From: a virus
Virus record (IMG/VR): IMGVR_UViG_3300046817_000222
Span: 1 to 48,791 of that record
Reading direction: 5' to 3' (one strand)
DNA: 48,791 nt
The notes under the pieces are model-generated. The model was not told where the DNA came from, made no database searches, and saw only the letters and a list, made by a program, of their open reading frames with translations. A program made the translations under genes and the position numbers. This document shows, one piece after another, positions 1 to 48,791 of the stretch (the first letter of the stretch is position 1; each line of letters begins with the position of its first letter).

Positions 1-2
1 GA

Positions 3-503
3 ATCAAATCTCAATGCGGCCATGCGCTCGCCGGCCATCGCTGTATTCGCGACGAGGGCCACGATGGCGAGCACGCCCTTGGTATCCCAAACGCAACGCC
101 GCGTCCCGCGTCCTCTGTCTCAACCGCATCGCGCGTGCTATCCGCTGATGAGGTGGCCGAAGTGCGTTGGCAGGTCTCGCATTTCACCTCGAAGTCGGGG
201 ACGCCAGTCGGTGATTATTACGATGGGATTCGCTCCAACATTCTCCTCGCGCTCGACACCTGCGAATCGCTCCGCGCCGAGCTCTCCCGTCTCTCCGAAC
301 GGCCCGTCGAGGCGATTGAGCCGACGGGCTACGCGGTGGTGAACAAGGATGGCAATCCCTACCTCCTCGTCACGACGCTTGCCGCTGCCGAGGAAACTGT
401 CACCTACGCAACTGCGCGGTTCAGCCGAGGAGCGCCGTTCACCATCATCCCGCTCCACGCCGCTCGCTCCCCATCCACCCCGACGAGCACCGAGGAGCCA
501 TGA
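3..503 (+). CDS. Hypothetical zinc-binding protein, 5' end missing
   Basis: The reading frame is open from the window edge, so the N-terminus lies outside. The first visible residues hold a CGH...H.C cluster (about residues 5-14), which suggests a small zinc-binding module; the rest has no domain I recognise. A GTG at 135 could serve as an internal start, but the Cys/His cluster lies upstream of it and argues for the longer frame. The stop overlaps the next ATG by four bases, the pattern used throughout this arm. Function unknown. Confidence 0.6.
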   Translation: MKSQCGHALAGHRCIRDEGHDGEHALGIPNATPRPASSVSTASRVLSADEVAEVRWQVSHFTSKSGTPVGDYYDGIRSNILLALDTCESLRAELSRLSERPVEAIEPTGYAVVNKDGNPYLLVTTLAAAEETVTYATARFSRGAPFTIIPLHAARSPSTPTSTEEP

Positions 504-706
504 GCGAGCCCCTGAAGGTCCCGCTTCACTGTTGGGAAATGGGAGACATCGGGGTCGATGGGGTCGCCGCGGGAACCTGTATGCTGCCGCTCAATCACGT
601 CGGCCCGCACGTCTTTACACCGAGCGATGAGGTCCGAGTGAAGATCGAATCACAGCAGGCCGAGACTGTCGCTCCCGTCTCCGAGGATCTCCCCGATGGC
701 GCATGA
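500..706 (+). CDS. Small hypothetical protein with C...H.GPH motif
   Basis: This 68-residue protein contains a Cys followed by LPLNHVGPHVF (about residues 27-38). It resembles the C-LP-xxH-xGPH motif common in small phage and actinobacterial proteins, where Cys and His are thought to bind zinc. It starts in an ATGA overlap with the preceding gene and overlaps the next small ORF. Function unknown. Confidence 0.6.
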   Translation: MSEPLKVPLHCWEMGDIGVDGVAAGTCMLPLNHVGPHVFTPSDEVRVKIESQQAETVAPVSEDLPDGA

Positions 707-866
707 GCCCCAAATGACGTACTGGTGCGAAACCTGTTGCGAGCGAACGACTCCGGGCGGGGAGTGCAGCTGCACACGATCGAACCCGCGCGCCTCGCGG
801 ACTATCGTTTCGTGGAACCCGGTTGCGACCCCGCCGTCATCCCCAGTACCGCCCCATGACGCCTAA
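696..866 (+). CDS. Tiny Cys-rich protein (56 aa)
   Basis: A short ORF read directly from the sequence. It begins MAHEPQMTYWCETCCER and carries CxxCC followed by CSC about ten residues later, a compact zinc-ribbon-like pattern. The C-terminal half is Pro/Ser-rich and probably unstructured. The start overlaps the previous gene's stop, and the next gene starts inside its end (ATG at 856), which matches the local tiling. Function unknown. Confidence 0.55.
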   Translation: MAHEPQMTYWCETCCERTTPGGECSCTRSNPRASRTIVSWNPVATPPSSPVPPHDA

Positions 867-1071
867 CTCCCGCGAGCCGGCGCCCGCCCAACCGTCAGAG
901 ACGCCACGCCCCCGCGACCGAATCAAAGACGCATGGGGCGATCTTGAGCAGCACTTCATCGACCAGGCGCCGAGCGGTGCACAACGGAGATGGGTGCAAC
1001 TCGCGGCGCGATTGTGGGACCAGATTGACGCAGCCCTCACCGCTAGCGATCCCTCGGAGACACGAAAATGA
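856..1071 (+). CDS. Hypothetical protein (71 aa)
   Basis: The N-terminus (MTPNSREPAPAQPSETPRPR) is Pro-rich and low in complexity, like the N-terminal tags of neighbouring genes. The body (DRIKDAWGDLEQHFI...RLWDQIDAAL) looks helical. The last nine residues, ASDPSETRK, are encoded inside the 127-bp repeat and recur at 48661-48696 without this gene body. ATG 856 is preferred over upstream alternatives because it overlaps the 696-866 gene. Function unknown. Confidence 0.6.
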   Translation: MTPNSREPAPAQPSETPRPRDRIKDAWGDLEQHFIDQAPSGAQRRWVQLAARLWDQIDAALTASDPSETRK

Positions 1072-1166
1072 GCACAGTAACGACAGGCAGTTCAGGCGCG
1101 ACCGCGACGATCGCCGATGTGAAATTCTCTGCGCCCTTACCAAATCCGGTTGGCACGCGCGACTTG
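1040..1166 (+). repeat. 127-bp direct repeat, internal copy
   Basis: Identical base for base to 48665-48791. The match stops at 1039/48664 on the left and at the contig end on the right. It covers the last ten codons of the 856-1071 gene and the first 33 codons of the 1068-1520 gene. A 127-base exact match ending at the contig edge fits an assembly-graph overlap, so 1040-48664 probably closes into a 47,625-bp circle. Confidence 0.9.
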
Positions 1167-1520
1167 TTCGATGTCGTGGTGAATGATCCGGGCGAAATCC
1201 TGCTGGTGCCGCGAACGGAGCTGGCAAAGGCTCTGTGTAGCATGTGGCTTCACATGGGACCGGCGAAGATAGGACTCGTTGCGGTGCACAAAGAAACGAA
1301 CGGCTGGCACTCGCACCTGTGGGCCTACGACACCGAGCACGTCGTTCTCCATTTCAACATGGGGCCGAATCTCGCGAACGCATACGAGGGCGAGTCGCCT
1401 TGGTACCGTGCGCGCGGCATCAGCCATGAGGAGCATGAGGTGGCGCTCAAGGCCATCGAGGCTCACCGTGCCGCTAAAGCGCCGTTGCCGAAAGCCAAGC
1501 GCAAACGAGGTGCCCGATGA
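1068..1520 (+). CDS. Hypothetical protein (150 aa)
   Basis: No family recognised. The N-terminus is Ser/Thr/Gly-rich. The core (DLFDVVVNDPGEILLVPR..., HKETNGWHSHLWAYDTEHVVLHF) looks like a mixed alpha/beta domain and the C-terminus is strongly basic (KAKRKRGAR), so nucleic-acid contact is possible. Both ends form four-base overlaps with neighbours. Its first 33 codons are duplicated at the right edge of the window. Confidence 0.65.
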   Translation: MSTVTTGSSGATATIADVKFSAPLPNPVGTRDLFDVVVNDPGEILLVPRTELAKALCSMWLHMGPAKIGLVAVHKETNGWHSHLWAYDTEHVVLHFNMGPNLANAYEGESPWYRARGISHEEHEVALKAIEAHRAAKAPLPKAKRKRGAR

Positions 1521-2380
1521 GCGATCCCTCGGGCGCCGAGATGCGCTCCCCAAACGACGACGCGCCGTTCAGCGAAAGCGACCGGGCGCATGTCCTAAGT
1601 GCCGCGATGCCTAATCTCAGTTCCGAGGTCTCGCCGCGCTCCTCGGGAGGCGCACCAAATGAGGCTGCACGCACCTTGGCTCGCCTGCTCGACTACGCTG
1701 GCCACAAGAGCGGAGGAGGCTGGTGCGGACCTGTCACCTGTCAATGCGGCTACGCCGAAGCGCGCGACGCAGCAATCGCAGCCGTGGCCACACTGGGCAC
1801 GGATCGCGACGACTGGCAAACTCTGCATGCGGCGTGGACGAAGCGCGCCAATGAAGCCGAGGCTCAGGTCTCCGCGCTCCGGCAGGAGGCCGCAAACTCC
1901 AAAATCGTCCTCGAAGAAAGCGTCCTCGCTTTCGAGCGGGCAACGGCGGCAGGGTTCCAACTCGCGCAAGATGTCACCGCCGCGCGTCAGGAGGCCGAGA
2001 CCCTTACCAGGCAGCGCGATGCGGCGATTCGAGAAATCAGCGTAATTGCACGAGAGGCCGAGGCCCTACGCAAGCAGCTCGACGAGGCGAGGCAAGCGGC
2101 AGACGGCGCAAACGAGGAGGAGGCGGTTGCCCGGCGCGCACTCGACTCGCAAGCATTGGATTACGAGGCGTTGAGCCGGGAGGCCGAGACCCTACGGGGC
2201 CAACGCGACGAGGCGCTGAAAGACACAGCACGTCTCGATTGGCTGGCGCAAAGCGATGACTGGAAATCCAGCACGGGCGCGCGCCTCCGCGTCCCGAACA
2301 TTCGCGGCATCATCGACCAAGCGATGCAAAACGAAGCCATCGACGCCGCCCGCGTTGCCGCCCCACGAGAGCCGAAATGA
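1517..2380 (+). CDS. Coiled-coil protein with C-terminal RLDWL...IDQAM motif
   Basis: A 287-residue protein. Residues about 100-235 are a long Ala/Glu/Arg/Gln-rich coiled coil with repeated EAETLRxQRDEA segments. The C-terminus has DTARLDWLAQ followed by RVPNIRGIIDQAM, a closing motif found at the end of many short phage proteins of unknown role. An N-terminal C-rich patch (CGPVTCQCGYAEARDAA, about residue 70) suggests metal binding. The N-terminus (MSDPSGAE) and C-terminus (APREPK) match the tags of nearby genes. Function unknown. Confidence 0.7.
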   Translation: MSDPSGAEMRSPNDDAPFSESDRAHVLSAAMPNLSSEVSPRSSGGAPNEAARTLARLLDYAGHKSGGGWCGPVTCQCGYAEARDAAIAAVATLGTDRDDWQTLHAAWTKRANEAEAQVSALRQEAANSKIVLEESVLAFERATAAGFQLAQDVTAARQEAETLTRQRDAAIREISVIAREAEALRKQLDEARQAADGANEEEAVARRALDSQALDYEALSREAETLRGQRDEALKDTARLDWLAQSDDWKSSTGARLRVPNIRGIIDQAMQNEAIDAARVAAPREPK

Positions 2381-2706
2381 GCCGCGATCCGTCCGCCCTC
2401 GACTCCGGGGGCCGCGCTGAGCCCCCTCGGGACCGCGACGAGACGTGTGCCAGTTGCGAGCACTCGCTCGAAGCGCATGTCAGAACGGAGGCGGGGACGG
2501 TTCGGTGTTTCGTCTCTCACTCCGGCGTCACGTCTGAGGGAGTTATTGGTTTGGCCTACACGACACGTTGCGATTGTCGCGACTTCAAGTCGGAAGCCGC
2601 TGATCGAAAGCGCGAGCAACATGCCGCTGATGAGCGTCGTTGGGACTTCTTGAAGAAGCTGTATCCCGCACCGGCCGAGCTTCCCGGCAGCAATAACCCA
2701 CTCTGA
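2377..2706 (+). CDS. Hypothetical zinc-binding protein (109 aa)
   Basis: Residues 28-35 contain CASCEHSLEAH and residues about 65-69 contain CDCRDF, a plausible four-ligand zinc site around a small beta domain (GTVRCFVSH). The N-terminal tag (AEPPRD, residues 14-19) is also seen in the gene starting at 2957. Starts in an ATGA overlap. Function unknown. Confidence 0.6.
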   Translation: MSRDPSALDSGGRAEPPRDRDETCASCEHSLEAHVRTEAGTVRCFVSHSGVTSEGVIGLAYTTRCDCRDFKSEAADRKREQHAADERRWDFLKKLYPAPAELPGSNNPL

Positions 2707-2718
2707 GGATCATCGACA

Positions 2719-2964
2719 ATGGCCGTCAAACTCAAGTTCACCGTCGTCGAGCAGAAGCAACAGAAAAATTCATTCGGCGCTGGCCTGATTGGCTCTGTCC
2801 GACTCGTTCCGGTGATGAGCGGGAGCGACGAGAACAAGGAGTTCTACACGTACACGCCTGGCGGCCAGATCGAGTTCTACACGATCAACGACGCGGCGCT
2901 CAAGTCGCTGCCGGTCGGCGCGGAAGTGTACGTCACGCTGGAAGTCGCGCCCGCGAATGCCTGA
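2719..2964 (+). CDS. Conserved small phage protein (81 aa)
   Basis: A compact, mainly beta protein (KLKFTVVEQ...VRLVPVMSGS.ENKEFYTYTPGGQIEFYTIN...LPVGAEVYVTLEV). It resembles a widespread small phage protein family without a known role, usually near recombination or early genes. Unlike its neighbours it has its own small gap and a GAGGA-type ribosome site upstream and lacks the tag at its N-terminus, so it may be an older resident of this arm. Confidence 0.7.
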   Translation: MAVKLKFTVVEQKQQKNSFGAGLIGSVRLVPVMSGSDENKEFYTYTPGGQIEFYTINDAALKSLPVGAEVYVTLEVAPANA

Positions 2965-3388
2965 CGCCGCTGAGCCCCCTCGGGACTTCCCGTCCGCCCC
3001 GCCAGCCGAGCCGGGTCATCCGGTGTTCGCCGTCGCATTCTGTCGATGGGGCGACGAGCCGCGCGTTCTTGTGATGGAAGGCGACGACATCGAAAGGGGC
3101 TGGTCGGAATCGCTAGAGAACGACGGCGAGGACTACTGGCCGCTGCCGAAAGATCGCGGCGCGTACCCATTGCTCGCCTTCGACGGCACCGTTGAAACGG
3201 ACGTGGAATACCACGCGCGCATCTGCGGCTGCGATCACCCCGGCGTCTCGGACGACGCGAAGGACGAAGACTGTGAATGGTGCAACGAGGAGGAGTGGCC
3301 GTTCGTGATGGACGGCAAGTGGAGGAAGGCAACGGCCTCGGATCTCATTCGCGCAAAACTCGTCGCACCCGAGAAGTCGAATGTCTAA
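2957..3388 (+). CDS. Hypothetical acidic protein with Cys motifs
   Basis: A 143-residue, acidic, Trp-rich protein. It opens with the tag AEPPRDFPSAP (residues 5-15). CGCDHP and CEWC (about residues 90-115) could bind a metal. The end (DGKWRKATASDLIRAKLVAPEK) looks helical. Overlaps both neighbours. Function unknown. Confidence 0.6.
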   Translation: MPDAAEPPRDFPSAPPAEPGHPVFAVAFCRWGDEPRVLVMEGDDIERGWSESLENDGEDYWPLPKDRGAYPLLAFDGTVETDVEYHARICGCDHPGVSDDAKDEDCEWCNEEEWPFVMDGKWRKATASDLIRAKLVAPEKSNV

Positions 3389-3566
3389 CCAGTCCCCCGA
3401 GTTCCCGTCCGCCCCGCGCGCCGCGATTTGTCCGGCGTGGGACTCGCCTACGTGCGCCGAGCGCCTAGGGCTCACTGACTACTGCGATTGCGTTTGCCAT
3501 CGCGGGATATTCAGATGCACCGGCTATCGCCCCGCGCCGATTTCGGAGTCCTCCGATGTCAGATAG
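3381..3566 (+). CDS. Small Cys-rich protein (61 aa)
   Basis: After the tag NQSPEFPSAP (residues 3-12) come Cys residues in C...C...CDCVCH...C order, probably a single zinc-binding knuckle. The tag is encoded by a 20-bp stretch (3387-3406) that recurs exactly at 4491-4510 in another gene. Function unknown. Confidence 0.55.
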   Translation: MSNQSPEFPSAPRAAICPAWDSPTCAERLGLTDYCDCVCHRGIFRCTGYRPAPISESSDVR

Positions 3567-4020
3567 CCCGTCCTCCGAGTATCCTGACTTCGCCGGCTGG
3601 GTGACGATCTCCTGCGGCTGTTGCGCGGGCATTGAGTGGGGCGGCTTCTATCCGCGTGAGTGTCGGCGGTGCGGCGGCGGGGGCTATCTCGCCAAGCATC
3701 TCGCGAGCGGCGCGGTTGCCCTGTACCCAGGCGGCCCGTTTCGGTGGCGTGAAAAGCCTGCGTTCGGTGTCGGGTCTCCTCCGATGAACGTACCGAACGT
3801 AATAGCTGACGAGCGGGGCGTGATTGTGCACGACAGCGGATGGCCGCGCTGCCACTCGTGCGGCCGCCCAGCGCGCGACGTCGCATCGCTGCACTACCGG
3901 CGCGCAGACGGTGTCCGTGGTATGAGTTATCCCGACTGCTCCGACTGCCGCGAACAGAACGCGCGCCGACTTGAACGGCTCGGATTCACGCTAACGCGCG
4001 CCCCACGAGAGCCGAAATGA
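3556..4020 (+). CDS. Two-module zinc-finger protein, apparent fusion
   Basis: Residues 1-70 hold CGCCAGIEWGGFYPRECRRCGGGG, a zinc module with a DnaJ-like CxxCxGxG arm that resembles small actinophage proteins. Residues 77-154 hold a second module with CHSCG and CSDC pairs. Between them the sequence GVGSPP-M matches the C-terminal tag of other genes here (5074-5763, 4811-5077) followed directly by a start codon (ATG 3784). It looks like two adjacent genes joined because the usual stop at the boundary is missing. It ends in APREPK, shared with the 1517-2380 gene. Confidence 0.7.
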   Translation: MSDSPSSEYPDFAGWVTISCGCCAGIEWGGFYPRECRRCGGGGYLAKHLASGAVALYPGGPFRWREKPAFGVGSPPMNVPNVIADERGVIVHDSGWPRCHSCGRPARDVASLHYRRADGVRGMSYPDCSDCREQNARRLERLGFTLTRAPREPK

Positions 4021-4241
4021 GCGACTCCTCGGGCACCCCAAGAGACCGCGATGCGATGACTGAGCACGACGCGACGATGCTGGTGGAGAACTTCGCCCAA
4101 GCGGTGCGAGATTCGCTTGACGCTAGCTACGAATACGGCGTGGACAGCGCGAAGCATAGCGCGGCGAAATTCGATATGAAGCGCATTCAGACCACCCTTA
4201 TCATCGCGTTGGTCTGCGCGGGGAGTCCCGATGACCGCTGA
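4017..4241 (+). CDS. Hypothetical helical protein (74 aa)
   Basis: Opens with the tag MSDSSGTPRDRD. The body (LVENFAQAVRDSLDASYEYGVDSAKH...MKRIQTTLIIALVCAG) is predicted helical with a hydrophobic C-terminal stretch. The 23 bases around its start (4000-4022) repeat those around the start at 2377. Function unknown. Confidence 0.55.
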   Translation: MSDSSGTPRDRDAMTEHDATMLVENFAQAVRDSLDASYEYGVDSAKHSAAKFDMKRIQTTLIIALVCAGSPDDR

Positions 4242-4482
4242 GCCCTCTCGGGACATCCCGTCCGCCCCCGAAATCGTCGGCAGCATTCCGCTCGACTTGG
4301 AAATCATCGTTTCCATCGCCTATCGCTTCCGAAAAGCGCAGTTCGCGGAGCCGCGCGGGTTCATCGAACGGTTCCGCGTGCGGACACCCGACGAGATGGC
4401 GAGCGCCGTGGCCGAAGTCGAAGCGGCGATGTGGAGCGGCACCCTTCAATCCATTCACGAAGCGCAACGAGGAACCGCGTGA
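4231..4482 (+). CDS. Hypothetical protein (83 aa)
   Basis: Begins with AEPSRDIPSAP, a one-residue variant of the AEPPRDFPSAP tag at 2957. The body is helical and mixed-charge (LEIIVSIAYRFRKAQFAEPRGFIERFRVRTPDEM). Overlaps both neighbours. No family recognised. Confidence 0.55.
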   Translation: MTAEPSRDIPSAPEIVGSIPLDLEIIVSIAYRFRKAQFAEPRGFIERFRVRTPDEMASAVAEVEAAMWSGTLQSIHEAQRGTA

Positions 4483-4814
4483 CCCCCGCTAACCAGTCCC
4501 CCGAGTTCCCCTCCGTGGGAGCAAGAGCGCGATTCACGACGCCGCACGATGCGCCGGGATTTGTGCTGGCGCGCAACGGGCAGGTCGGTGTCATCGAGGA
4601 CTTGGGCGGCCGGTACGACGTGCCGTTCGCGGCGAGCATCCGATTCGACGATGGTGGCCAGTTGTGGGCATACGCCGACGAACTCTCTCCGCTCCCCGCC
4701 GCGCCGACAAATGAGGTGGATTGGCGAGACGATACGATCGCCGCGCGAATGGTGAAGGACAACGGGCATCACGATCCGAGCGCCGCCGCGCCGCTACAGG
4801 AGGATACGAAATGA
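4479..4814 (+). CDS. Hypothetical protein with small beta domain
   Basis: GTG 4479 is chosen because it overlaps the previous TGA (GTGA) and because the following codons encode the NQSPEFPS tag. The body (GARARFTTPHDAPGFVLARNGQVGVIEDLGGRYDVPFAASIRFDDG) resembles an SH3-like beta barrel of the kind found in small DNA- or RNA-associated proteins. Ends ...PLQEDTK. Function unknown. Confidence 0.6.
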   Translation: MTPANQSPEFPSVGARARFTTPHDAPGFVLARNGQVGVIEDLGGRYDVPFAASIRFDDGGQLWAYADELSPLPAAPTNEVDWRDDTIAARMVKDNGHHDPSAAAPLQEDTK

Positions 4815-5077
4815 GCCGCTGCATGGAATGCGGGATGGACATCGAATCGACCGGCCACTTCTGCGGCGTCTATCGATCGCCATTCGGTATAGCGGGCGGC
4901 GTCACGACTCCTGCACCGCGCGGTTGGATCTGCCCGAACTGCGGCGCGGGCGTCAGTCCATTCGCGACGACCTGCACCTGCCATCACACGCGAACGACGT
5001 ACGGCATTTCGGGCTCCGCTCCGACACCGGAGACGCCCGCGGTCGGGTCTCCTCCCCTAAAGGGAGACGGAAAATGA
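4811..5077 (+). CDS. Double zinc-ribbon protein (88 aa)
   Basis: CMECGMD...GHFCG at residues 4-19 and CPNCGAGVSPFATTCTCH at residues 37-54 form two probable zinc knuckles. ATG 4811 gives the four-base overlap with the previous gene. The C-terminal GSPPLKGDGK is the tag type found at the end of the next gene. Function unknown. Confidence 0.65.
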   Translation: MSRCMECGMDIESTGHFCGVYRSPFGIAGGVTTPAPRGWICPNCGAGVSPFATTCTCHHTRTTYGISGSAPTPETPAVGSPPLKGDGK

Positions 5078-5763
5078 AGCCCCGGCTACTCGACCTGTTT
5101 TGCGGGGCTGGTGGCGCAGGTCGGGGCTATCAGCGCGCCGGGTTCTACGTCGTGGGCGTGGACATCAAACCTCAACCGCGCTATGCAGGAGACGAGTTCA
5201 TTCAGGCGGACGCGCTGACGTTCCCCTTGGATGGGTTCGATGCGATTCACGCCTCGCCGCCGTGCCAGCGGTATTCGACGATGGGCAACAGGTCGCGCGC
5301 CCTGAAAGGCGATACGGCGCCAGACTATCTCCCGCCGACGCTCGCCCGGTTCGCCGCGGAGACTGCGCCATGGGTCGTTGAGAACGTCGCTGGCGCCAAG
5401 CGCCATATGCCCAACGCCTTCGTGCTGTCGGGCGGGATGTTCGGCCTTGGCGTGCATCGCCCGCGCTACTTCGTGTCCAACGTGCTGATTCTCTCCCCTT
5501 CGCGAACCGCGCCGCCGATCAACGGGATCGGTGTCTACGGTCGGACGCACGACGGCCGGCGCCTGTTCAACCGGAAGTCGAATGGCACCTACCGCGCCGC
5601 GCGCAGTCTCGAGGAGGCGCATGAAGCAATGGGCATGGACTGGGCGGACTGGTACGGAACGAAAGAAGCCATCCCGCCTGCCTACACCGAATACATCGGC
5701 GCTCAGTTGCTCAGTTCTCTCGAATCCGGTGTCGGGTCTCCTCCCTCTGGGGCGCCGAAATGA
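5074..5763 (+). CDS. C5-cytosine DNA methyltransferase (Dcm-like)
   Basis: Transfers a methyl group from S-adenosylmethionine to C5 of cytosine in DNA. The order of motifs is typical: motif I DLFCGAGG (7-14), motif IV SPPCQRYS with catalytic Cys64, motif VI ENV (103-105), and motif X-like PPAYTEYIGAQLL near the end. At 229 residues it is short, with a reduced target-recognition region, as in many phage orphan methylases. No restriction endonuclease lies beside it, so it probably protects phage DNA or marks it. Frame and start (ATG 5074) follow the overlap pattern. It ends with the tag VGSPPSGAPK. Confidence 0.9.
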   Translation: MKPRLLDLFCGAGGAGRGYQRAGFYVVGVDIKPQPRYAGDEFIQADALTFPLDGFDAIHASPPCQRYSTMGNRSRALKGDTAPDYLPPTLARFAAETAPWVVENVAGAKRHMPNAFVLSGGMFGLGVHRPRYFVSNVLILSPSRTAPPINGIGVYGRTHDGRRLFNRKSNGTYRAARSLEEAHEAMGMDWADWYGTKEAIPPAYTEYIGAQLLSSLESGVGSPPSGAPK

Positions 5764-6119
5764 CACGATCCCTTGAGACCTATGAGGCATCGCAGCCGTG
5801 GGTCGTCTACACGTACCTGCGAGCGAACTGGTGGACGCGGATTTTCGGGCGAACGGAGATCGCGGCGGAGTGCTGCATCTGTGGCACGCGCGAAGTGCTC
5901 AGTATCAAAATGCCGCGATTTGGCCCCGTCATCGACCGAGGACGTCATCCGCTTCGCGTCGCGTTCCTCGCGCCGCACGTTCACAAGTTCCAGCAGAAAG
6001 CGCCGGAGACGTGGGTGCGACCACTCCGCAATCCCGAGGCGCACGACGACACGCTCGACATACTCCGCGACATCGTGCAAAAGTCCGCCAGTCCTCCCTC
6101 TGGGGCGCCCACAAAATGA
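5760..6119 (+). CDS. Hypothetical protein (119 aa)
   Basis: Contains CCICGTREVLSIKMPRFG (about residues 38-55), a single zinc-knuckle-like pair inside a beta-rich stretch. The C-terminal tail SPPSGAPTK is nearly the same as that of the methyltransferase upstream, and 20 or so bases at the two gene ends are shared. Function unknown. Confidence 0.6.
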   Translation: MTRSLETYEASQPWVVYTYLRANWWTRIFGRTEIAAECCICGTREVLSIKMPRFGPVIDRGRHPLRVAFLAPHVHKFQQKAPETWVRPLRNPEAHDDTLDILRDIVQKSASPPSGAPTK

Positions 6120-6457
6120 GAGGATTTCGACCGCGCTTTTCGCCGTACGCACCCGAGCCTTCATGCCGCCACGCGACGGTGGTTGAGCGAACATGCGACG
6201 CGGATTTCGCCCCGTTTCTCGTCGATGCGGGCGGGGAGCGCGAGGCGGTGGACGTGCATGTCGTGGTCCGAAGCCGCTCGTTCGAGTGCGCCGACTGTGG
6301 CGCCGGGATCATCAATCCGCGCCAACCCGTTGAAGAGCGCCCTCGCTGCACCTTCCCCATTTGCGACTGCTTGGACGAGGGCGATTGGGCGCGTGACCCT
6401 CATCCAACATTCATGCGCGTCGCGGCTCCTGTCGGTCTAGAGGGAGCGCAGACGTGA
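6116..6457 (+). CDS. Hypothetical zinc-binding protein (113 aa)
   Basis: ATG 6116 overlaps the previous stop. Residues include CRH...CDAD, CADCG and CTFPICDC, giving enough Cys/His for one or two zinc sites. The central segment (EREAVDVHVVVRSRSFECADCGAGI) looks like a beta ribbon. It overlaps the LexA-type gene that follows. Function unknown. Confidence 0.6.
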   Translation: MRGFRPRFSPYAPEPSCRHATVVERTCDADFAPFLVDAGGEREAVDVHVVVRSRSFECADCGAGIINPRQPVEERPRCTFPICDCLDEGDWARDPHPTFMRVAAPVGLEGAQT

Positions 6458-6792
6458 CCTACTATCGAAGAATTGGCCACGTCTGCGACCGGTGCGCGGC
6501 TGAGATTCGCGGGCGCCGCGCGCTCACGGAGAGACAGGCGCGACTCCTGTGGTTCATCATCGACTACTACGGCGAGAACGGATTCGCCCCGTCGTTCGAG
6601 GAAATCGCCGAGCGATTCGCCTACAAGACGCTCGCGACGGTGCATGAGCATCTGAGCAACCTGGAAACGAAGGGCTGGATTCGTCGGCAGTACAACGAAT
6701 CGCGCGCCATTGAAGTGCTCGCGACACCGTTCAACGCGCTCGATTCAGCGGACGCCTTTCCTGAAAAGCGCAGTTCAGGAGGCTCCGCGTGA
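6454..6792 (+). CDS. LexA-type winged-helix regulator without protease domain
   Basis: Residues 24-90 match the LexA DNA-binding domain: LTERQARLLWFIIDYYGENGFAPSFEEIAERF, then ATVHEHLSNLETKGWIRR and RAIEV. The S24 autoprotease domain of LexA is absent (112 residues in all), so it should bind DNA without RecA-triggered self-cleavage. A CDRC pair precedes the domain (residues 11-14). The start is GTG 6454 in overlap with the previous gene. It may bind the palindromic promoter sites described in this window, which is inference only. Confidence 0.8.
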   Translation: MTYYRRIGHVCDRCAAEIRGRRALTERQARLLWFIIDYYGENGFAPSFEEIAERFAYKTLATVHEHLSNLETKGWIRRQYNESRAIEVLATPFNALDSADAFPEKRSSGGSA

Positions 6793-7145
6793 CCCCCCTG
6801 CGCCCGTACTACCCGCAACTGGACCTCAACCTCGGACGATTGCCGGCGGGGAGTCAGCCCGTCGAGACCAGCGAGGACGCGGCGGATAAGCTTTCGCCCG
6901 AAGCTCTCCACAAGAGACGCCTGAGCGTCCTTCGGTATTTCGCGAGTCGCGGGGCGATTGGAGCCACCGCAGACGAAGCCGTCGATGCCTTTGATGCGCC
7001 AGCCAATTCTATCGCACCACGGGTCACAGAGCTGGCCTCTATGGGGTATTTGGAGCGTACCGAGGCGAGGCGGAAAACGCGGCAGGGCGGCTCGGCAAGC
7101 GTGATGCGAATAACGGAAGCGGGGCGCAACGCAGTACGCTCTTGA
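6789..7145 (+). CDS. Winged-helix DNA-binding protein
   Basis: GTG start in overlap with the previous gene. Residues about 45-112 form a winged helix: LRYFASRGAIGATADEAVDAFDAPANSIAPRVTELASMGYLERT, a basic wing (EARRKTRQGG) and VMRITEAGRNA. Short proteins like this are common in phage early regions and act as local regulators. A promoter-like sequence overlaps its stop codon and drives the next gene. Confidence 0.75.
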   Translation: MTPLRPYYPQLDLNLGRLPAGSQPVETSEDAADKLSPEALHKRRLSVLRYFASRGAIGATADEAVDAFDAPANSIAPRVTELASMGYLERTEARRKTRQGGSASVMRITEAGRNAVRS

Positions 7146-7169
7146 CGGACTAGGTGCGGCTAATAAATT
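7142..7169 (+). promoter_or_regulatory. Putative promoter before the Mom-like gene
   Basis: TTGACG (7142-7147) overlaps the stop of the winged-helix gene and is followed after 16 bases by TAAATT (7164-7169). The spacer contains TAGGTGCGGCTA, a diverged form of the TAGCGGGCTA element found in the other promoters of this window. Confidence 0.5.
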
Positions 7170-7191
7170 GCAGGGTACAATTGATGTGAAC

Positions 7192-7302
7192 GCGGATCGT
7201 TGGTAGCGAACCGCTGATAGTCCTTTACAGAAGTCCATCGCGGCGCCCCGAAAGGGGACATCTCCTCGCTCGGCGAGAGAAGATGCTACCACGCTTCGGT
7301 GG
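7192..7302 (+). promoter_or_regulatory. Structured leader of the Mom-like gene
   Basis: The 150-base leader holds several hairpins in a row. The clearest are CCCC-GAAA-GGGG (7246-7257), a CTCGC-TCG-GCGAG stem with extra pairs (7261-7280) and CCAC-GCTTCG-GTGG (7289-7302); the last contains the GTG at 7299. Translation of phage Mu mom depends on an RNA-binding activator that opens its leader, so this could be a control element. No known riboswitch class is recognised. Confidence 0.45.
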
Positions 7303-7943
7303 ATTTTCTGTGTCTGCCCATGTGGCACTTCCACACCGACTGTCTAGACGATGCCGTGGATCTCGTCAAACGATTCCACTACAGCCATCGCGGCCCGTCC
7401 AATGTGCAGCTTGTCGTAACCGCGCACGAAGATGGCGGGCTATTCGGGGACTACGGTGAAGCGCGGGCGGCGATCTTTTTCAGCATCCCGCCGACGCGAT
7501 GGTCCGAAGATGTCTGGGAACTGTCGCGTTTGGTCCGCGATCAGGAAGCAACGATCCAGCTAACCCAGCTCATATCGTGGGCAGTTAAGTGGATTAGGAA
7601 ACAACGGTCAGCGGACCTGCTGGTGTCCTTCGCCGACGCAACCGAAGGGCATCATGGCGGGATATATCAGGCGGCGTCATGGAACTACGACGACCAGCGC
7701 GATCCGCAGAACACGGGCCTTATCATCAACGGCACCTATGTCCCTGGCCGTTCCTGCAATTCCGCATACGGCACCAGATCAGCCGCCATTCTCGCGGAAA
7801 GACACCCAGAATGGACGATCGAACAACGGTGGGACGACGGGAAGCACCTGTACTGGAAGGCGCTAGACGGGCAGGGAGAAGCCAAAGCTGATCGGTTGGG
7901 CCTGAAACGATCCGAATATCCCAAGCCAGCGGAGAGCACATAG
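7299..7943 (+). CDS. Mom-like DNA adenine modification protein
   Basis: Related by motif to phage Mu Mom, a GNAT-fold enzyme that converts adenine in phage DNA to an N6-modified form and blocks host restriction. Visible signatures are ELSRLVRDQ (74-82), LLVSFADATEGHHGGIYQAASWNY (107-130) and the closing GKHLYWKAL...EYPKP. The length (about 210) suits the family. The start is uncertain: GTG 7299 or ATG 7320, neither with a clear ribosome site. It is its own transcription unit, with promoter and structured leader upstream and a terminator directly downstream. Together with the cytosine methylase it points to two layers of DNA protection. Confidence 0.75.
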   Translation: MDFLCLPMWHFHTDCLDDAVDLVKRFHYSHRGPSNVQLVVTAHEDGGLFGDYGEARAAIFFSIPPTRWSEDVWELSRLVRDQEATIQLTQLISWAVKWIRKQRSADLLVSFADATEGHHGGIYQAASWNYDDQRDPQNTGLIINGTYVPGRSCNSAYGTRSAAILAERHPEWTIEQRWDDGKHLYWKALDGQGEAKADRLGLKRSEYPKPAEST

Positions 7944-7945
7944 AG

Positions 7946-7969
7946 AACCGGATAGACGTCCGGTTTTCT
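7946..7969 (+). terminator. Rho-independent terminator after the Mom-like gene
   Basis: Seven-base-pair stem AACCGGA / TCCGGTT with a six-base loop, followed by TTCT, four bases after the stop codon. It isolates the Mom-like gene from the next transcription unit. Confidence 0.7.
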
Positions 7970-8252
7970 GACACCGTTCACCGGATACGCTGCGACGGCA
8001 GTGTGAACAACACAACGGGATGGGATACCCAAGCGTCCCCCATCAAACAAATCCAGGCAACGCCGACCCGTGCGCCCTGGTGTCGTAGAACCGCTTGTGG
8101 TCCGCTGCACCGTTCCCCCCTTGGAACATCCCCCGCGTTCCCTCTCATTCCCGCGACCGTTTGTCCTCCGGTCTGGTCCAAGAGGCTCGCGATAGGTGCC
8201 ACCGTCCACACCTTCACTGCCCACTGGTCTACTACGACCAAACGGGGAGGAC
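7970..8252 (+). promoter_or_regulatory. Non-coding leader with alternative pairings over a ribosome site
   Basis: This gap of about 280 bases has no convincing gene; frames across it are Pro/Thr/Arg-rich and lack starts with ribosome sites. CCGTTTG (8157-8163) can pair with CAAACGG (8239-8245). The overlapping GTCCTCC (8163-8169) can pair with GGAGGAC (8246-8252), which includes the Shine-Dalgarno sequence before ATG 8253. The pairings cross each other, so they compete or form a pseudoknot, the layout of a translational switch. No known RNA class recognised. Confidence 0.4.
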
Positions 8253-8492
8253 ATGCCCGTAACTGAACAGACCTACGAAGAACGACTAGCCGCCCGAGTA
8301 GCGCAGTGGTCCGAGAAGTACCCCGAGAAGGCAGCCGCCCTCCGTCTCGCCACGCGCCGGAAGTTCGGGAAGCTCCAAGAACCGCCCGCTGGCGGACTCA
8401 GGGCAATGGTCCTCGAGATCCACTTTCGCGAGGCCGTCAGAGTCCTGAACAAGTGGCCGACTGAAGCAGATTGGGTATTGACCAACCACTAG
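8253..8492 (+). CDS. Small hypothetical protein (79 aa)
   Basis: ATG 8253 follows a strong GGGGAGG site. The protein (YEERLAARVAQWSEKYPEKAAALRLATRRKFGKL...GLRAMVLEIHFREAVRVL) is basic and helical, possibly nucleic-acid binding, with no family recognised. Its promoter is not evident; the long leader may control its translation. Confidence 0.65.
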   Translation: MPVTEQTYEERLAARVAQWSEKYPEKAAALRLATRRKFGKLQEPPAGGLRAMVLEIHFREAVRVLNKWPTEADWVLTNH

Positions 8493-8506
8493 CCCGCTAT
8501 TAGGGT
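8478..8506 (+). promoter_or_regulatory. Promoter with TAGCCCGCTA in the spacer
   Basis: TTGACC (8478-8483), a 17-base spacer carrying the palindrome TAGCCCGCTA (8490-8499), then TAGGGT (8501-8506). The ATG of the next gene is at 8513, so transcription should begin at or next to the start codon and give a leaderless mRNA. Confidence 0.6.
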
Positions 8507-8512
8507 AGGCAC

Positions 8513-8782
8513 ATGGCGAAACGCTACGGTGAGACCTGGGAGTGCGGCCACCCGCTGACCGCTGCGAACACGCGCAGCAAACACGGCGGGTGCCGAACCT
8601 GCCACCTCGAACGCTGCTCGGGCAGCATTAAAACGATCCGCATGGTTCGCCCCGCGCCGATGTTCCAGCCGACGTCATGGCATGACACGGAGCGGGACGC
8701 CCGCGCAATCGAGACCTACCGCGCCGAGAAAGAACGCGCTGCGGCAAAGGGCGTCCCCGTTCTGCGACGGAGAGAGACATGA
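8513..8782 (+). CDS. Zinc-finger protein (89 aa)
   Basis: Residues 11-35 contain CGHPLTAANTRSKHGGCRTCHLERC, a Cys/His pattern like the N-terminal zinc site of phage HNH nucleases, but the nuclease core is absent. The C-terminal half is a charged helix. Start lies six bases after the -10 element of the promoter. Function unknown; small RNA- or DNA-binding protein possible. Confidence 0.65.
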   Translation: MAKRYGETWECGHPLTAANTRSKHGGCRTCHLERCSGSIKTIRMVRPAPMFQPTSWHDTERDARAIETYRAEKERAAAKGVPVLRRRET

Positions 8783-8991
8783 CCCGCCTGTTTCTACTCC
8801 CGTATGGTGCCCGGGACGGGCATTGCCGTAAGTGTGGTAGCTCGCTTCCAGAGCACGAGCCGATGTACAAGAATAACCACAGCGAGGAAGTTGGCGATCG
8901 CTTCTATGTCCAATACGGAGAACATCTGGTCTGGCAATGCCCTCGGTGTGGCTACAAGCGGCGCACGCAACTGCACGAGGAAAGAACATGA
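8779..8991 (+). CDS. Zinc-ribbon protein (70 aa)
   Basis: CRKCG (residues 16-20) and CPRCGYKRR (residues 54-62) frame a 33-residue middle, a classic zinc-ribbon layout. Mu Com, the translational activator of mom, is also a small zinc-finger protein, so this is one of several candidates for such a partner here; there is no direct evidence. Overlaps both neighbours. Confidence 0.65.
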   Translation: MTRLFLLPYGARDGHCRKCGSSLPEHEPMYKNNHSEEVGDRFYVQYGEHLVWQCPRCGYKRRTQLHEERT

Positions 8992-9185
8992 CCCGCGACG
9001 CGTTCCTTGAGGGATTCACCGAACGACTCCGCAACGTGTTGCAAAAGCATTCGCGCGCGATTGGCTCGCGCCAAGCGGCGTACGGTACGAAGATGGCCGA
9101 GGACAACCTAGACGCCGCCGTAGACGAGCTGGCCCGCTATCTCTGCGATGCGTTCGACATGCGCGCCGCTCCCGCTATCCGGTGA
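8988..9185 (+). CDS. Small helical hypothetical protein (65 aa)
   Basis: ATG 8988 overlaps the preceding stop. Sequence (RDAFLEGFTERLRNVLQKHSRAIGSRQAAYGTKMAEDNLDAAVDELARYLCDAF) is all helical. No family recognised. Confidence 0.6.
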   Translation: MTRDAFLEGFTERLRNVLQKHSRAIGSRQAAYGTKMAEDNLDAAVDELARYLCDAFDMRAAPAIR

Positions 9186-9244
9186 CTGCACAAATGACAC
9201 TTTTCGCACGACGCGGCGGCGGCTCTGAGGCGGTGGACCCGTGA
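9182..9244 (+). other. Micro-ORF, possible emptied cassette (20 aa)
   Basis: GTG 9182 overlaps the previous stop (GTGA). The 20-codon frame ends SEAVDP and overlaps the next GTG by four bases. The last codons and following start match those of the micro-ORF at 9417-9461. It keeps the tiling pattern of full genes but has no room for a domain, so it may only preserve translational coupling. Confidence 0.4.
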
Positions 9245-9420
9245 GCCCTCGGTACATGGCGCTGCTATCAGTGGCGTACGAAGCGGACGATGAGAACGAC
9301 GCGGGCGCGGCGTCCGAGGAGGCGCTTGACTACTTGCGAGAAGCGTCGTGGCTCGACTCGCCACGCATCGTGAGCGTGGATCTGATTGATGAATCCAATA
9401 CCGAAAAACCTGTCGCGTGA
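9241..9420 (+). CDS. Small acidic protein (59 aa)
   Basis: GTG 9241 overlaps the previous TGA. The frame reads VSPRYMALLSVAYEADDEND, then an acidic helix and WLDSPRIVSVDLIDESNTEKPVA. It resembles a short alpha/beta protein. The stop overlaps another GTG. Function unknown. Confidence 0.5.
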   Translation: MSPRYMALLSVAYEADDENDAGAASEEALDYLREASWLDSPRIVSVDLIDESNTEKPVA

Positions 9421-9461
9421 CCCCTCTCTCCCACACCCTATACCCGGCGGTGGACCCGTGA
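9417..9461 (+). other. Micro-ORF joining two gene-end tags (14 aa)
   Basis: Encodes VTPLSHTLYPAVDP between two GTGA overlaps. The first six codons, VTPLSH, are the same as the start of the resolvase gene at 10309, and the last four, AVDP, match the end of the 9182-9244 micro-ORF. It looks like a gene start and a gene end joined with the body removed. Confidence 0.5.
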
Positions 9462-10312
9462 GGCCGAAGGGGCAAGTTTACCGTTGGATGGTGGCCTCGT
9501 CGGCTGAGGCGGCGGAACGAATGCTGGTCGAGAATTTCGGGGAATTTATGCGCGGCGTGAGGCGAGATATTCAACTGACCTGCGTGGACATCACGCCCGT
9601 TTTTGAATACCAAAACGCCGCGTCGAAAAACGAACTGAACGCATTGCTGCGGCGCACGCCCGTGACGCTTCCTTTCCCAGCCGTGATCTTCGGGGGCACC
9701 TTCCCCGCGACCGACGTATGGCCAGAATCCGACCCTCACGCACGGTGCATCGTATTCGTTGAGTGTCAGCGCTGGAACAAGAGGCAGAACTTGCTCGCGT
9801 GTCGTGAAATACCGGGTGAAGTCCAATTGGACGACAACTCGCGCGGTTTTTTTGTGCAGATGAATCAGGACGGCACGATTCACGATAGCGTCGATGGCAA
9901 GTATCCCGGCGTGGGCAAAATGCCGCAACTGGACCGCATTTCCTCACCGGGAATTATCGAGACGGTTCTATGCGCTCTGGCAATGTTCCATGTTCGGAAC
10001 ATCGGCACCCGTCCGCAGCAGTTTCCGCGCACCATCCGTCGGCGATTAGCGAAGGATGGACTAGAAGGTCCGCATGTCTACCGAACGCTGACTTTGCGGC
10101 CATTCGCCTCTGAGGATCGCAACGGGGGACGCAGAATGCAGACCGGTGACCGGCCGCTTCATCTCGTTCGCGGACACTTCGCCCGGTACACCGTCAACCG
10201 ACCCCTATTCGGGAAATACGATGGACTGTTCTGGAGACCAGAGCACGAGGCGGGCAACCCCGCCGTCGCCGTCATCAGGAAACGCTATCAGTTCGACATG
10301 AGCGCGTCGTGA
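9458..10312 (+). CDS. Conserved phage protein of unknown function (284 aa)
   Basis: GTG 9458 is preferred over the upstream ATG because it overlaps the micro-ORF stop and the upstream codons belong to other frames. The C-terminus has HLVRGHFARYTVNRPLFGKYDGLFWRPEH followed by GNPAVAVIRKRY, a signature shared by phage proteins of unknown role found in many actinophage and related genomes. The N-terminal two thirds (AAERMLVENFGEFMRGVRRDIQLTC...) is mixed alpha/beta. It precedes the resolvase gene in overlap. Confidence 0.65.
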   Translation: MRPKGQVYRWMVASSAEAAERMLVENFGEFMRGVRRDIQLTCVDITPVFEYQNAASKNELNALLRRTPVTLPFPAVIFGGTFPATDVWPESDPHARCIVFVECQRWNKRQNLLACREIPGEVQLDDNSRGFFVQMNQDGTIHDSVDGKYPGVGKMPQLDRISSPGIIETVLCALAMFHVRNIGTRPQQFPRTIRRRLAKDGLEGPHVYRTLTLRPFASEDRNGGRRMQTGDRPLHLVRGHFARYTVNRPLFGKYDGLFWRPEHEAGNPAVAVIRKRYQFDMSAS

Positions 10313-10827
10313 CCCCTCTCTCCCACATGGGCCTGACGTTTGATGAGATGGTCCGAGAGATGGTTCACCGCGGAATCCCCCGCATTAAGGCTGAGAGGGC
10401 CGCAGGGCTCAAACTAGGCATCAATGGGCAGCCCACGCCCGATCGGGCTCCCAGAGTCATCCTAGCCCTGCCGCTGGTCATTGTGGCGCCCTGGACGACG
10501 CTGGTCAGCGAGAACAGGCGGTTTGCCGCCCATCAGTCGCGGATCGTGATGACTGTCGAGTACAAGAATGCCCGGACCAAACTCCGCGAGATCGCCCGCG
10601 CGCTCGTCGGGAACGCCCAGCCGCTCGAGTGTCCCTTGAAGCTCGAGGCGCGCGTCTGGTTCCCCGATAAGCGGGTCCATGATGCCCCCAACTTTGCCGG
10701 CGCGACCCATAATGCCCTCAAAGACGTGATCTACACGGATGATCGCTGGCTCCATTTCGCGAGTTGGGAGTTCGCCGGCATCGACCCCGACCGCCCGCGC
10801 GCCGAGATTCTGATTTCCCGCCACTAA
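10309..10827 (+). CDS. RusA-like Holliday-junction resolvase
   Basis: Cuts four-way DNA junctions formed during recombination or replication. The family pattern is VWFPDKRVHDAPNF...NALKDVIYTDD (residues 116-145), matching the RusA strand-loop-helix with Asp125, Asn128 and the Asp144-Asp145 pair. Compared with E. coli RusA, Asp72 is Pro and Lys76 is Gly; several phage relatives also vary there. The first 50 residues (FDEMVREMVHRGIPRIKAERAAGL) are an extra helical extension. It would act with the Rad52-family protein at 47098. Last gene of the left arm, with the late-operon terminator directly behind it. Confidence 0.75.
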   Translation: MTPLSHMGLTFDEMVREMVHRGIPRIKAERAAGLKLGINGQPTPDRAPRVILALPLVIVAPWTTLVSENRRFAAHQSRIVMTVEYKNARTKLREIARALVGNAQPLECPLKLEARVWFPDKRVHDAPNFAGATHNALKDVIYTDDRWLHFASWEFAGIDPDRPRAEILISRH

Positions 10828-10860
10828 GCAAAACGGCCCCGCTTTCGCGAGACCGCTTGC
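10828..10860 (-). terminator. Terminator of the leftward late operon
   Basis: Read on the minus strand, this forms CGGTCTCGC / GCGGGGCCG closed by a GAAA tetraloop, with outer GCAA / TTGC pairs and a TTTTGCTT tail. Two G-U pairs make the hairpin stronger on the minus-strand RNA than on the plus-strand RNA. It starts one base after the resolvase stop and lies downstream of all late genes. Confidence 0.65.
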
Positions 10861-10933
10861 ACCACTTCAGTCCCCATACGAGCCCTTCAGCTCGGCCACT
10901 CGCTCCGCCAAGAAACGGGTGACTGCCCTACAA

Positions 10934-10943
10934 TAGCCCGCTA
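10934..10943. promoter_or_regulatory. TAGCCCGCTA element in the convergent gap
   Basis: Same palindrome as in the promoter spacers, but here it lies between the late operon end and its terminator. On the minus strand TAGGGC follows it three bases later, with only a poor -35 match (TTCGGC), so it may be a binding site or a weak promoter towards the resolvase antisense strand. The rest of 10861-10944 holds one short CGAGC/GCTCG hairpin and no gene. Confidence 0.35.
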
Positions 10944-10944
10944 A

Positions 10945-11127
10945 TCAGCCGAAATCAAGGACCGCGACCGCCTTGTCCGGCTCTCGACGCGCGAACACGA
11001 TCCCGTTCGGCGCGCGCCATCGGGTAACCACCTCGCATTCATGGCTCATCGTGCCCCGCGGCAGTTCCGCTTTGCAGTCGGGGCAGACGGTATCGAGGGG
11101 CATCGGCATCGGCCAAGTCTTTTTCAT
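10945..11127 (-). CDS. Small zinc-binding protein (60 aa)
   Basis: The chosen start ATG 11127 gives MKKTWPMPMPLDTVCPDCKAELPRG and avoids a large overlap with the upstream gene; longer frames are Arg/Ser-rich and unlikely. CPDC with HEC twelve residues later forms a probable zinc site. Last gene of the late operon. Function unknown. Confidence 0.6.
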   Translation of the reverse strand: MKKTWPMPMPLDTVCPDCKAELPRGTMSHECEVVTRWRAPNGIVFARREPDKAVAVLDFG

Positions 11128-11143
11128 TCGGGCACCTACGGAG

Positions 11144-11686
11144 TTACGGATAGCGGAAAAGGCTAATCTGTCCGCAAACTCCCGCAAGTCCTTTGCCAGT
11201 AAACGATATACCGATGCAGGGCCCCACCGCGAGCCGATCCGAGTACCAATGCCGCTGATCGACAAGAGTCGGCGCGATGGCGAGCTTGGAATTGAGCGCG
11301 GCAATCTCCTGATCCTTGAGCCTCAGTTTCACCGCGCAAATCGATACGGCTTCGGTGCAGGCATGGATGGCCGAATCTGACGCCGCGATGAACTCCTTGA
11401 CCCGAATCGTGTCCGTGAGGTGCTTGAGTAGGGTGTCGCGGATGATATTCGTTCGGGCGATTGTCCGCGTGAGTGTCACCGTGTCATGGCGAAACACGGT
11501 GTCGGCGTGGGCCATCAGTGGCCCGAGGACCTTGAGCGCGGAGTCGGCCACACGCGCCCGCTCCTCAGCCTTGCCCTTCTCGATCAGCGCCACGTTGTGT
11601 TCGCGCCACTCAAAGGCGCCGAAGCCGAGCAGCGCCGCAAGAGCGCCATACTGCCAGTATTTGAGGACCAGCGGTAGCCATGCCAT
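11144..11686 (-). CDS. Rz-like inner-membrane spanin candidate
   Basis: The N-terminus (MAWLPLVLKYWQYGALAALLGFGAFEW) is a single membrane anchor, followed by a charged coiled coil (residues 30-135), the architecture of Rz-type spanins that link the inner and outer membranes at lysis. The C-terminal 45 residues with three Cys are extra. ATG 11686 lies six bases after a -10 element, so the gene may be translated from a leaderless mRNA. No separate Rz1 lipoprotein was seen. Its neighbours are an amidase and small membrane proteins, a lysis cassette. Confidence 0.6.
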   Translation of the reverse strand: MAWLPLVLKYWQYGALAALLGFGAFEWREHNVALIEKGKAEERARVADSALKVLGPLMAHADTVFRHDTVTLTRTIARTNIIRDTLLKHLTDTIRVKEFIAASDSAIHACTEAVSICAVKLRLKDQEIAALNSKLAIAPTLVDQRHWYSDRLAVGPCIGISFTGKGLAGVCGQISLFRYP

Positions 11687-11691
11687 GCTGA

Positions 11692-11720
11692 ACAATATGG
11701 CTAGCGCGCTATAATCTCAA
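11692..11720 (-). promoter_or_regulatory. Promoter with TAGCGCGCTA before the spanin-like gene
   Basis: On the minus strand: TTGAGA (11720-11715), a 17-base spacer with the palindrome TAGCGCGCTA (11711-11702), then TATTGT (11697-11692). The -35 overlaps the stop of the upstream gene. The next ATG begins five bases past the -10 element, again predicting a leaderless transcript. Confidence 0.55.
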
Positions 11721-11905
11721 TGACCGATTCGCGCGTTGAGGATGCCACCGCTCGGCAGAAAGAGCGTCAGGAGATAGAGCAGGACGACAACAATCACGAC
11801 CACATTGATGATCTGCCGGATCTTCGGGTCGATCGGCAGCAGGGTCAGCGCCCACAGAAGCAACCCCACGATGACCAACGTGACCACCAAAGAGATGAGC
11901 GTCAT
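11717..11905 (-). CDS. Thivi_2564-like small membrane protein, holin candidate
   Basis: 62 residues with two membrane segments (LISLVVTLVIVGLLLWALTL and INVVVIVVVLLYLLTLFL) separated by LPIDPKIRQI. The sequence matches the Thivi_2564 family of short membrane proteins. Its place directly after the amidase gene makes a holin role possible. Good AGGAG site before ATG 11905. Confidence 0.7.
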   Translation of the reverse strand: MTLISLVVTLVIVGLLLWALTLLPIDPKIRQIINVVVIVVVLLYLLTLFLPSGGILNARIGH

Positions 11906-11906
11906 T

Positions 11907-12401
11907 CTAGGCTCCTAAGTCAGAGACGAGCACATCCACGTTGATCGCACCGGGGCAAGTTTTAGGCGCGAAGATTTCATGGTGTCCCACGATGTGCTGG
12001 CGGTCGAGTGGGATACTACGCCGAGCTGCGATGTCATGGATCAGTTCGAGTGAGGCGATGTGCTGATCCGTTGTCATCTCATGCGCCCCGTCGCCTTCGT
12101 GCTCAATCCCAATGCTGTACCCATTCGGGTTCGTGCCGGGGCGGTCCAAGACGAGACTGGCAGTCGCACCATCGACACGGCCGGCATGGTACGCCGTGTC
12201 CTCTTCCTTCACGAACTGCACAACGGTGCCGTCCTTCTGCACCATGTAATGCGCGGACGTAGGCTCGGCGGGACGCGGGGTGTGAAAGAACTCAATAACG
12301 GAGTCCGCACTCCCTTCCGTGACGTGAATGACGATCATGTCGATCGGATGCGTACGCCCCGCATGGTAGTTCGCGGCGATCAGGCTCGTCACGAGATTCA
12401 T
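11907..12401 (-). CDS. N-acetylmuramoyl-L-alanine amidase (endolysin)
   Basis: Cuts the amide bond between muramic acid and the stem peptide of peptidoglycan to release progeny. It is an amidase_2 (T7 lysozyme type) domain alone, 164 residues. Visible features are IVIHVTEG with zinc ligand His26, HYMVQKDGTVVQ (51-62), and VGHHEIFAPKTCPG with His140 or His141, Lys147 and zinc ligand Cys149. No signal peptide or wall-binding domain is seen, so it needs a holin. A strong AAGGAG site precedes ATG 12401, which overlaps the upstream stop. Confidence 0.92.
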   Translation of the reverse strand: MNLVTSLIAANYHAGRTHPIDMIVIHVTEGSADSVIEFFHTPRPAEPTSAHYMVQKDGTVVQFVKEEDTAYHAGRVDGATASLVLDRPGTNPNGYSIGIEHEGDGAHEMTTDQHIASLELIHDIAARRSIPLDRQHIVGHHEIFAPKTCPGAINVDVLVSDLGA

Positions 12402-12766
12402 CCTTTCTCCTTAGTCTCGGTACTCATTGTCACTGCTGCCTTGACCGTCTGTGCTGCGGCCCCACCAACGCCGCCCAGCATCGTCTCCTCGACCTTGTGC
12501 ACTGCCGTCGTTAGCAATTCTCGACCTTCACGACTCGCGATCCAGTTGCCCAGGAATGAGAGCAGTGCCTGGATCGGCACGGCGAGCAGGATAAAGACGC
12601 CGAGTGCGGCGAACGGCCAGTTCAGTTCCTTCGCGCGAAACGCAAACGTCTCCATCGCCACGAGATAGCAGAGCGCGAACAGGAATGCCGTCACGCGCGT
12701 CATGCTCCAATGACCTTCCCCATCCGGCGTCTTATCGTAGAACGCAGTCAGTGGCGAATGGATCAT
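12398..12766 (-). CDS. Membrane protein with two TM segments, holin candidate
   Basis: 122 residues. Two hydrophobic stretches at about 24-43 (TRVTAFLFALCYLVAMETFAF) and 50-72 (WPFAALGVFILLAVPIQALLSFLG), then a charged and Ala/Thr-rich tail that likely lies in the cytoplasm. It overlaps the amidase gene by four bases, the commonest position for a phage holin. No family recognised with certainty. Confidence 0.6.
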   Translation of the reverse strand: MIHSPLTAFYDKTPDGEGHWSMTRVTAFLFALCYLVAMETFAFRAKELNWPFAALGVFILLAVPIQALLSFLGNWIASREGRELLTTAVHKVEETMLGGVGGAAAQTVKAAVTMSTETKEKG

Positions 12767-13299
12767 CGTACCAGCCTGAGTTGAGGGGAGTTCTCAGATG
12801 CCGCCCAGCAGAACAACAGGATGCCGGCAAGTCGCGTGGACTGATAGGCGAACCAGACCGGGACAATGCTCTGCTCAGCGAACAACAGCCACGTCACGTA
12901 CCCGAGCCCGAAATAGACGATCAGCGACAACCGGAGCCGATGCGGCAGATCGGCCCGCATCCACGCGATCCCGACAATCACCAGCCACGCGAACGACCGC
13001 AGGATAATGTCCGGCCCCGTCGCGCCACCCATCCGGACACCGACCATCGCAATCGGCACCAAGAGCCCCAGCAAGGCGATAGACTCGGTTCGGTCCAGCA
13101 GCACCGCGCCGATGATGGCCGTCTGGCTCACCGGATAGACCATGCTCGGCACGAACCGCATTCCTGGCTGCATGAAGTCCGCGGCGAGGTCTGCCATCCA
13201 GCTCACCGAGAACGCGATCGCCAACCAGACCCACGCGACGTCCCGCTTCTCTCCCCTGAATCGCGACCACATGATCCAGACGAGCGGGACCAATGCCAT
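12763..13299 (-). CDS. Multi-pass membrane protein (about 178 aa)
   Basis: Five or six hydrophobic helices with conserved-looking polar positions (WMADLAADFMQPGMRF, GLGYVTWLLFAEQS). ATG 13299 has a GAGGAAG site at a somewhat long distance; a TTG at 13359 would add 20 residues and overlap the upstream gene by 25 bases. The role is unknown; lysis control or superinfection exclusion are possible from context. Confidence 0.55.
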   Translation of the reverse strand: MALVPLVWIMWSRFRGEKRDVAWVWLAIAFSVSWMADLAADFMQPGMRFVPSMVYPVSQTAIIGAVLLDRTESIALLGLLVPIAMVGVRMGGATGPDIILRSFAWLVIVGIAWMRADLPHRLRLSLIVYFGLGYVTWLLFAEQSIVPVWFAYQSTRLAGILLFCWAASENSPQLRLVR

Positions 13300-13334
13300 C
13301 TGGTGGGCGACTTCCTCAACTGCATGGCCCCACG

Positions 13335-13544
13335 TCAACAGCCGGGACTCCCCGGGCAAACGTGGCTGTCATTCAGGTCGCCCGGATCATCGCCGTCCGC
13401 ATTCGAGACGCGGAGGAAATAGTCGTTCCCGTCCTTCAGGATCGTGAGATGCGAGTCGGGCGTCTGGTACTCGGCCTGATCTAGTACGCCTCGCAGGTCC
13501 GCAATCGTGTTGGAGTTGAATACACAGATCGAATGCTTGGGCAT
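13335..13544 (-). CDS. Small hypothetical protein (69 aa)
   Basis: MPKHSICVFNSNTIADLRGVLDQAEYQ... then HLTILKDGNDYFLRVSN and an acidic Asp/Gly tail ending in two Cys. It looks like a small alpha/beta domain. No family recognised. Confidence 0.5.
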   Translation of the reverse strand: MPKHSICVFNSNTIADLRGVLDQAEYQTPDSHLTILKDGNDYFLRVSNADGDDPGDLNDSHVCPGSPGC

Positions 13545-13545
13545 T

Positions 13546-13794
13546 TTATGCGCTCTCCCGTAGGGATTTCATCATCTCACGGACTTGCTCGATGATGTCC
13601 AGATCCGCCTCAGATCGACGCGCTTCACTGCGAATCGCGCGGTCTGCGCTCTCCGCGCAACTCCGGCGCGTCCGTTCATTATCCGACGCTGTAAACGCTC
13701 GGATGTCGCCCCATGATTGCTTGAGCCACAGCATCCCGCCGCAGATGATCGCCGTGCAGAGGATCACCACGATCGCGAGTTCGCCGTTCGACAT
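13546..13794 (-). CDS. Small membrane-anchored coiled-coil protein (82 aa)
   Basis: ATG 13794 has a GGAAGG site seven bases upstream and starts with a single membrane helix (LAIVVILCTAIICGGMLWL), followed by a charged helix with a coiled-coil look (RRSEADLDIIEQVREMMKSLRES). Possibly a lysis accessory protein; function unknown. Confidence 0.55.
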   Translation of the reverse strand: MSNGELAIVVILCTAIICGGMLWLKQSWGDIRAFTASDNERTRRSCAESADRAIRSEARRSEADLDIIEQVREMMKSLRESA

Positions 13795-13880
13795 GGCCCT
13801 TCCCGAATAGGTCCGGTCCACGGTTAGTGCGTCGTATCACAAAGTCAATGGCTCAGCTCGATTATGAGACTTTCTCATTT

Positions 13881-14285
13881 TCAGCCAGGATCAAGGTCGT
13901 GATGATTCGCTACTCGTTGGCCTGGACCGTGCCGACGTTCCACATCACCGACTCGCCGCTCAATCTCGATCTTGGCCGATTGCAGCACCTTGATGTCGCC
14001 GTCGTGTTCCATCAGTAACGCTTCGATTCTGCCCGCAAACGCTTCAAACTTGTCGCCGAACCGTCGCGCTTCATCGCCAGCCTTTCCGACCTGCTCCGTC
14101 AATATCTGCTGTCCCTTAATCATCGCCCCGAAGAACGCCACCGCTTTGATACAGGCCAGCAGAAACGTGATCCCAAGAACCCCCCGAAGCACGTAGTCGA
14201 TCGTTGGGATGGATGAGAGGACGGGCTGTGCCACCTGAATGGCGAACGTGACCCCGAATGCCGCGAGGATGGCTTTGGGCATCAT
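13881..14285 (-). CDS. Membrane protein with coiled coil (134 aa)
   Basis: From ATG 14285 (or 14282) the protein begins MMPKAILAAFGVTFAIQV, a membrane helix, then a second (YVLRGVLGITFLLACIKAVAFFGAMI). Residues about 60-120 form a coiled coil. Longer frames upstream are Arg-rich and unlikely. Between it and the next gene (13795-13880) are a short ATGAGA/TCTCAT hairpin and a ribosome site. Confidence 0.55.
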   Translation of the reverse strand: MMPKAILAAFGVTFAIQVAQPVLSSIPTIDYVLRGVLGITFLLACIKAVAFFGAMIKGQQILTEQVGKAGDEARRFGDKFEAFAGRIEALLMEHDGDIKVLQSAKIEIERRVGDVERRHGPGQRVANHHDLDPG

Positions 14286-14292
14286 CTGTGAA

Positions 14293-14463
14293 CTACCGGT
14301 TCCCAACCGGGAACAACTGACCTGCGGTCGGACCGCCCGCCGCGACGTTGCCCGGCGGCGGAAAGACGGGTTTCTCTTTCCGCCACGGATCACAAGACGG
14401 CGGATAGATCTGCGGAGAGATGGACGCCGTCGGCACAGCGGTCAAAACGATCTGTTGCGCCAT
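14293..14463 (-). CDS. Short Pro-rich protein (56 aa)
   Basis: Read directly from the minus strand: MAQQIVLTAVPTASISPQIY, then PPSCDPWRKEKPVFPPPGNV and GGPTAGQLFPVGNR. It fills the gap between the virion protein at 14476 and the membrane protein at 13881 without overlap. The composition resembles short virion linker proteins. Function unknown. Confidence 0.45.
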   Translation of the reverse strand: MAQQIVLTAVPTASISPQIYPPSCDPWRKEKPVFPPPGNVAAGGPTAGQLFPVGNR

Positions 14464-14475
14464 TGTGCTTTTACC

Positions 14476-15321
14476 TCAGTCGTAGAGAAATGCCGTCCGA
14501 ATATTCGTCGACGAACCGTTCGGCCCTGCGGCCGCGACGACCAAGAACGTTCGCGATACTGAATAGATTGAACACGTCATCGTCGTGACGAGTGTCGAAT
14601 CCGAGGTGCCAACGCCGATCATGCACGGCGTCGGATTGAGACCGCCGCTCTCGGTAAAGAGGAACGGGGCGAAGACCATCGTGTGAGAGCCGATCACGTT
14701 CGACGTGCTTTGCGTGTGCGGCATCGGAACCATTGCGAGCGCCGTGGGGACGGTTCCGCTCGCGGGCAGCGGCTGCGAGAACCACGTCGGGCCACTCGTG
14801 TATCCGACGACCTGAATACCGGTCGTGGTATTGGCGCCCGTCGCATCCACGTCCACGTGAATCGACCAACTGACGGACTGCGAGCTGGTCAGGTCAGAGG
14901 CCGCGCCAGCGGTGAGCATAAACCGGCCCGTTGCGACCGCCATGAAGAGCGAACGCGAGCCCGAGCTGCCGTTCGTCGCGACCTTCTGTTGCGTGCCGAC
15001 TTGGCCGGTCAGCGTTCCCGATCCATTCACGCCCGAGCCAAGTTGGATCTTCCACATCGGGCCGTTGTTCGACGCGGCCCTGCCGAAGTCGATCCGCAGA
15101 TACCACGTCACCCCGCTGATGGTCGTCGTGTAGACCCGGAAGCACGCAGTCGCATCCGCGGATGGTGCCGTCGCCGCCGCCGGATCGCCGTCGCCCGTCT
15201 GCGCGTCGTACGTCCACCCGCCAAGCCCTTGCAGTTGCGTATCGACCGCGCCGTGCAACGCCTGAAAATTGCCGTTGACCGAGCAATCGAAATTGAGGAC
15301 GAGATTTGAGTAGGTGGCCAC
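14476..15321 (-). CDS. Putative virion protein (281 aa)
   Basis: Beta-rich, Ser/Thr/Gly-rich sequence with few charged residues (GSGVNGSGTLTGQVGTQQKV, SWSIHVDVDATGANTTTGIQV), typical of phage fibre or decoration domains of jelly-roll type. GTG 15321 with GGAG upstream. It follows the tail-fibre-like gene. Specific role unknown. Confidence 0.6.
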   Translation of the reverse strand: MATYSNLVLNFDCSVNGNFQALHGAVDTQLQGLGGWTYDAQTGDGDPAAATAPSADATACFRVYTTTISGVTWYLRIDFGRAASNNGPMWKIQLGSGVNGSGTLTGQVGTQQKVATNGSSGSRSLFMAVATGRFMLTAGAASDLTSSQSVSWSIHVDVDATGANTTTGIQVVGYTSGPTWFSQPLPASGTVPTALAMVPMPHTQSTSNVIGSHTMVFAPFLFTESGGLNPTPCMIGVGTSDSTLVTTMTCSIYSVSRTFLVVAAAGPNGSSTNIRTAFLYD

Positions 15322-15324
15322 GGG

Positions 15325-16416
15325 TCAGGTCTCCAGCGGGAGGAAGTGAATCGTCACGGCCACGGTGCTCGTCGCCTGACTCAGATTCACGATTTCATAA
15401 TAGATCGAGGACACAGGCGAGCCGTCAGCGTTGTAGAATCCGACGCTTAGCCGGCGAAGCGATTGCGTGTTTGCGCCGACCGTGCCGCTCTGGAATGACC
15501 ACTCCGCGAGCATGCTCACCGTCGTCGGGCAGGGCGTACCGAGGGGACGTGATGCGTCAGCCGTGCGATCGGCACTCGTGGCATAGAGGCGAACCCGACA
15601 ATCGCGGTCGACGCTGATCTCGCCCATCTCGCCCCACTTTGCCATCGTGACCGTCCCCGTCTCAGCGGCAGTGTTCGCGAGACTGGCGGTCGTTTGCGTC
15701 ACGCTTGAGCGAGAGACACCACCCGCTGCGGCGGCCCATTTCATACCCGTGGATTGCGCCGAATCCGCGGTCAGTACCCACGTATCAGTGCCGACGTTCA
15801 GCTTGCTCAACGTACTCGCGGCAGAACCAGCCAGAAGGTCGCCCTTCGCGACAGTCGCCGGAACGCTATTGCCATTGATCTTCGCGACGGTCGGATTCGG
15901 GAATGTGCCCGAGAGGTCGCCACCAGCAGTTCCACTCGGCGGCGCCCCCGAGCCAATAGCTGCGGTCACGAATGCCGTTGTTGCAATCGAAGTATCGTTA
16001 TCGCCCGGCGATGCTGTTGGTGCCTTCGGGTCGCCGGTAAACGTCGGATTCGCGAGCGGCGCCTTGAGTGCTAAATCGCTCACCAGATTTGTGACCGCCG
16101 ACTCAGCAATCGCGACCGCGACCGTCGTTGCTGCCGTCAGCCGTCCGTCCGCCCCGACTGTCAACGTGACGATATGCGACGCATCGCCATAAGCGCCCCC
16201 AACGACCGTCGTACTTGCCAACCCTGGATTCGGCAGTGTTCCGGTCAGCACGCCACCAACGACAAGCCCTGACGCCCCGCCGAGCGGTGAGACGGTCCCA
16301 GTTTCGTCCTTCACCGACACCACGTGCGAGGTGTTGTCGACAAAGATCGTTTTCGCCCCGGCAGGAGGCGTTGGGACCGAGGCCGGCGCTACTTCGACAA
16401 AGCCGAGCTGGGACAT
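15325..16416 (-). CDS. Tail-fibre-like protein with G-LSGT-PNP repeats
   Basis: Repeats of the form GGxLxGTxPNPxxA (residues 54-67 and about 165-178) are hallmarks of phage fibre shafts. A segment [34 protein letters not shown] (about 114-147) matches the 'TFTG...P.....D.STxIATTAFV' element common in phage tail fibres. The C-terminal domain probably forms a trimeric tip. AGGGGA site upstream of ATG 16416. Confidence 0.8.
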
Positions 16417-16424
16417 GGATTCCC

Positions 16425-16727
16425 CTAGTTGACGGCGACGAGCGCCCCGCCCGCCTCAATCGTGAGTATGCCTAACACATTGATCGGTAGCGCAAACAAG
16501 ACCTGCGTATCCGCATGCACCGTGAATATCGTACCGTTTGGAATGATCCGCGGCACGAACGGTGACCCATCAACCGGCGAGCCGCCACCACCACCGCCGC
16601 CACCGCCTCCACCACCACCGCCGCTCAGAATAGTCGTCTGGCCAAACTCGAGCCGAGCACGCCGAAGCGTCTCGTTGATAATGCGTTCGTTCTCCTCATG
16701 CGGGAGTCGGTTCCGAGGTTGGGCCAT
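16425..16727 (-). CDS. Small virion protein with 14-glycine linker
   Basis: Residues 1-34 form a charged helix ([25 protein letters not shown]), then 14 consecutive Gly (encoded near 16580-16625), then a small beta domain ([36 protein letters not shown]). A helix, flexible linker and beta module suggest a connector between fibre and virion. TAATG overlap with the upstream gene. Confidence 0.6.
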
Positions 16728-18412
16728 TATTTCTTCTTCGGCTTCGCGCCGGTATAGGTATTGGTCGACATCCCGAGTGCGTCGGCAATGATCGCCGCTG
16801 TCGCCCGAGCGCCTGTCATACCGGGATCTTTCGCCAGTTCTTGAGCATTGGAGATCGGCAGCGGCAGAAAGAGATTCGATGTTTCTTGCGCCAGTGATCC
16901 CGGCGTCAGTGAAAGCTTGTTATGCTGGAAATCTTCACCCTTTATGATGTCCTTCACGATCGAAGCGGCTGGCGAAAGCTTTCCCTCGAAAAAGTTGTAG
17001 ATCAGGTCCGTTCCACTCGTCGACCCAAACTTGCCGCTGTTGATGGCCGATACCTTTCCAGTCGTGGAACTCTTGCTCGAGCGTGAGGCGAGGCGTGCCG
17101 CGAGAATGGCGATCTGAGACATGCCGCCCGTCACGTCAAACCGTGTGTTGCCGACCTTGATCTTCCCGAAGTTCGCTGATCGTGGGTCGAACTCTACCGC
17201 GTCTGGATCGGCAGCATGAGCAATCGCCATGATCGCCGCCGTCCCACTGACCACCTTGACGAGATTGACAGCCGCCTGTTTCCGCACAAATGGCGTGACG
17301 GTCGGATCAAACGTGTGGGCTGTCAGCAGGTCTAAGTCGCTCTTGAGCTTCCGCGCCGAGAACATCAGGACGTTCACGACATCAGCGGACGGTTCGAGCT
17401 TCCCGAGATGTCCGCGCGCAGTGAGCGAGTTGACCATCTTCCCGATGCTTTCGAGCTGGGCCTTATCCTCAAGGTCCACGCCAGACCGTTCGGCAATCTC
17501 CATGTACTTGTCGAACACGTCCGCACGCATCCGGTACTGGAACGCCGTAAACGCGGCTTCACTCGCCTTGTAGGCCCGACCGACCAGCGGGATCTTCTCG
17601 GGTAGCGTCGTCGGGAACTGTTCCTCGATATTCCCCAGCGCCACCTTGGCGCGCTCGTACTTACCGTTGAGCGCATTGGGTCGTGATTGAATCTCTGCAT
17701 TCACTTCGTCCATCACTTCCTTGCCACCGAACTGCTGCGCGAGGTCCACAAAGGACTTCATCGCATTCTTCGCCCAGATGCCGGGATTCGTGAATAGCGT
17801 TTTCCATCCCTGACGAAGTAGCGCACTGTTGTCGAATGCGGCCTTGAACGCCTTGGCGAAACTGGCCGTATTGGAAAATGCCGAGCCGAGGCTGATCGGC
17901 TTCTTGACGTTGTTCTTGAGGTCGGAGACGTATTTGGCGAACGCGACTTTCGCCCGCCCGTAGTCCATTCGATCGCCGCCAGATGCCATTGCCGCCTTAG
18001 CATCGGCCGCCGTCTTGGCGAGCGTCGTGATCTGTGCCGCTTCCGCCTGTGTGACCCCGAACCCGAGCCGCTGGCGGGCGAGATCGGCCAAGAACTGATC
18101 CGCCTGTTTCGGCTGTAGTACGGCGTCCATGCGAGCGACGCGGGACAGTAGATCGCGTTTTACTTCAGGAGCGAGTTTGCCGGCGCCTTTGATCCAGTTC
18201 TCGATGGCCGTCTGCTGGTTCTTGAGCAACAGCCGCGACTCAAATGAGGCGTTGACGTGCGCGGCATTGGCTTCACCCATGAACTCAGCAAAGGCCGCTC
18301 GGCGTTCCTCGCTGGTCATCTTCGCCAGCTTATCGCCCGACAGTTCCCCCGCCTTCACTTTGGCAAGGAACTCGTCGGCGTGCTTTGGCAGGAGACAGAA
18401 TGGGTTAGCCAT
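16727..18412 (-). CDS. Large helical internal virion protein candidate (561 aa)
   Basis: Mostly helical, Ala/Lys-rich, with amphipathic segments and no enzyme motif. Residues 1-60 resemble leader helices of ejected virion proteins. It overlaps the 499-residue protein upstream and together the two could be one functional unit (DNA-ejection or core proteins), as large polyvalent proteins are in other podoviruses. Role inferred from size, composition and position. Confidence 0.6.
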   Translation of the reverse strand: MANPFCLLPKHADEFLAKVKAGELSGDKLAKMTSEERRAAFAEFMGEANAAHVNASFESRLLLKNQQTAIENWIKGAGKLAPEVKRDLLSRVARMDAVLQPKQADQFLADLARQRLGFGVTQAEAAQITTLAKTAADAKAAMASGGDRMDYGRAKVAFAKYVSDLKNNVKKPISLGSAFSNTASFAKAFKAAFDNSALLRQGWKTLFTNPGIWAKNAMKSFVDLAQQFGGKEVMDEVNAEIQSRPNALNGKYERAKVALGNIEEQFPTTLPEKIPLVGRAYKASEAAFTAFQYRMRADVFDKYMEIAERSGVDLEDKAQLESIGKMVNSLTARGHLGKLEPSADVVNVLMFSARKLKSDLDLLTAHTFDPTVTPFVRKQAAVNLVKVVSGTAAIMAIAHAADPDAVEFDPRSANFGKIKVGNTRFDVTGGMSQIAILAARLASRSSKSSTTGKVSAINSGKFGSTSGTDLIYNFFEGKLSPAASIVKDIIKGEDFQHNKLSLTPGSLAQETSNLFLPLPISNAQELAKDPGMTGARATAAIIADALGMSTNTYTGAKPKKK

Positions 18413-19911
18413 TAGCAGCGGATTGAGTCAATGAACTTCGTCCACGCGCTTTCGTCGATCGTTGCTCCCTTCTCGATATGCGCCTTCAACTCGGCCACCG
18501 CATCGTTCACGGCTTTGCCAACATCCTTCCCGCCGCCGCGCGCTTCTTCAACCGCCTGAATCGCGGATACGGGCGAGTTGGGATCACGCTCACCGAGCGT
18601 CCGAATCCGCTGGCCCATCGTGGTCGCTTGCTCAGTCAGCTTGCTCGACGCGAGATCCCGAATCGTAGCAACATCCCCTTCGGCAATCGCCTTGTTCTCG
18701 ACCGCGACAAACGCCGCTTCAGGGTGTAGCCCTTCCGGTGCCGGCGTCTCGCCGAGCGCCACCCGCCGCGCCAGTTCTGGATTCTCTTGAAGGAGACTCG
18801 TCGCCTTTGCGGCCTGATCCGCCATGTTCAGTTGGCGGTATTCCGGGAGATCGCCTAGTCGTGCCGTTAGCCCAGCCTCAACGGCTTTGGATTCGACACC
18901 AGCTGCGAGCCCACGGGTGCGTGTTGGCCCGGTTCCTTCGACGGGGGCTGGCTGACCCTGCGCTGGAGCTGTGGGTTCTCCGGTCGACGCTGGCTTCACC
19001 CCTTGTCCAAGATCCTCGTGAATGGCACCAGCGGGCGGTGCGGCCCCTTCTGGGGCGACATTCAGAGCCGGGGCGGCTGATGCGTGGCCCTGTTTCCATG
19101 CCGCGTCATTCGGAGTTTCTGGCGGATATGGACTCGCCGTCATCGGCAATCCCTTCTCTCCCGCCGCCGATCCAAGAACTTCTGCACCCTTGGGCGTCTC
19201 ATACAGTGACTTAACGCCAGATGCGCCAGCTTCCGTTACCCCTTCGCTCACGTCTGCGGCCGACGAAATAGCACGCGAGCCGACATGAAGGACGGGCAGG
19301 AATAGCATCGCCGCCTGAACTGCCGCCGCCTCACCCGAGACGCGATTGGGGTCCGCTTCGGCCTTCTGCCGCTCCTCTGGCGTCATGAAGTGCTCGGTCA
19401 CCGCCCGCCATCCGTACCGGGCAACCGTATGCGCGGCCATGCCAAGGCCCACGATCCCGCCGACCGGGTTGGCGAACGCTGCCGTCAGTGCCGGGTTCTC
19501 GACTGCCGGCGCTACGACCTGACGACCGACCGCTGCCCCTGCGTGCGCGATGAGCGCCCCACCTGGACCGAAGTTCGGCGCGGCAATATCTAATGCGGCC
19601 GCTCCGCTACGAATCGCCGCCCCGGCCTGCTGTTCAGGCGTCGGACCCATCTGGTACTGACCTTGTAACGCCGTTCCTGCCGTCTTGTTCAGCCGGTCGC
19701 TCGCGATCTTCGGCATCGCCGGAAACTGGAGCGTGCTCGGATTGCCGGCCGCCTGCGCCTTCTGCCATTCATCAAACGTCAGAATCCGACCCTGGCCCAT
19801 TGGCTTTGTCGGGTCGGTCTGGTCCGCTCGATGAGGGGCGTATCGCGTCGCCTGCCACTCATCGAAGGACAGGATGTGCGGGGTCGTCTCGGGCTTAACT
19901 GACGCGCCCAC
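18412..19911 (-). CDS. Virion-associated protein with duplicated FDEWQ motif
   Basis: 499 residues, GTG start overlapping the previous stop. The N-terminus repeats one motif: ILSFDEWQATRYAP (13-26) and ILTFDEWQKAQAAG (43-56), likely short binding peptides for a capsid or core partner. The middle has a hydrophobic Gly/Ala stretch (about 125-170) that may insert in membranes; the rest is helical and Pro-rich. Probably a DNA-ejection or internal protein. Confidence 0.6.
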   Translation of the reverse strand: MGASVKPETTPHILSFDEWQATRYAPHRADQTDPTKPMGQGRILTFDEWQKAQAAGNPSTLQFPAMPKIASDRLNKTAGTALQGQYQMGPTPEQQAGAAIRSGAAALDIAAPNFGPGGALIAHAGAAVGRQVVAPAVENPALTAAFANPVGGIVGLGMAAHTVARYGWRAVTEHFMTPEERQKAEADPNRVSGEAAAVQAAMLFLPVLHVGSRAISSAADVSEGVTEAGASGVKSLYETPKGAEVLGSAAGEKGLPMTASPYPPETPNDAAWKQGHASAAPALNVAPEGAAPPAGAIHEDLGQGVKPASTGEPTAPAQGQPAPVEGTGPTRTRGLAAGVESKAVEAGLTARLGDLPEYRQLNMADQAAKATSLLQENPELARRVALGETPAPEGLHPEAAFVAVENKAIAEGDVATIRDLASSKLTEQATTMGQRIRTLGERDPNSPVSAIQAVEEARGGGKDVGKAVNDAVAELKAHIEKGATIDESAWTKFIDSIRC

Positions 19912-20402
19912 TAGGAATCCATGTAGCTAGAGGCCAGAGCCAGCACCATCATGTCATCCAAAGCGATGTCATCGTCCTCAGTCCAGTAGCGTGACGTGGC
20001 GAGGCTGTGCGTGCTCACCGCTTGCGACGGACTCTCATGCGCGACTGCCAACTGTGGATACTCATGCGCGAGGGACGACTGACTGCCATGCGATCGTCCG
20101 CGCGAGACGACGGTCGGCATTCCGACCTGCGGCTGGGCGACACCGTGAACCGCCTCACTGACCGCTGATCCGTGGCTCGCGTGCTCAAATGAGATTTGCG
20201 GTAGCGGGGTAGGATCAACAAACTGAAGATCCTGAATGAAGTGGAACGCGTTGCGAGGCTTCTTCCGCCGCGTTGACTCGAATCCCCATCCACCACCACC
20301 GCCCGGTTGCTCTACCGGGATAGTCGGTCCAACCGGCGCGCCAATGTCGGCCGCGATCATCCCTGCCGGATAGATCCAGCCGAAGGGAGCCGCGCCGAAC
20401 AT
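19911..20402 (-). CDS. Hypothetical virion-associated protein (163 aa)
   Basis: No domain recognised. The start (MFGAAPFGWIYPAGMIAADIG) is hydrophobic, a GGGGG linker follows, and the central part is rich in His, Ser and Gln (SHGSQSSLAHEYPQLAVAHES) and seems disordered. The end has an acidic DEDD-type cluster. Its place between the methyltransferase and internal virion genes is the only clue. Confidence 0.45.
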   Translation of the reverse strand: MFGAAPFGWIYPAGMIAADIGAPVGPTIPVEQPGGGGGWGFESTRRKKPRNAFHFIQDLQFVDPTPLPQISFEHASHGSAVSEAVHGVAQPQVGMPTVVSRGRSHGSQSSLAHEYPQLAVAHESPSQAVSTHSLATSRYWTEDDDIALDDMMVLALASSYMDS

Positions 20403-20975
20403 CTACTTGAGCGCCTGAAGCGTTGCCATGATGTCCTGGCACGCCTCTTTGTAGTTCGTCATCGCGAACTGCTGGTACTCCTGATTCCGCACCGCCAGAT
20501 CCTCGCGCATGTTGTAGCCCCACGTCGCCGCGAAATGGCAGTTGAAGCCATCCTTCCACACACTCGCGTCGGTATGTGGGGCGTTCACCGACCGCCATTC
20601 GCGGCTCAGGTAGTAGAACCAGAACTCGCTCACCGGAGGCCACTGATGCGTTGGATCGCCATAGGCCCGACAGCTTGCCCAGTGCGGGATGATGACCTGA
20701 CACTTCCCGTCAGGGACGAGAACGCGGTGCAGCTCGTTGACGAATAGGCACCGCTGCGGGGCCGTCAGGTGTTCGATGAAGTGCGAGGCGTGCGCTTCAC
20801 TGACCGAGTTGTCCCGCCACGGCCACGGTGCCTTGGTGAGGTCGACGACCTGATCGACACCGACGAATGCCGTCTTGTCAACGCCAATGAACCCTTCGCG
20901 TTTATGCGGACCACTCCCCAGGTCCAGCTTGAGTAGTGTCGGTTCGAGTTTGAGTTTGCGCGCCGGCTTACCCAT
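20403..20975 (-). CDS. SAM-dependent methyltransferase (class I)
   Basis: Shows motif I as LDLGSGPHKREGFIGVD (residues 18-34) and motif IV-like SEAHASHFIEHL (59-70), with LHRVLVPDGKCQVIIPH (84-100), the layout of small class I methyltransferases that act on sugars, lipids or small molecules. It follows a glycosyltransferase gene with a three-base gap, so they may act on the same substrate, such as a modified glycan or virion protein. No target domain for DNA is visible. Confidence 0.8.
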   Translation of the reverse strand: MGKPARKLKLEPTLLKLDLGSGPHKREGFIGVDKTAFVGVDQVVDLTKAPWPWRDNSVSEAHASHFIEHLTAPQRCLFVNELHRVLVPDGKCQVIIPHWASCRAYGDPTHQWPPVSEFWFYYLSREWRSVNAPHTDASVWKDGFNCHFAATWGYNMREDLAVRNQEYQQFAMTNYKEACQDIMATLQALK

Positions 20976-20978
20976 TCG

Positions 20979-21695
20979 TCACCATACGATGTCCGTGTCA
21001 GGGTCTAAGTGGCCTACCAGTACCGAGCAGTCGATCGCACAGCGGTATCCGTACTTCCGCGCCTCGACCCAGAACGCTAGATCCTGCGTCCCGACGCCTT
21101 CTTTCCCCGCCTTGGTCTGGAACCAGGGGCGTTTGATGCGGTCGTCCTTGAACATCGACAACCGCCAGAGATTGAATCCCATCCCCGTGCCACAGCACTC
21201 GACGAGCTGGCCCGGCACCGGAAGTAGCGGCCGGAAGTTCGTCACTGGATCTTTCGGATCGCCCCAAATCTGAGCAACGCCACCCTCGCCCTTCGTGAAG
21301 TACAGACCGCCGATACACGCCAGTTCGGGATGCGCTTCCATCTGCTCGATCAGTTTGAGAATCCCGTCTTGCGGCGGCAGGTTGTCATGTTCCACCGTCA
21401 GCAGGTATTCCCACTGCTTCAGCTCGGGATGCTCGAGGATCTGAGCGATAGCCTGCGAGTAGGCGTCGCCGACTTCCATCCCTTGCGCGAGAATCCGTAC
21501 AACGCCCTGGTTCGGCGGGAAGATCAGATTCCAATGCGACAGAGCGGCCTTGGCGGGCATGGACTGGCCGGCCGGAATGACGAGCACGATGCGCTGCTTC
21601 TTCCACGATGCGCCTTTGATGAGCCGCGAGCGCGTCCCGTTGAGATCGCGCGCGTGGTGGCCGCCGAAATCTTGGATGACGAGTTCGGGCTTCAT
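20979..21695 (-). CDS. GT-A type glycosyltransferase (family 2-like)
   Basis: 238 residues. IVLVIPAGQSMPAKAALSHWNL, then YLLTVEHDNLPPQDGILKLIE (97-117) with the acidic metal-binding motif EHD, then IGGLYF, GTGMGFNLWRLSMF and TQDLAFWVEARKYGYRCAIDCSVLVGH, the typical order of a GT-A fold. The donor cannot be read from the sequence. It lies directly downstream of the tail-fibre gene, so glycosylation of virion proteins or host glycans is likely; glycosylation of DNA bases cannot be excluded. Confidence 0.8.
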   Translation of the reverse strand: MKPELVIQDFGGHHARDLNGTRSRLIKGASWKKQRIVLVIPAGQSMPAKAALSHWNLIFPPNQGVVRILAQGMEVGDAYSQAIAQILEHPELKQWEYLLTVEHDNLPPQDGILKLIEQMEAHPELACIGGLYFTKGEGGVAQIWGDPKDPVTNFRPLLPVPGQLVECCGTGMGFNLWRLSMFKDDRIKRPWFQTKAGKEGVGTQDLAFWVEARKYGYRCAIDCSVLVGHLDPDTDIVW

Positions 21696-23350
21696 GGGCG
21701 CAACACAAACCAGGGAGCGAGCGGTGCGCTTGCGCCAGTAAAGTTGGCAAGGACGTCCGTCTGACCTACGTTCGCCGGAAGGCCAGCTGAGTTAGCCGTG
21801 TAGCGGCCCCACAGAGCCTCGACGCCCCACGTGGTGTTGGTGGTGTTCGGGTTGTCGCTCCCGGCCATGATGAAGCCGCGCGGGATGCTCGCCGTCACGC
21901 CGCCAAAGAGCGAGAAGTTCATGCCGCCCGTCGCCGCGCCGGAAATGTTGAGCCCGAGGACATAAGCGCCCGGGGTCAGCGCCGTCATTCCAGTAGCGAA
22001 GCCCGTGGCGACCACGTACTGAATGCCGCTGTAACTAGCTGTCTGCGATAGGCTGTAGCTGTTTGCGAAACTGCCGAGTTGCGCGATGGATGTGTTGTTG
22101 ACGTAACTGTAGAGGCCAGCCATTAGCGTAAAGAGCGGATTGGTCGACGTGTTGACGACGCTGACTTGCACGATGAGCGAACTGGCCGTCAGAAATCCCT
22201 TGAGCGCAAACGGCACGAAGATCGGACGCGAGTTGATGCCGCTCACATGCGTCATCAGACCGAACGCGACCTCGTCATCGACCTCGAAATATCGGAGCGC
22301 TGGACCAGCCGCCGCCGTGACGGTCGAGCCACTGAGCCCGAAGGACACCCCGTTGCTGTTCGAGAAGACGACGTTGCCAAAAGTCTGGCTCGATCCAGCG
22401 ACGGACAACGTGATCACCGACGCCGTTGAAGGAGAGACCGAACCGGTCACGGTTGAACCGGCGAGGCCAAAGGACACGCCATTTAGATTTGAGAAGACGA
22501 GGTTCGAGAGGTTGTTACTCGAGCCAGCTACCGAGACGTTGATGTTCGAGATCGTCGCGGCATTCGACTGCATGGCAGTCGTGAGATATGCCGGGAGGTT
22601 GACAGACACACCGGACGTATTCACGGTGATTGACCCACCGGTAATCGCGCCATTCACGCCCGCATATCTGCTGGAGTTCGCGGACAAGTCGGCCGTGGTC
22701 AGATAGGACGGTACTGCGAGGAGCAGCCCCGCCGTGTTATGCGTTCCCGCCACGACGGCGCCAGTTACGGTTGTTGTCGTGAATCCCGTAAACGCATACT
22801 TGCTCGTATCACCAGAGAGCGCCGCCGTAGTCAGATAGGCAGGTAGGTTGACGCTCACGCCAGACGTGTTGACGGTGATCGAACCGCCCGTAATGGCGCC
22901 ATTGATCCCGGCGTACTTGCTAGAGTTTGCGGACAGGTCGGCAGTCGTCAGGTACGCGGGCAGGTTGATTGAGACCCCCGACGTATTGACCGTCAACGAA
23001 CCACCCGTAATTGCCCCATTCGTACCCGCGCCACCAGCCGCACTCTCGACATCCGTCAGCGTCTTGGCCGTGATCGTGGCCGCGATCTGGTCGCCAATAA
23101 CCACCGTCCGCGCGCTGGAACTTTCCTGCGCCCGCGTGATCGTCAGGACGTCACCCGCGATATTCGTGACGCGCACCACTTCCGCGTTCGTCGCGAGCGG
23201 CATCGCCGCAGTCGGCCAGACCGTGGCATTGAATGGCGTGGCCGGGAACAACGCCCCATCGCCAGTCGCAACAGTCAGCGATGTCCCCGAGCTGGCGGGG
23301 CTCGGCGCGACTGCTACCGTCGAATAGGCGAAGTTCTTATGCGCGTCCAT
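21692..23350 (-). CDS. Tail-fibre-like protein with long repeats
   Basis: The N-terminus (KNFAYSTVAVAPSPASSGTSLTVATG...VVRVTNIAGDVLTITRAQE) is an attachment domain found in many phage fibres. About 35-residue repeats (NGAITGGSLTVNTSGVSINL and variants) follow, at least three copies encoded at about 22590-23030. The C-terminus is a beta-rich tip. The upstream gene overlaps by four codons. Confidence 0.85.
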   Translation of the reverse strand: MDAHKNFAYSTVAVAPSPASSGTSLTVATGDGALFPATPFNATVWPTAAMPLATNAEVVRVTNIAGDVLTITRAQESSSARTVVIGDQIAATITAKTLTDVESAAGGAGTNGAITGGSLTVNTSGVSINLPAYLTTADLSANSSKYAGINGAITGGSITVNTSGVSVNLPAYLTTAALSGDTSKYAFTGFTTTTVTGAVVAGTHNTAGLLLAVPSYLTTADLSANSSRYAGVNGAITGGSITVNTSGVSVNLPAYLTTAMQSNAATISNINVSVAGSSNNLSNLVFSNLNGVSFGLAGSTVTGSVSPSTASVITLSVAGSSQTFGNVVFSNSNGVSFGLSGSTVTAAAGPALRYFEVDDEVAFGLMTHVSGINSRPIFVPFALKGFLTASSLIVQVSVVNTSTNPLFTLMAGLYSYVNNTSIAQLGSFANSYSLSQTASYSGIQYVVATGFATGMTALTPGAYVLGLNISGAATGGMNFSLFGGVTASIPRGFIMAGSDNPNTTNTTWGVEALWGRYTANSAGLPANVGQTDVLANFTGASAPLAPWFVLRP

Positions 23351-23723
23351 TGAGGTCGGATTCGTGGATGGCGAAACTCGGACAATGAACGATCGCGTTC
23401 TTCAGGATCGTGCGCTTGGCACCCTCAACAGGGCCATCGTGTAACGGCACCCCATCTGCCGAGAACGCGCGGAAATGGACCGGATCGCCCTCGCCCGGCG
23501 CCTGCCCGTCAGACGTTATCGGACGGGCTGTGATCTTCCCTGCATCAGCGAGGTTGAACGCTGGATTGCCAAACCGCAGTTCCGCCAAGTGCCCAGAGGC
23601 CACCGGGATGTCAGGACTCTCGGGCTGTGGCGTGCCGTAGTAGCGCAGATAGCCGTTGTTGAACATCGGCGCGATCGCGTTGAGCTTCGCGTGCTTGACG
23701 GCGAGTGACCATGTGGATGCCAT
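23337..23723 (-). CDS. Small fibre-associated protein (128 aa)
   Basis: Mixed sequence (AIAPMFNNGYLRYYGTPQPESPDIPVASGHLAELRFGNPAF). This resembles a small protein found beside fibre genes in related podoviruses that may help assemble tail fibres. Specific function unknown. Confidence 0.55.
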   Translation of the reverse strand: MASTWSLAVKHAKLNAIAPMFNNGYLRYYGTPQPESPDIPVASGHLAELRFGNPAFNLADAGKITARPITSDGQAPGEGDPVHFRAFSADGVPLHDGPVEGAKRTILKNAIVHCPSFAIHESDLNGRA

Positions 23724-23726
23724 ACG

Positions 23727-25625
23727 TTAGTCCTCTGGAACGAGACGACTCGCCCGACCACTGCTATCGCGCTCAACCCGAACCGGTTTCTTGGGCTTGC
23801 CTTTCGCCGCTTGCGCTGCCGCTTCCGCATCTGCCGCCGCCTGACGTTCCTTGATCCCAGCAGCCACCGCGTCCATGTCGACGCCCATGTGCTCGAGGTA
23901 GGGGATGTATTCCTTCGGATGCTGGAACGCATCGTCCATCATACTTGGTGTCGGCGCCGTCTTGGCAATCGGTTTCAGCCCGACCGGATTCGCAGTCGTC
24001 GGTACGACCGCACCAGTCTCAGGCGATGCCGGCTGTCCACCGCCGCGGATCGTCGCGCCGCTAGATGCAGGACCACCACGAATGACGGCGCCCGATGACG
24101 GGGCTGGTGTGGCCGTCTTGGTGCGATGCGCCTCAAGATCCTGACGCGCGAAGATGGCGGCGTCCTCTGCTTCCCGCTGTGCCGTCTGTGCCGCCGTCCT
24201 GCTCTCCTCGTCGGTCGCCTTGTCGGCCAGCCCCTTGTAGTGCCGCGCGTCGGCATCTGCGCGCGTGATCTTCTTCTGGATGTCCGATTCCTGCTGACGG
24301 TCCAACCGCCCGCCGACCGACCGCTGAAGCGTCATCAGATGCGTTTTCTGGCTGTCGTTCAGCCCCGACGTGCCGGGAATGTTCTCTTGCGAGAATTGCT
24401 CTGGGGTGAAGTACGCACTGTTCAGCAGGTCCATGTACTTCTCAGAGTCACCCGGATCATCGGCCTTCTGTAGCCGCTTGGACTCACCAATCAGGACCGA
24501 GCCGTGGGTCGCCCCCATCGCATGTCGAAGCGACATCGGGACCGCCGTGAGATCGCCGCCATTCCGTAGTAGAATGTCGTACCCCTTCTGAAAGGCGGCA
24601 TCCTGCGTCTGACGCGTCGCTGCGGCTTGCCGGTTGTAGTAGAGACTGAGCCGTTGTTCCGTCTTTTCACGGACCTGTGGATCTTGAATCTTTGCCGCCT
24701 CGTTGTACGCATCCGTCTCGGACGCGACCGCATGAACCGGACTGCCCTCTGGTGCTGGCGCGACACCCGTAATCACATCGCCATAATGCACGCCATCTGA
24801 TTCGACCGAGGACGTATGTGCTAGCTTCTCGGCGGTCGTCAGTGCCTTGCCGACAAACTCATCCTTGTGTTGGTCGACGTAAGCGACCGCGAGGTTGCCC
24901 TGGCCATTATCGACATATTGCTGGACGACATCGAGGCGTAGATCACTCGTTGCCTTCGCTACCTGCGTGTCGATGAAATCTTGCGGGAGTCCGTTGCGCT
25001 GACCGTGGAGCTGAATGATTGAGGCACGGGCATGGATCGCTGGTTCGACAATCGTCGGGTCGTTGTACGCCTTGATGGCCTGATCCATCTTGGCATCCAA
25101 CGCGCCCTGCGTGGACTCGTTGTCATACACAACACGTTGTTTCCCGACATGCACCTGAATCTGCTGGTGCATCTGGTCCCACTCGCCCTGCGCGATCTTG
25201 TCGAATGCGGCCCTTTGATCTTCGTTCGCCAGACTATTCCGCATGACGTCCGCGACCTGCCAATATTCCGTCTGCGCCTTCTCGGGCATGTCAAACGCGT
25301 TCTTCCCATCTAGCCCGAGCCATCCGGTCTGATCGACGCCATTCTGGTTCGCGTAGAGCGCATCGGTGCGATACTGCGCGAGTTTGCCACCGACATCCGT
25401 GACCGCGACCTGATCCGCCCGCGCCTTCTCCTGATAGGCCATCCGAGCCTGCTCGGCACCGATAGCCTCTGCCCCTTGAATCGCGGGCTGGAGATTGCCG
25501 AGCGTCCCCCGTTCAGCCGCGATGCCACCACCGAACGCCTCGCGAGGTGCGTTCGGTGATAGCTGCGGCACCCGCAACGGCTGGAGCGGGATGCGCGGGC
25601 CAGGGGACATCGGAACGACAGGCAT
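23727..25625 (-). CDS. Internal virion protein (632 aa)
   Basis: Mostly helical, beginning AFGGGIAAERGTLGNL and containing DQVAVTDVGGKLAQYRTDALYANQNG, then LGLDGKNAFDMPEKAQTEYWQ and HVGKQRVVYDNES, a pattern of large podovirus internal proteins ejected with the DNA. The C-terminal 150 residues are Lys/Glu/Ala/Pro-rich and probably flexible. Sits with the 184-residue protein at 26305 in the ejection module. Confidence 0.75.
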   Translation of the reverse strand: MPVVPMSPGPRIPLQPLRVPQLSPNAPREAFGGGIAAERGTLGNLQPAIQGAEAIGAEQARMAYQEKARADQVAVTDVGGKLAQYRTDALYANQNGVDQTGWLGLDGKNAFDMPEKAQTEYWQVADVMRNSLANEDQRAAFDKIAQGEWDQMHQQIQVHVGKQRVVYDNESTQGALDAKMDQAIKAYNDPTIVEPAIHARASIIQLHGQRNGLPQDFIDTQVAKATSDLRLDVVQQYVDNGQGNLAVAYVDQHKDEFVGKALTTAEKLAHTSSVESDGVHYGDVITGVAPAPEGSPVHAVASETDAYNEAAKIQDPQVREKTEQRLSLYYNRQAAATRQTQDAAFQKGYDILLRNGGDLTAVPMSLRHAMGATHGSVLIGESKRLQKADDPGDSEKYMDLLNSAYFTPEQFSQENIPGTSGLNDSQKTHLMTLQRSVGGRLDRQQESDIQKKITRADADARHYKGLADKATDEESRTAAQTAQREAEDAAIFARQDLEAHRTKTATPAPSSGAVIRGGPASSGATIRGGGQPASPETGAVVPTTANPVGLKPIAKTAPTPSMMDDAFQHPKEYIPYLEHMGVDMDAVAAGIKERQAAADAEAAAQAAKGKPKKPVRVERDSSGRASRLVPED

Positions 25626-25626
25626 C

Positions 25627-26295
25627 TTACGAGAGCGTCACCGCGCAAACATTGGACGTGATGCCGCCTTCCGTAGCCGTGACGTTTGTCGTACCAGCCG
25701 CGACACCCGTGACGGTGATCGTGCCGGTCAGGATTCCAACAGTCGCCTTGGTCTCATCCGAACTGTTCGCCGCGGTGTCGGCCGGGACCGTCATGCTCGC
25801 GCCATACTGATCCGTCGCGGTGACTGTCGTAGTGCCAGTGGTCGTGTGGGCGAAACTCAGTGTCGAATCAGCCAGGACCAGCGTCGTCAGAATGGCCGTG
25901 ATCGTCACAGCGCAGTCGGCAGAATCGACCGCGCCAGCCGTCGCCTTGACGTTGCACGTCCCGACCTTGACCGCAGTGACGATGCCTGTCGTACTCCCGA
26001 CCGTGGCGACTGTGGCGTCACTGCTCAACCACGTCACGGCGTTGGCGAGCACGAGACCACCGGCATCCGTGACGATGGCAGTCAGCGTCTGCGGGGTGCC
26101 CTTGAGGAGCGCCATCGTCGTTGCCGAGATAGTCGTTGTGGTGACGGTATTGTCGCCGCCGACGATAGTCGTCCCATCGCCCCGCGCCCGCGCATCGAAC
26201 GCGATTTCCCGATTCCCGATGGAGTCCGTTGCACTCGCGGCGAGTGTGGACTTCTGCGTGGCGCTCTGGGCACGCTTCTGATATTCGGTTGCCAT
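25627..26295 (-). CDS. Protein with two bacterial Ig-like (Big2) domains
   Basis: Two Ig-like domains of the BIG2 type with the typical WLSSDATVATVGSTTGIVTAVKVGTCNVKAT core (about 88-119). Such domains decorate virions and bind cell-surface carbohydrates weakly. A TAGGAG site precedes ATG 26295. Probably a decoration or adhesin. Confidence 0.8.
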   Translation of the reverse strand: MATEYQKRAQSATQKSTLAASATDSIGNREIAFDARARGDGTTIVGGDNTVTTTTISATTMALLKGTPQTLTAIVTDAGGLVLANAVTWLSSDATVATVGSTTGIVTAVKVGTCNVKATAGAVDSADCAVTITAILTTLVLADSTLSFAHTTTGTTTVTATDQYGASMTVPADTAANSSDETKATVGILTGTITVTGVAAGTTNVTATEGGITSNVCAVTLS

Positions 26296-26304
26296 GACAG
26301 ACTC

Positions 26305-26859
26305 CTAGGGTTTGCCGGTTCGGTTGCCAGTGGTGCGAAGATCGGTGCGTTTGTCCCGAATCTTCTGGATGCCATAAGCGGTCTGCGCTGCACCACTCAG
26401 CAAATCAGACCACGATTGCGCCCGCAGTCCACTCGCTGTCATATCACCCGTGATCGCCGCGACGTCTCCTTCTCGGCGCTGCTGTATCCCTTGAACCTTG
26501 TAACCCCACGCTTCGCGCGCCGCGTTGTTCCGTATCGTCAACTCGTCCAACGCCCCGACAGCCGACTCGGACGCTTGCACGTCAGCCGCCGATCCGCTTG
26601 AGACATCCACGCCCTGAGCGGCTAGCGCCGCCCGACTCGATCCGATCGCTTGTCGCGTCGCGAGCCCCTGACGTTGCGCTTCAAGCTGCCCGCGATCCGT
26701 CGCGTCCTTGGCTTCCAGGTCCGACAGCCGCGCGTTCTCGTAGTCGACGGCCTTGGCATACTGGCCCTGTGCCGATGCCGCGGACGCTTGCCGCTGCGCG
26801 CCCATGACGTTCTGGACGGTGGAGAACGAGCTGAGTGCTATCGCTGCGTAGTCACCCAT
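26305..26859 (-). CDS. Internal virion protein, gp14-like (184 aa)
   Basis: Highly helical. The motif AALAAQGVDVSSGSAADVQASESAVGALDELTIRNNAAREAWGY (about 78-121) is characteristic of gp14-like internal virion proteins that form part of the ejection channel. It overlaps the nozzle C-terminal ORF upstream by one codon. Confidence 0.75.
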   Translation of the reverse strand: MGDYAAIALSSFSTVQNVMGAQRQASAASAQGQYAKAVDYENARLSDLEAKDATDRGQLEAQRQGLATRQAIGSSRAALAAQGVDVSSGSAADVQASESAVGALDELTIRNNAAREAWGYKVQGIQQRREGDVAAITGDMTASGLRAQSWSDLLSGAAQTAYGIQKIRDKRTDLRTTGNRTGKP

Positions 26860-27941
26860 TAGCCGGGTCCGGGTATAAATCCATGTTTCACGACCGACGT
26901 GATGTTCGCCGCGACGGGATCAACCGACCGGATAAACACCCGACCGTTGTCCGTCCATCGGCTGATGATATTGGCGTCGATGTATTGCGTCAGATACTTC
27001 TCGTAGTTGTCATCAGTCGGCAACGGGACTTCCTGCAAGTCCTGCAACGGATTCAGGGCATCATTCGTCGGGGGCAAGCCACCACCCCAGATCGACCGCG
27101 ACTGTGCGACCATGAACCCGAGCTTACTGATGTCGATTTTCTGGCCCTTGAGGCTCGGCCCTTGTGGCGAATCAATGTCCAGCGTCTCGATGTCCGAGAG
27201 ATACGGAAGCCCGACAATCACGCGCGAGTAGAAATCGCCAAGCGAGACCGCGCCACTCGTCACAGTGATGACGGGAAGCCGGGCGTTATTCGGCGAAGCA
27301 ATCACATGCTCGTCCCCGAGAATACCAACGGCTTCCCCCTCGAGATGATCGAGTCCTGCGACCGCATCGACGAGTCGGTCCCAGACCGTGATATCGGCCG
27401 ACCGGATCGCGGTCGGAATGGCAATATCCGCGACCCCCGTGACGACGGTGGCACTCGTAAACACGCCAATCGTGAACCGCGTCGTCGATAACGTCGCTCC
27501 GGTAATGCTATCCGTTTCGTGGAGGACGAGGACGTTCCCGACGTCGCCTGAGATGAACGTATTTGCCGACGCAGTAAGGGTGAGGATTTCACCAGGAAGC
27601 CACGTAGAACCACCCGAGAACGCCAGTGTGACGCCGGGATGGAGACCATCCGAGGCTCCTGCGTTCCGGCCATCATATTCGAGAGCTGAATCGACATACA
27701 GAGTGCCACCACGACCGATGAGCGCGGCCGGCGCTGCCTGTGGCGGAACGGGATTCCCACCACCACCGGTTCCACCACCGGTCTCGTTACTGGACCAAAC
27801 GACCTGCTTCCCAATAATCGTGACGTTACCGTCATTGATGACCGGGAAGGCGACCTGCTTCCCGATCTGCGTGACATTGTTATCTGGGCCAATTCCCCAG
27901 ACAACCTGCTTCCCGATCTGCGTTGCACGGTTGTCGGACAC
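26859..27941 (-). CDS. Nozzle (tail tubular B) C-terminal part with TQIGKQV repeats
   Basis: The N-terminus has three repeats (TQIGKQVVW, TQIGKQVAF, TIIGKQVVW, residues 7-49). Then comes YVDSALEYDGRNAG...VTLAFSGG and AGLDHLEGEAVGILGDEHV, followed by LPVITVTSGAVSLGDFYSRVIVGLPYLSDIETLDID. These are the usual C-terminal parts of the podovirus nozzle protein, which in most phages continue directly from the part encoded at 29141-31438. GTG 27941. The missing junction to the N-terminal part is described in the findings. Confidence 0.75.
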   Translation of the reverse strand: MSDNRATQIGKQVVWGIGPDNNVTQIGKQVAFPVINDGNVTIIGKQVVWSSNETGGGTGGGGNPVPPQAAPAALIGRGGTLYVDSALEYDGRNAGASDGLHPGVTLAFSGGSTWLPGEILTLTASANTFISGDVGNVLVLHETDSITGATLSTTRFTIGVFTSATVVTGVADIAIPTAIRSADITVWDRLVDAVAGLDHLEGEAVGILGDEHVIASPNNARLPVITVTSGAVSLGDFYSRVIVGLPYLSDIETLDIDSPQGPSLKGQKIDISKLGFMVAQSRSIWGGGLPPTNDALNPLQDLQEVPLPTDDNYEKYLTQYIDANIISRWTDNGRVFIRSVDPVAANITSVVKHGFIPGPG

Positions 27942-27944
27942 AAC

Positions 27945-29144
27945 CTAGGCCACACGCTGATACACGATTTCCGCCGCATCACAATTCACAATAGACCACG
28001 CCGCGCTCGTATGTGGATCGACTTGATGGCCCGGTGCGGGTCCAGCCTGTGTCATTAGGGCATAGCCGGTCGGCGTTGAGAGGTCCACGCCATTATCGAC
28101 TTCTGTAGCGCCAGAGATCATCCCGTAGCGCGCCGTATTGGCGCTTGCGTCTGTCTTGCGGTGGATGATGAGTTCTGTCACTTCTGCTATCGACGCCGTG
28201 TTTGCTGGCATCGGTTCTGTGGGGAACGAGACCTTCTTCGGCAACGCCGCATTGGTCTCTTGGATATAGGTCGTGTCCCCGTCTGCCTGCTGCTCGCTCA
28301 CGCACGCGAGGAGCGTTCCTGCGCCGGTGGCAACACCGGCAGTATATGTCCCACTACCCGTCGTGAATGACCCGCTCACCTCGGCCCGGCGATAGGAGAC
28401 GCGCTGATCACCAATACGGCCAGTACCGGAACAATCATGGAATACGGCGTCGGTCGCGAAACAGGAGGCAAAACTATCCGTCCGAATCTGGACGTATCCA
28501 ATCTTTCCCGACCCGCCAATCACGTTCCGCGTTGAGACGCCACTGAGGTTGAGAACGAGCGTACTATCGGCGTAGACCTGCACGCTCCCACTCGTCGCAT
28601 GAATGACGGGATGAACAATCTCGATATGCGTGTAGTTCCCGTTTTGCTGATTCGCACCGACCGGCATCACAAATGTCGAAATGCCGATGATCGTCCCTTT
28701 ATTGCCCCCACCCGATCCCGAGCCATTCCGAACGCAGAGACGACCGTCATTTAGCACTTCAACCGAAAGGTGTAGAAGCGCCTTACTAAACGAACCGTCG
28801 CCAAGCCCGTCGTCGTCCCAGAAATCACAGAGCAGCGTATCGCCGATATGACCGCCCTGATTGTACGCGAACGCAACGCCAATTTTGTTGTTGGTCATCG
28901 CATTCGTATCAATGGCACCGGAGAAGCCAAGCGTAGTCGCCCGTAGCCCCATATGACTTCCCTGCATCGACCAGCCTTGGTCTGCTCCCGACCCGCGACC
29001 CCATTGGGCAAGATTGGCCGGAGAAGCTACCCCTAGATCGCCAAAACTGTTGTTACTCGACCCTGAGAGCGAGAGATAAACCTGATTCCAGACTGAGTTG
29101 CCATACCCAAACGACTCACGCCAAAGAATAACTGGATCGCTCAT
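27945..29144 (-). CDS. Lectin-like virion protein inserted between nozzle halves
   Basis: 399 residues. Beta-rich, with a concanavalin-like or laminin G-like layout (LWRESFGYGNSVWNQVY, NYTHIEIVHPVI, SGSVQVYADSTLVLNLSG). The C-terminus may form a second small domain (VIHRKTDASANTARYGMISG). Its start overlaps the nozzle N-terminal ORF (ATGA) and its end is three bases from the C-terminal ORF, so it is translated between the two. Probably a receptor-binding or decoration domain. Confidence 0.65.
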   Translation of the reverse strand: MSDPVILWRESFGYGNSVWNQVYLSLSGSSNNSFGDLGVASPANLAQWGRGSGADQGWSMQGSHMGLRATTLGFSGAIDTNAMTNNKIGVAFAYNQGGHIGDTLLCDFWDDDGLGDGSFSKALLHLSVEVLNDGRLCVRNGSGSGGGNKGTIIGISTFVMPVGANQQNGNYTHIEIVHPVIHATSGSVQVYADSTLVLNLSGVSTRNVIGGSGKIGYVQIRTDSFASCFATDAVFHDCSGTGRIGDQRVSYRRAEVSGSFTTGSGTYTAGVATGAGTLLACVSEQQADGDTTYIQETNAALPKKVSFPTEPMPANTASIAEVTELIIHRKTDASANTARYGMISGATEVDNGVDLSTPTGYALMTQAGPAPGHQVDPHTSAAWSIVNCDAAEIVYQRVA

Positions 29145-31438
29145 GGAAGCACCGTAATCGTGGTGGAACTATTCGATGTGACGAATTGCGAGTTGACAAA
29201 ACCAGACAATTCGTAGCGGACGCGGAGCCAGTAGTCACCGGTCGCCGTAATATTCCAGAGTGCCCCGGTCTGACCGAATGCAAAGAATCCGACTTGGGAG
29301 AACTCGCCGTCAGTAGGTGCGATGCTCGTAGGACCGGCGATCTGTACGTTCGAGTTGCCACCCTGCGGACTCTCCGGCCACTGAATTGTCGTGGCCGTCA
29401 CTCCGCTACTCTCACCGGTATCGGTGATCGTCGGCGCTGAGGCCGGATCAATAAGCGTTGGCGTGGTCGCAATCGCGGTCGCGAATTGCGTGTCCGGCGT
29501 CGGACCTAGCCAATCCGATGTATCGGTGCCGATCACGTGTTGGACGCGCCACTGATACGACGAATGGGTATTAAGCCCCGTAAACGTGAAAGACTGTTGT
29601 CCTGCTGGCACGCTGAATGACACCCATGTCTGCGATCCGAACGCTTGAATCTGAGCCGTGCTGGCTGCACTGAGATTACCAGCTGTCCAGTTGGCCGTCG
29701 CCGTCGTGGTCGTGATATCCGTCGTGCTCGGGTTGGTCGGCGGAGAAATCGTCTGAGGGTTCGGCGGCGGTGGCGGGGGCGGCGGTGGTGGCGTCACGAC
29801 ACCGCCGACAGATGTCGCCGGCTGAATGGCGACCTGCGGGAACTGGATCGTCGACGTCTGCCATTCGATGTACCGGTGGTACGTCGTCGTCGTCGGTGGG
29901 TCCGAGCCCGCAATCAATCGGCGCGCAATCCAGTAGACCCGATGTTCCCTGCCCTCCGGGACACATGCCACCGCCTCGACAAAGCCCTGCGTGTCATGCC
30001 GTGACCACGCAAAGACTTCCTGTTCCGGGATGTACGTGAGGGCGAGTAGTACGCCGTCCGACCGCACCGCCCAGAGCACATGGGGGTAGACCTGCTGCCA
30101 GCACCAATCGACGATCGTGTACCCATCAACGAGATGGGACGAGTAGATCGTCAGGTCACTGGACTGGAGCGCGTAGTATCCGAATTGCACGTTGGCTTGC
30201 AGTTCGCGCACCTGCGCGCCGAGCGCCTGCAAGAAGATGAGTTGGTTGCCCGCCTTGATCGGCCGGAGTCCAGCGACACCATCGCTCGCCCCGATACGCG
30301 CATTGACCGCGCTCGGCGTGATAGTCCCATTGCCATCGCCCTCGACAATCCATTCCGCGCCATCGCTAAGAACGACCATGCGCCCGACATTCAAGACGCC
30401 ACGAACCCGGTCAATCTCCTCAGAGACCAATCGGAACGTGATCGCATCATCATCCTGAACAAAAACGGACGTCGTGAAGTTATGGTAGAAGCCTGTACGT
30501 GACGCCCAGATCGTGTCGGGATTGTTATTGGAGGCCGCAAAGACGAGGCGTTGCTGATAGTAGGTGACGACAGCCGGATAGTTGCTGATCGACTGAAACA
30601 GCGTACTCGCAACTGGCGGCTGAAGCGTGATGTCGGGCAACGTCGACCCGTCATCGGCAAATGCCGTCGCGATCGTCTCACCAAGGTAGGCGAATACGCC
30701 ACCGGTATACGACCCGCCGGACGCGAGCACTTTGAACGGGACACGCTTGTAGACCTTGTAGGTCGCTGCATCCGTGACCGCCGTCCATTCGACTTTGATC
30801 GGCGCGACATCGGTCGCTTGCGTAATGATGCCCGATTCTAGACTCTGTAGCGATTCCTCGCCTTGCGCTGTGACTGAAGTGACCACGTAGTCCGACAGAC
30901 TGCCGAGCAGCACGGCCGGAAACCCTGTCCCGCCTGTAACTGTCGGCATTCCCGGCGCTGCGATGGACGGATTGAATACGATGTCCGTCAGTGTCCAATT
31001 CGTATCGCCAAACCGCTTCAGCTCTTTCGGTGGATACGTCGGATGGACGATCGTCACCACATCGGCCGACTGGACGTACTGAAGGTCCGGCAGGTCCGTT
31101 TCGAGATACGGTGTCGCGATCTCGTACGGGTCCGGTGGGCTCGCAGGATCTTCAACCACCGCCGCGTTCTGGATGAATCGGATATAGTGCTCGCCGAACT
31201 CCAGCACCAGCGTATCGGAGATGTTGAACACGAACGGGATCAACCGCGTCCGCTTGGTCGAGTCCTTGACCTCTGTGACGTACAGCGTCCCCGGCCGCTT
31301 GTTCACGCCACCCTGTCGGGCAACAATGAAATTGCGGCACTGGCGCAGCCCGACCTCGTACTTCGCCAAATCGGTGCGCGAATACAGTGCAGGTGCTAGT
31401 TCGCCCGCCGAGAATGACTTGTTGGCGAGGTTCGCCAC
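29141..31438 (-). CDS. Nozzle (tail tubular B) N-terminal part with FN3 domain
   Basis: 765 residues, GTG start. The first 540 residues have the standard nozzle sequence (NLANKSFSAGELAPALYSR, VGLRQCRNFIVARQGGVNKR, FGEHYIRFIQNA), ending in TTTYHRYIEWQTS, where the chain normally continues to the C-terminal part. Instead a run of ten Pro (near residue 550) joins it to an FN3-like domain (TATANWTAGN...YQWRVQHVIG) and a beta-rich end. The nozzle forms the lower tail tube through which DNA leaves. Confidence 0.85.
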   Translation of the reverse strand: MANLANKSFSAGELAPALYSRTDLAKYEVGLRQCRNFIVARQGGVNKRPGTLYVTEVKDSTKRTRLIPFVFNISDTLVLEFGEHYIRFIQNAAVVEDPASPPDPYEIATPYLETDLPDLQYVQSADVVTIVHPTYPPKELKRFGDTNWTLTDIVFNPSIAAPGMPTVTGGTGFPAVLLGSLSDYVVTSVTAQGEESLQSLESGIITQATDVAPIKVEWTAVTDAATYKVYKRVPFKVLASGGSYTGGVFAYLGETIATAFADDGSTLPDITLQPPVASTLFQSISNYPAVVTYYQQRLVFAASNNNPDTIWASRTGFYHNFTTSVFVQDDDAITFRLVSEEIDRVRGVLNVGRMVVLSDGAEWIVEGDGNGTITPSAVNARIGASDGVAGLRPIKAGNQLIFLQALGAQVRELQANVQFGYYALQSSDLTIYSSHLVDGYTIVDWCWQQVYPHVLWAVRSDGVLLALTYIPEQEVFAWSRHDTQGFVEAVACVPEGREHRVYWIARRLIAGSDPPTTTTYHRYIEWQTSTIQFPQVAIQPATSVGGVVTPPPPPPPPPPNPQTISPPTNPSTTDITTTTATANWTAGNLSAASTAQIQAFGSQTWVSFSVPAGQQSFTFTGLNTHSSYQWRVQHVIGTDTSDWLGPTPDTQFATAIATTPTLIDPASAPTITDTGESSGVTATTIQWPESPQGGNSNVQIAGPTSIAPTDGEFSQVGFFAFGQTGALWNITATGDYWLRVRYELSGFVNSQFVTSNSSTTITVLP

Positions 31439-32106
31439 TAGCCGTCCCGCGTCAGAACGAACTGAGATTCCGGCGCGGGGTCAGGGACTTCCTCGTTCAG
31501 CGCAGTGGCTTGCGCTTGGTTGATGATCTGCTGGTACAACTGATAGGCTCGAGCGCCGAGTTTACCCGAATCGCCGCCCTGTGAAATCGCCGGGGCGAGA
31601 TAGAACGCGAGTTTGGCGGCAAGGGCTTGGGCGAACTCGGACGTGAACTGCGCTTCGGCAGTGATGTCGGTCGTGTACTCCAACTGCGGCTGTTGCGGCG
31701 TATCGGCTGTCGCGACGATGACCGGGAAGTCGGTATAGAGCAACCGGCCCGTACTATCACTCCCAACGATGAACGACCATCGCGTCTGTGGGACATCGAG
31801 CCGCGTTCCGGGCAAGAGCCGGCGCGGGCGTAGACAGTCGGCTGGCAGCCGATAGCTGTACTGGTAGTCCATCGTCACCGGGACTGTGGTCGTCCCGCCA
31901 ACGAGAACTAGTGTGGCATACCGACGAGCGAACGGCCAGTTGAACTCCCGCAACACCTCGTCGCGCGTCGTGTCAAAGAACACCGCACACGCCTTCGCGT
32001 TCTGGTCGTTCGCGTCAGTAATAGCCGTGATCGTCTTGCCCACGGCCAAGTGGCCGAGGCACATGTTGCAAATCGTCGTGGTGGTCGGGACGAATTGCGT
32101 CGGCAT
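31438..32106 (-). CDS. Tail gatekeeper (tail tubular A)
   Basis: 222 residues. The pattern ICNMCLGHLAVGKTITAITDANDQNAKACAVFFDTTRDEVLREFNWPFARRYATL (12-67) is diagnostic for podovirus gatekeeper proteins that close the portal after packaging and join it to the nozzle. It overlaps the nozzle gene (TAGTG). Confidence 0.9.
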   Translation of the reverse strand: MPTQFVPTTTTICNMCLGHLAVGKTITAITDANDQNAKACAVFFDTTRDEVLREFNWPFARRYATLVLVGGTTTVPVTMDYQYSYRLPADCLRPRRLLPGTRLDVPQTRWSFIVGSDSTGRLLYTDFPVIVATADTPQQPQLEYTTDITAEAQFTSEFAQALAAKLAFYLAPAISQGGDSGKLGARAYQLYQQIINQAQATALNEEVPDPAPESQFVLTRDG

Positions 32107-32107
32107 C

Positions 32108-32557
32108 TTACGTCGTCGGCCGCTTACGCAGCCACAGCGTTATGGCGTACGCCCCACCACTCGTCGCGGAACTCGTCAGCAGCACATCGCCCGTCGAGTC
32201 GGCCGTCTTGGGGTCTTTCAATCCACCCGTGCGAATCGAATCGCGGAGGATGTGCGAGGCGCCGTACCGACTCCCCAGACCCGTGTAATCGAGCGTGTTC
32301 GCGCCCGTCAGCAACAAGCCGGGGCTATCCGCGGCATGGTCCCATGTGATCTTGACCGACGTGAAGCCGGTGACGGTGTAGTCCACCCGCTCAATGTCGA
32401 GGGCAAGGGCCTCGATGCCGTCCGTCGCAACGCCGATCGCGCTCTTGTCGACCTTGACGACGTTCGTCTCGCCTGTGCCGTCCGAAAGACTGGTCAGATG
32501 GACGACGTACTGCTTCGCGTCCTCGTAAATGACGTTACTAGTTACGGCGTCGGCCAT
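32108..32557 (-). CDS. Conserved podovirus head protein (149 aa)
   Basis: Beta-rich with QYVVHLTSLSDGTGETNVVKVDKSAIG and VDYTVTGFTSVKITWDH, matching a small conserved protein encoded between capsid and tail genes in related podoviruses; often found in virions, precise role unknown. GAGGA site before ATG 32557. Confidence 0.65.
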   Translation of the reverse strand: MADAVTSNVIYEDAKQYVVHLTSLSDGTGETNVVKVDKSAIGVATDGIEALALDIERVDYTVTGFTSVKITWDHAADSPGLLLTGANTLDYTGLGSRYGASHILRDSIRTGGLKDPKTADSTGDVLLTSSATSGGAYAITLWLRKRPTT

Positions 32558-32582
32558 CGGTCAATCCTCGATCAAAGGGGAA

Positions 32583-32975
32583 CTACGGTTCCAGGTCGTC
32601 CTCGTCCTTCACCGCATTGCCGAACGTCTTGGTATGGCCCACTTCGGCAGTCAGCTTCTCGCGCTTCCCAGCCAATGCGACCCATCGCGGCAATGCGAAC
32701 TCACCGCGTTCCGTCACGACAGATTCTCTATCCCGACGTTGTGCTTCCGTCAATTTCGACCACATCGGCAGATCGGTCGTGTCGTACTCGAACACTTCGT
32801 CCTCGTTGCGGATCAGGTTGTTGCGGCCCAACTCCCGCTTCTTGGTTCCGTCGATTTCTCGAACCTCGATGATTTCCATGACGGCATAGTAGCCGCGGTG
32901 CAGCGCACGAACGCGAATGAGGTCGGGCGTCGGGCGTTCCTTGACCTTCTTTTCTCCTGCCGGCCAGCGGGGCAT
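32583..32975 (-). CDS. Hypothetical virion-region protein (130 aa)
   Basis: Basic N-terminus, then YYAVMEIIEVREIDGTKKRELGRNNLIRNEDEVFEYDTTDLPMWSKL, a beta-sandwich-like sequence. No family recognised. AGAGAGGA site before ATG 32975. Lies just downstream of a strong hairpin after the cement protein gene. Confidence 0.5.
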   Translation of the reverse strand: MPRWPAGEKKVKERPTPDLIRVRALHRGYYAVMEIIEVREIDGTKKRELGRNNLIRNEDEVFEYDTTDLPMWSKLTEAQRRDRESVVTERGEFALPRWVALAGKREKLTAEVGHTKTFGNAVKDEDDLEP

Positions 32976-33001
32976 AACGAATCCTCTCTGAGATAGGTAC
33001 C

Positions 33002-33031
33002 GGGGACGGACCCAACCAAGCGTCCGTCCCC
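33002..33031 (-). terminator. Strong hairpin after the capsid genes
   Basis: Ten-base-pair perfect stem GGGGACGGAC / GTCCGTCCCC with a ten-base loop, in the only sizeable gap (70 bp) of the head-tail operon. No U-run follows, so it is more likely an attenuator or RNA-stability hairpin that raises the relative output of the capsid and cement genes than a full terminator. Confidence 0.7.
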
Positions 33032-33045
33032 AACGATGAGCCGCC

Positions 33046-33513
33046 TTACGAGATCGTGAAGCCGCTCGGGTAGTACTTCACTTCCTGGAGCATGTTGACC
33101 GCTCGGAACTCACCCGACACCGTAACGGCTGCCGAGTTGGCCGACACGATCTTGGCCCCCAGATACCGCAGCGTCGCGACACCCGGAGGGATCGGGAGCA
33201 CCAACAGCACGCCCGCCGCGAGCTTCACTGCAACATCAGCCGTGGCAATCGTGCCAGTGGTCGCCAACACGATCTGACCGGTCGTCAGGTCCGTCGCACT
33301 GGCATTGATGACCTGGAACTCGTACGTCTCGGTTCCAGCGTGGGCGCCGGCCGTCTCGATGTTGACAGCGAGACAGAGGAGGTTGCCTGCGGTCGGGTCG
33401 GGCTGAGTCGCCCCCGACCGGAACGGCGCGTGCAGATCATAGCAGTTCGTGGAAACAGCCGTGGTCGTCAGAGCCGCCGACGTCCACAGCCGATCCTGTG
33501 AGTCAATGTACAT
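33046..33513 (-). CDS. Capsid cement protein, Bbp16-like
   Basis: Begins MYIDSQDRLWTSAALTTTAVSTNCYDL, the standard start of Bbp16-type cement proteins that stabilise the capsid surface, and ends in a beta-rich core (TLRYLGAKIVSANSAAVTVSGEFRAVNMLQ). It lies directly after the major capsid gene, its usual place. Strong AGAGGA site. Confidence 0.8.
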   Translation of the reverse strand: MYIDSQDRLWTSAALTTTAVSTNCYDLHAPFRSGATQPDPTAGNLLCLAVNIETAGAHAGTETYEFQVINASATDLTTGQIVLATTGTIATADVAVKLAAGVLLVLPIPPGVATLRYLGAKIVSANSAAVTVSGEFRAVNMLQEVKYYPSGFTIS

Positions 33514-33537
33514 GAGGAATGGTCCTCTGGCTGTGGG

Positions 33538-34542
33538 TTACGAAACGAGCGTTTCGGTGTTCAGGATCGCGTCCGAACGACGGATCGGGATGCCCTTGTA
33601 CATCGGCGTGGTCACACCGTCCACCACACCATAGTTCAACTGGCCGCCCGTCCGCACGTCCTCTCGACGCTGGATGTCCAGCATCTCGAACGTGGTCCGG
33701 TTCATGTACCACGCCGCCCGACCCGAATTGATGTTCGGGATGCGGTGATATGCGCGGTTCATCTTGTTCTGGAGATCAGCGTTCGACGACTCGGCAACAA
33801 GGTTCGACACGTCGATGTTGCAGATGCGAACCGCATAGCGCCAGTCGCGCACCGCAATACCGTTCTCCCACACGAACTGCTCTTGGTAGGCGAGCATCCT
33901 TCCGCCGCCAACCGTGGCCGACGTCTGGACGACTTGCTCACCCAGATCCTTGTGTTGGAGACCTGCGGTCGAGCCCTTCGGGAAGATGCCCGTGATTGTG
34001 CGCGGACCCCAGACGATCAACCAGATCGACGTATTGTCCGTGTCCGACGAACCAGCGGTGATGACGTTCTGCGCGTTCCCGCCCGTGGTCGAACCGTAGC
34101 GCGGCGCGAGGCCGGTGAACTTCTCGGGATTGAGACCCGAGTTGCCATACCAGAGAACGGACGCCATTTCCTGCGACATCGCCTCGAGGAACGACGTGGC
34201 TTCCGACAGGCGGAAGGCGCCGACGTTGCCATTGAGGTTCGCGACCTTGCAGTCCACTTCGGACCACGCTTCCAGTAGACCACATTGCTCGTCGATCTGC
34301 GCGGTGGTTGACTTGCTCGGCGTCGACCCGGCGTTGAGCAAACGCCACGCGACCGTTGGGAGACCCGTTCGGACGGTCGTTCGGTGTCCGGTTGGGAGGT
34401 TGCCTTCCATGAAAGGCATGTCTAGCAGGACTTCGTTGGTCTGCGTGAGCAGTTCAGCGATGTCCGCGATCTTGCCATCCGGGTCCGTCCGCTTCGCTTG
34501 GTCGATCAGCGTCGGAACCGTGGCACCTACGACGGTAGGCAT
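33538..34542 (-). CDS. Major capsid protein
   Basis: 334 residues, the size of a BPP-1 type major capsid protein. It shows TLIDQAKRTDPDGKIADIAELLTQTNEVLLDMPFMEGNLPTGHRTTVRTGLPTVAWRLLNAG and PSKSTTAQIDEQCGLLEAWSEVD, the N-arm and spine of the fold, and ends GVTTPMYKGIPIRRSDAILNTE. Order scaffold, capsid, cement supports this. AGGAG site upstream. Confidence 0.93.
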   Translation of the reverse strand: MPTVVGATVPTLIDQAKRTDPDGKIADIAELLTQTNEVLLDMPFMEGNLPTGHRTTVRTGLPTVAWRLLNAGSTPSKSTTAQIDEQCGLLEAWSEVDCKVANLNGNVGAFRLSEATSFLEAMSQEMASVLWYGNSGLNPEKFTGLAPRYGSTTGGNAQNVITAGSSDTDNTSIWLIVWGPRTITGIFPKGSTAGLQHKDLGEQVVQTSATVGGGRMLAYQEQFVWENGIAVRDWRYAVRICNIDVSNLVAESSNADLQNKMNRAYHRIPNINSGRAAWYMNRTTFEMLDIQRREDVRTGGQLNYGVVDGVTTPMYKGIPIRRSDAILNTETLVS

Positions 34543-34587
34543 TGTGTGATTGCTCCTGTCGCCCTATTCGGGCGGAAGGTGAGATAA

Positions 34588-35199
34588 CTATTCGGGAGTC
34601 GTTTTTCCGTACCAACGGTTGACCATCGACGTCTCCGTCCCGCCAGTTGGAGCGCCACCGTTAGCGAACGTGCTTTCCCGGCTCGCTGCCCCGATCTTGG
34701 ACAGAAAACGCAACACGACCGGATGCCGGCCGAATCCCGTTTCCTCCAACATCTTCTTCAACTCGGGGTCACCGAACCGTTCCACGGCCTGTCCCGCGGA
34801 CTCGACGGCTTGATTGAACTTCTCGCCGCCGATCGCCGAATCAGCCTTGGAGAGCTTTGTCCACTCGTCCTGCTGTTTCTTCCACTCCGCGCCATTCGGT
34901 GCCCACGCGTCCAACAGCGCCTTCTGGCTGTCGGCCTTCGCTTTGGCGAGTGCTGCCTGTGAGGCGGTCTCGCGTTCCGTGGCGTCCTTCACTTCCGAGT
35001 CGAACAGTTTTTGGGCGGCCTCGTTCGTCAGTCCCAGCTCGCGCGCTTTGGCGGCTGTCCTGTCCACGAATGCCGAATCAACTGTCGATCCGTCCGGCAC
35101 CTTCAAGTCATACGATTCAGGGACAACCGGCGTCTCAACAACCGGCGTCTCGACGACTGGAGTCTCCGTTACGGCTTGTTCGATCACGCTAGTTCCCAT
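34588..35199 (-). CDS. Scaffold protein candidate
   Basis: From ATG 35199, the start best spaced after GAGG, the protein has an ETPVV repeat, then coiled-coil helices (KARELGLTNEAAQKLFDSEVKDATERETASQAALAKAKAD) and DPELKKMLEETGFGRHPVVLRFLSKIGAASRES, a signature of capsid assembly scaffold-type proteins encoded before the major capsid gene. It may contain a small protease domain, but no catalytic motif is clear. Confidence 0.7.
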   Translation of the reverse strand: MGTSVIEQAVTETPVVETPVVETPVVPESYDLKVPDGSTVDSAFVDRTAAKARELGLTNEAAQKLFDSEVKDATERETASQAALAKAKADSQKALLDAWAPNGAEWKKQQDEWTKLSKADSAIGGEKFNQAVESAGQAVERFGDPELKKMLEETGFGRHPVVLRFLSKIGAASRESTFANGGAPTGGTETSMVNRWYGKTTPE

Positions 35200-35602
35200 C
35201 GTCATCCTCGATTGTTGCGGTCTGTTCGGTCGGTTCACTCAGCGGGAACGGCTCGTCTGACTTGACGGGCGGCTCGACCACGTTATCCGCGCGTTTTGCC
35301 GCTTCCGTCTGCATCATTTGGTAGGCCGATAGGTCGGTCTCGCAGATAACGGCCTCCAACCAAAGCCCGATATTCCGTTCTCCTTCTTGAAACGAGGTCG
35401 AGTGCGTTTCCTCGCCTCTGTGAGACGTGTGCTTCGGATGGCACCTACTCAGGATGCGCCAGAGCAACGCGCGACCGTCGTACGTGGTCAGGACGGACTC
35501 AAGATTGCCCTGTTCCTCGATCTTCTGTTGCCGCTCAGTCTTTTTTGCCTTACGGACCTGAGAACGGTCGGACGTGTTGCGGACGAGGGCGCGGTCACTC
35601 AT
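35189..35602 (-). CDS. Bbp19-like phage protein
   Basis: 137 residues with LESVLTTYDGRALLWRILSRCHPKHTSHRGEETHSTSFQEGERNIGLWLEAVICETDLSAYQMMQTEAA, which fits the Bbp19-type domain found between portal and capsid genes. Its role in head assembly is not known. ATGA overlap with the portal gene. Confidence 0.75.
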   Translation of the reverse strand: MSDRALVRNTSDRSQVRKAKKTERQQKIEEQGNLESVLTTYDGRALLWRILSRCHPKHTSHRGEETHSTSFQEGERNIGLWLEAVICETDLSAYQMMQTEAAKRADNVVEPPVKSDEPFPLSEPTEQTATIEDDDGN

Positions 35603-37470
35603 GCGGCCACCCCGCTACTCACAGGCGAAGCAGTCGCGCGCATCGTCGCACCGGCTCGCGCCTTGGCAATCATGTTGCCGAGCACACTCCCCGGTTCAGT
35701 CGAGGCCTGAGAGGCATCCTTGACCGCTGAGGCGAGTCCTGGGGCGTTCTCCGCGGCCTGCTGCTGCGCGGCTTGCTGGGCGCGTTGCTGGCGAACCTGA
35801 TCGACCTGTTCTTGCGGTACGATGATCTTCGGCGGGACGCCCATCGCATCGGCGTACTGACGGACCAACTCATCGACGTCAATCGAGTCGAGCACATCGG
35901 GCTTGACCTGCGCGACTTGGCCGACAAAGCCCGCCGTGCGCTCCAGCGACTCGATGCCGACGCGTTTCTGCGCGAGCGCCATGACACTGACGTACTCGAC
36001 GCGCAACTGCTGCCCCTGGATCGCTTCGGGCGGCGGCGGGATCAGGCCTTTGCGGAATGCGATGTTGAACGTCCGGTCGACGAGCGGGCTGAGGCCATCT
36101 TTGTCGATGCGCGTCAGCATCGGACCCAACGCCAACAGTTTTTCCTCTTTCCGCTCATCAATCTCGGTCGCCGTCACCTGTCGGCGGTCCATTTCCGAGA
36201 TCATCAGGAACAAATCTTCGTAGAATGCGCGCTTGATACGGTTCTGGATGAGTTGCCGTTCGGCCGATGCCCCACTGAGGTCAAACTTGACCTGATAGAT
36301 CGCGCGTAGTCCATCCTGCGGTCCCTGCGGCGTGCCCGGATCATATGAGATGTCACCGGGGATCGTGGAAACGCGCTGGTTCATCAGCCGCGCGGGGCCG
36401 GAAAGGGGCGGATTTAGGCTCTTGTCGATGCCCTGCGCCATTCGCTTCGCCAACAGTTGCAGCTCGCGAATATCGCCCAGTGCCTTCATGCCGGGGCAGT
36501 TCGTGGCGTAGACGTCCTCCGAATTGACTTCCCAGCGGAGGCACATGACTGGGAACTCGTCAAACCCGCCATGCTCGAGCAGCCCGTACTCCATCCCTTG
36601 GCCCTGCGTCCCGCGATTCCCGCGTTCGTAATAGACGGACTCGAATCGCTTGAACTTTGCGCCGATCTTCGCGTTGTCGTAGGACCGATTCGGGCGGATT
36701 AGATGAACGAGATCAACCCACGCCTCAAGGTTGCCCGCCTTCCACATCTCCTGCACCGACTTGGAGATTGTGGATGGTCGGCCATCCTGAAAATTGGCCT
36801 GTCCCGTCTTAGGATTGACGTCGCCCCACCGCTCGACGACCTGACGGATGCTATAGCGGAAGGACCGGACCCACGTTCGCACCCGCAATTTGTCGTCATT
36901 CCCGACCGCATACGAGCCAACCGGATACTCGTAGCACCGAATCACATCTTCGTCGTCCTCGAGCACCGAAAAGGCAGCGGTGCCGAAAACAATCATGTCG
37001 CCATAGACGACCGGAAGAATGTCGTAGAGGTTCGACCGGATGAAAATGGTCGAAATGATGTCCTCGACATCGTGCAACCACTCTTTCACGTCCTCTTGTT
37101 CCGCGACTTCAGGATCAGGCACCGACAATCGGAACCACGGGCGGGCCGGTGAGGTCACGGCACTCATAATCCCCGCGGCGCAGATACCGACGCTCTGTGT
37201 TGCCGTTGAGTCGATGATCTTCTGCGTGCGACGATCGCCCTTGTTGACGTCGGTGAGCTGAAACCGACCGCGGCGGGGCAAGATGTGGTCGCACAGATCC
37301 TTCCACTGCGCGAAAAACGTCGCTCGTTCGGTTTCCAGCATCCCGCGTGTCCGCTCGCACTGCTGGCGGATCGTGATACCCGTGGTCGACGGCTTCCCGT
37401 CAGCCGTGACTAAGCCGGCCGATGAGTCGGGGAAGCCATACCCGGATTGTGGATCGAACGAGATGCCCAA
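35599..37470 (-). CDS. Portal protein
   Basis: 623 residues, near the typical 530-650 of podovirus head-tail connectors. Starts TTG 37470. Residues about 40-110 (TERATFFAQWKDLCDHILPRRGRF...STATQSVGICAAGIMSAVTSPARPWFRL) are the diagnostic N-terminal part, and the C-terminus is Gln/Ala-rich. Twelve copies form the ring through which DNA enters and leaves. It follows the usual order: terminase, accessory genes, portal. Confidence 0.93.
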   Translation of the reverse strand: MGISFDPQSGYGFPDSSAGLVTADGKPSTTGITIRQQCERTRGMLETERATFFAQWKDLCDHILPRRGRFQLTDVNKGDRRTQKIIDSTATQSVGICAAGIMSAVTSPARPWFRLSVPDPEVAEQEDVKEWLHDVEDIISTIFIRSNLYDILPVVYGDMIVFGTAAFSVLEDDEDVIRCYEYPVGSYAVGNDDKLRVRTWVRSFRYSIRQVVERWGDVNPKTGQANFQDGRPSTISKSVQEMWKAGNLEAWVDLVHLIRPNRSYDNAKIGAKFKRFESVYYERGNRGTQGQGMEYGLLEHGGFDEFPVMCLRWEVNSEDVYATNCPGMKALGDIRELQLLAKRMAQGIDKSLNPPLSGPARLMNQRVSTIPGDISYDPGTPQGPQDGLRAIYQVKFDLSGASAERQLIQNRIKRAFYEDLFLMISEMDRRQVTATEIDERKEEKLLALGPMLTRIDKDGLSPLVDRTFNIAFRKGLIPPPPEAIQGQQLRVEYVSVMALAQKRVGIESLERTAGFVGQVAQVKPDVLDSIDVDELVRQYADAMGVPPKIIVPQEQVDQVRQQRAQQAAQQQAAENAPGLASAVKDASQASTEPGSVLGNMIAKARAGATMRATASPVSSGVAA

Positions 37471-37471
37471 A

Positions 37472-37789
37472 TTATTGTCCGATGAGGGCTTTCCGCTGCG
37501 TCATCGCAGGCGGGGCGCCGGTCGGTGAGGTGAGAACTGTCGAGGAGAATCCTGGAGCGTTTGCCGCAATGCGTCGTTGCCGCGCCGCCGCCGCCGTCAT
37601 CGCTGCCGCGGCTTGATCGTTTTGGGTGGAGGCGCTTGGTGGGGGCGGGGTCGCAGCAATCGACTGTTGGAGTGCGCGATTCATAGCACCGATTTCGCCC
37701 TTCTGCTTCTGCTTTAGCTGATTGGCTTCAACGGCGCTGGCACCCGCCGAGATCGCCGAGATTGCAATGATGGTTCCAGTGAAGGCCAT
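37472..37789 (-). CDS. Small structural protein before the portal gene
   Basis: 105 residues from ATG 37789 (AGAAGG site). A hydrophobic N-terminus (MAFTGTIIAISAISAGASA) precedes a helix rich in Gln/Lys and Ala, then a C-terminal TSPTGAPPAMTQRKALIGQ, as in small proteins beside podovirus portals. Role unknown. Confidence 0.55.
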   Translation of the reverse strand: MAFTGTIIAISAISAGASAVEANQLKQKQKGEIGAMNRALQQSIAATPPPPSASTQNDQAAAAMTAAAARQRRIAANAPGFSSTVLTSPTGAPPAMTQRKALIGQ

Positions 37790-37790
37790 G

Positions 37791-38138
37791 TTAGAGCCCT
37801 TCTGGCGTAATGATACGACTATGACCGTTCGCCACGACCGCTTCGGCCTTCTGTTCCTGCCGTGCGTGTCGGCGTTCAATATCGCCCAACGTCGCTGAGG
37901 ATCTGACCCATCGGTCCATCATCACGGTATTGCGATTGAGTTGCGCGACCGCCGCCTGTAGTGCCTGAGCTAGCCCGCGCGTCGATTCCACGTTCTTCTT
38001 GACCAAATCCTCCAGTGCGGCGCGCTGGTCCTGCTGAATCTCGAACCCATCATCTATCGTGTGCGACAGAAGCGCGAGGCCGGTATCGACGGTCTCAATC
38101 CCTAGCCACGCCCGAACCCGACCACGCAACCAGTTCAT
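37791..38138 (-). CDS. Helical hypothetical protein (115 aa)
   Basis: Amphipathic, coiled-coil-like helices (DQRAALEDLVKKNVESTRGLAQALQAAVAQLNRNTVMMDRW). Overlaps the GNAT gene. Often present between GNAT and portal genes in related phages. Function unknown. Confidence 0.5.
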   Translation of the reverse strand: MNWLRGRVRAWLGIETVDTGLALLSHTIDDGFEIQQDQRAALEDLVKKNVESTRGLAQALQAAVAQLNRNTVMMDRWVRSSATLGDIERRHARQEQKAEAVVANGHSRIITPEGL

Positions 38139-38632
38139 GCGCTCGCCCTCAATGTTTCACGCACGCTCAGCCGCTTCACGTATATCCGGTCCATTTCGAC
38201 ATATCCCTTCCGCTCCAGCAACTTCCCGAAATCGTGCGCGGCCTTCACATGCTGCGTCACGACATCGACACCTTCCGCTTGAAGCCACCCATCGCAGTAC
38301 TCGATGAACTTCCCGCCCAAGCCCCGATGGTCCGGGTCGACATAAATCACGTCCTGGGCGGCAAAGAGGCAACTCATGTAGTGCGGGTGCGGACGGACGA
38401 AGAATAGCGCATATCCCACCAAGGGAAGGCGATAGCGCTCGTTCCGATCGTCCAACCGCACCGTAAAACATCGGATGAATCCCGCCTTCTGCGAGGCTGC
38501 ATAGACCTCATAGTCCGGCTCTAGCGGGATGTCCTCAAAATGTGCGACCTCGCGCCAATGCGCGTGTAAGAGCGGGGTCGCTTCCGCCCATAGTTCCGGG
38601 GTCAGATCTTCGCGAGCATAGACGAGGCTCAT
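38135..38632 (-). CDS. GNAT-family N-acetyltransferase
   Basis: 165 residues with YALFFVRPHPHYMSCLFAAQDVIYVDPDHRGLGGKFIEYCDGWL (72-115), the acetyl-CoA-binding core, and VKAAHDFGKLLERKGYVEMDRIYVKRL at the end. A relative of this enzyme is encoded in the same place in many podoviruses. The substrate is unknown, perhaps a virion or host protein. Start and end overlap neighbours. Confidence 0.85.
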   Translation of the reverse strand: MSLVYAREDLTPELWAEATPLLHAHWREVAHFEDIPLEPDYEVYAASQKAGFIRCFTVRLDDRNERYRLPLVGYALFFVRPHPHYMSCLFAAQDVIYVDPDHRGLGGKFIEYCDGWLQAEGVDVVTQHVKAAHDFGKLLERKGYVEMDRIYVKRLSVRETLRASA

Positions 38633-41055
38633 GGTAGCGCAGCCTCGTTATCAGCCATACAGAGATTGTCCCAATATCGGTCCTCAGATGTTTGAATGAC
38701 TGAGTTGTACTGATATCCGAATCCCGGCCCCCCGATCTGCGTGAAGCCTGGAGCAATCCATGTCAACCCGGTATTCGAGTTCACTAGCGTGCCATCGAGA
38801 AAGATGTCGGCCTTGCCGTCAGTCCCGCCCGCGATGGTCTCTATTGTGTAGTGAACCTTCAGCCGATGCCACGAATCCCAACTGAAGGTGGCAAGCCCGT
38901 ACTGAGAATAGATCGGAGGCTTGGCACCACCACTGCCGAATGCAAAAACCAGTTGGCTGACATTCGGATCAGTCCCTTGGTTCCATGCCGTAATGAGGCC
39001 ACCATCGCCTGAATTGGGCTGGCCATAATCGACCAACAATTTGCGTTGTTGAAACTCGGTTCCAGCAGGCGGTCTCGGAATGTAGAAATCGCCCTGAATC
39101 CATCGCGAATCCCCGAACGTCATAGGAATATCGCTTGATAGATAGAGGCCGCGGTTATCGTCGTATTGGCCGGGTGGATTATTCTGATAGTGCATCCGCG
39201 CGACCTTTCCGTGGCCTCCACCGGTCGGATCACTAATGACATCAATGCCGGTGCCCCACGCATTGTAGAACGGACCAAATGTCCCGTCCTCAAAATCCGC
39301 GAAGGCCAATCGGCCAACCGGAGGTGATGTCGGCGTCGGGACTGAGACGGCTACCGTATTCGATGTGACCACAGGACTCGTGATCGTGGCCGTGATGTTC
39401 GACAGTCCCGCCGAGACACCGGTCACCAATCCTGACCCGCTCACCGTCGCGATGCCGGTCTGACTGGAATGCCATGCATCAACCGCCTGCGCGAGTGTTC
39501 CGCCCGCCGCGTTTTTCACGACCGCCAGCAACTGCTGCGTTGCAGCAACGGCGACAGTCGGCGCAGTCGGTGTCAGGGCAATCGAGGCCGGTACCGTATC
39601 GGGGATCGTGATGACCGCAGTATTCGACGTCACGCTCGGACTAGCAATCGTCGCCGTGATGTTCACGCTGCCCGCTGCAACCGCAGTCACCAGTCCCGAA
39701 CTATTCACCGTCGCACGTCCGGTATTACTGGAATGCCACGCGCTCACCGCTTGCGACAACGCGACACCACCAGCGTTCTTCACCACCGCCGCCATCTGCT
39801 GTGTGCCGCCAACATTCACGGTCGCTGCGGTCGGGCTGATCGCAATACTCGACGGCGTGTTATCCACCGGTGCCTGTACCGTCACCACCACGCCATTCGA
39901 TGTCACACTCGGCGAGGTGATGGTCGCAGTGATCGTTGTCGTTCCCGCGCCGACGCCAGTCACCTTCCCATTGGCGTCAACGGTCGCCTTTCCGGTATCG
40001 GATGAGTGCCACGCGTCCACGCCCTGACTCAAGGTTGTCCCTCCGGTATTCTTCACGACTGCCGTGAGTTGGAGTGTGGCACTCGTATTCACCGTCCCGC
40101 TCGTCGGTGTCACTGCGATGCTCGTCGGCACCGTATCCGGCACCGTAATGACCGCCGTGTTGCTCGTGAGCGACGGGGACGTAATCGTCGCGGTCACGTT
40201 CGTCGTCCCGGCCAAGACGCCCGTTACTAATCCCGATCCACTCACAGTGGCCTTCGTCGCGTCCGAACTGTGCCATGCACTCACTGGCACCGCGACTGCG
40301 ATCGCTTCCGCATTCGCGACAATCGCGTGCATCTGCTGCGTTGCACCAACCACTACAGTCGCACTCGTCGGCGTAATAGCAATCGTACTTGGCACAAGGT
40401 CCGAGACGGTCAGGACCGCCGTATTACTCGTTAGGCTCGGCGAGGTCAATGTCGCCGTGATATTCGTCGACCCCAATGACACCGCTGTCACCAATCCTGC
40501 ACTATCGACCGTCGCAACGCCCGGACTGCTCGAGTGCCACGCACTCACACTCTGGCCCGGAATCAGGACCGCCAGCGGATTCAACACCGAGGCCAACAAC
40601 TGCACCGACGTTGATGGGAGCACGGCCACCGTACTAGGACTGACCACAATCGATGTCGGCGTTGCATTCACCGAGACAGGCAATGGCGTCGAGAAAATCG
40701 CCTGATAGTTCGCCGTGATATTCGTCGTGCCAGTCGATAGCGCCGTCAGAATACCGTTCCCGTCGACCGTTGCCACCGCGACATTAGAACTCTGCCACCC
40801 GGTCGGAAGCAGCCCTGTCGATTGACCTTGTGGATTCTCGATAATCGCGGTGCATTGAACGTGTGAGCCAAGTTCGATAACTGAAAACGGGCTCGTAATC
40901 GTCACTGCGGACGGCGTGGTAGAACTCGGTGGCGTCGAACTCGTCGGCGGGGTGGTATCCCCTTCTCGGTCGCGGCTCGCCTGGTGGTAATTCTGGACCC
41001 GCGCCCCTTGTTCGCGGCGCCCCTGATCCACCCGACCCTGCGACCGTGATGGCAC
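38629..41055 (-). CDS. Adhesin with six Big2 repeats and a lectin-like end
   Basis: 808 residues, GTG start. A low-complexity start (residues 1-50) is followed by six BIG2 Ig-like repeats of about 85 residues with the core AWHSSD.G.ATV...GLVTGV.AGTTNITA. The last 230 residues (RLAFADFEDGTFGPFYNAWGTGIDVIS...YWDNLCMAD) are a concanavalin-like jelly roll related in layout to polysaccharide-binding or lyase domains. Likely a virion surface fibre that contacts host polysaccharide. Confidence 0.8.
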   Translation of the reverse strand: MPSRSQGRVDQGRREQGARVQNYHQASRDREGDTTPPTSSTPPSSTTPSAVTITSPFSVIELGSHVQCTAIIENPQGQSTGLLPTGWQSSNVAVATVDGNGILTALSTGTTNITANYQAIFSTPLPVSVNATPTSIVVSPSTVAVLPSTSVQLLASVLNPLAVLIPGQSVSAWHSSSPGVATVDSAGLVTAVSLGSTNITATLTSPSLTSNTAVLTVSDLVPSTIAITPTSATVVVGATQQMHAIVANAEAIAVAVPVSAWHSSDATKATVSGSGLVTGVLAGTTNVTATITSPSLTSNTAVITVPDTVPTSIAVTPTSGTVNTSATLQLTAVVKNTGGTTLSQGVDAWHSSDTGKATVDANGKVTGVGAGTTTITATITSPSVTSNGVVVTVQAPVDNTPSSIAISPTAATVNVGGTQQMAAVVKNAGGVALSQAVSAWHSSNTGRATVNSSGLVTAVAAGSVNITATIASPSVTSNTAVITIPDTVPASIALTPTAPTVAVAATQQLLAVVKNAAGGTLAQAVDAWHSSQTGIATVSGSGLVTGVSAGLSNITATITSPVVTSNTVAVSVPTPTSPPVGRLAFADFEDGTFGPFYNAWGTGIDVISDPTGGGHGKVARMHYQNNPPGQYDDNRGLYLSSDIPMTFGDSRWIQGDFYIPRPPAGTEFQQRKLLVDYGQPNSGDGGLITAWNQGTDPNVSQLVFAFGSGGAKPPIYSQYGLATFSWDSWHRLKVHYTIETIAGGTDGKADIFLDGTLVNSNTGLTWIAPGFTQIGGPGFGYQYNSVIQTSEDRYWDNLCMADNEAALP

Positions 41056-41286
41056 TTACGACTTGCCGTGGTTCTTCATCGCGTGCTGCACCGCGGCCGC
41101 ATGCGAGCCGTGATGCCATCCCTTCGCGTTCTCGGCAAACACCGCGCGCTTCCGAACCGCAGGATCGCTCGAATGCTCTGCCGCCTCGAGCTTCGCTTCC
41201 GGGATCGGTTTCCCTTGCGCCACACCTAGGTCACGATGCAGCTCGCCCTTATGCGCTGGGTTGATGTGAATGCCTGACTTTTTCAT
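41056..41286 (-). CDS. Small conserved protein (76 aa)
   Basis: MKKSGIHINPAHKGELHRDLGVAQGKPIP then SSDPAVRKRAVFAENAKGW, the pattern of small basic proteins widely encoded by phages and their hosts without known function. It lies exactly between two ORFs that both carry Big2 repeats, with overlaps at each side. Confidence 0.7.
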   Translation of the reverse strand: MKKSGIHINPAHKGELHRDLGVAQGKPIPEAKLEAAEHSSDPAVRKRAVFAENAKGWHHGSHAAAVQHAMKNHGKS

Positions 41287-41696
41287 ACGGGGTCGCCCGA
41301 GCCGTTCTTCACCACCGCCGTCAACTGGACCGTCTGACCCACGTTCACACTGACCGTGCTCGGCGTCACTTCAATAGAGGCCGGCGTATTGTCGACCGTC
41401 ACTGTCACGGCTACGACGTTCGACGTCAGCGCATCGAACAGTGCTGTCACCCCAGCACTCCCCGGCGTGACGCCCGTCACCAGTCCGTTCGCGTCGACTG
41501 TCGCGACTGCCACATTGTCCGAGACCCACGACGTCGGTTGTGTTCCTGGCATGAGATGTCCCTTCTTGTCAAAGATGAGCGCGCCAACCTGCGATGATGT
41601 CCCCTGACTCAACACAACCATAGAAGGCAGCGCTGTCACCAATCCCGCCTTCGGCTTCTTGGGTGCTTTGCTCGTCACCCGATGCCACCATCTCAA
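41283..41696 (-). CDS. Big2-domain protein with truncated second repeat
   Basis: 137 residues from TTG 41696 (TTGA overlap with the upstream stop). A basic start precedes one full BIG2 domain; a second starts (NTPASIEVTPSTVSVNVGQTVQLTAVVKNGSGDPV) and stops mid-domain. In the 808-residue ORF downstream the same point continues into AWHSSD, so part of the array may have been separated by an insertion. Confidence 0.65.
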   Translation of the reverse strand: MRWWHRVTSKAPKKPKAGLVTALPSMVVLSQGTSSQVGALIFDKKGHLMPGTQPTSWVSDNVAVATVDANGLVTGVTPGSAGVTALFDALTSNVVAVTVTVDNTPASIEVTPSTVSVNVGQTVQLTAVVKNGSGDPV

Positions 41697-42001
41697 AGGA
41701 TCTCGCCACCAGCTCCACCGCCCATCTTCTTGCTCGGCGGGGTCGCTGGTACTGACGGCGGTTCAGGACTCGAAGGATGCGACTCGCGGCTCGCCATATC
41801 CGCAATCGCCTGCTGGACGGCCGATCCATGCCCCGCGTTGTCCGGCCCCAGCACGTCGCCGGCAACGCCCTTATGCGTCGGGAGGGGGACAATCTGCGTC
41901 TTGGCCGCAGCTGGGTCGGGATGATGCCGCTGGGGCGGGGAATGGAGTGAGGCGTCCTTCTTCTCGCCAATGCGCCGGGGCGGGCTATAGTCATCAGCCA
42001 T
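41693..42001 (-). CDS. Hypothetical Pro/His-rich protein (102 aa)
   Basis: MADDYSPPRRIGEKKDASLHSPPQRHHPDPAAAKTQIVPLPTHKG then GHGSAVQQAIADMASRESH and a Pro/Ser tail. The GHGSAVQQAI motif recurs as GHGSAVKHAA in the gene upstream, so the two may be related or contact the same partner. No function assigned. Confidence 0.5.
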   Translation of the reverse strand: MADDYSPPRRIGEKKDASLHSPPQRHHPDPAAAKTQIVPLPTHKGVAGDVLGPDNAGHGSAVQQAIADMASRESHPSSPEPPSVPATPPSKKMGGGAGGEIL

Positions 42002-42212
42002 GAGAGGGATGCCCGTCTTTATGGTGCTCGTGGCTCGCCGCCGCGTGCTTCACCGCACTGCCATGACCCTGCTGACGCTGCTCGGATGCCGCAATCGCCT
42101 CGGCCTGCTTCTGCCCCGCGGGCGTATGGGGGACAACCTTCCCGTGCTTCGACCCGCTATGCAACTCACCGTTACCCCACTCGTGCATGACACCAGCGTA
42201 GTCTTGTGGCAT
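41994..42212 (-). CDS. DUF6496-like small protein (72 aa)
   Basis: From ATG 42212 the protein reads MPQDYAGVMHEWGNGELHSGSKHGKVVPHTPAGQKQAEAIAASEQRQ. This resembles the DUF6496 pattern (V-H-E-hydrophobic-G-L-S-G-S...KQAxAIAxSE). The end is His-rich and could bind a metal. Function unknown. Confidence 0.6.
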   Translation of the reverse strand: MPQDYAGVMHEWGNGELHSGSKHGKVVPHTPAGQKQAEAIAASEQRQQGHGSAVKHAAASHEHHKDGHPSHG

Positions 42213-42405
42213 GCCGCCTCCAATGTGGGCAACTATGTGGAGAACTGTGGGAAAACGCAACAGTAGGGCTCAGCGGAGTCGAACCGCGCTGCGGGCACCG
42301 CAGTACTAACCGGCCCCGTAGGTTGTGCCGTATCGGGCTCAATTGCCCCCCGGTGCTCAACGCCGGGCCTGCCGACTTCCCCGGCCTCTGTCGCCCTACC
42401 GTTGG
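42213..42405 (-). other. Non-coding gap with a tRNA-like T-arm
   Basis: No gene with a plausible start is seen. On the minus strand, near 42298-42265, GCGGTTCGACTCCGC contains an exact consensus tRNA T-arm (GGTTCGANTCC) followed by GAGCCCTAC. No matching acceptor 5' strand or anticodon loop with a T at position 33 was found, so it is not called as a tRNA gene. A CTGCG/CGCAG hairpin lies next to it. Confidence 0.35.
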
Positions 42406-42621
42406 TCATGCTCCCCCCTGCCCATCCGACGACCCGAACGAACGGAGCGCGGTCGCCGGTCGCTGCTGAGCGTTCGACTGGCTCAGATACAGCCGGATCG
42501 CTCGGCGAATGATGACGGACAGGGCAACGCCGGACTGCTGCGCTCGAGCCACCAACACTTCCCGGTCAGCCATGGTCAGCCTCACACGGACCGCCGAGTG
42601 CTTCGGAGGTAGGATAGACAT
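42406..42621 (-). CDS. Ribbon-helix-helix (CopG-like) DNA-binding protein
   Basis: 71 residues: SAVRVRLTMADREVLVARAQQSGVALSVIIRRAIRLYLS (9-47) has the beta strand, helix, turn, helix order of small RHH repressors. It lies directly downstream of the large terminase gene with an inverted repeat just before its start, a likely autoregulatory site. Confidence 0.65.
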   Translation of the reverse strand: MSILPPKHSAVRVRLTMADREVLVARAQQSGVALSVIIRRAIRLYLSQSNAQQRPATALRSFGSSDGQGGA

Positions 42622-42623
42622 GG

Positions 42624-42652
42624 CAGGGAACTTAGTTCCTTTGTGTTCCCTG
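42624..42652. promoter_or_regulatory. Inverted repeat upstream of the RHH gene
   Basis: CAGGGAAC (42624-42631) and GTTCCCTG (42645-42652) are perfect inverted repeats 13 bases apart; a second GTTCC lies between them (42635-42639). It fills the gap between the terminase stop and the RHH start. It may be an operator for the RHH protein or a hairpin that limits read-through. Confidence 0.5.
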
Positions 42653-42654
42653 TG

Positions 42655-44145
42655 CTAGTCAGCATAGGGGTCGTAGTCGCTCACGATCCGCCCCTGTGGA
42701 TGCACCGATGCTAGCGCTTCGTGCTTGCTCGCCACCGGATGGGCAAAGCTCAATGCCAGCGCGTCCGCATAGTTCGGGCTCTGTAGCCCCCTCGCCTTCA
42801 TGTCCTTCTTGTTCTCCAACTGGATCTTCCCATCCAACCGCGGCACTGTCTCCGGGCCGATCAAATCCTCCCGTAACTGGCCGTGCCACTGCGCTTTAGC
42901 GCCAAACGACCCGCCCTCCTTCAGCCACTTCTTCGTGAGCCCCCACATCTCGGCCCGTTTATTCAGGTAGCCGGGATCATTCACGCCCTCGCTGAACCAC
43001 ACCAGCTGCCACGCGCGATTCATGGTCCGCCCCGCCGAGACTATTCCGGTCCCGTATCCCCCATCGATGAACACCGCATCGGCCTTCCATTCGTCCTCGA
43101 GGACTGCCACTAAGTTCGCTACCCACACGTCGTTATCGTTCTTCGGCAGCATCTTCAACACCTGAAAGAACAACCCCTGCCGCAGCCCGATCACCAACGC
43201 GTCGTCCCCTTCCCATGCCGGGTCTACCGTTAGAATCTTCGGCGCGAAGTCGTACTGCGTTATCAGCAAGTGCCGGCCGAACGCGCCGTCGACATCGTCT
43301 TCACTTATGAACTGCTTTAGGCTCTGGCTCGGAAACATCCCCCGCACCCTAACCTTAACAAAATCACTATCTTCGCCGTAGTCCTCAACCCAGCTCTTGA
43401 ATAGCTCGAGGTTCGTCCCCTCGACCTGCCTGCTGTCGATGTTGTCGACATGCCACCTGTGCCGGAACTTCCTGAAGCACTCGCGAAAGCGTCCAGTCGC
43501 CCGAGTGCCGTTGGCAAAGACGAGCCACAGAATCTCAGTCCGCTCGTCAGTCAGCGCCCCCTCAGTGACGTCCCAGACCTGGTCCGCGATCTTCGAGGCC
43601 TCGTCGTAGAGCACCAGAATCCGGCGCCCGACGTTGTGTAACCCCTGAAATGCCTCGGTATTATGCTCGCTCCAGGGGATAGCGTCTGCGCGCCAGTTCT
43701 TCTCGTGATCGGCCTGGACACTGTAGAGACTGGTCGCCGTATACGTGAACCAGTGGCGGGTGATGCTAAGGTGATGCCACTTCGAGAGTTCCGGCCAGAT
43801 CTTGTTTTGGATCTGCTTGTCGGTATTCGCGGTAATGACCACGCGGGTATCGACCAGGGTATCCAATGCCCATTTCGTGAGCATACCGAGGAGCGCCGTT
43901 TTCCCGATCCCGTGGCCGGAACAGGTCGCGTCACGGATGACGGACCCGAGGTTCCCGCCGGCCCTGAGCTGCTCACCGATCCATCGGAGCTTAGCGGCTT
44001 GCCATTTCCGCGGGCCTCGAGCATTAGCAAGCTCTGTCCCCTTCACGCCCCACGGAAACGCATACAGGACATAGCCTAACGGGTCGTGGCGATACTCAGC
44101 CATGCGCTCAGTTAGGAGTGTGTCCTGCTCAAGCGTGACCGTCAC
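42655..44145 (-). CDS. terL: Terminase large subunit
   Basis: ATPase and nuclease that drives DNA into the capsid and cuts it. 496 residues. Walker A CSGHGIGKT (75-83), Walker B RILVLYDEAS (175-184), then the nuclease domain with LTVDPAWEG (Asp308), AVFIDGGYGTG (Asp361) and SPNYADALALSF (Asp461), giving a full set of catalytic Asp. GTG start in overlap with the small subunit. The type suggests headful or cos cutting cannot be decided without a terminase tree. Confidence 0.95.
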   Translation of the reverse strand: MTVTLEQDTLLTERMAEYRHDPLGYVLYAFPWGVKGTELANARGPRKWQAAKLRWIGEQLRAGGNLGSVIRDATCSGHGIGKTALLGMLTKWALDTLVDTRVVITANTDKQIQNKIWPELSKWHHLSITRHWFTYTATSLYSVQADHEKNWRADAIPWSEHNTEAFQGLHNVGRRILVLYDEASKIADQVWDVTEGALTDERTEILWLVFANGTRATGRFRECFRKFRHRWHVDNIDSRQVEGTNLELFKSWVEDYGEDSDFVKVRVRGMFPSQSLKQFISEDDVDGAFGRHLLITQYDFAPKILTVDPAWEGDDALVIGLRQGLFFQVLKMLPKNDNDVWVANLVAVLEDEWKADAVFIDGGYGTGIVSAGRTMNRAWQLVWFSEGVNDPGYLNKRAEMWGLTKKWLKEGGSFGAKAQWHGQLREDLIGPETVPRLDGKIQLENKKDMKARGLQSPNYADALALSFAHPVASKHEALASVHPQGRIVSDYDPYAD

Positions 44146-44438
44146 TCGCCTGACGCTAGTAGTCTGGGCTCGTCGACGGGTTCAATCTGCGCCTCAAGCC
44201 TGCGTTGCTCAGCGAGGCGAAGCATATCGGCAATAGGATTGATGCCGGAAACGTTGATCTCTGCCGGCAGGAGCTTGCCCCAGAGTCCGTAGAAGCTGGC
44301 CGGATCTTCCAGCGACCATTCGAGGAGTGCGGGAACACCGCCGCGAAGCTCGAAAGCTTCCTGGAGCGCGACCTTAACGCTTGTGGTCGTCTTATTGGGG
44401 GTTCCGGCGACCCTACCGCCCGTTTTGCGACCCTTCAT
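44142..44438 (-). CDS. terS: Terminase small subunit
   Basis: 98 residues. MKGRKTGGRVAGTPNKTTTSVKVALQEAFELRGGVPALLEWSLEDPASFYGLWGKLLPAEI matches the typical start and helical core of small terminases that recognise the packaging site. It overlaps the large subunit gene by four bases. A GAGG motif is very close to ATG 44438. Confidence 0.85.
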   Translation of the reverse strand: MKGRKTGGRVAGTPNKTTTSVKVALQEAFELRGGVPALLEWSLEDPASFYGLWGKLLPAEINVSGINPIADMLRLAEQRRLEAQIEPVDEPRLLASGE

Positions 44439-44452
44439 ACCTCTACAATTTC

Positions 44453-44578
44453 CTACTGTAGAAGTTGGCCGAGGTCAGCGATTTTGCGGACGATAGGGGC
44501 GAGGAGGAGTCCTAAGGCAAGGAGTCCCAATAGGATAGCAGCGTAGTTGGTGGCTGTGGCGTGTCGATGATCTCGCAT
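44453..44578 (-). CDS. Tiny membrane protein (41 aa)
   Basis: Read directly from the minus strand: a charged start (MRDHRHATATNY), one membrane helix (AAILLGLLALGLLLAPIV) and a charged tail ending LGQLLQ. It would be the first gene of the leftward operon, just downstream of the divergent control region. Function unknown; may be non-coding, as support is only the hydrophobic pattern and good context. Confidence 0.45.
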   Translation of the reverse strand: MRDHRHATATNYAAILLGLLALGLLLAPIVRKIADLGQLLQ

Positions 44579-44610
44579 GGTGTCAAAGGTTGGTCGGATT
44601 CTTTGAGAAA

Positions 44611-44655
44611 GTCAAGAACTTTCCTCTTGACACAGTAGCGGGCTACATGTACTCT
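44611..44655. promoter_or_regulatory. Divergent control region and rightward promoter
   Basis: Rightward promoter: TTGACA (44627-44632), a 17-base spacer with TAGCGGGCTA (44636-44645), then TACTCT (44650-44655). An inverted repeat GTCAAGA (44611-44617) and TCTTGAC (44625-44631) brings a second TTGACT in the leftward direction (-10 candidate weak, CAACCT). It probably controls the late operon and the right arm in a coordinated way. Confidence 0.65.
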
Positions 44656-44685
44656 TGTGTTGTCTCTAACTGAGAGTCCGCCAGA

Positions 44686-44970
44686 ATGCGACGCAATTAC
44701 GAGGAAGACGACGCGACGTTCTCGAGCGAGAACTACACGGTGCGTGGCTGGAGTGGGATCGCGTTCTACGTGCAGGGTTGGGAGACTGAGCCCGACGAGG
44801 ATACGGAATGGTCAGGTTACGAGGCGCGGACTGGCCGCGTGCTCGTCGTGATGGTCGGTGATGATCGGCAACACGCGGTGGACGCGGACGACCTGACGCC
44901 GCTTGCCGAAGACGAGTTTTGCCACTCCTGTGGGCAGGTCGGTTGTGGCCACAATGTTCCGTCGCGCTAG
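44686..44970 (+). CDS. Hypothetical acidic protein with zinc site (94 aa)
   Basis: First gene of the right arm. Beta-rich centre (NYTVRGWSGIAFYVQGWETEP...GRVLVVMVGDDRQHAVDADDL) and a C-terminal CHSCGQVGCGHN zinc site (residues 80-91). The ATG follows the leader motif GAGAGTCCGCCA, not a standard ribosome site. Function unknown. Confidence 0.65.
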   Translation: MRRNYEEDDATFSSENYTVRGWSGIAFYVQGWETEPDEDTEWSGYEARTGRVLVVMVGDDRQHAVDADDLTPLAEDEFCHSCGQVGCGHNVPSR

Positions 44971-45008
44971 TTCCCTTCCAATCCCTGAGAGAGAGGAGAT
45001 ATCCGCCA

Positions 45009-45197
45009 ATGACGACGACAATCGCGCAGGACTTGGCTCAAGCGATGAAAGACTGGGACAGCGCATCTCAGGAGCAGCGCGACGCGATGAACGATGCGGC
45101 AGCGAAGGCAGCACTCGCGGCGACGACGGTGGACATCGCATGGATTAGCGAATACGGGTTGGATCAGAAGCTTTCCAACTCGATTCGATGCTTCTAG
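45009..45197 (+). CDS. Small helical protein (62 aa)
   Basis: MTTTIAQDLAQAMKDWDSASQEQRDAMNDAAAKAALAATTVDIAWISEYGLDQKLSNS. Preceded by CCTGAGAGAGAGGAGATATCCGCCA, a longer form of the leader shared by other genes here. All-helical, function unknown. Confidence 0.6.
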   Translation: MTTTIAQDLAQAMKDWDSASQEQRDAMNDAAAKAALAATTVDIAWISEYGLDQKLSNSIRCF

Positions 45198-45276
45198 CAC
45201 GTCTCGCGCGGTAGCTGGCAGGTCCAGGGTCAAATCTGGCGCGCGATTGTAGGCCCACTATTCACAAGGGGTTGCG

Positions 45277-45453
45277 ATGCGAGTCCGCGTGCGCGAGTCT
45301 GGCAAGACGCGTTGGCTGTATCTCGATGGCAAGGGAGGCGAAACGCGACTCCTAGTGCGGGCCGCGCATTATGCACCGACGCTCGCGAGTGAGATTGCGG
45401 CCAACATCGTCGCAGACAATGCCGGAACGTGGGAAGCCGAATCGGTTGAGTAA
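45277..45453 (+). CDS. Small basic protein (58 aa)
   Basis: Read directly from the sequence with an AAGGGG site: MRVRVRESGKTRWLYLDGKG then ETRLLVRAAHYAPTLASEIAANIVADNAGTWEAESVE. A beta hairpin followed by a helix; no family recognised. The gap 45198-45276 holds a diverged TAGGCCCACTATT, similar to the promoter element. Confidence 0.5.
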   Translation: MRVRVRESGKTRWLYLDGKGGETRLLVRAAHYAPTLASEIAANIVADNAGTWEAESVE

Positions 45454-45506
45454 AAACGCAGGTCCCTGTAGTTCCCTTCAGTCTCTTACCCTGAGAGTAT
45501 CCGCCA

Positions 45507-45854
45507 ATGTCAAGCAAATACAACGGTTGGACCAATTACGAAACGTGGAACGCCAAGCTCTGGATGGACAACGACGAGGGTTCACAGGGCTACTGGGCCG
45601 AGCGCGCGCAGCAACTCTACAACGATGCTGAGGCGGATCATCCGTTCACGCGGGACGAGCGCGCGACACTGGACCTGTCCGACGAGTTGAAGCATGAGCA
45701 TGAGGCGAACATGCCCGAACTTGAGCCTTCCTTCTACTCCGACATACTCAACGCGGCGCTGTCTGAGGTGAGCTGGTATGAAATCGCCGAGTCGCTGATC
45801 GGGGACGTCGACAAAGAGGCCGAGGTTATGGCCGATGCTGAGGATGGCGAGTAG
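45507..45854 (+). CDS. YNGWTNYETW-type conserved protein (DUF7249-like)
   Basis: Opens MSSKYNGWTNYETWNAKLWMDNDEGSQGYW, the start of a protein family found on phages, plasmids and integrative elements with no known function. The acidic character (LSDELKHEHEANMPELEPSFYSDILNAAL) is typical. Leader GAGAGTATCCGCCA. Confidence 0.75.
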   Translation: MSSKYNGWTNYETWNAKLWMDNDEGSQGYWAERAQQLYNDAEADHPFTRDERATLDLSDELKHEHEANMPELEPSFYSDILNAALSEVSWYEIAESLIGDVDKEAEVMADAEDGE

Positions 45855-45857
45855 TTC

Positions 45858-45886
45858 TTGCCCTTCACTAGCGGGCTATATACTTT
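45858..45886 (+). promoter_or_regulatory. Promoter with TAGCGGGCTA, leaderless downstream gene
   Basis: TTGCCC (45858-45863), 17-base spacer with TAGCGGGCTA (45869-45878), then TACTTT (45881-45886). ATG 45894 follows after seven bases, so the transcript should begin at the start codon. Confidence 0.6.
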
Positions 45887-45893
45887 GGTCTCC

Positions 45894-46142
45894 ATGACTG
45901 AACTCTGGCGAAAACGCTGGCTCAAGCGAGACGCGACAGCTCGGCACCGAATCACCTGGACTGAGCTTGTCGCGTGGGCTGAATCGGCCGGCGTCCATCG
46001 CACCCATGCCCAAAAAGTCTTTCGGGGCGAACGGGCGTCGGCAAAGCTCGAGGCCGCCTTCAAAGAGCATTTTGGTTTCCCGATGCGCGGCGCGGCATAC
46101 GAATACCAGGACGGGAGTCGATACGGGAAGGCTGCCCCATGA
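45894..46142 (+). CDS. Helix-turn-helix-like protein (82 aa)
   Basis: TWTELVAWAESAGVHRTHAQKVFRGERASAKLEAAFKEHFG (21-62) has the spacing of a small HTH domain, including the R-G-E turn before the third helix, and is strongly basic. The mRNA is predicted to be leaderless. It could be an early regulator. Confidence is moderate, as no exact family is recognised. Confidence 0.5.
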   Translation: MTELWRKRWLKRDATARHRITWTELVAWAESAGVHRTHAQKVFRGERASAKLEAAFKEHFGFPMRGAAYEYQDGSRYGKAAP

Positions 46143-46261
46143 TCCGTCTCCGAATAGCGTTGTCGGCAGCTGCACTTATCATGTGGACCCTTGTCCTCCT
46201 GCGCGGATTGCGGCACCGTGACGCGCGAACTGTTGCGTTAGATGCTGCAAACAATCCTTGA
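46139..46261 (+). CDS. Tiny membrane protein (40 aa)
   Basis: Overlaps the previous stop (ATGA). MIRLRIALSAAALIMWTLVLLRGLRHRD is a basic-flanked membrane helix, then a short polar tail. Its stop overlaps the -35 element of the next promoter. Could be an inner-membrane effector; function unknown. Confidence 0.5.
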   Translation: MIRLRIALSAAALIMWTLVLLRGLRHRDARTVALDAANNP

Positions 46262-46286
46262 CTTTCAGTAGCGGGCTATTAAGTTA
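46258..46286 (+). promoter_or_regulatory. Promoter with TAGCGGGCTA
   Basis: TTGACT (46258-46263) overlaps the stop of the previous gene; a 17-base spacer carries TAGCGGGCTA (46269-46278); AAGTTA (46281-46286) is the -10 candidate. It drives the gene at 46318 with a leader of about 25 bases that ends TTCCGCCA. Confidence 0.6.
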
Positions 46287-46317
46287 GCCTCTGTCCCTTC
46301 ACCGAGTCATTCCGCCA

Positions 46318-46668
46318 ATGCCTAGCCAGAAGTTGCTCGACGCACTCAACTACCAATACCGGGTCAACGCGCTGGTTATCGCGCACCCGTCGCACGATCC
46401 GCACGGCCCCGCGCTCATGCCCGACGAGCTGAAGGCGATGCAGGGGGCGTACGACGACGGGATGCCCGCCGAGACCTTCGCCGCCCTGATGCTTCAAATG
46501 CGCGAACTCGCGCCGCAAGGCGTCCCGGTCGGGCCTGGAACCTTCCCCGGATTGACCATTCGCGAGATCGAAGGTCACCGCACGTTGCCCGAAAGCGACG
46601 GTGAGACAAGCGAGCGACGCGCGATGCGTGAGGCCGGTCGCCTTCACCTTCTCCAAGACGACCGCTGA
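46318..46668 (+). CDS. Hypothetical protein (116 aa)
   Basis: MPSQKLLDALNYQYRVNALVIAHPSHDPHGPALMPDELKAMQGAYDD, then helices and a charged end (ERRAMREAGRLHLLQDDR). No family recognised. It heads the operon with the recombination genes. Confidence 0.6.
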   Translation: MPSQKLLDALNYQYRVNALVIAHPSHDPHGPALMPDELKAMQGAYDDGMPAETFAALMLQMRELAPQGVPVGPGTFPGLTIREIEGHRTLPESDGETSERRAMREAGRLHLLQDDR

Positions 46669-46886
46669 TGCCGCGCGAATACGAGCGGACCATCGACGGA
46701 CGCGCGCTCACGCTCACCATCGACACCTCGGACTATCCCGAGTTCATCATCGAAGGCGCAACCGATGAGAACGGCGACGAGATCGAACTGACGAAGGCGC
46801 AAGAGTTTGATCTGTACATGCAACTCGGCGCGGACATCGCCAGCGACATGTGTTCGGACGCGACGGACTACATGGAGGACCGCTAG
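46668..46886 (+). CDS. Small acidic protein (72 aa)
   Basis: Beta strands (EYERTIDGRALTLTIDTSDYPEFIIEGATDENGDEIELTK) then a helix. Very acidic, in the range of small inhibitor proteins, but no family recognised. Starts directly after the previous gene (TGATG). Confidence 0.55.
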   Translation: MPREYERTIDGRALTLTIDTSDYPEFIIEGATDENGDEIELTKAQEFDLYMQLGADIASDMCSDATDYMEDR

Positions 46887-46888
46887 CC

Positions 46889-47101
46889 ATGCACCCCAAT
46901 AGACTCCCCTACGGCGTTCAAGAGGCCGAGGCAAAACGAGCAATGGCGAACACTTGCGCCGTCCGCGACTTTGGTCCCGATACCATGCTCTGGGTCGTCG
47001 CTGGCACCGTCAAACGCTTACGCGACAAGGGCTATACCGTGACCGGCGAGTTTACCGACGATGGCGGCTATCGCATGTCGGTAACTGGAGCCCCGAAATG
47101 A
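46889..47101 (+). CDS. Small hypothetical protein (70 aa)
   Basis: Helix (VQEAEAKRAMANTCAVRD) and beta hairpin (MLWVVAGTVKRLRDKGYTVTGEFTDDGGYRMSV). Ends VTGAPK, the GAPK tag seen at the end of the methyltransferase gene. It overlaps the Rad52-like gene by four bases. Confidence 0.6.
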   Translation: MHPNRLPYGVQEAEAKRAMANTCAVRDFGPDTMLWVVAGTVKRLRDKGYTVTGEFTDDGGYRMSVTGAPK

Positions 47102-47871
47102 GCGGCGAGAATCGTTGGCGAGACATTGCCGCACCGCTCCCGGCCAGCGCGATTCAGTGGCGGCAGGACGGTAAGGCCACGGCGCGCGGCGGGAAGTTCT
47201 TTGCTCGCTTTGTGGCCTACATCGACGCGCAATTCGTGCGCGAACGTCTCGATTCAGTCGTCCCCGGCGAGTGGTCGTTGGCTCTTGACGTTCTCCCGAC
47301 GATCGACGCGAGCCCGCCTGAGGAGGAGCCGTTCGCATTCAAAGCGCGCCTAACCGTCTGCGGCGTGACGCGCGAAGATGTCGGGATGGGCCGCGACTAC
47401 AAAACAGCCAGTTCGGACGCCTTCAAGCGCGCCGCAGTTCGTTTCGGCATCGCGCACGAGCTGTACGCCTACGACCAGAACTGGGTCGAAGTGGACGGCG
47501 ATGGCAAATACGCTAAGGCAATCGAGGACCCGGCGTCGGCCTATGCCAAGCGGCAGTCCCGTACTTCTCAGAGCCAGCCAGAGGCCAAAGCGGCCCCCTC
47601 TGGTAGTTCTGGCAAGTCTGCCGGATTCGTCAAGGTCATGCCCTTTGGCAAGTTCAAGGGGACCTCGATGGGCGAACTCGCTTCGGCGGAACTCGAGCGC
47701 ACCAAGAAATGGTGTACCGAAACCGACGCGGCGAAGTTCAAGGATCTCATCGCAACCTGTAACTCGATCCTCACCGACCGCTCGCTGGACATTCCCGTCA
47801 CGGATGACGAACGGGACGCCATAGCGACCGCGCGACTCGCGAAAGATCCCGACGACGGCTTCGCGTTCTGA
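47098..47871 (+). CDS. Rad52-family single-strand annealing protein
   Basis: Anneals complementary single strands in phage recombination. 257 residues. The Rad52/22 domain shows AIQWR (18-22), AYIDAQFVRERLDSVVPGEW (40-59) and KTASSDAFKRAAVRFGIAHELY (102-123). A flexible Ser/Gln linker leads to a C-terminal segment FGKFKGTSMGEL (183-194), as in DUF3820 and exonuclease X tails, which suggests DNA or SSB contact. It lies before an HNH nuclease gene and acts with the resolvase at 10309. ATG 47098 overlaps the previous gene. Confidence 0.85.
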   Translation: MSGENRWRDIAAPLPASAIQWRQDGKATARGGKFFARFVAYIDAQFVRERLDSVVPGEWSLALDVLPTIDASPPEEEPFAFKARLTVCGVTREDVGMGRDYKTASSDAFKRAAVRFGIAHELYAYDQNWVEVDGDGKYAKAIEDPASAYAKRQSRTSQSQPEAKAAPSGSSGKSAGFVKVMPFGKFKGTSMGELASAELERTKKWCTETDAAKFKDLIATCNSILTDRSLDIPVTDDERDAIATARLAKDPDDGFAF

Positions 47872-48257
47872 TGCTTCCGACCTCATGCCCGAAACCCGCC
47901 AAGCGGGAGAAGCAAGCCCGCAAGCCCGTCAAGCGCCGGAATCAGAAGCGGTACTCGGCGAACTGGGCGCGCGCGTACGGCTCGCCAGAAAGGGTTGAGT
48001 GGGTCAACGCACAACCTTGCGTCGGCTGTTTCGGTGGCGAGCCACGCGAGAACCACCACATCAAAACGGGTGGCAAGGGACGGAAGGCCGACGCGCGATT
48101 TATCGTCACACTCTGTGCGGCGTGCCATGACGACCTGCACCAGCATGGTCGGCAACGGTTTGAGGAACGGTACGCGATTGATCTTGAAGTCGAAGCGGCA
48201 GCTACCGAAGCGAGATGGCTGGCATTTCAGTGTTACGACGCGGGAGGGGAGCGGTGA
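47871..48257 (+). CDS. HNH-type nuclease, Ref/DUF968-like
   Basis: 128 residues. CVGC (50-53), NHHIKTGGKGRKADARFIVTLCAACHDDLHQHG (61-93) gives a zinc site and His62-His63 with a basic turn, the signature of phage recombination nucleases of the Ref and DUF968 type. The basic N-terminus probably binds DNA. Together with the Rad52-like protein it forms a recombination pair. Starts in a TGATG overlap. Confidence 0.8.
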   Translation: MLPTSCPKPAKREKQARKPVKRRNQKRYSANWARAYGSPERVEWVNAQPCVGCFGGEPRENHHIKTGGKGRKADARFIVTLCAACHDDLHQHGRQRFEERYAIDLEVEAAATEARWLAFQCYDAGGER

Positions 48258-48457
48258 GCGCACACGAAGATTTGGCCGGCGCGTTTGGCGACGAACTCGC
48301 GCGCTTAGTCGATGAGGGAAAGCTGACGCACGCCGAAGTCATGGCTTGGTTCGCGGGTGACAAGGCCGCTGATGACAAGCTGATGCGCGTCCTGACCGAC
48401 GAGTGGAAGCAAACGCAAAAGCCCGTATCCCCTGAGAGAGAGCCGAGCAATGGGTGA
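48254..48457 (+). CDS. Small hypothetical protein (67 aa)
   Basis: GTG 48254 overlaps the previous stop. SAHEDLAGAFGDELARLVDEGKLTHAEVMAWFAGDKAADDKLMRVLTDEW is all helical. Ends SPEREPSNG. No family recognised. Confidence 0.6.
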   Translation: MSAHEDLAGAFGDELARLVDEGKLTHAEVMAWFAGDKAADDKLMRVLTDEWKQTQKPVSPEREPSNG

Positions 48458-48671
48458 CCCAAAAAGCGCTTTTCAGGTCGGCGATTCTGCTGAGTTCCGC
48501 GCCGAATCGCGATTCAACAATAAGACCCGTGACGGGCAAATCGTCACCATCGAGTCGCGTCGCGCGGCGTCGGTATTCGACTTCAACGTCTGCTTTCCTG
48601 ATGGAACGCGCATGCCAGCGAAAGCGCACGAGCTGTTTCCGCTCGCCGCCGATCCCGCCCATGTCCGCTAG
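48450..48671 (+). CDS. Small SH3-like protein (73 aa)
   Basis: AFQVGDSAEFRAESRFNNKTRDGQIVTIESRRAASVFDFNVCFPDGTRMPAKAHELFPL has strands and turns like a KOW or SH3-type barrel, a fold seen in small nucleic-acid-associated proteins. The last codons run into the 127-bp repeat. Confidence 0.55.
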   Translation: MGDPKSAFQVGDSAEFRAESRFNNKTRDGQIVTIESRRAASVFDFNVCFPDGTRMPAKAHELFPLAADPAHVR

Positions 48672-48696
48672 CGATCCCTCGGAGACACGAAAATGA
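48661..48696 (+). other. Micro-ORF made only of a tag (11 aa)
   Basis: ATG TCC GCT then the nine codons ending SETRK, between an overlap with the previous TAG and an overlap with the next ATG (48693). It ends with the same nine codons as the 71-residue gene at 856-1071, but lacks its 60-residue body. It keeps the overlapping-gene pattern and so may only maintain translational coupling. Confidence 0.5.
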
Positions 48697-48791
48697 GCAC
48701 AGTAACGACAGGCAGTTCAGGCGCGACCGCGACGATCGCCGATGTGAAATTCTCTGCGCCCTTACCAAATCCGGTTGGCACGCGCGACTTG
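48665..48791 (+). repeat. 127-bp direct repeat, terminal copy
   Basis: Exact copy of 1040-1166, ending at the window edge. Upstream of it (47626-48664) the sequence is unrelated to 1-1039, so the two copies have different left flanks. Confidence 0.9.
48693..48791 (+). CDS. 5' part of the 1068-1520 gene, cut by the window
   Basis: The first 33 codons (MSTVTTGSSGATATIADVKF and on) are identical to those at 1068-1166. If the sequence closes into a circle here, this is the same gene and not a second copy. Confidence 0.8.
   Translation, partial: MSTVTTGSSGATATIADVKFSAPLPNPVGTRDL

Follow-up and report, generated by a model that had tools for sequence, protein, structure and literature searches.

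Organization of the nozzle locus

The phage genome is held under pressure by the nozzle, a valve that consists of a single chain in the solved relatives that we found. The locus described here, from the IMG/VR record IMGVR_UViG_3300046817_000222, raises the question of how such a valve could be made from two proteins, with the complete gene of a third lying between them. A sequence-only reading of this DNA (the window, which is the whole 48,791-nt stretch of the record, positions 1-48,791) had proposed that the usual nozzle protein is divided into an N-terminal chain ending in a ten-proline linker and an FN3-like domain, a lectin-like middle ORF, and a C-terminal part preceded by three TQIGKQV repeats. 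It had named comparison with related nozzle proteins as a check, and a single frame across the region in other isolates, or a sequencing error creating the stops, as evidence that would speak against it. The features of the locus are as follows (W3, W2 and W1 designate the N-terminal, middle and C-terminal ORFs).

26305..26859, minus strand: internal virion protein, T7 gp14-like, adjoining W1 downstream (phrog_418, E=2e-25)
26859-27941, minus strand: W1, 360 aa, GTG start, repeat leader and nozzle C-terminal part (ORF list)
26859..27707, minus strand: fibre dock and platform domains of W1, aa 79-360 (phrog_376, 8ck1, T7 gp12)
27795..27932, minus strand: three tandem repeats of the W1 leader, proposed docking strip (self-similarity)
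27945-29144, minus strand: W2, middle ORF, 399 aa, complete (ORF list); concanavalin-A/LamG-like beta-sandwich and C-terminal 'DGDTxY' domain, putative adhesin
29141-31438, minus strand: W3, N-terminal chain, 765 aa (ORF list)
29141..29848, minus strand: C-terminal extension of W3, aa 531-765 (Pfam fn3, PDB FN3con chains)
29525-29746, minus strand: FN3-like domain in the extension (Pfam fn3, 24.7 bits)
29762-29791, minus strand: ten-proline linker in the extension (sequence)
29849..31438, minus strand: nozzle part of W3, aa 1-530, N-terminal platform strands (by T7 analogy), then beta-propeller region (phrog_376, 8ck1)
31438..32106, minus strand: adaptor (tail tubular A / connector), adjoining the nozzle upstream (phrog_394, E=8e-37)

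The three ORFs, their lengths (765, 399 and 360 aa) and their junctions, namely an ATGA overlap between W3 and W2 and a gap of three bases between W2 and W1, were as the sequence-only reading had described them. The canonical order of adaptor, nozzle and internal protein is kept, with the phrog_394 member upstream and the phrog_418 member downstream of the nozzle ORFs (the Pfam match of the latter to T7_gp14 was under the cut-off). A search of the phage collection found no DNA nearly identical to the window.

The two halves of the nozzle and the position of the cut

In profile searches, W3 residues 2-513 aligned to columns 4-523 of the 712 columns of phrog_376 (E=5e-142) and W1 residues 81-351 aligned to columns 542-704 (E=2e-23); one nozzle family is thus cleanly divided over two ORFs, and the comparison with related proteins upheld the proposed division by a complete third ORF. 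The tail nozzle structure PDB 8ck1 was matched in sequence by both W3 (E=3e-91) and W1 (E=3e-21), and the nozzle part of W3 was 32-47% identical to intact nozzles. On the intact nozzle of phage Tr60_Ab31 the two halves cover residues 4-504 and 520-772 and abut, so that, judged by alignment to intact nozzles, no part of the nozzle is lost at the split; the seam corresponds to a linker of 8-20 aa. The predicted structure of the W1 C domain (pLDDT mostly 80-97) supported the assignment in fold comparisons, the W1 model matching 8ck1 (Z 14.7, 281 aligned residues, rmsd 5.1) and residues 576-791 of T7 gp12 (Z 6.5). In T7 gp12 the fibre dock follows the propeller at the outer surface, and three strands of the platform are supplied by the N-terminal 45 residues (PMC6702177). 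By homology to 8ck1 and T7 gp12, the cut in the window would lie where the beta-propeller gives way to the fibre dock, at the outer surface of the nozzle.

The end of W3 beyond the seam does carry the ten-proline run (aa 550-559) and, at aa 565-638, the FN3-like domain, which scored just under the Pfam cut-off (24.7 bits, cut-off 25) and was also matched by FN3con chains in the PDB; to a second domain that follows it no fold was assigned. A set of loci without L187, L195 and L265 gave no homologue of this extension; these three contigs carry one (92%, 49% and 39% identity, respectively).

Conservation of the split

L195 and L265, both divergent viral contigs, have the same three-gene layout as the window, with different spacing at the junctions. 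Identities to the window for the N-terminal part, W2 and the C-terminal part were 61%, 63% and 62% in L195, and 56%, 36% and 52% in L265 (W1 equivalents, L195:12136-13203 and L265:16099-17121). In L187, whose capsid protein is 99% identical to that of the window, the proline/FN3 extension is visible before the contig ends. A nozzle tree placed the window, L195 and L265 in one clade with 100/100 support, nested among fused nozzles. An N-terminal chain ending in the proline linker and FN3-like extension, a free-standing adhesin-like gene and a separate gene for the C-terminal part starting with repeats are thus shared by three divergent lineages of one clade. The propeller and the C-terminal domain were in one ORF in all of the 149 other nozzle loci; among 43 complete loci picked by their capsid protein, they were in the same ORF in 41 and split in the other two. 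Several other loci had resembled a split or a seam insertion and were rejected: the insertion in L012 is inside the propeller and those in L019 and L226 are inside the fibre dock, L122 is a distant relative in which the gap is only unaligned sequence, and the apparent split in L004 came from an alignment running past a stop.

L195, L265 and L187 bear directly on two ways in which the split might be only apparent. A sequencing or assembly artefact might have broken a normal nozzle gene, the window being a single viral contig of metagenome-assembled type. Against this, L195 and L265, which come from other samples and have nozzles only 52-62% identical to that of the window, share its architecture, and L187 carries the extension. 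W2 begins and ends where the members of its family do, which shows that the stops are genuine; we regard this explanation as refuted by L195 and L265. A continuous protein might still be made, in some copies at least, by stop read-through, frameshifting or both. The window itself would allow this at one junction, since W2 and W1 are in one frame and separated by a single TAG, followed by GTT GTG. In L195, however, the two genes are out of frame with a 16-nt gap, and those of L265 have an ATGA overlap; the spacing between W3 and W2 is 10 nt (L195) and 18 nt (L265), with SD-like sequences before W2, and TAG also terminates the adaptor, gp14-like and terminase genes. The reading frames would permit a read-through product in the window alone, so that what is conserved is separate chains, and the junctions of L195 and L265 rule out fusion by read-through or frameshift as the conserved condition; that fusion chains are made at all is very unlikely. 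Neither of the findings that the sequence-only reading had named against itself was therefore encountered, as L195 and L265 keep the split and speak against erroneous stops.

The middle ORF and the tandem repeats

A first scan with W2 detected no relatives, and its family was reached only via a homologue (S20) and a motif search. A profile built from 17 family members, with the window left out, matched W2 at E=5e-23 and no other among the 329 ORFs of the window. The family is phrog_2448, whose PHROGs model matched 18 of 19 members of the alignment and was below threshold on W2 itself, which by our own profile is a divergent member. The W2 sequence alone had no match in the PDB, and the family profile matched weakly a lectin-like domain of a clostridial-neurotoxin-type chain, a similarity of fold only. 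The W2 model (pLDDT 69) resembled many ConA-like folds over residues 2-254 (Z 13-15). The description of this ORF as lectin-like accordingly stands at the level of the fold, and we regard W2 as a putative adhesin, sugar-binding-like by its predicted fold.

The W1 leader contains three TQIGKQV-type repeats with a period of 17 aa (NRATQIGKQVVW at aa 4-15, NNVTQIGKQVAF at aa 21-32 and GNVTIIGKQVVW at aa 38-49). Their self-similarity score of 46 was reached by about 0.05% of 2,144 control ORF N-termini, so the repeats are beyond chance, and L195 has three repeats and L265 two at the equivalent position. We relied on self-similarity and on these relatives because the PSSM alone was weak for repeats 2 and 3 of the window. 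Against a profile of other leaders, the repeats of the window showed a moderate fit, scoring 8.2 (matched or exceeded by 31 of the 2,144 control ORFs), L195 11.8 (three as high) and L265 19.3 (none).

In other phages, the usual neighbour of a W2-family gene is a series of tandem 'RVTQxxVEVL' repeats followed by a tail-hub protein. A repeat leader came directly after the W2-family gene in 14 of 17 distinct metagenomic loci, vs 1-2.5% of control ORFs; it was absent from the next ORF in three, in one of which a second W2-family gene comes next. The hub proteins behind these leaders carry Sipho_Gp37 or Gp84_N/BR0599 (as in phiJL001) and belong to unrelated phages, and stand-alone repeat proteins also occur beside the adhesin gene (phiCbK gp316 and Cp1R7A gp112). 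The repeats of the window share the placement of these leaders (N-terminal, beside a W2-family gene) and, at 17 aa, their period of 15-19, and they probably belong to the same series, with a nozzle fibre dock and platform after the leader in place of the hub domain. Repeats and W2 together would form a module that is also found outside nozzles. The known phrog_2448 members, whose function is not assigned (Caulobacter phiCbK gp315, Proteus pPM_01 gp38 and Brevundimonas Delta_31), are encoded among the tail genes of other phages, most of them long-tailed, whereas that of the window lies within a nozzle gene.

A probable nozzle of two chains

We consider it likely that this podophage-type virus has a two-chain tail nozzle, which arose when an adhesin-plus-repeat module entered an ancestral single-chain nozzle gene. 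The ancestor would have been an ordinary phrog_376 nozzle like those of Carin1 and epsilon15, and the entering DNA, bearing a LamG-like adhesin gene of phrog_2448 and its usual tandem-repeat leader, would have come in at the short linker that joins the beta-propeller to the fibre dock. Because the halves are made as separate proteins, apparently from one operon and perhaps co-translated, the phage would have to build its DNA-exit nozzle from two chains that rejoin without a covalent bond. They can plausibly do so since, as in T7 gp12, both ends of the protein would contribute strands to the platform barrel, and by this analogy the shared barrel probably holds the halves together. The extra adhesin is probably carried at the seam, where the repeats may serve as strands docking it, and perhaps the FN3 extension too, at the fibre dock, so that a virion would display as many as six clusters of the adhesin beside the ordinary fibres.

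The nozzle might also be of two chains with W2 and the repeats as mere passengers, W2 sitting elsewhere on the virion (head or fibres) and the repeats being a tolerated tail. The evidence that would place W2 at the nozzle is indeed indirect, AF2 confidence for the W1 leader is low, and stand-alone repeat proteins beside W2-family genes do exist; the module, however, is kept at the exact seam across W2 identities of 36-63%, and in unrelated phages tail proteins of the hub type have such repeats at their N-terminus, which makes a passenger role unlikely. Splits of structural genes can also be degenerative, so that one nozzle part could be a decaying pseudogene or the virion could use the N-terminal chain only, but no frameshifts were found in any lineage, the C-terminal part in L195 and L265 is 52-62% identical to that of the window and its fold is confidently predicted. 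With dS near saturation, dN/dS was below 1 in all three genes (W1, dN 0.42 vs dS 1.6), and decay seems extremely improbable.

Compared with the single-chain nozzles of phrog_376 (Cobetia phage Carin1 gp36, which is PDB 8ck1, epsilon15 gp12 and Tr60_Ab31 ORF11), the window shows homology over the whole nozzle, in both the N-terminal/propeller region and the C-terminal domains, and the same gene order of adaptor, nozzle and small internal virion proteins. These relatives are one chain of ~780-850 aa, whereas the window has two chains, with the FN3-like extension, the adhesin gene and the repeat leader at the cut. T7 gp12 (6r21, 7ey7), to the fibre dock and platform of which W1 was matched, is likewise one chain without inserted domains at the junction. 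In Xanthomonas phage CP2 (ORF19/ORF20), Pseudomonas phage UFJF_PfDIW6 and L049 the nozzle family does extend over two adjacent genes, as in the window, but the cut is N-terminal to the propeller match, there is no gene between, and the propeller and C domain are fused. The literature that we searched, with subscription journals little covered, mentioned neither a split nozzle nor the pairing of repeats with the adhesin.

A stable nozzle of two chains would suggest that propeller and fibre dock/platform are capable of existing as separate modules; in such a natural system one could test which of them opens the gate and which detects the binding of fibres. More generally, phrog_2448 proteins and RVTQxxVEVL repeats may form a portable docking module of two parts, a repeat strip on a tail-hub protein onto which adhesin copies would clip; by inserting into the nozzle gene of this podophage clade, the module would have split the gene and left a nozzle of two chains that bears an array of adhesins at the fibre dock. 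We give this generalization an even chance. The link suggests a function that can be tested, both for a protein family to which no role is assigned and for short repeat proteins like phiCbK gp316, and hints at how adhesins swap between unrelated tail types. The window also contains separate tail-fibre-like genes (15325-16416 and 21692-23350), so the main receptor-binding role may belong to a protein other than W2.

Layout of the nozzle locus

Apart from the split, the gene order in the window, a virus record of 48,791 bases, is that of a canonical podophage (adaptor, nozzle, internal protein), the same as in Carin1, epsilon15 and Tr60_Ab31. The N-terminal (W3) and C-terminal (W1) nozzle chains enclose a middle ORF (W2), and two divergent viral contigs, L195 and L265, have corresponding genes.

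Genes of the split nozzle loci
Window 31438-32106, adaptor gene flanking the block on the W3 side
Window 29141-31438, minus strand, W3, 765 aa ORF
Window 27945-29144, minus strand, W2, 399 aa ORF
Window 26859-27941, minus strand, W1, 360 aa ORF with a GTG start
Window 26305-26859, T7 gp14-like internal protein gene flanking the block on the W1 side
L195 8678-10933, nozzle N part, 751 aa, with ten prolines and an FN3-like extension
L195 10944-12119, W2 homologue
L195 12136-13203, nozzle C part with three GKQV repeats
L265 12737-14998, 15017-16102 and 16099-17121, N part, W2 homologue and C part, the last with two TRVGQIVVY repeats

In the window, W3 overlaps W2 by ATGA; W2 stops with TAG, and the GTG of W1 lies one codon beyond in the identical frame. 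The three ORFs may be co-translated.

W3 and W1 matched columns 4-523 and 542-704, respectively, of the nozzle family phrog_376 (712 columns, annotated as tail protein), and they abut on the intact nozzle of Tr60_Ab31 (residues 4-504 and 520-772); in most intact relatives, 8-20 residues separate the propeller match from the C-terminal match. The solved relative 8ck1 is labelled tail nozzle (W3, E=3e-91; W1, E=3e-21), and gp36 is given as tail nozzle in the genome record of Carin1. The predicted model of W1, with a pLDDT of mostly 80-97 in the C domain, resembled 8ck1 (Z 14.7) and residues 576-791 of T7 gp12 (Z 6.5) in structure comparisons. Judged from sequence, W3 and W1 are a single nozzle divided in two, which agrees with the phrog_376 family in homology over both parts and in gene position but not in being a single chain. 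In the T7 nozzle, the propeller is followed by a fibre dock on the outer surface and then by the C-terminal platform, to which the 45 N-terminal residues supply three strands (PMC6702177). Homology and this domain order place the cut where the fibre dock begins. Given a T7-like topology, the platform barrel would require both chains, and mainly for this reason their non-covalent rejoining is expected from homology.

Relatives with the same split

Close relatives were retrieved using W3 and the capsid protein as queries. The sequence-only reading that a complete third ORF divides the nozzle was borne out by L195 and L265, which have the same three genes (61, 63 and 62% identity to the window for N, W2 and C in L195; 56, 36 and 52% in L265). 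The spacing of the gene junctions differs among the three, and therefore the separate reading frames are conserved and the frame relations are not. L187, whose capsid protein is 99% identical, has the extension up to the contig end. In the nozzle tree, the window, L195 and L265 formed one clade (100/100) nested within the fused nozzles and adjoined by L013 and L188. The propeller and C domain are in a single ORF in all 149 other nozzle loci, which lie on viral contigs, in bacterial genomes or in named phages. Of the loci picked by capsid protein and W3, 41 had the two fused and 2 had them split; 11 were truncated where their contig ended, and in one the C domain was not found. dN was lower than dS for the W3, W2 and W1 genes alike, to be read with caution as dS is near saturation. 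These comparisons show that the split is real, old, conserved and of single origin.

The middle ORF and the repeat leaders

An initial search of W2 against PHROGs and Pfam found no resemblance, and tblastn related its C-terminal part to a protein of Tetraselmis viridis virus S20 (26%, E=6e-6). The family assembled from relatives of the S20 protein and a motif search (DExPxDGDTxY) consists of tail-region proteins of about 340 aa and corresponds to phrog_2448, with relatives in phiCbK, Chi-like Proteus and Salmonella phages, and Brevundimonas and Mesorhizobium phages. In the window, a family profile built without it matched W2 alone (E=5e-23). The predicted model of W2 (pLDDT 69) has a concanavalin-A-like sandwich at residues 2-254 (Z 13-15), so that its earlier description as 'lectin-like' is correct at the level of fold.

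At the loci retrieved by the motif, the ORF that follows the W2-family gene typically opens with a leader of 2-5 copies of an ARVTQLGTEVIY-like repeat (period 15-19). Strong self-similarity in the first 65 residues was found in 14 of 17 distinct loci, a level that at most 1-2.5% of control ORFs reached; the N-terminal value of W1 was reached by 0.05%. The partner downstream of the leader varies (Sipho_Gp37, Gp84_N/BR0599 hub proteins, Ig-like or unrecognised). The hypothetical protein gp316 of phiCbK (69 aa; L182 4799-5008), immediately preceding W2-family gp315, is scarcely more than three repeats, and hypothetical gp112 of Cp1R7A (L185 6059-6370), which comes after gp113, is very small and almost all RVTQ-type repeats; in Bambus, the repeats are the end of the ORF preceding the W2-family gene. 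Leader profile scores range from moderate to strong across the nozzle clade: 8.2 in the window (moderate; equalled by 31 of 2,144 controls), 11.8 in L195 (3 of 2,144) and 19.3 in L265 (0 of 2,144). Because W2-family genes usually adjoin repeat leaders, and in view of these scores, the W1 repeats are most simply interpreted as the leader of a W2-type module fused onto the nozzle C-terminal part. In L165 (1855-4980), three tandem W2-family genes are followed by an ORF with about five repeats, suggesting that repeat number might track adhesin number.

Proposed origin and assembly

Most likely, a module of the adhesin gene and its leader, perhaps including the FN3-like part, entered the nozzle linker codons once, in the clade ancestor; the nozzle would then be built from W3 and W1, and the repeats would hold W2, as a putative adhesin, at the fibre dock by binding it. 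The closest alternative has the same two-chain nozzle with W2 serving elsewhere in the virion.

Other divided or enlarged nozzles

Division as such is not unprecedented, because nozzle genes are divided elsewhere, in CP2 (L006 1761-4864), PfDIW6 (L007 2320-4789) and L049. There the family lies over two adjacent genes cut near the N-terminal side and, unlike in the window, the propeller and C domain stay together in the second gene; phrog_20269 and phrog_15566 appear to be halves of such N-terminally divided nozzles. A cut between propeller and fibre dock enclosing a putative adhesin gene was found only in the clade of the window, L195 and L265, and our literature search found no account of one.

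In-frame nozzle inserts were observed in the fibre dock of L019 (3661-6759; E1_FCCH domain) and L226 (5941-8586; similar in appearance) and within the propeller of L012 (3691-6816; about 160 aa). L192 (3549-7670) has a nozzle-like ORF of >1,370 aa, in which the propeller match is followed, up to the contig end, by >400 aa where no C domain could be recognised.

Elsewhere in the window, an 808-aa protein near the portal gene (38629-41055) carries six Big_2 Ig-like domains and, at its C-terminus, matches a polysaccharide lyase very weakly, and methyltransferase-like and weakly glycosyltransferase-like genes (20403-21695) are flanked by tail-fibre-like genes.
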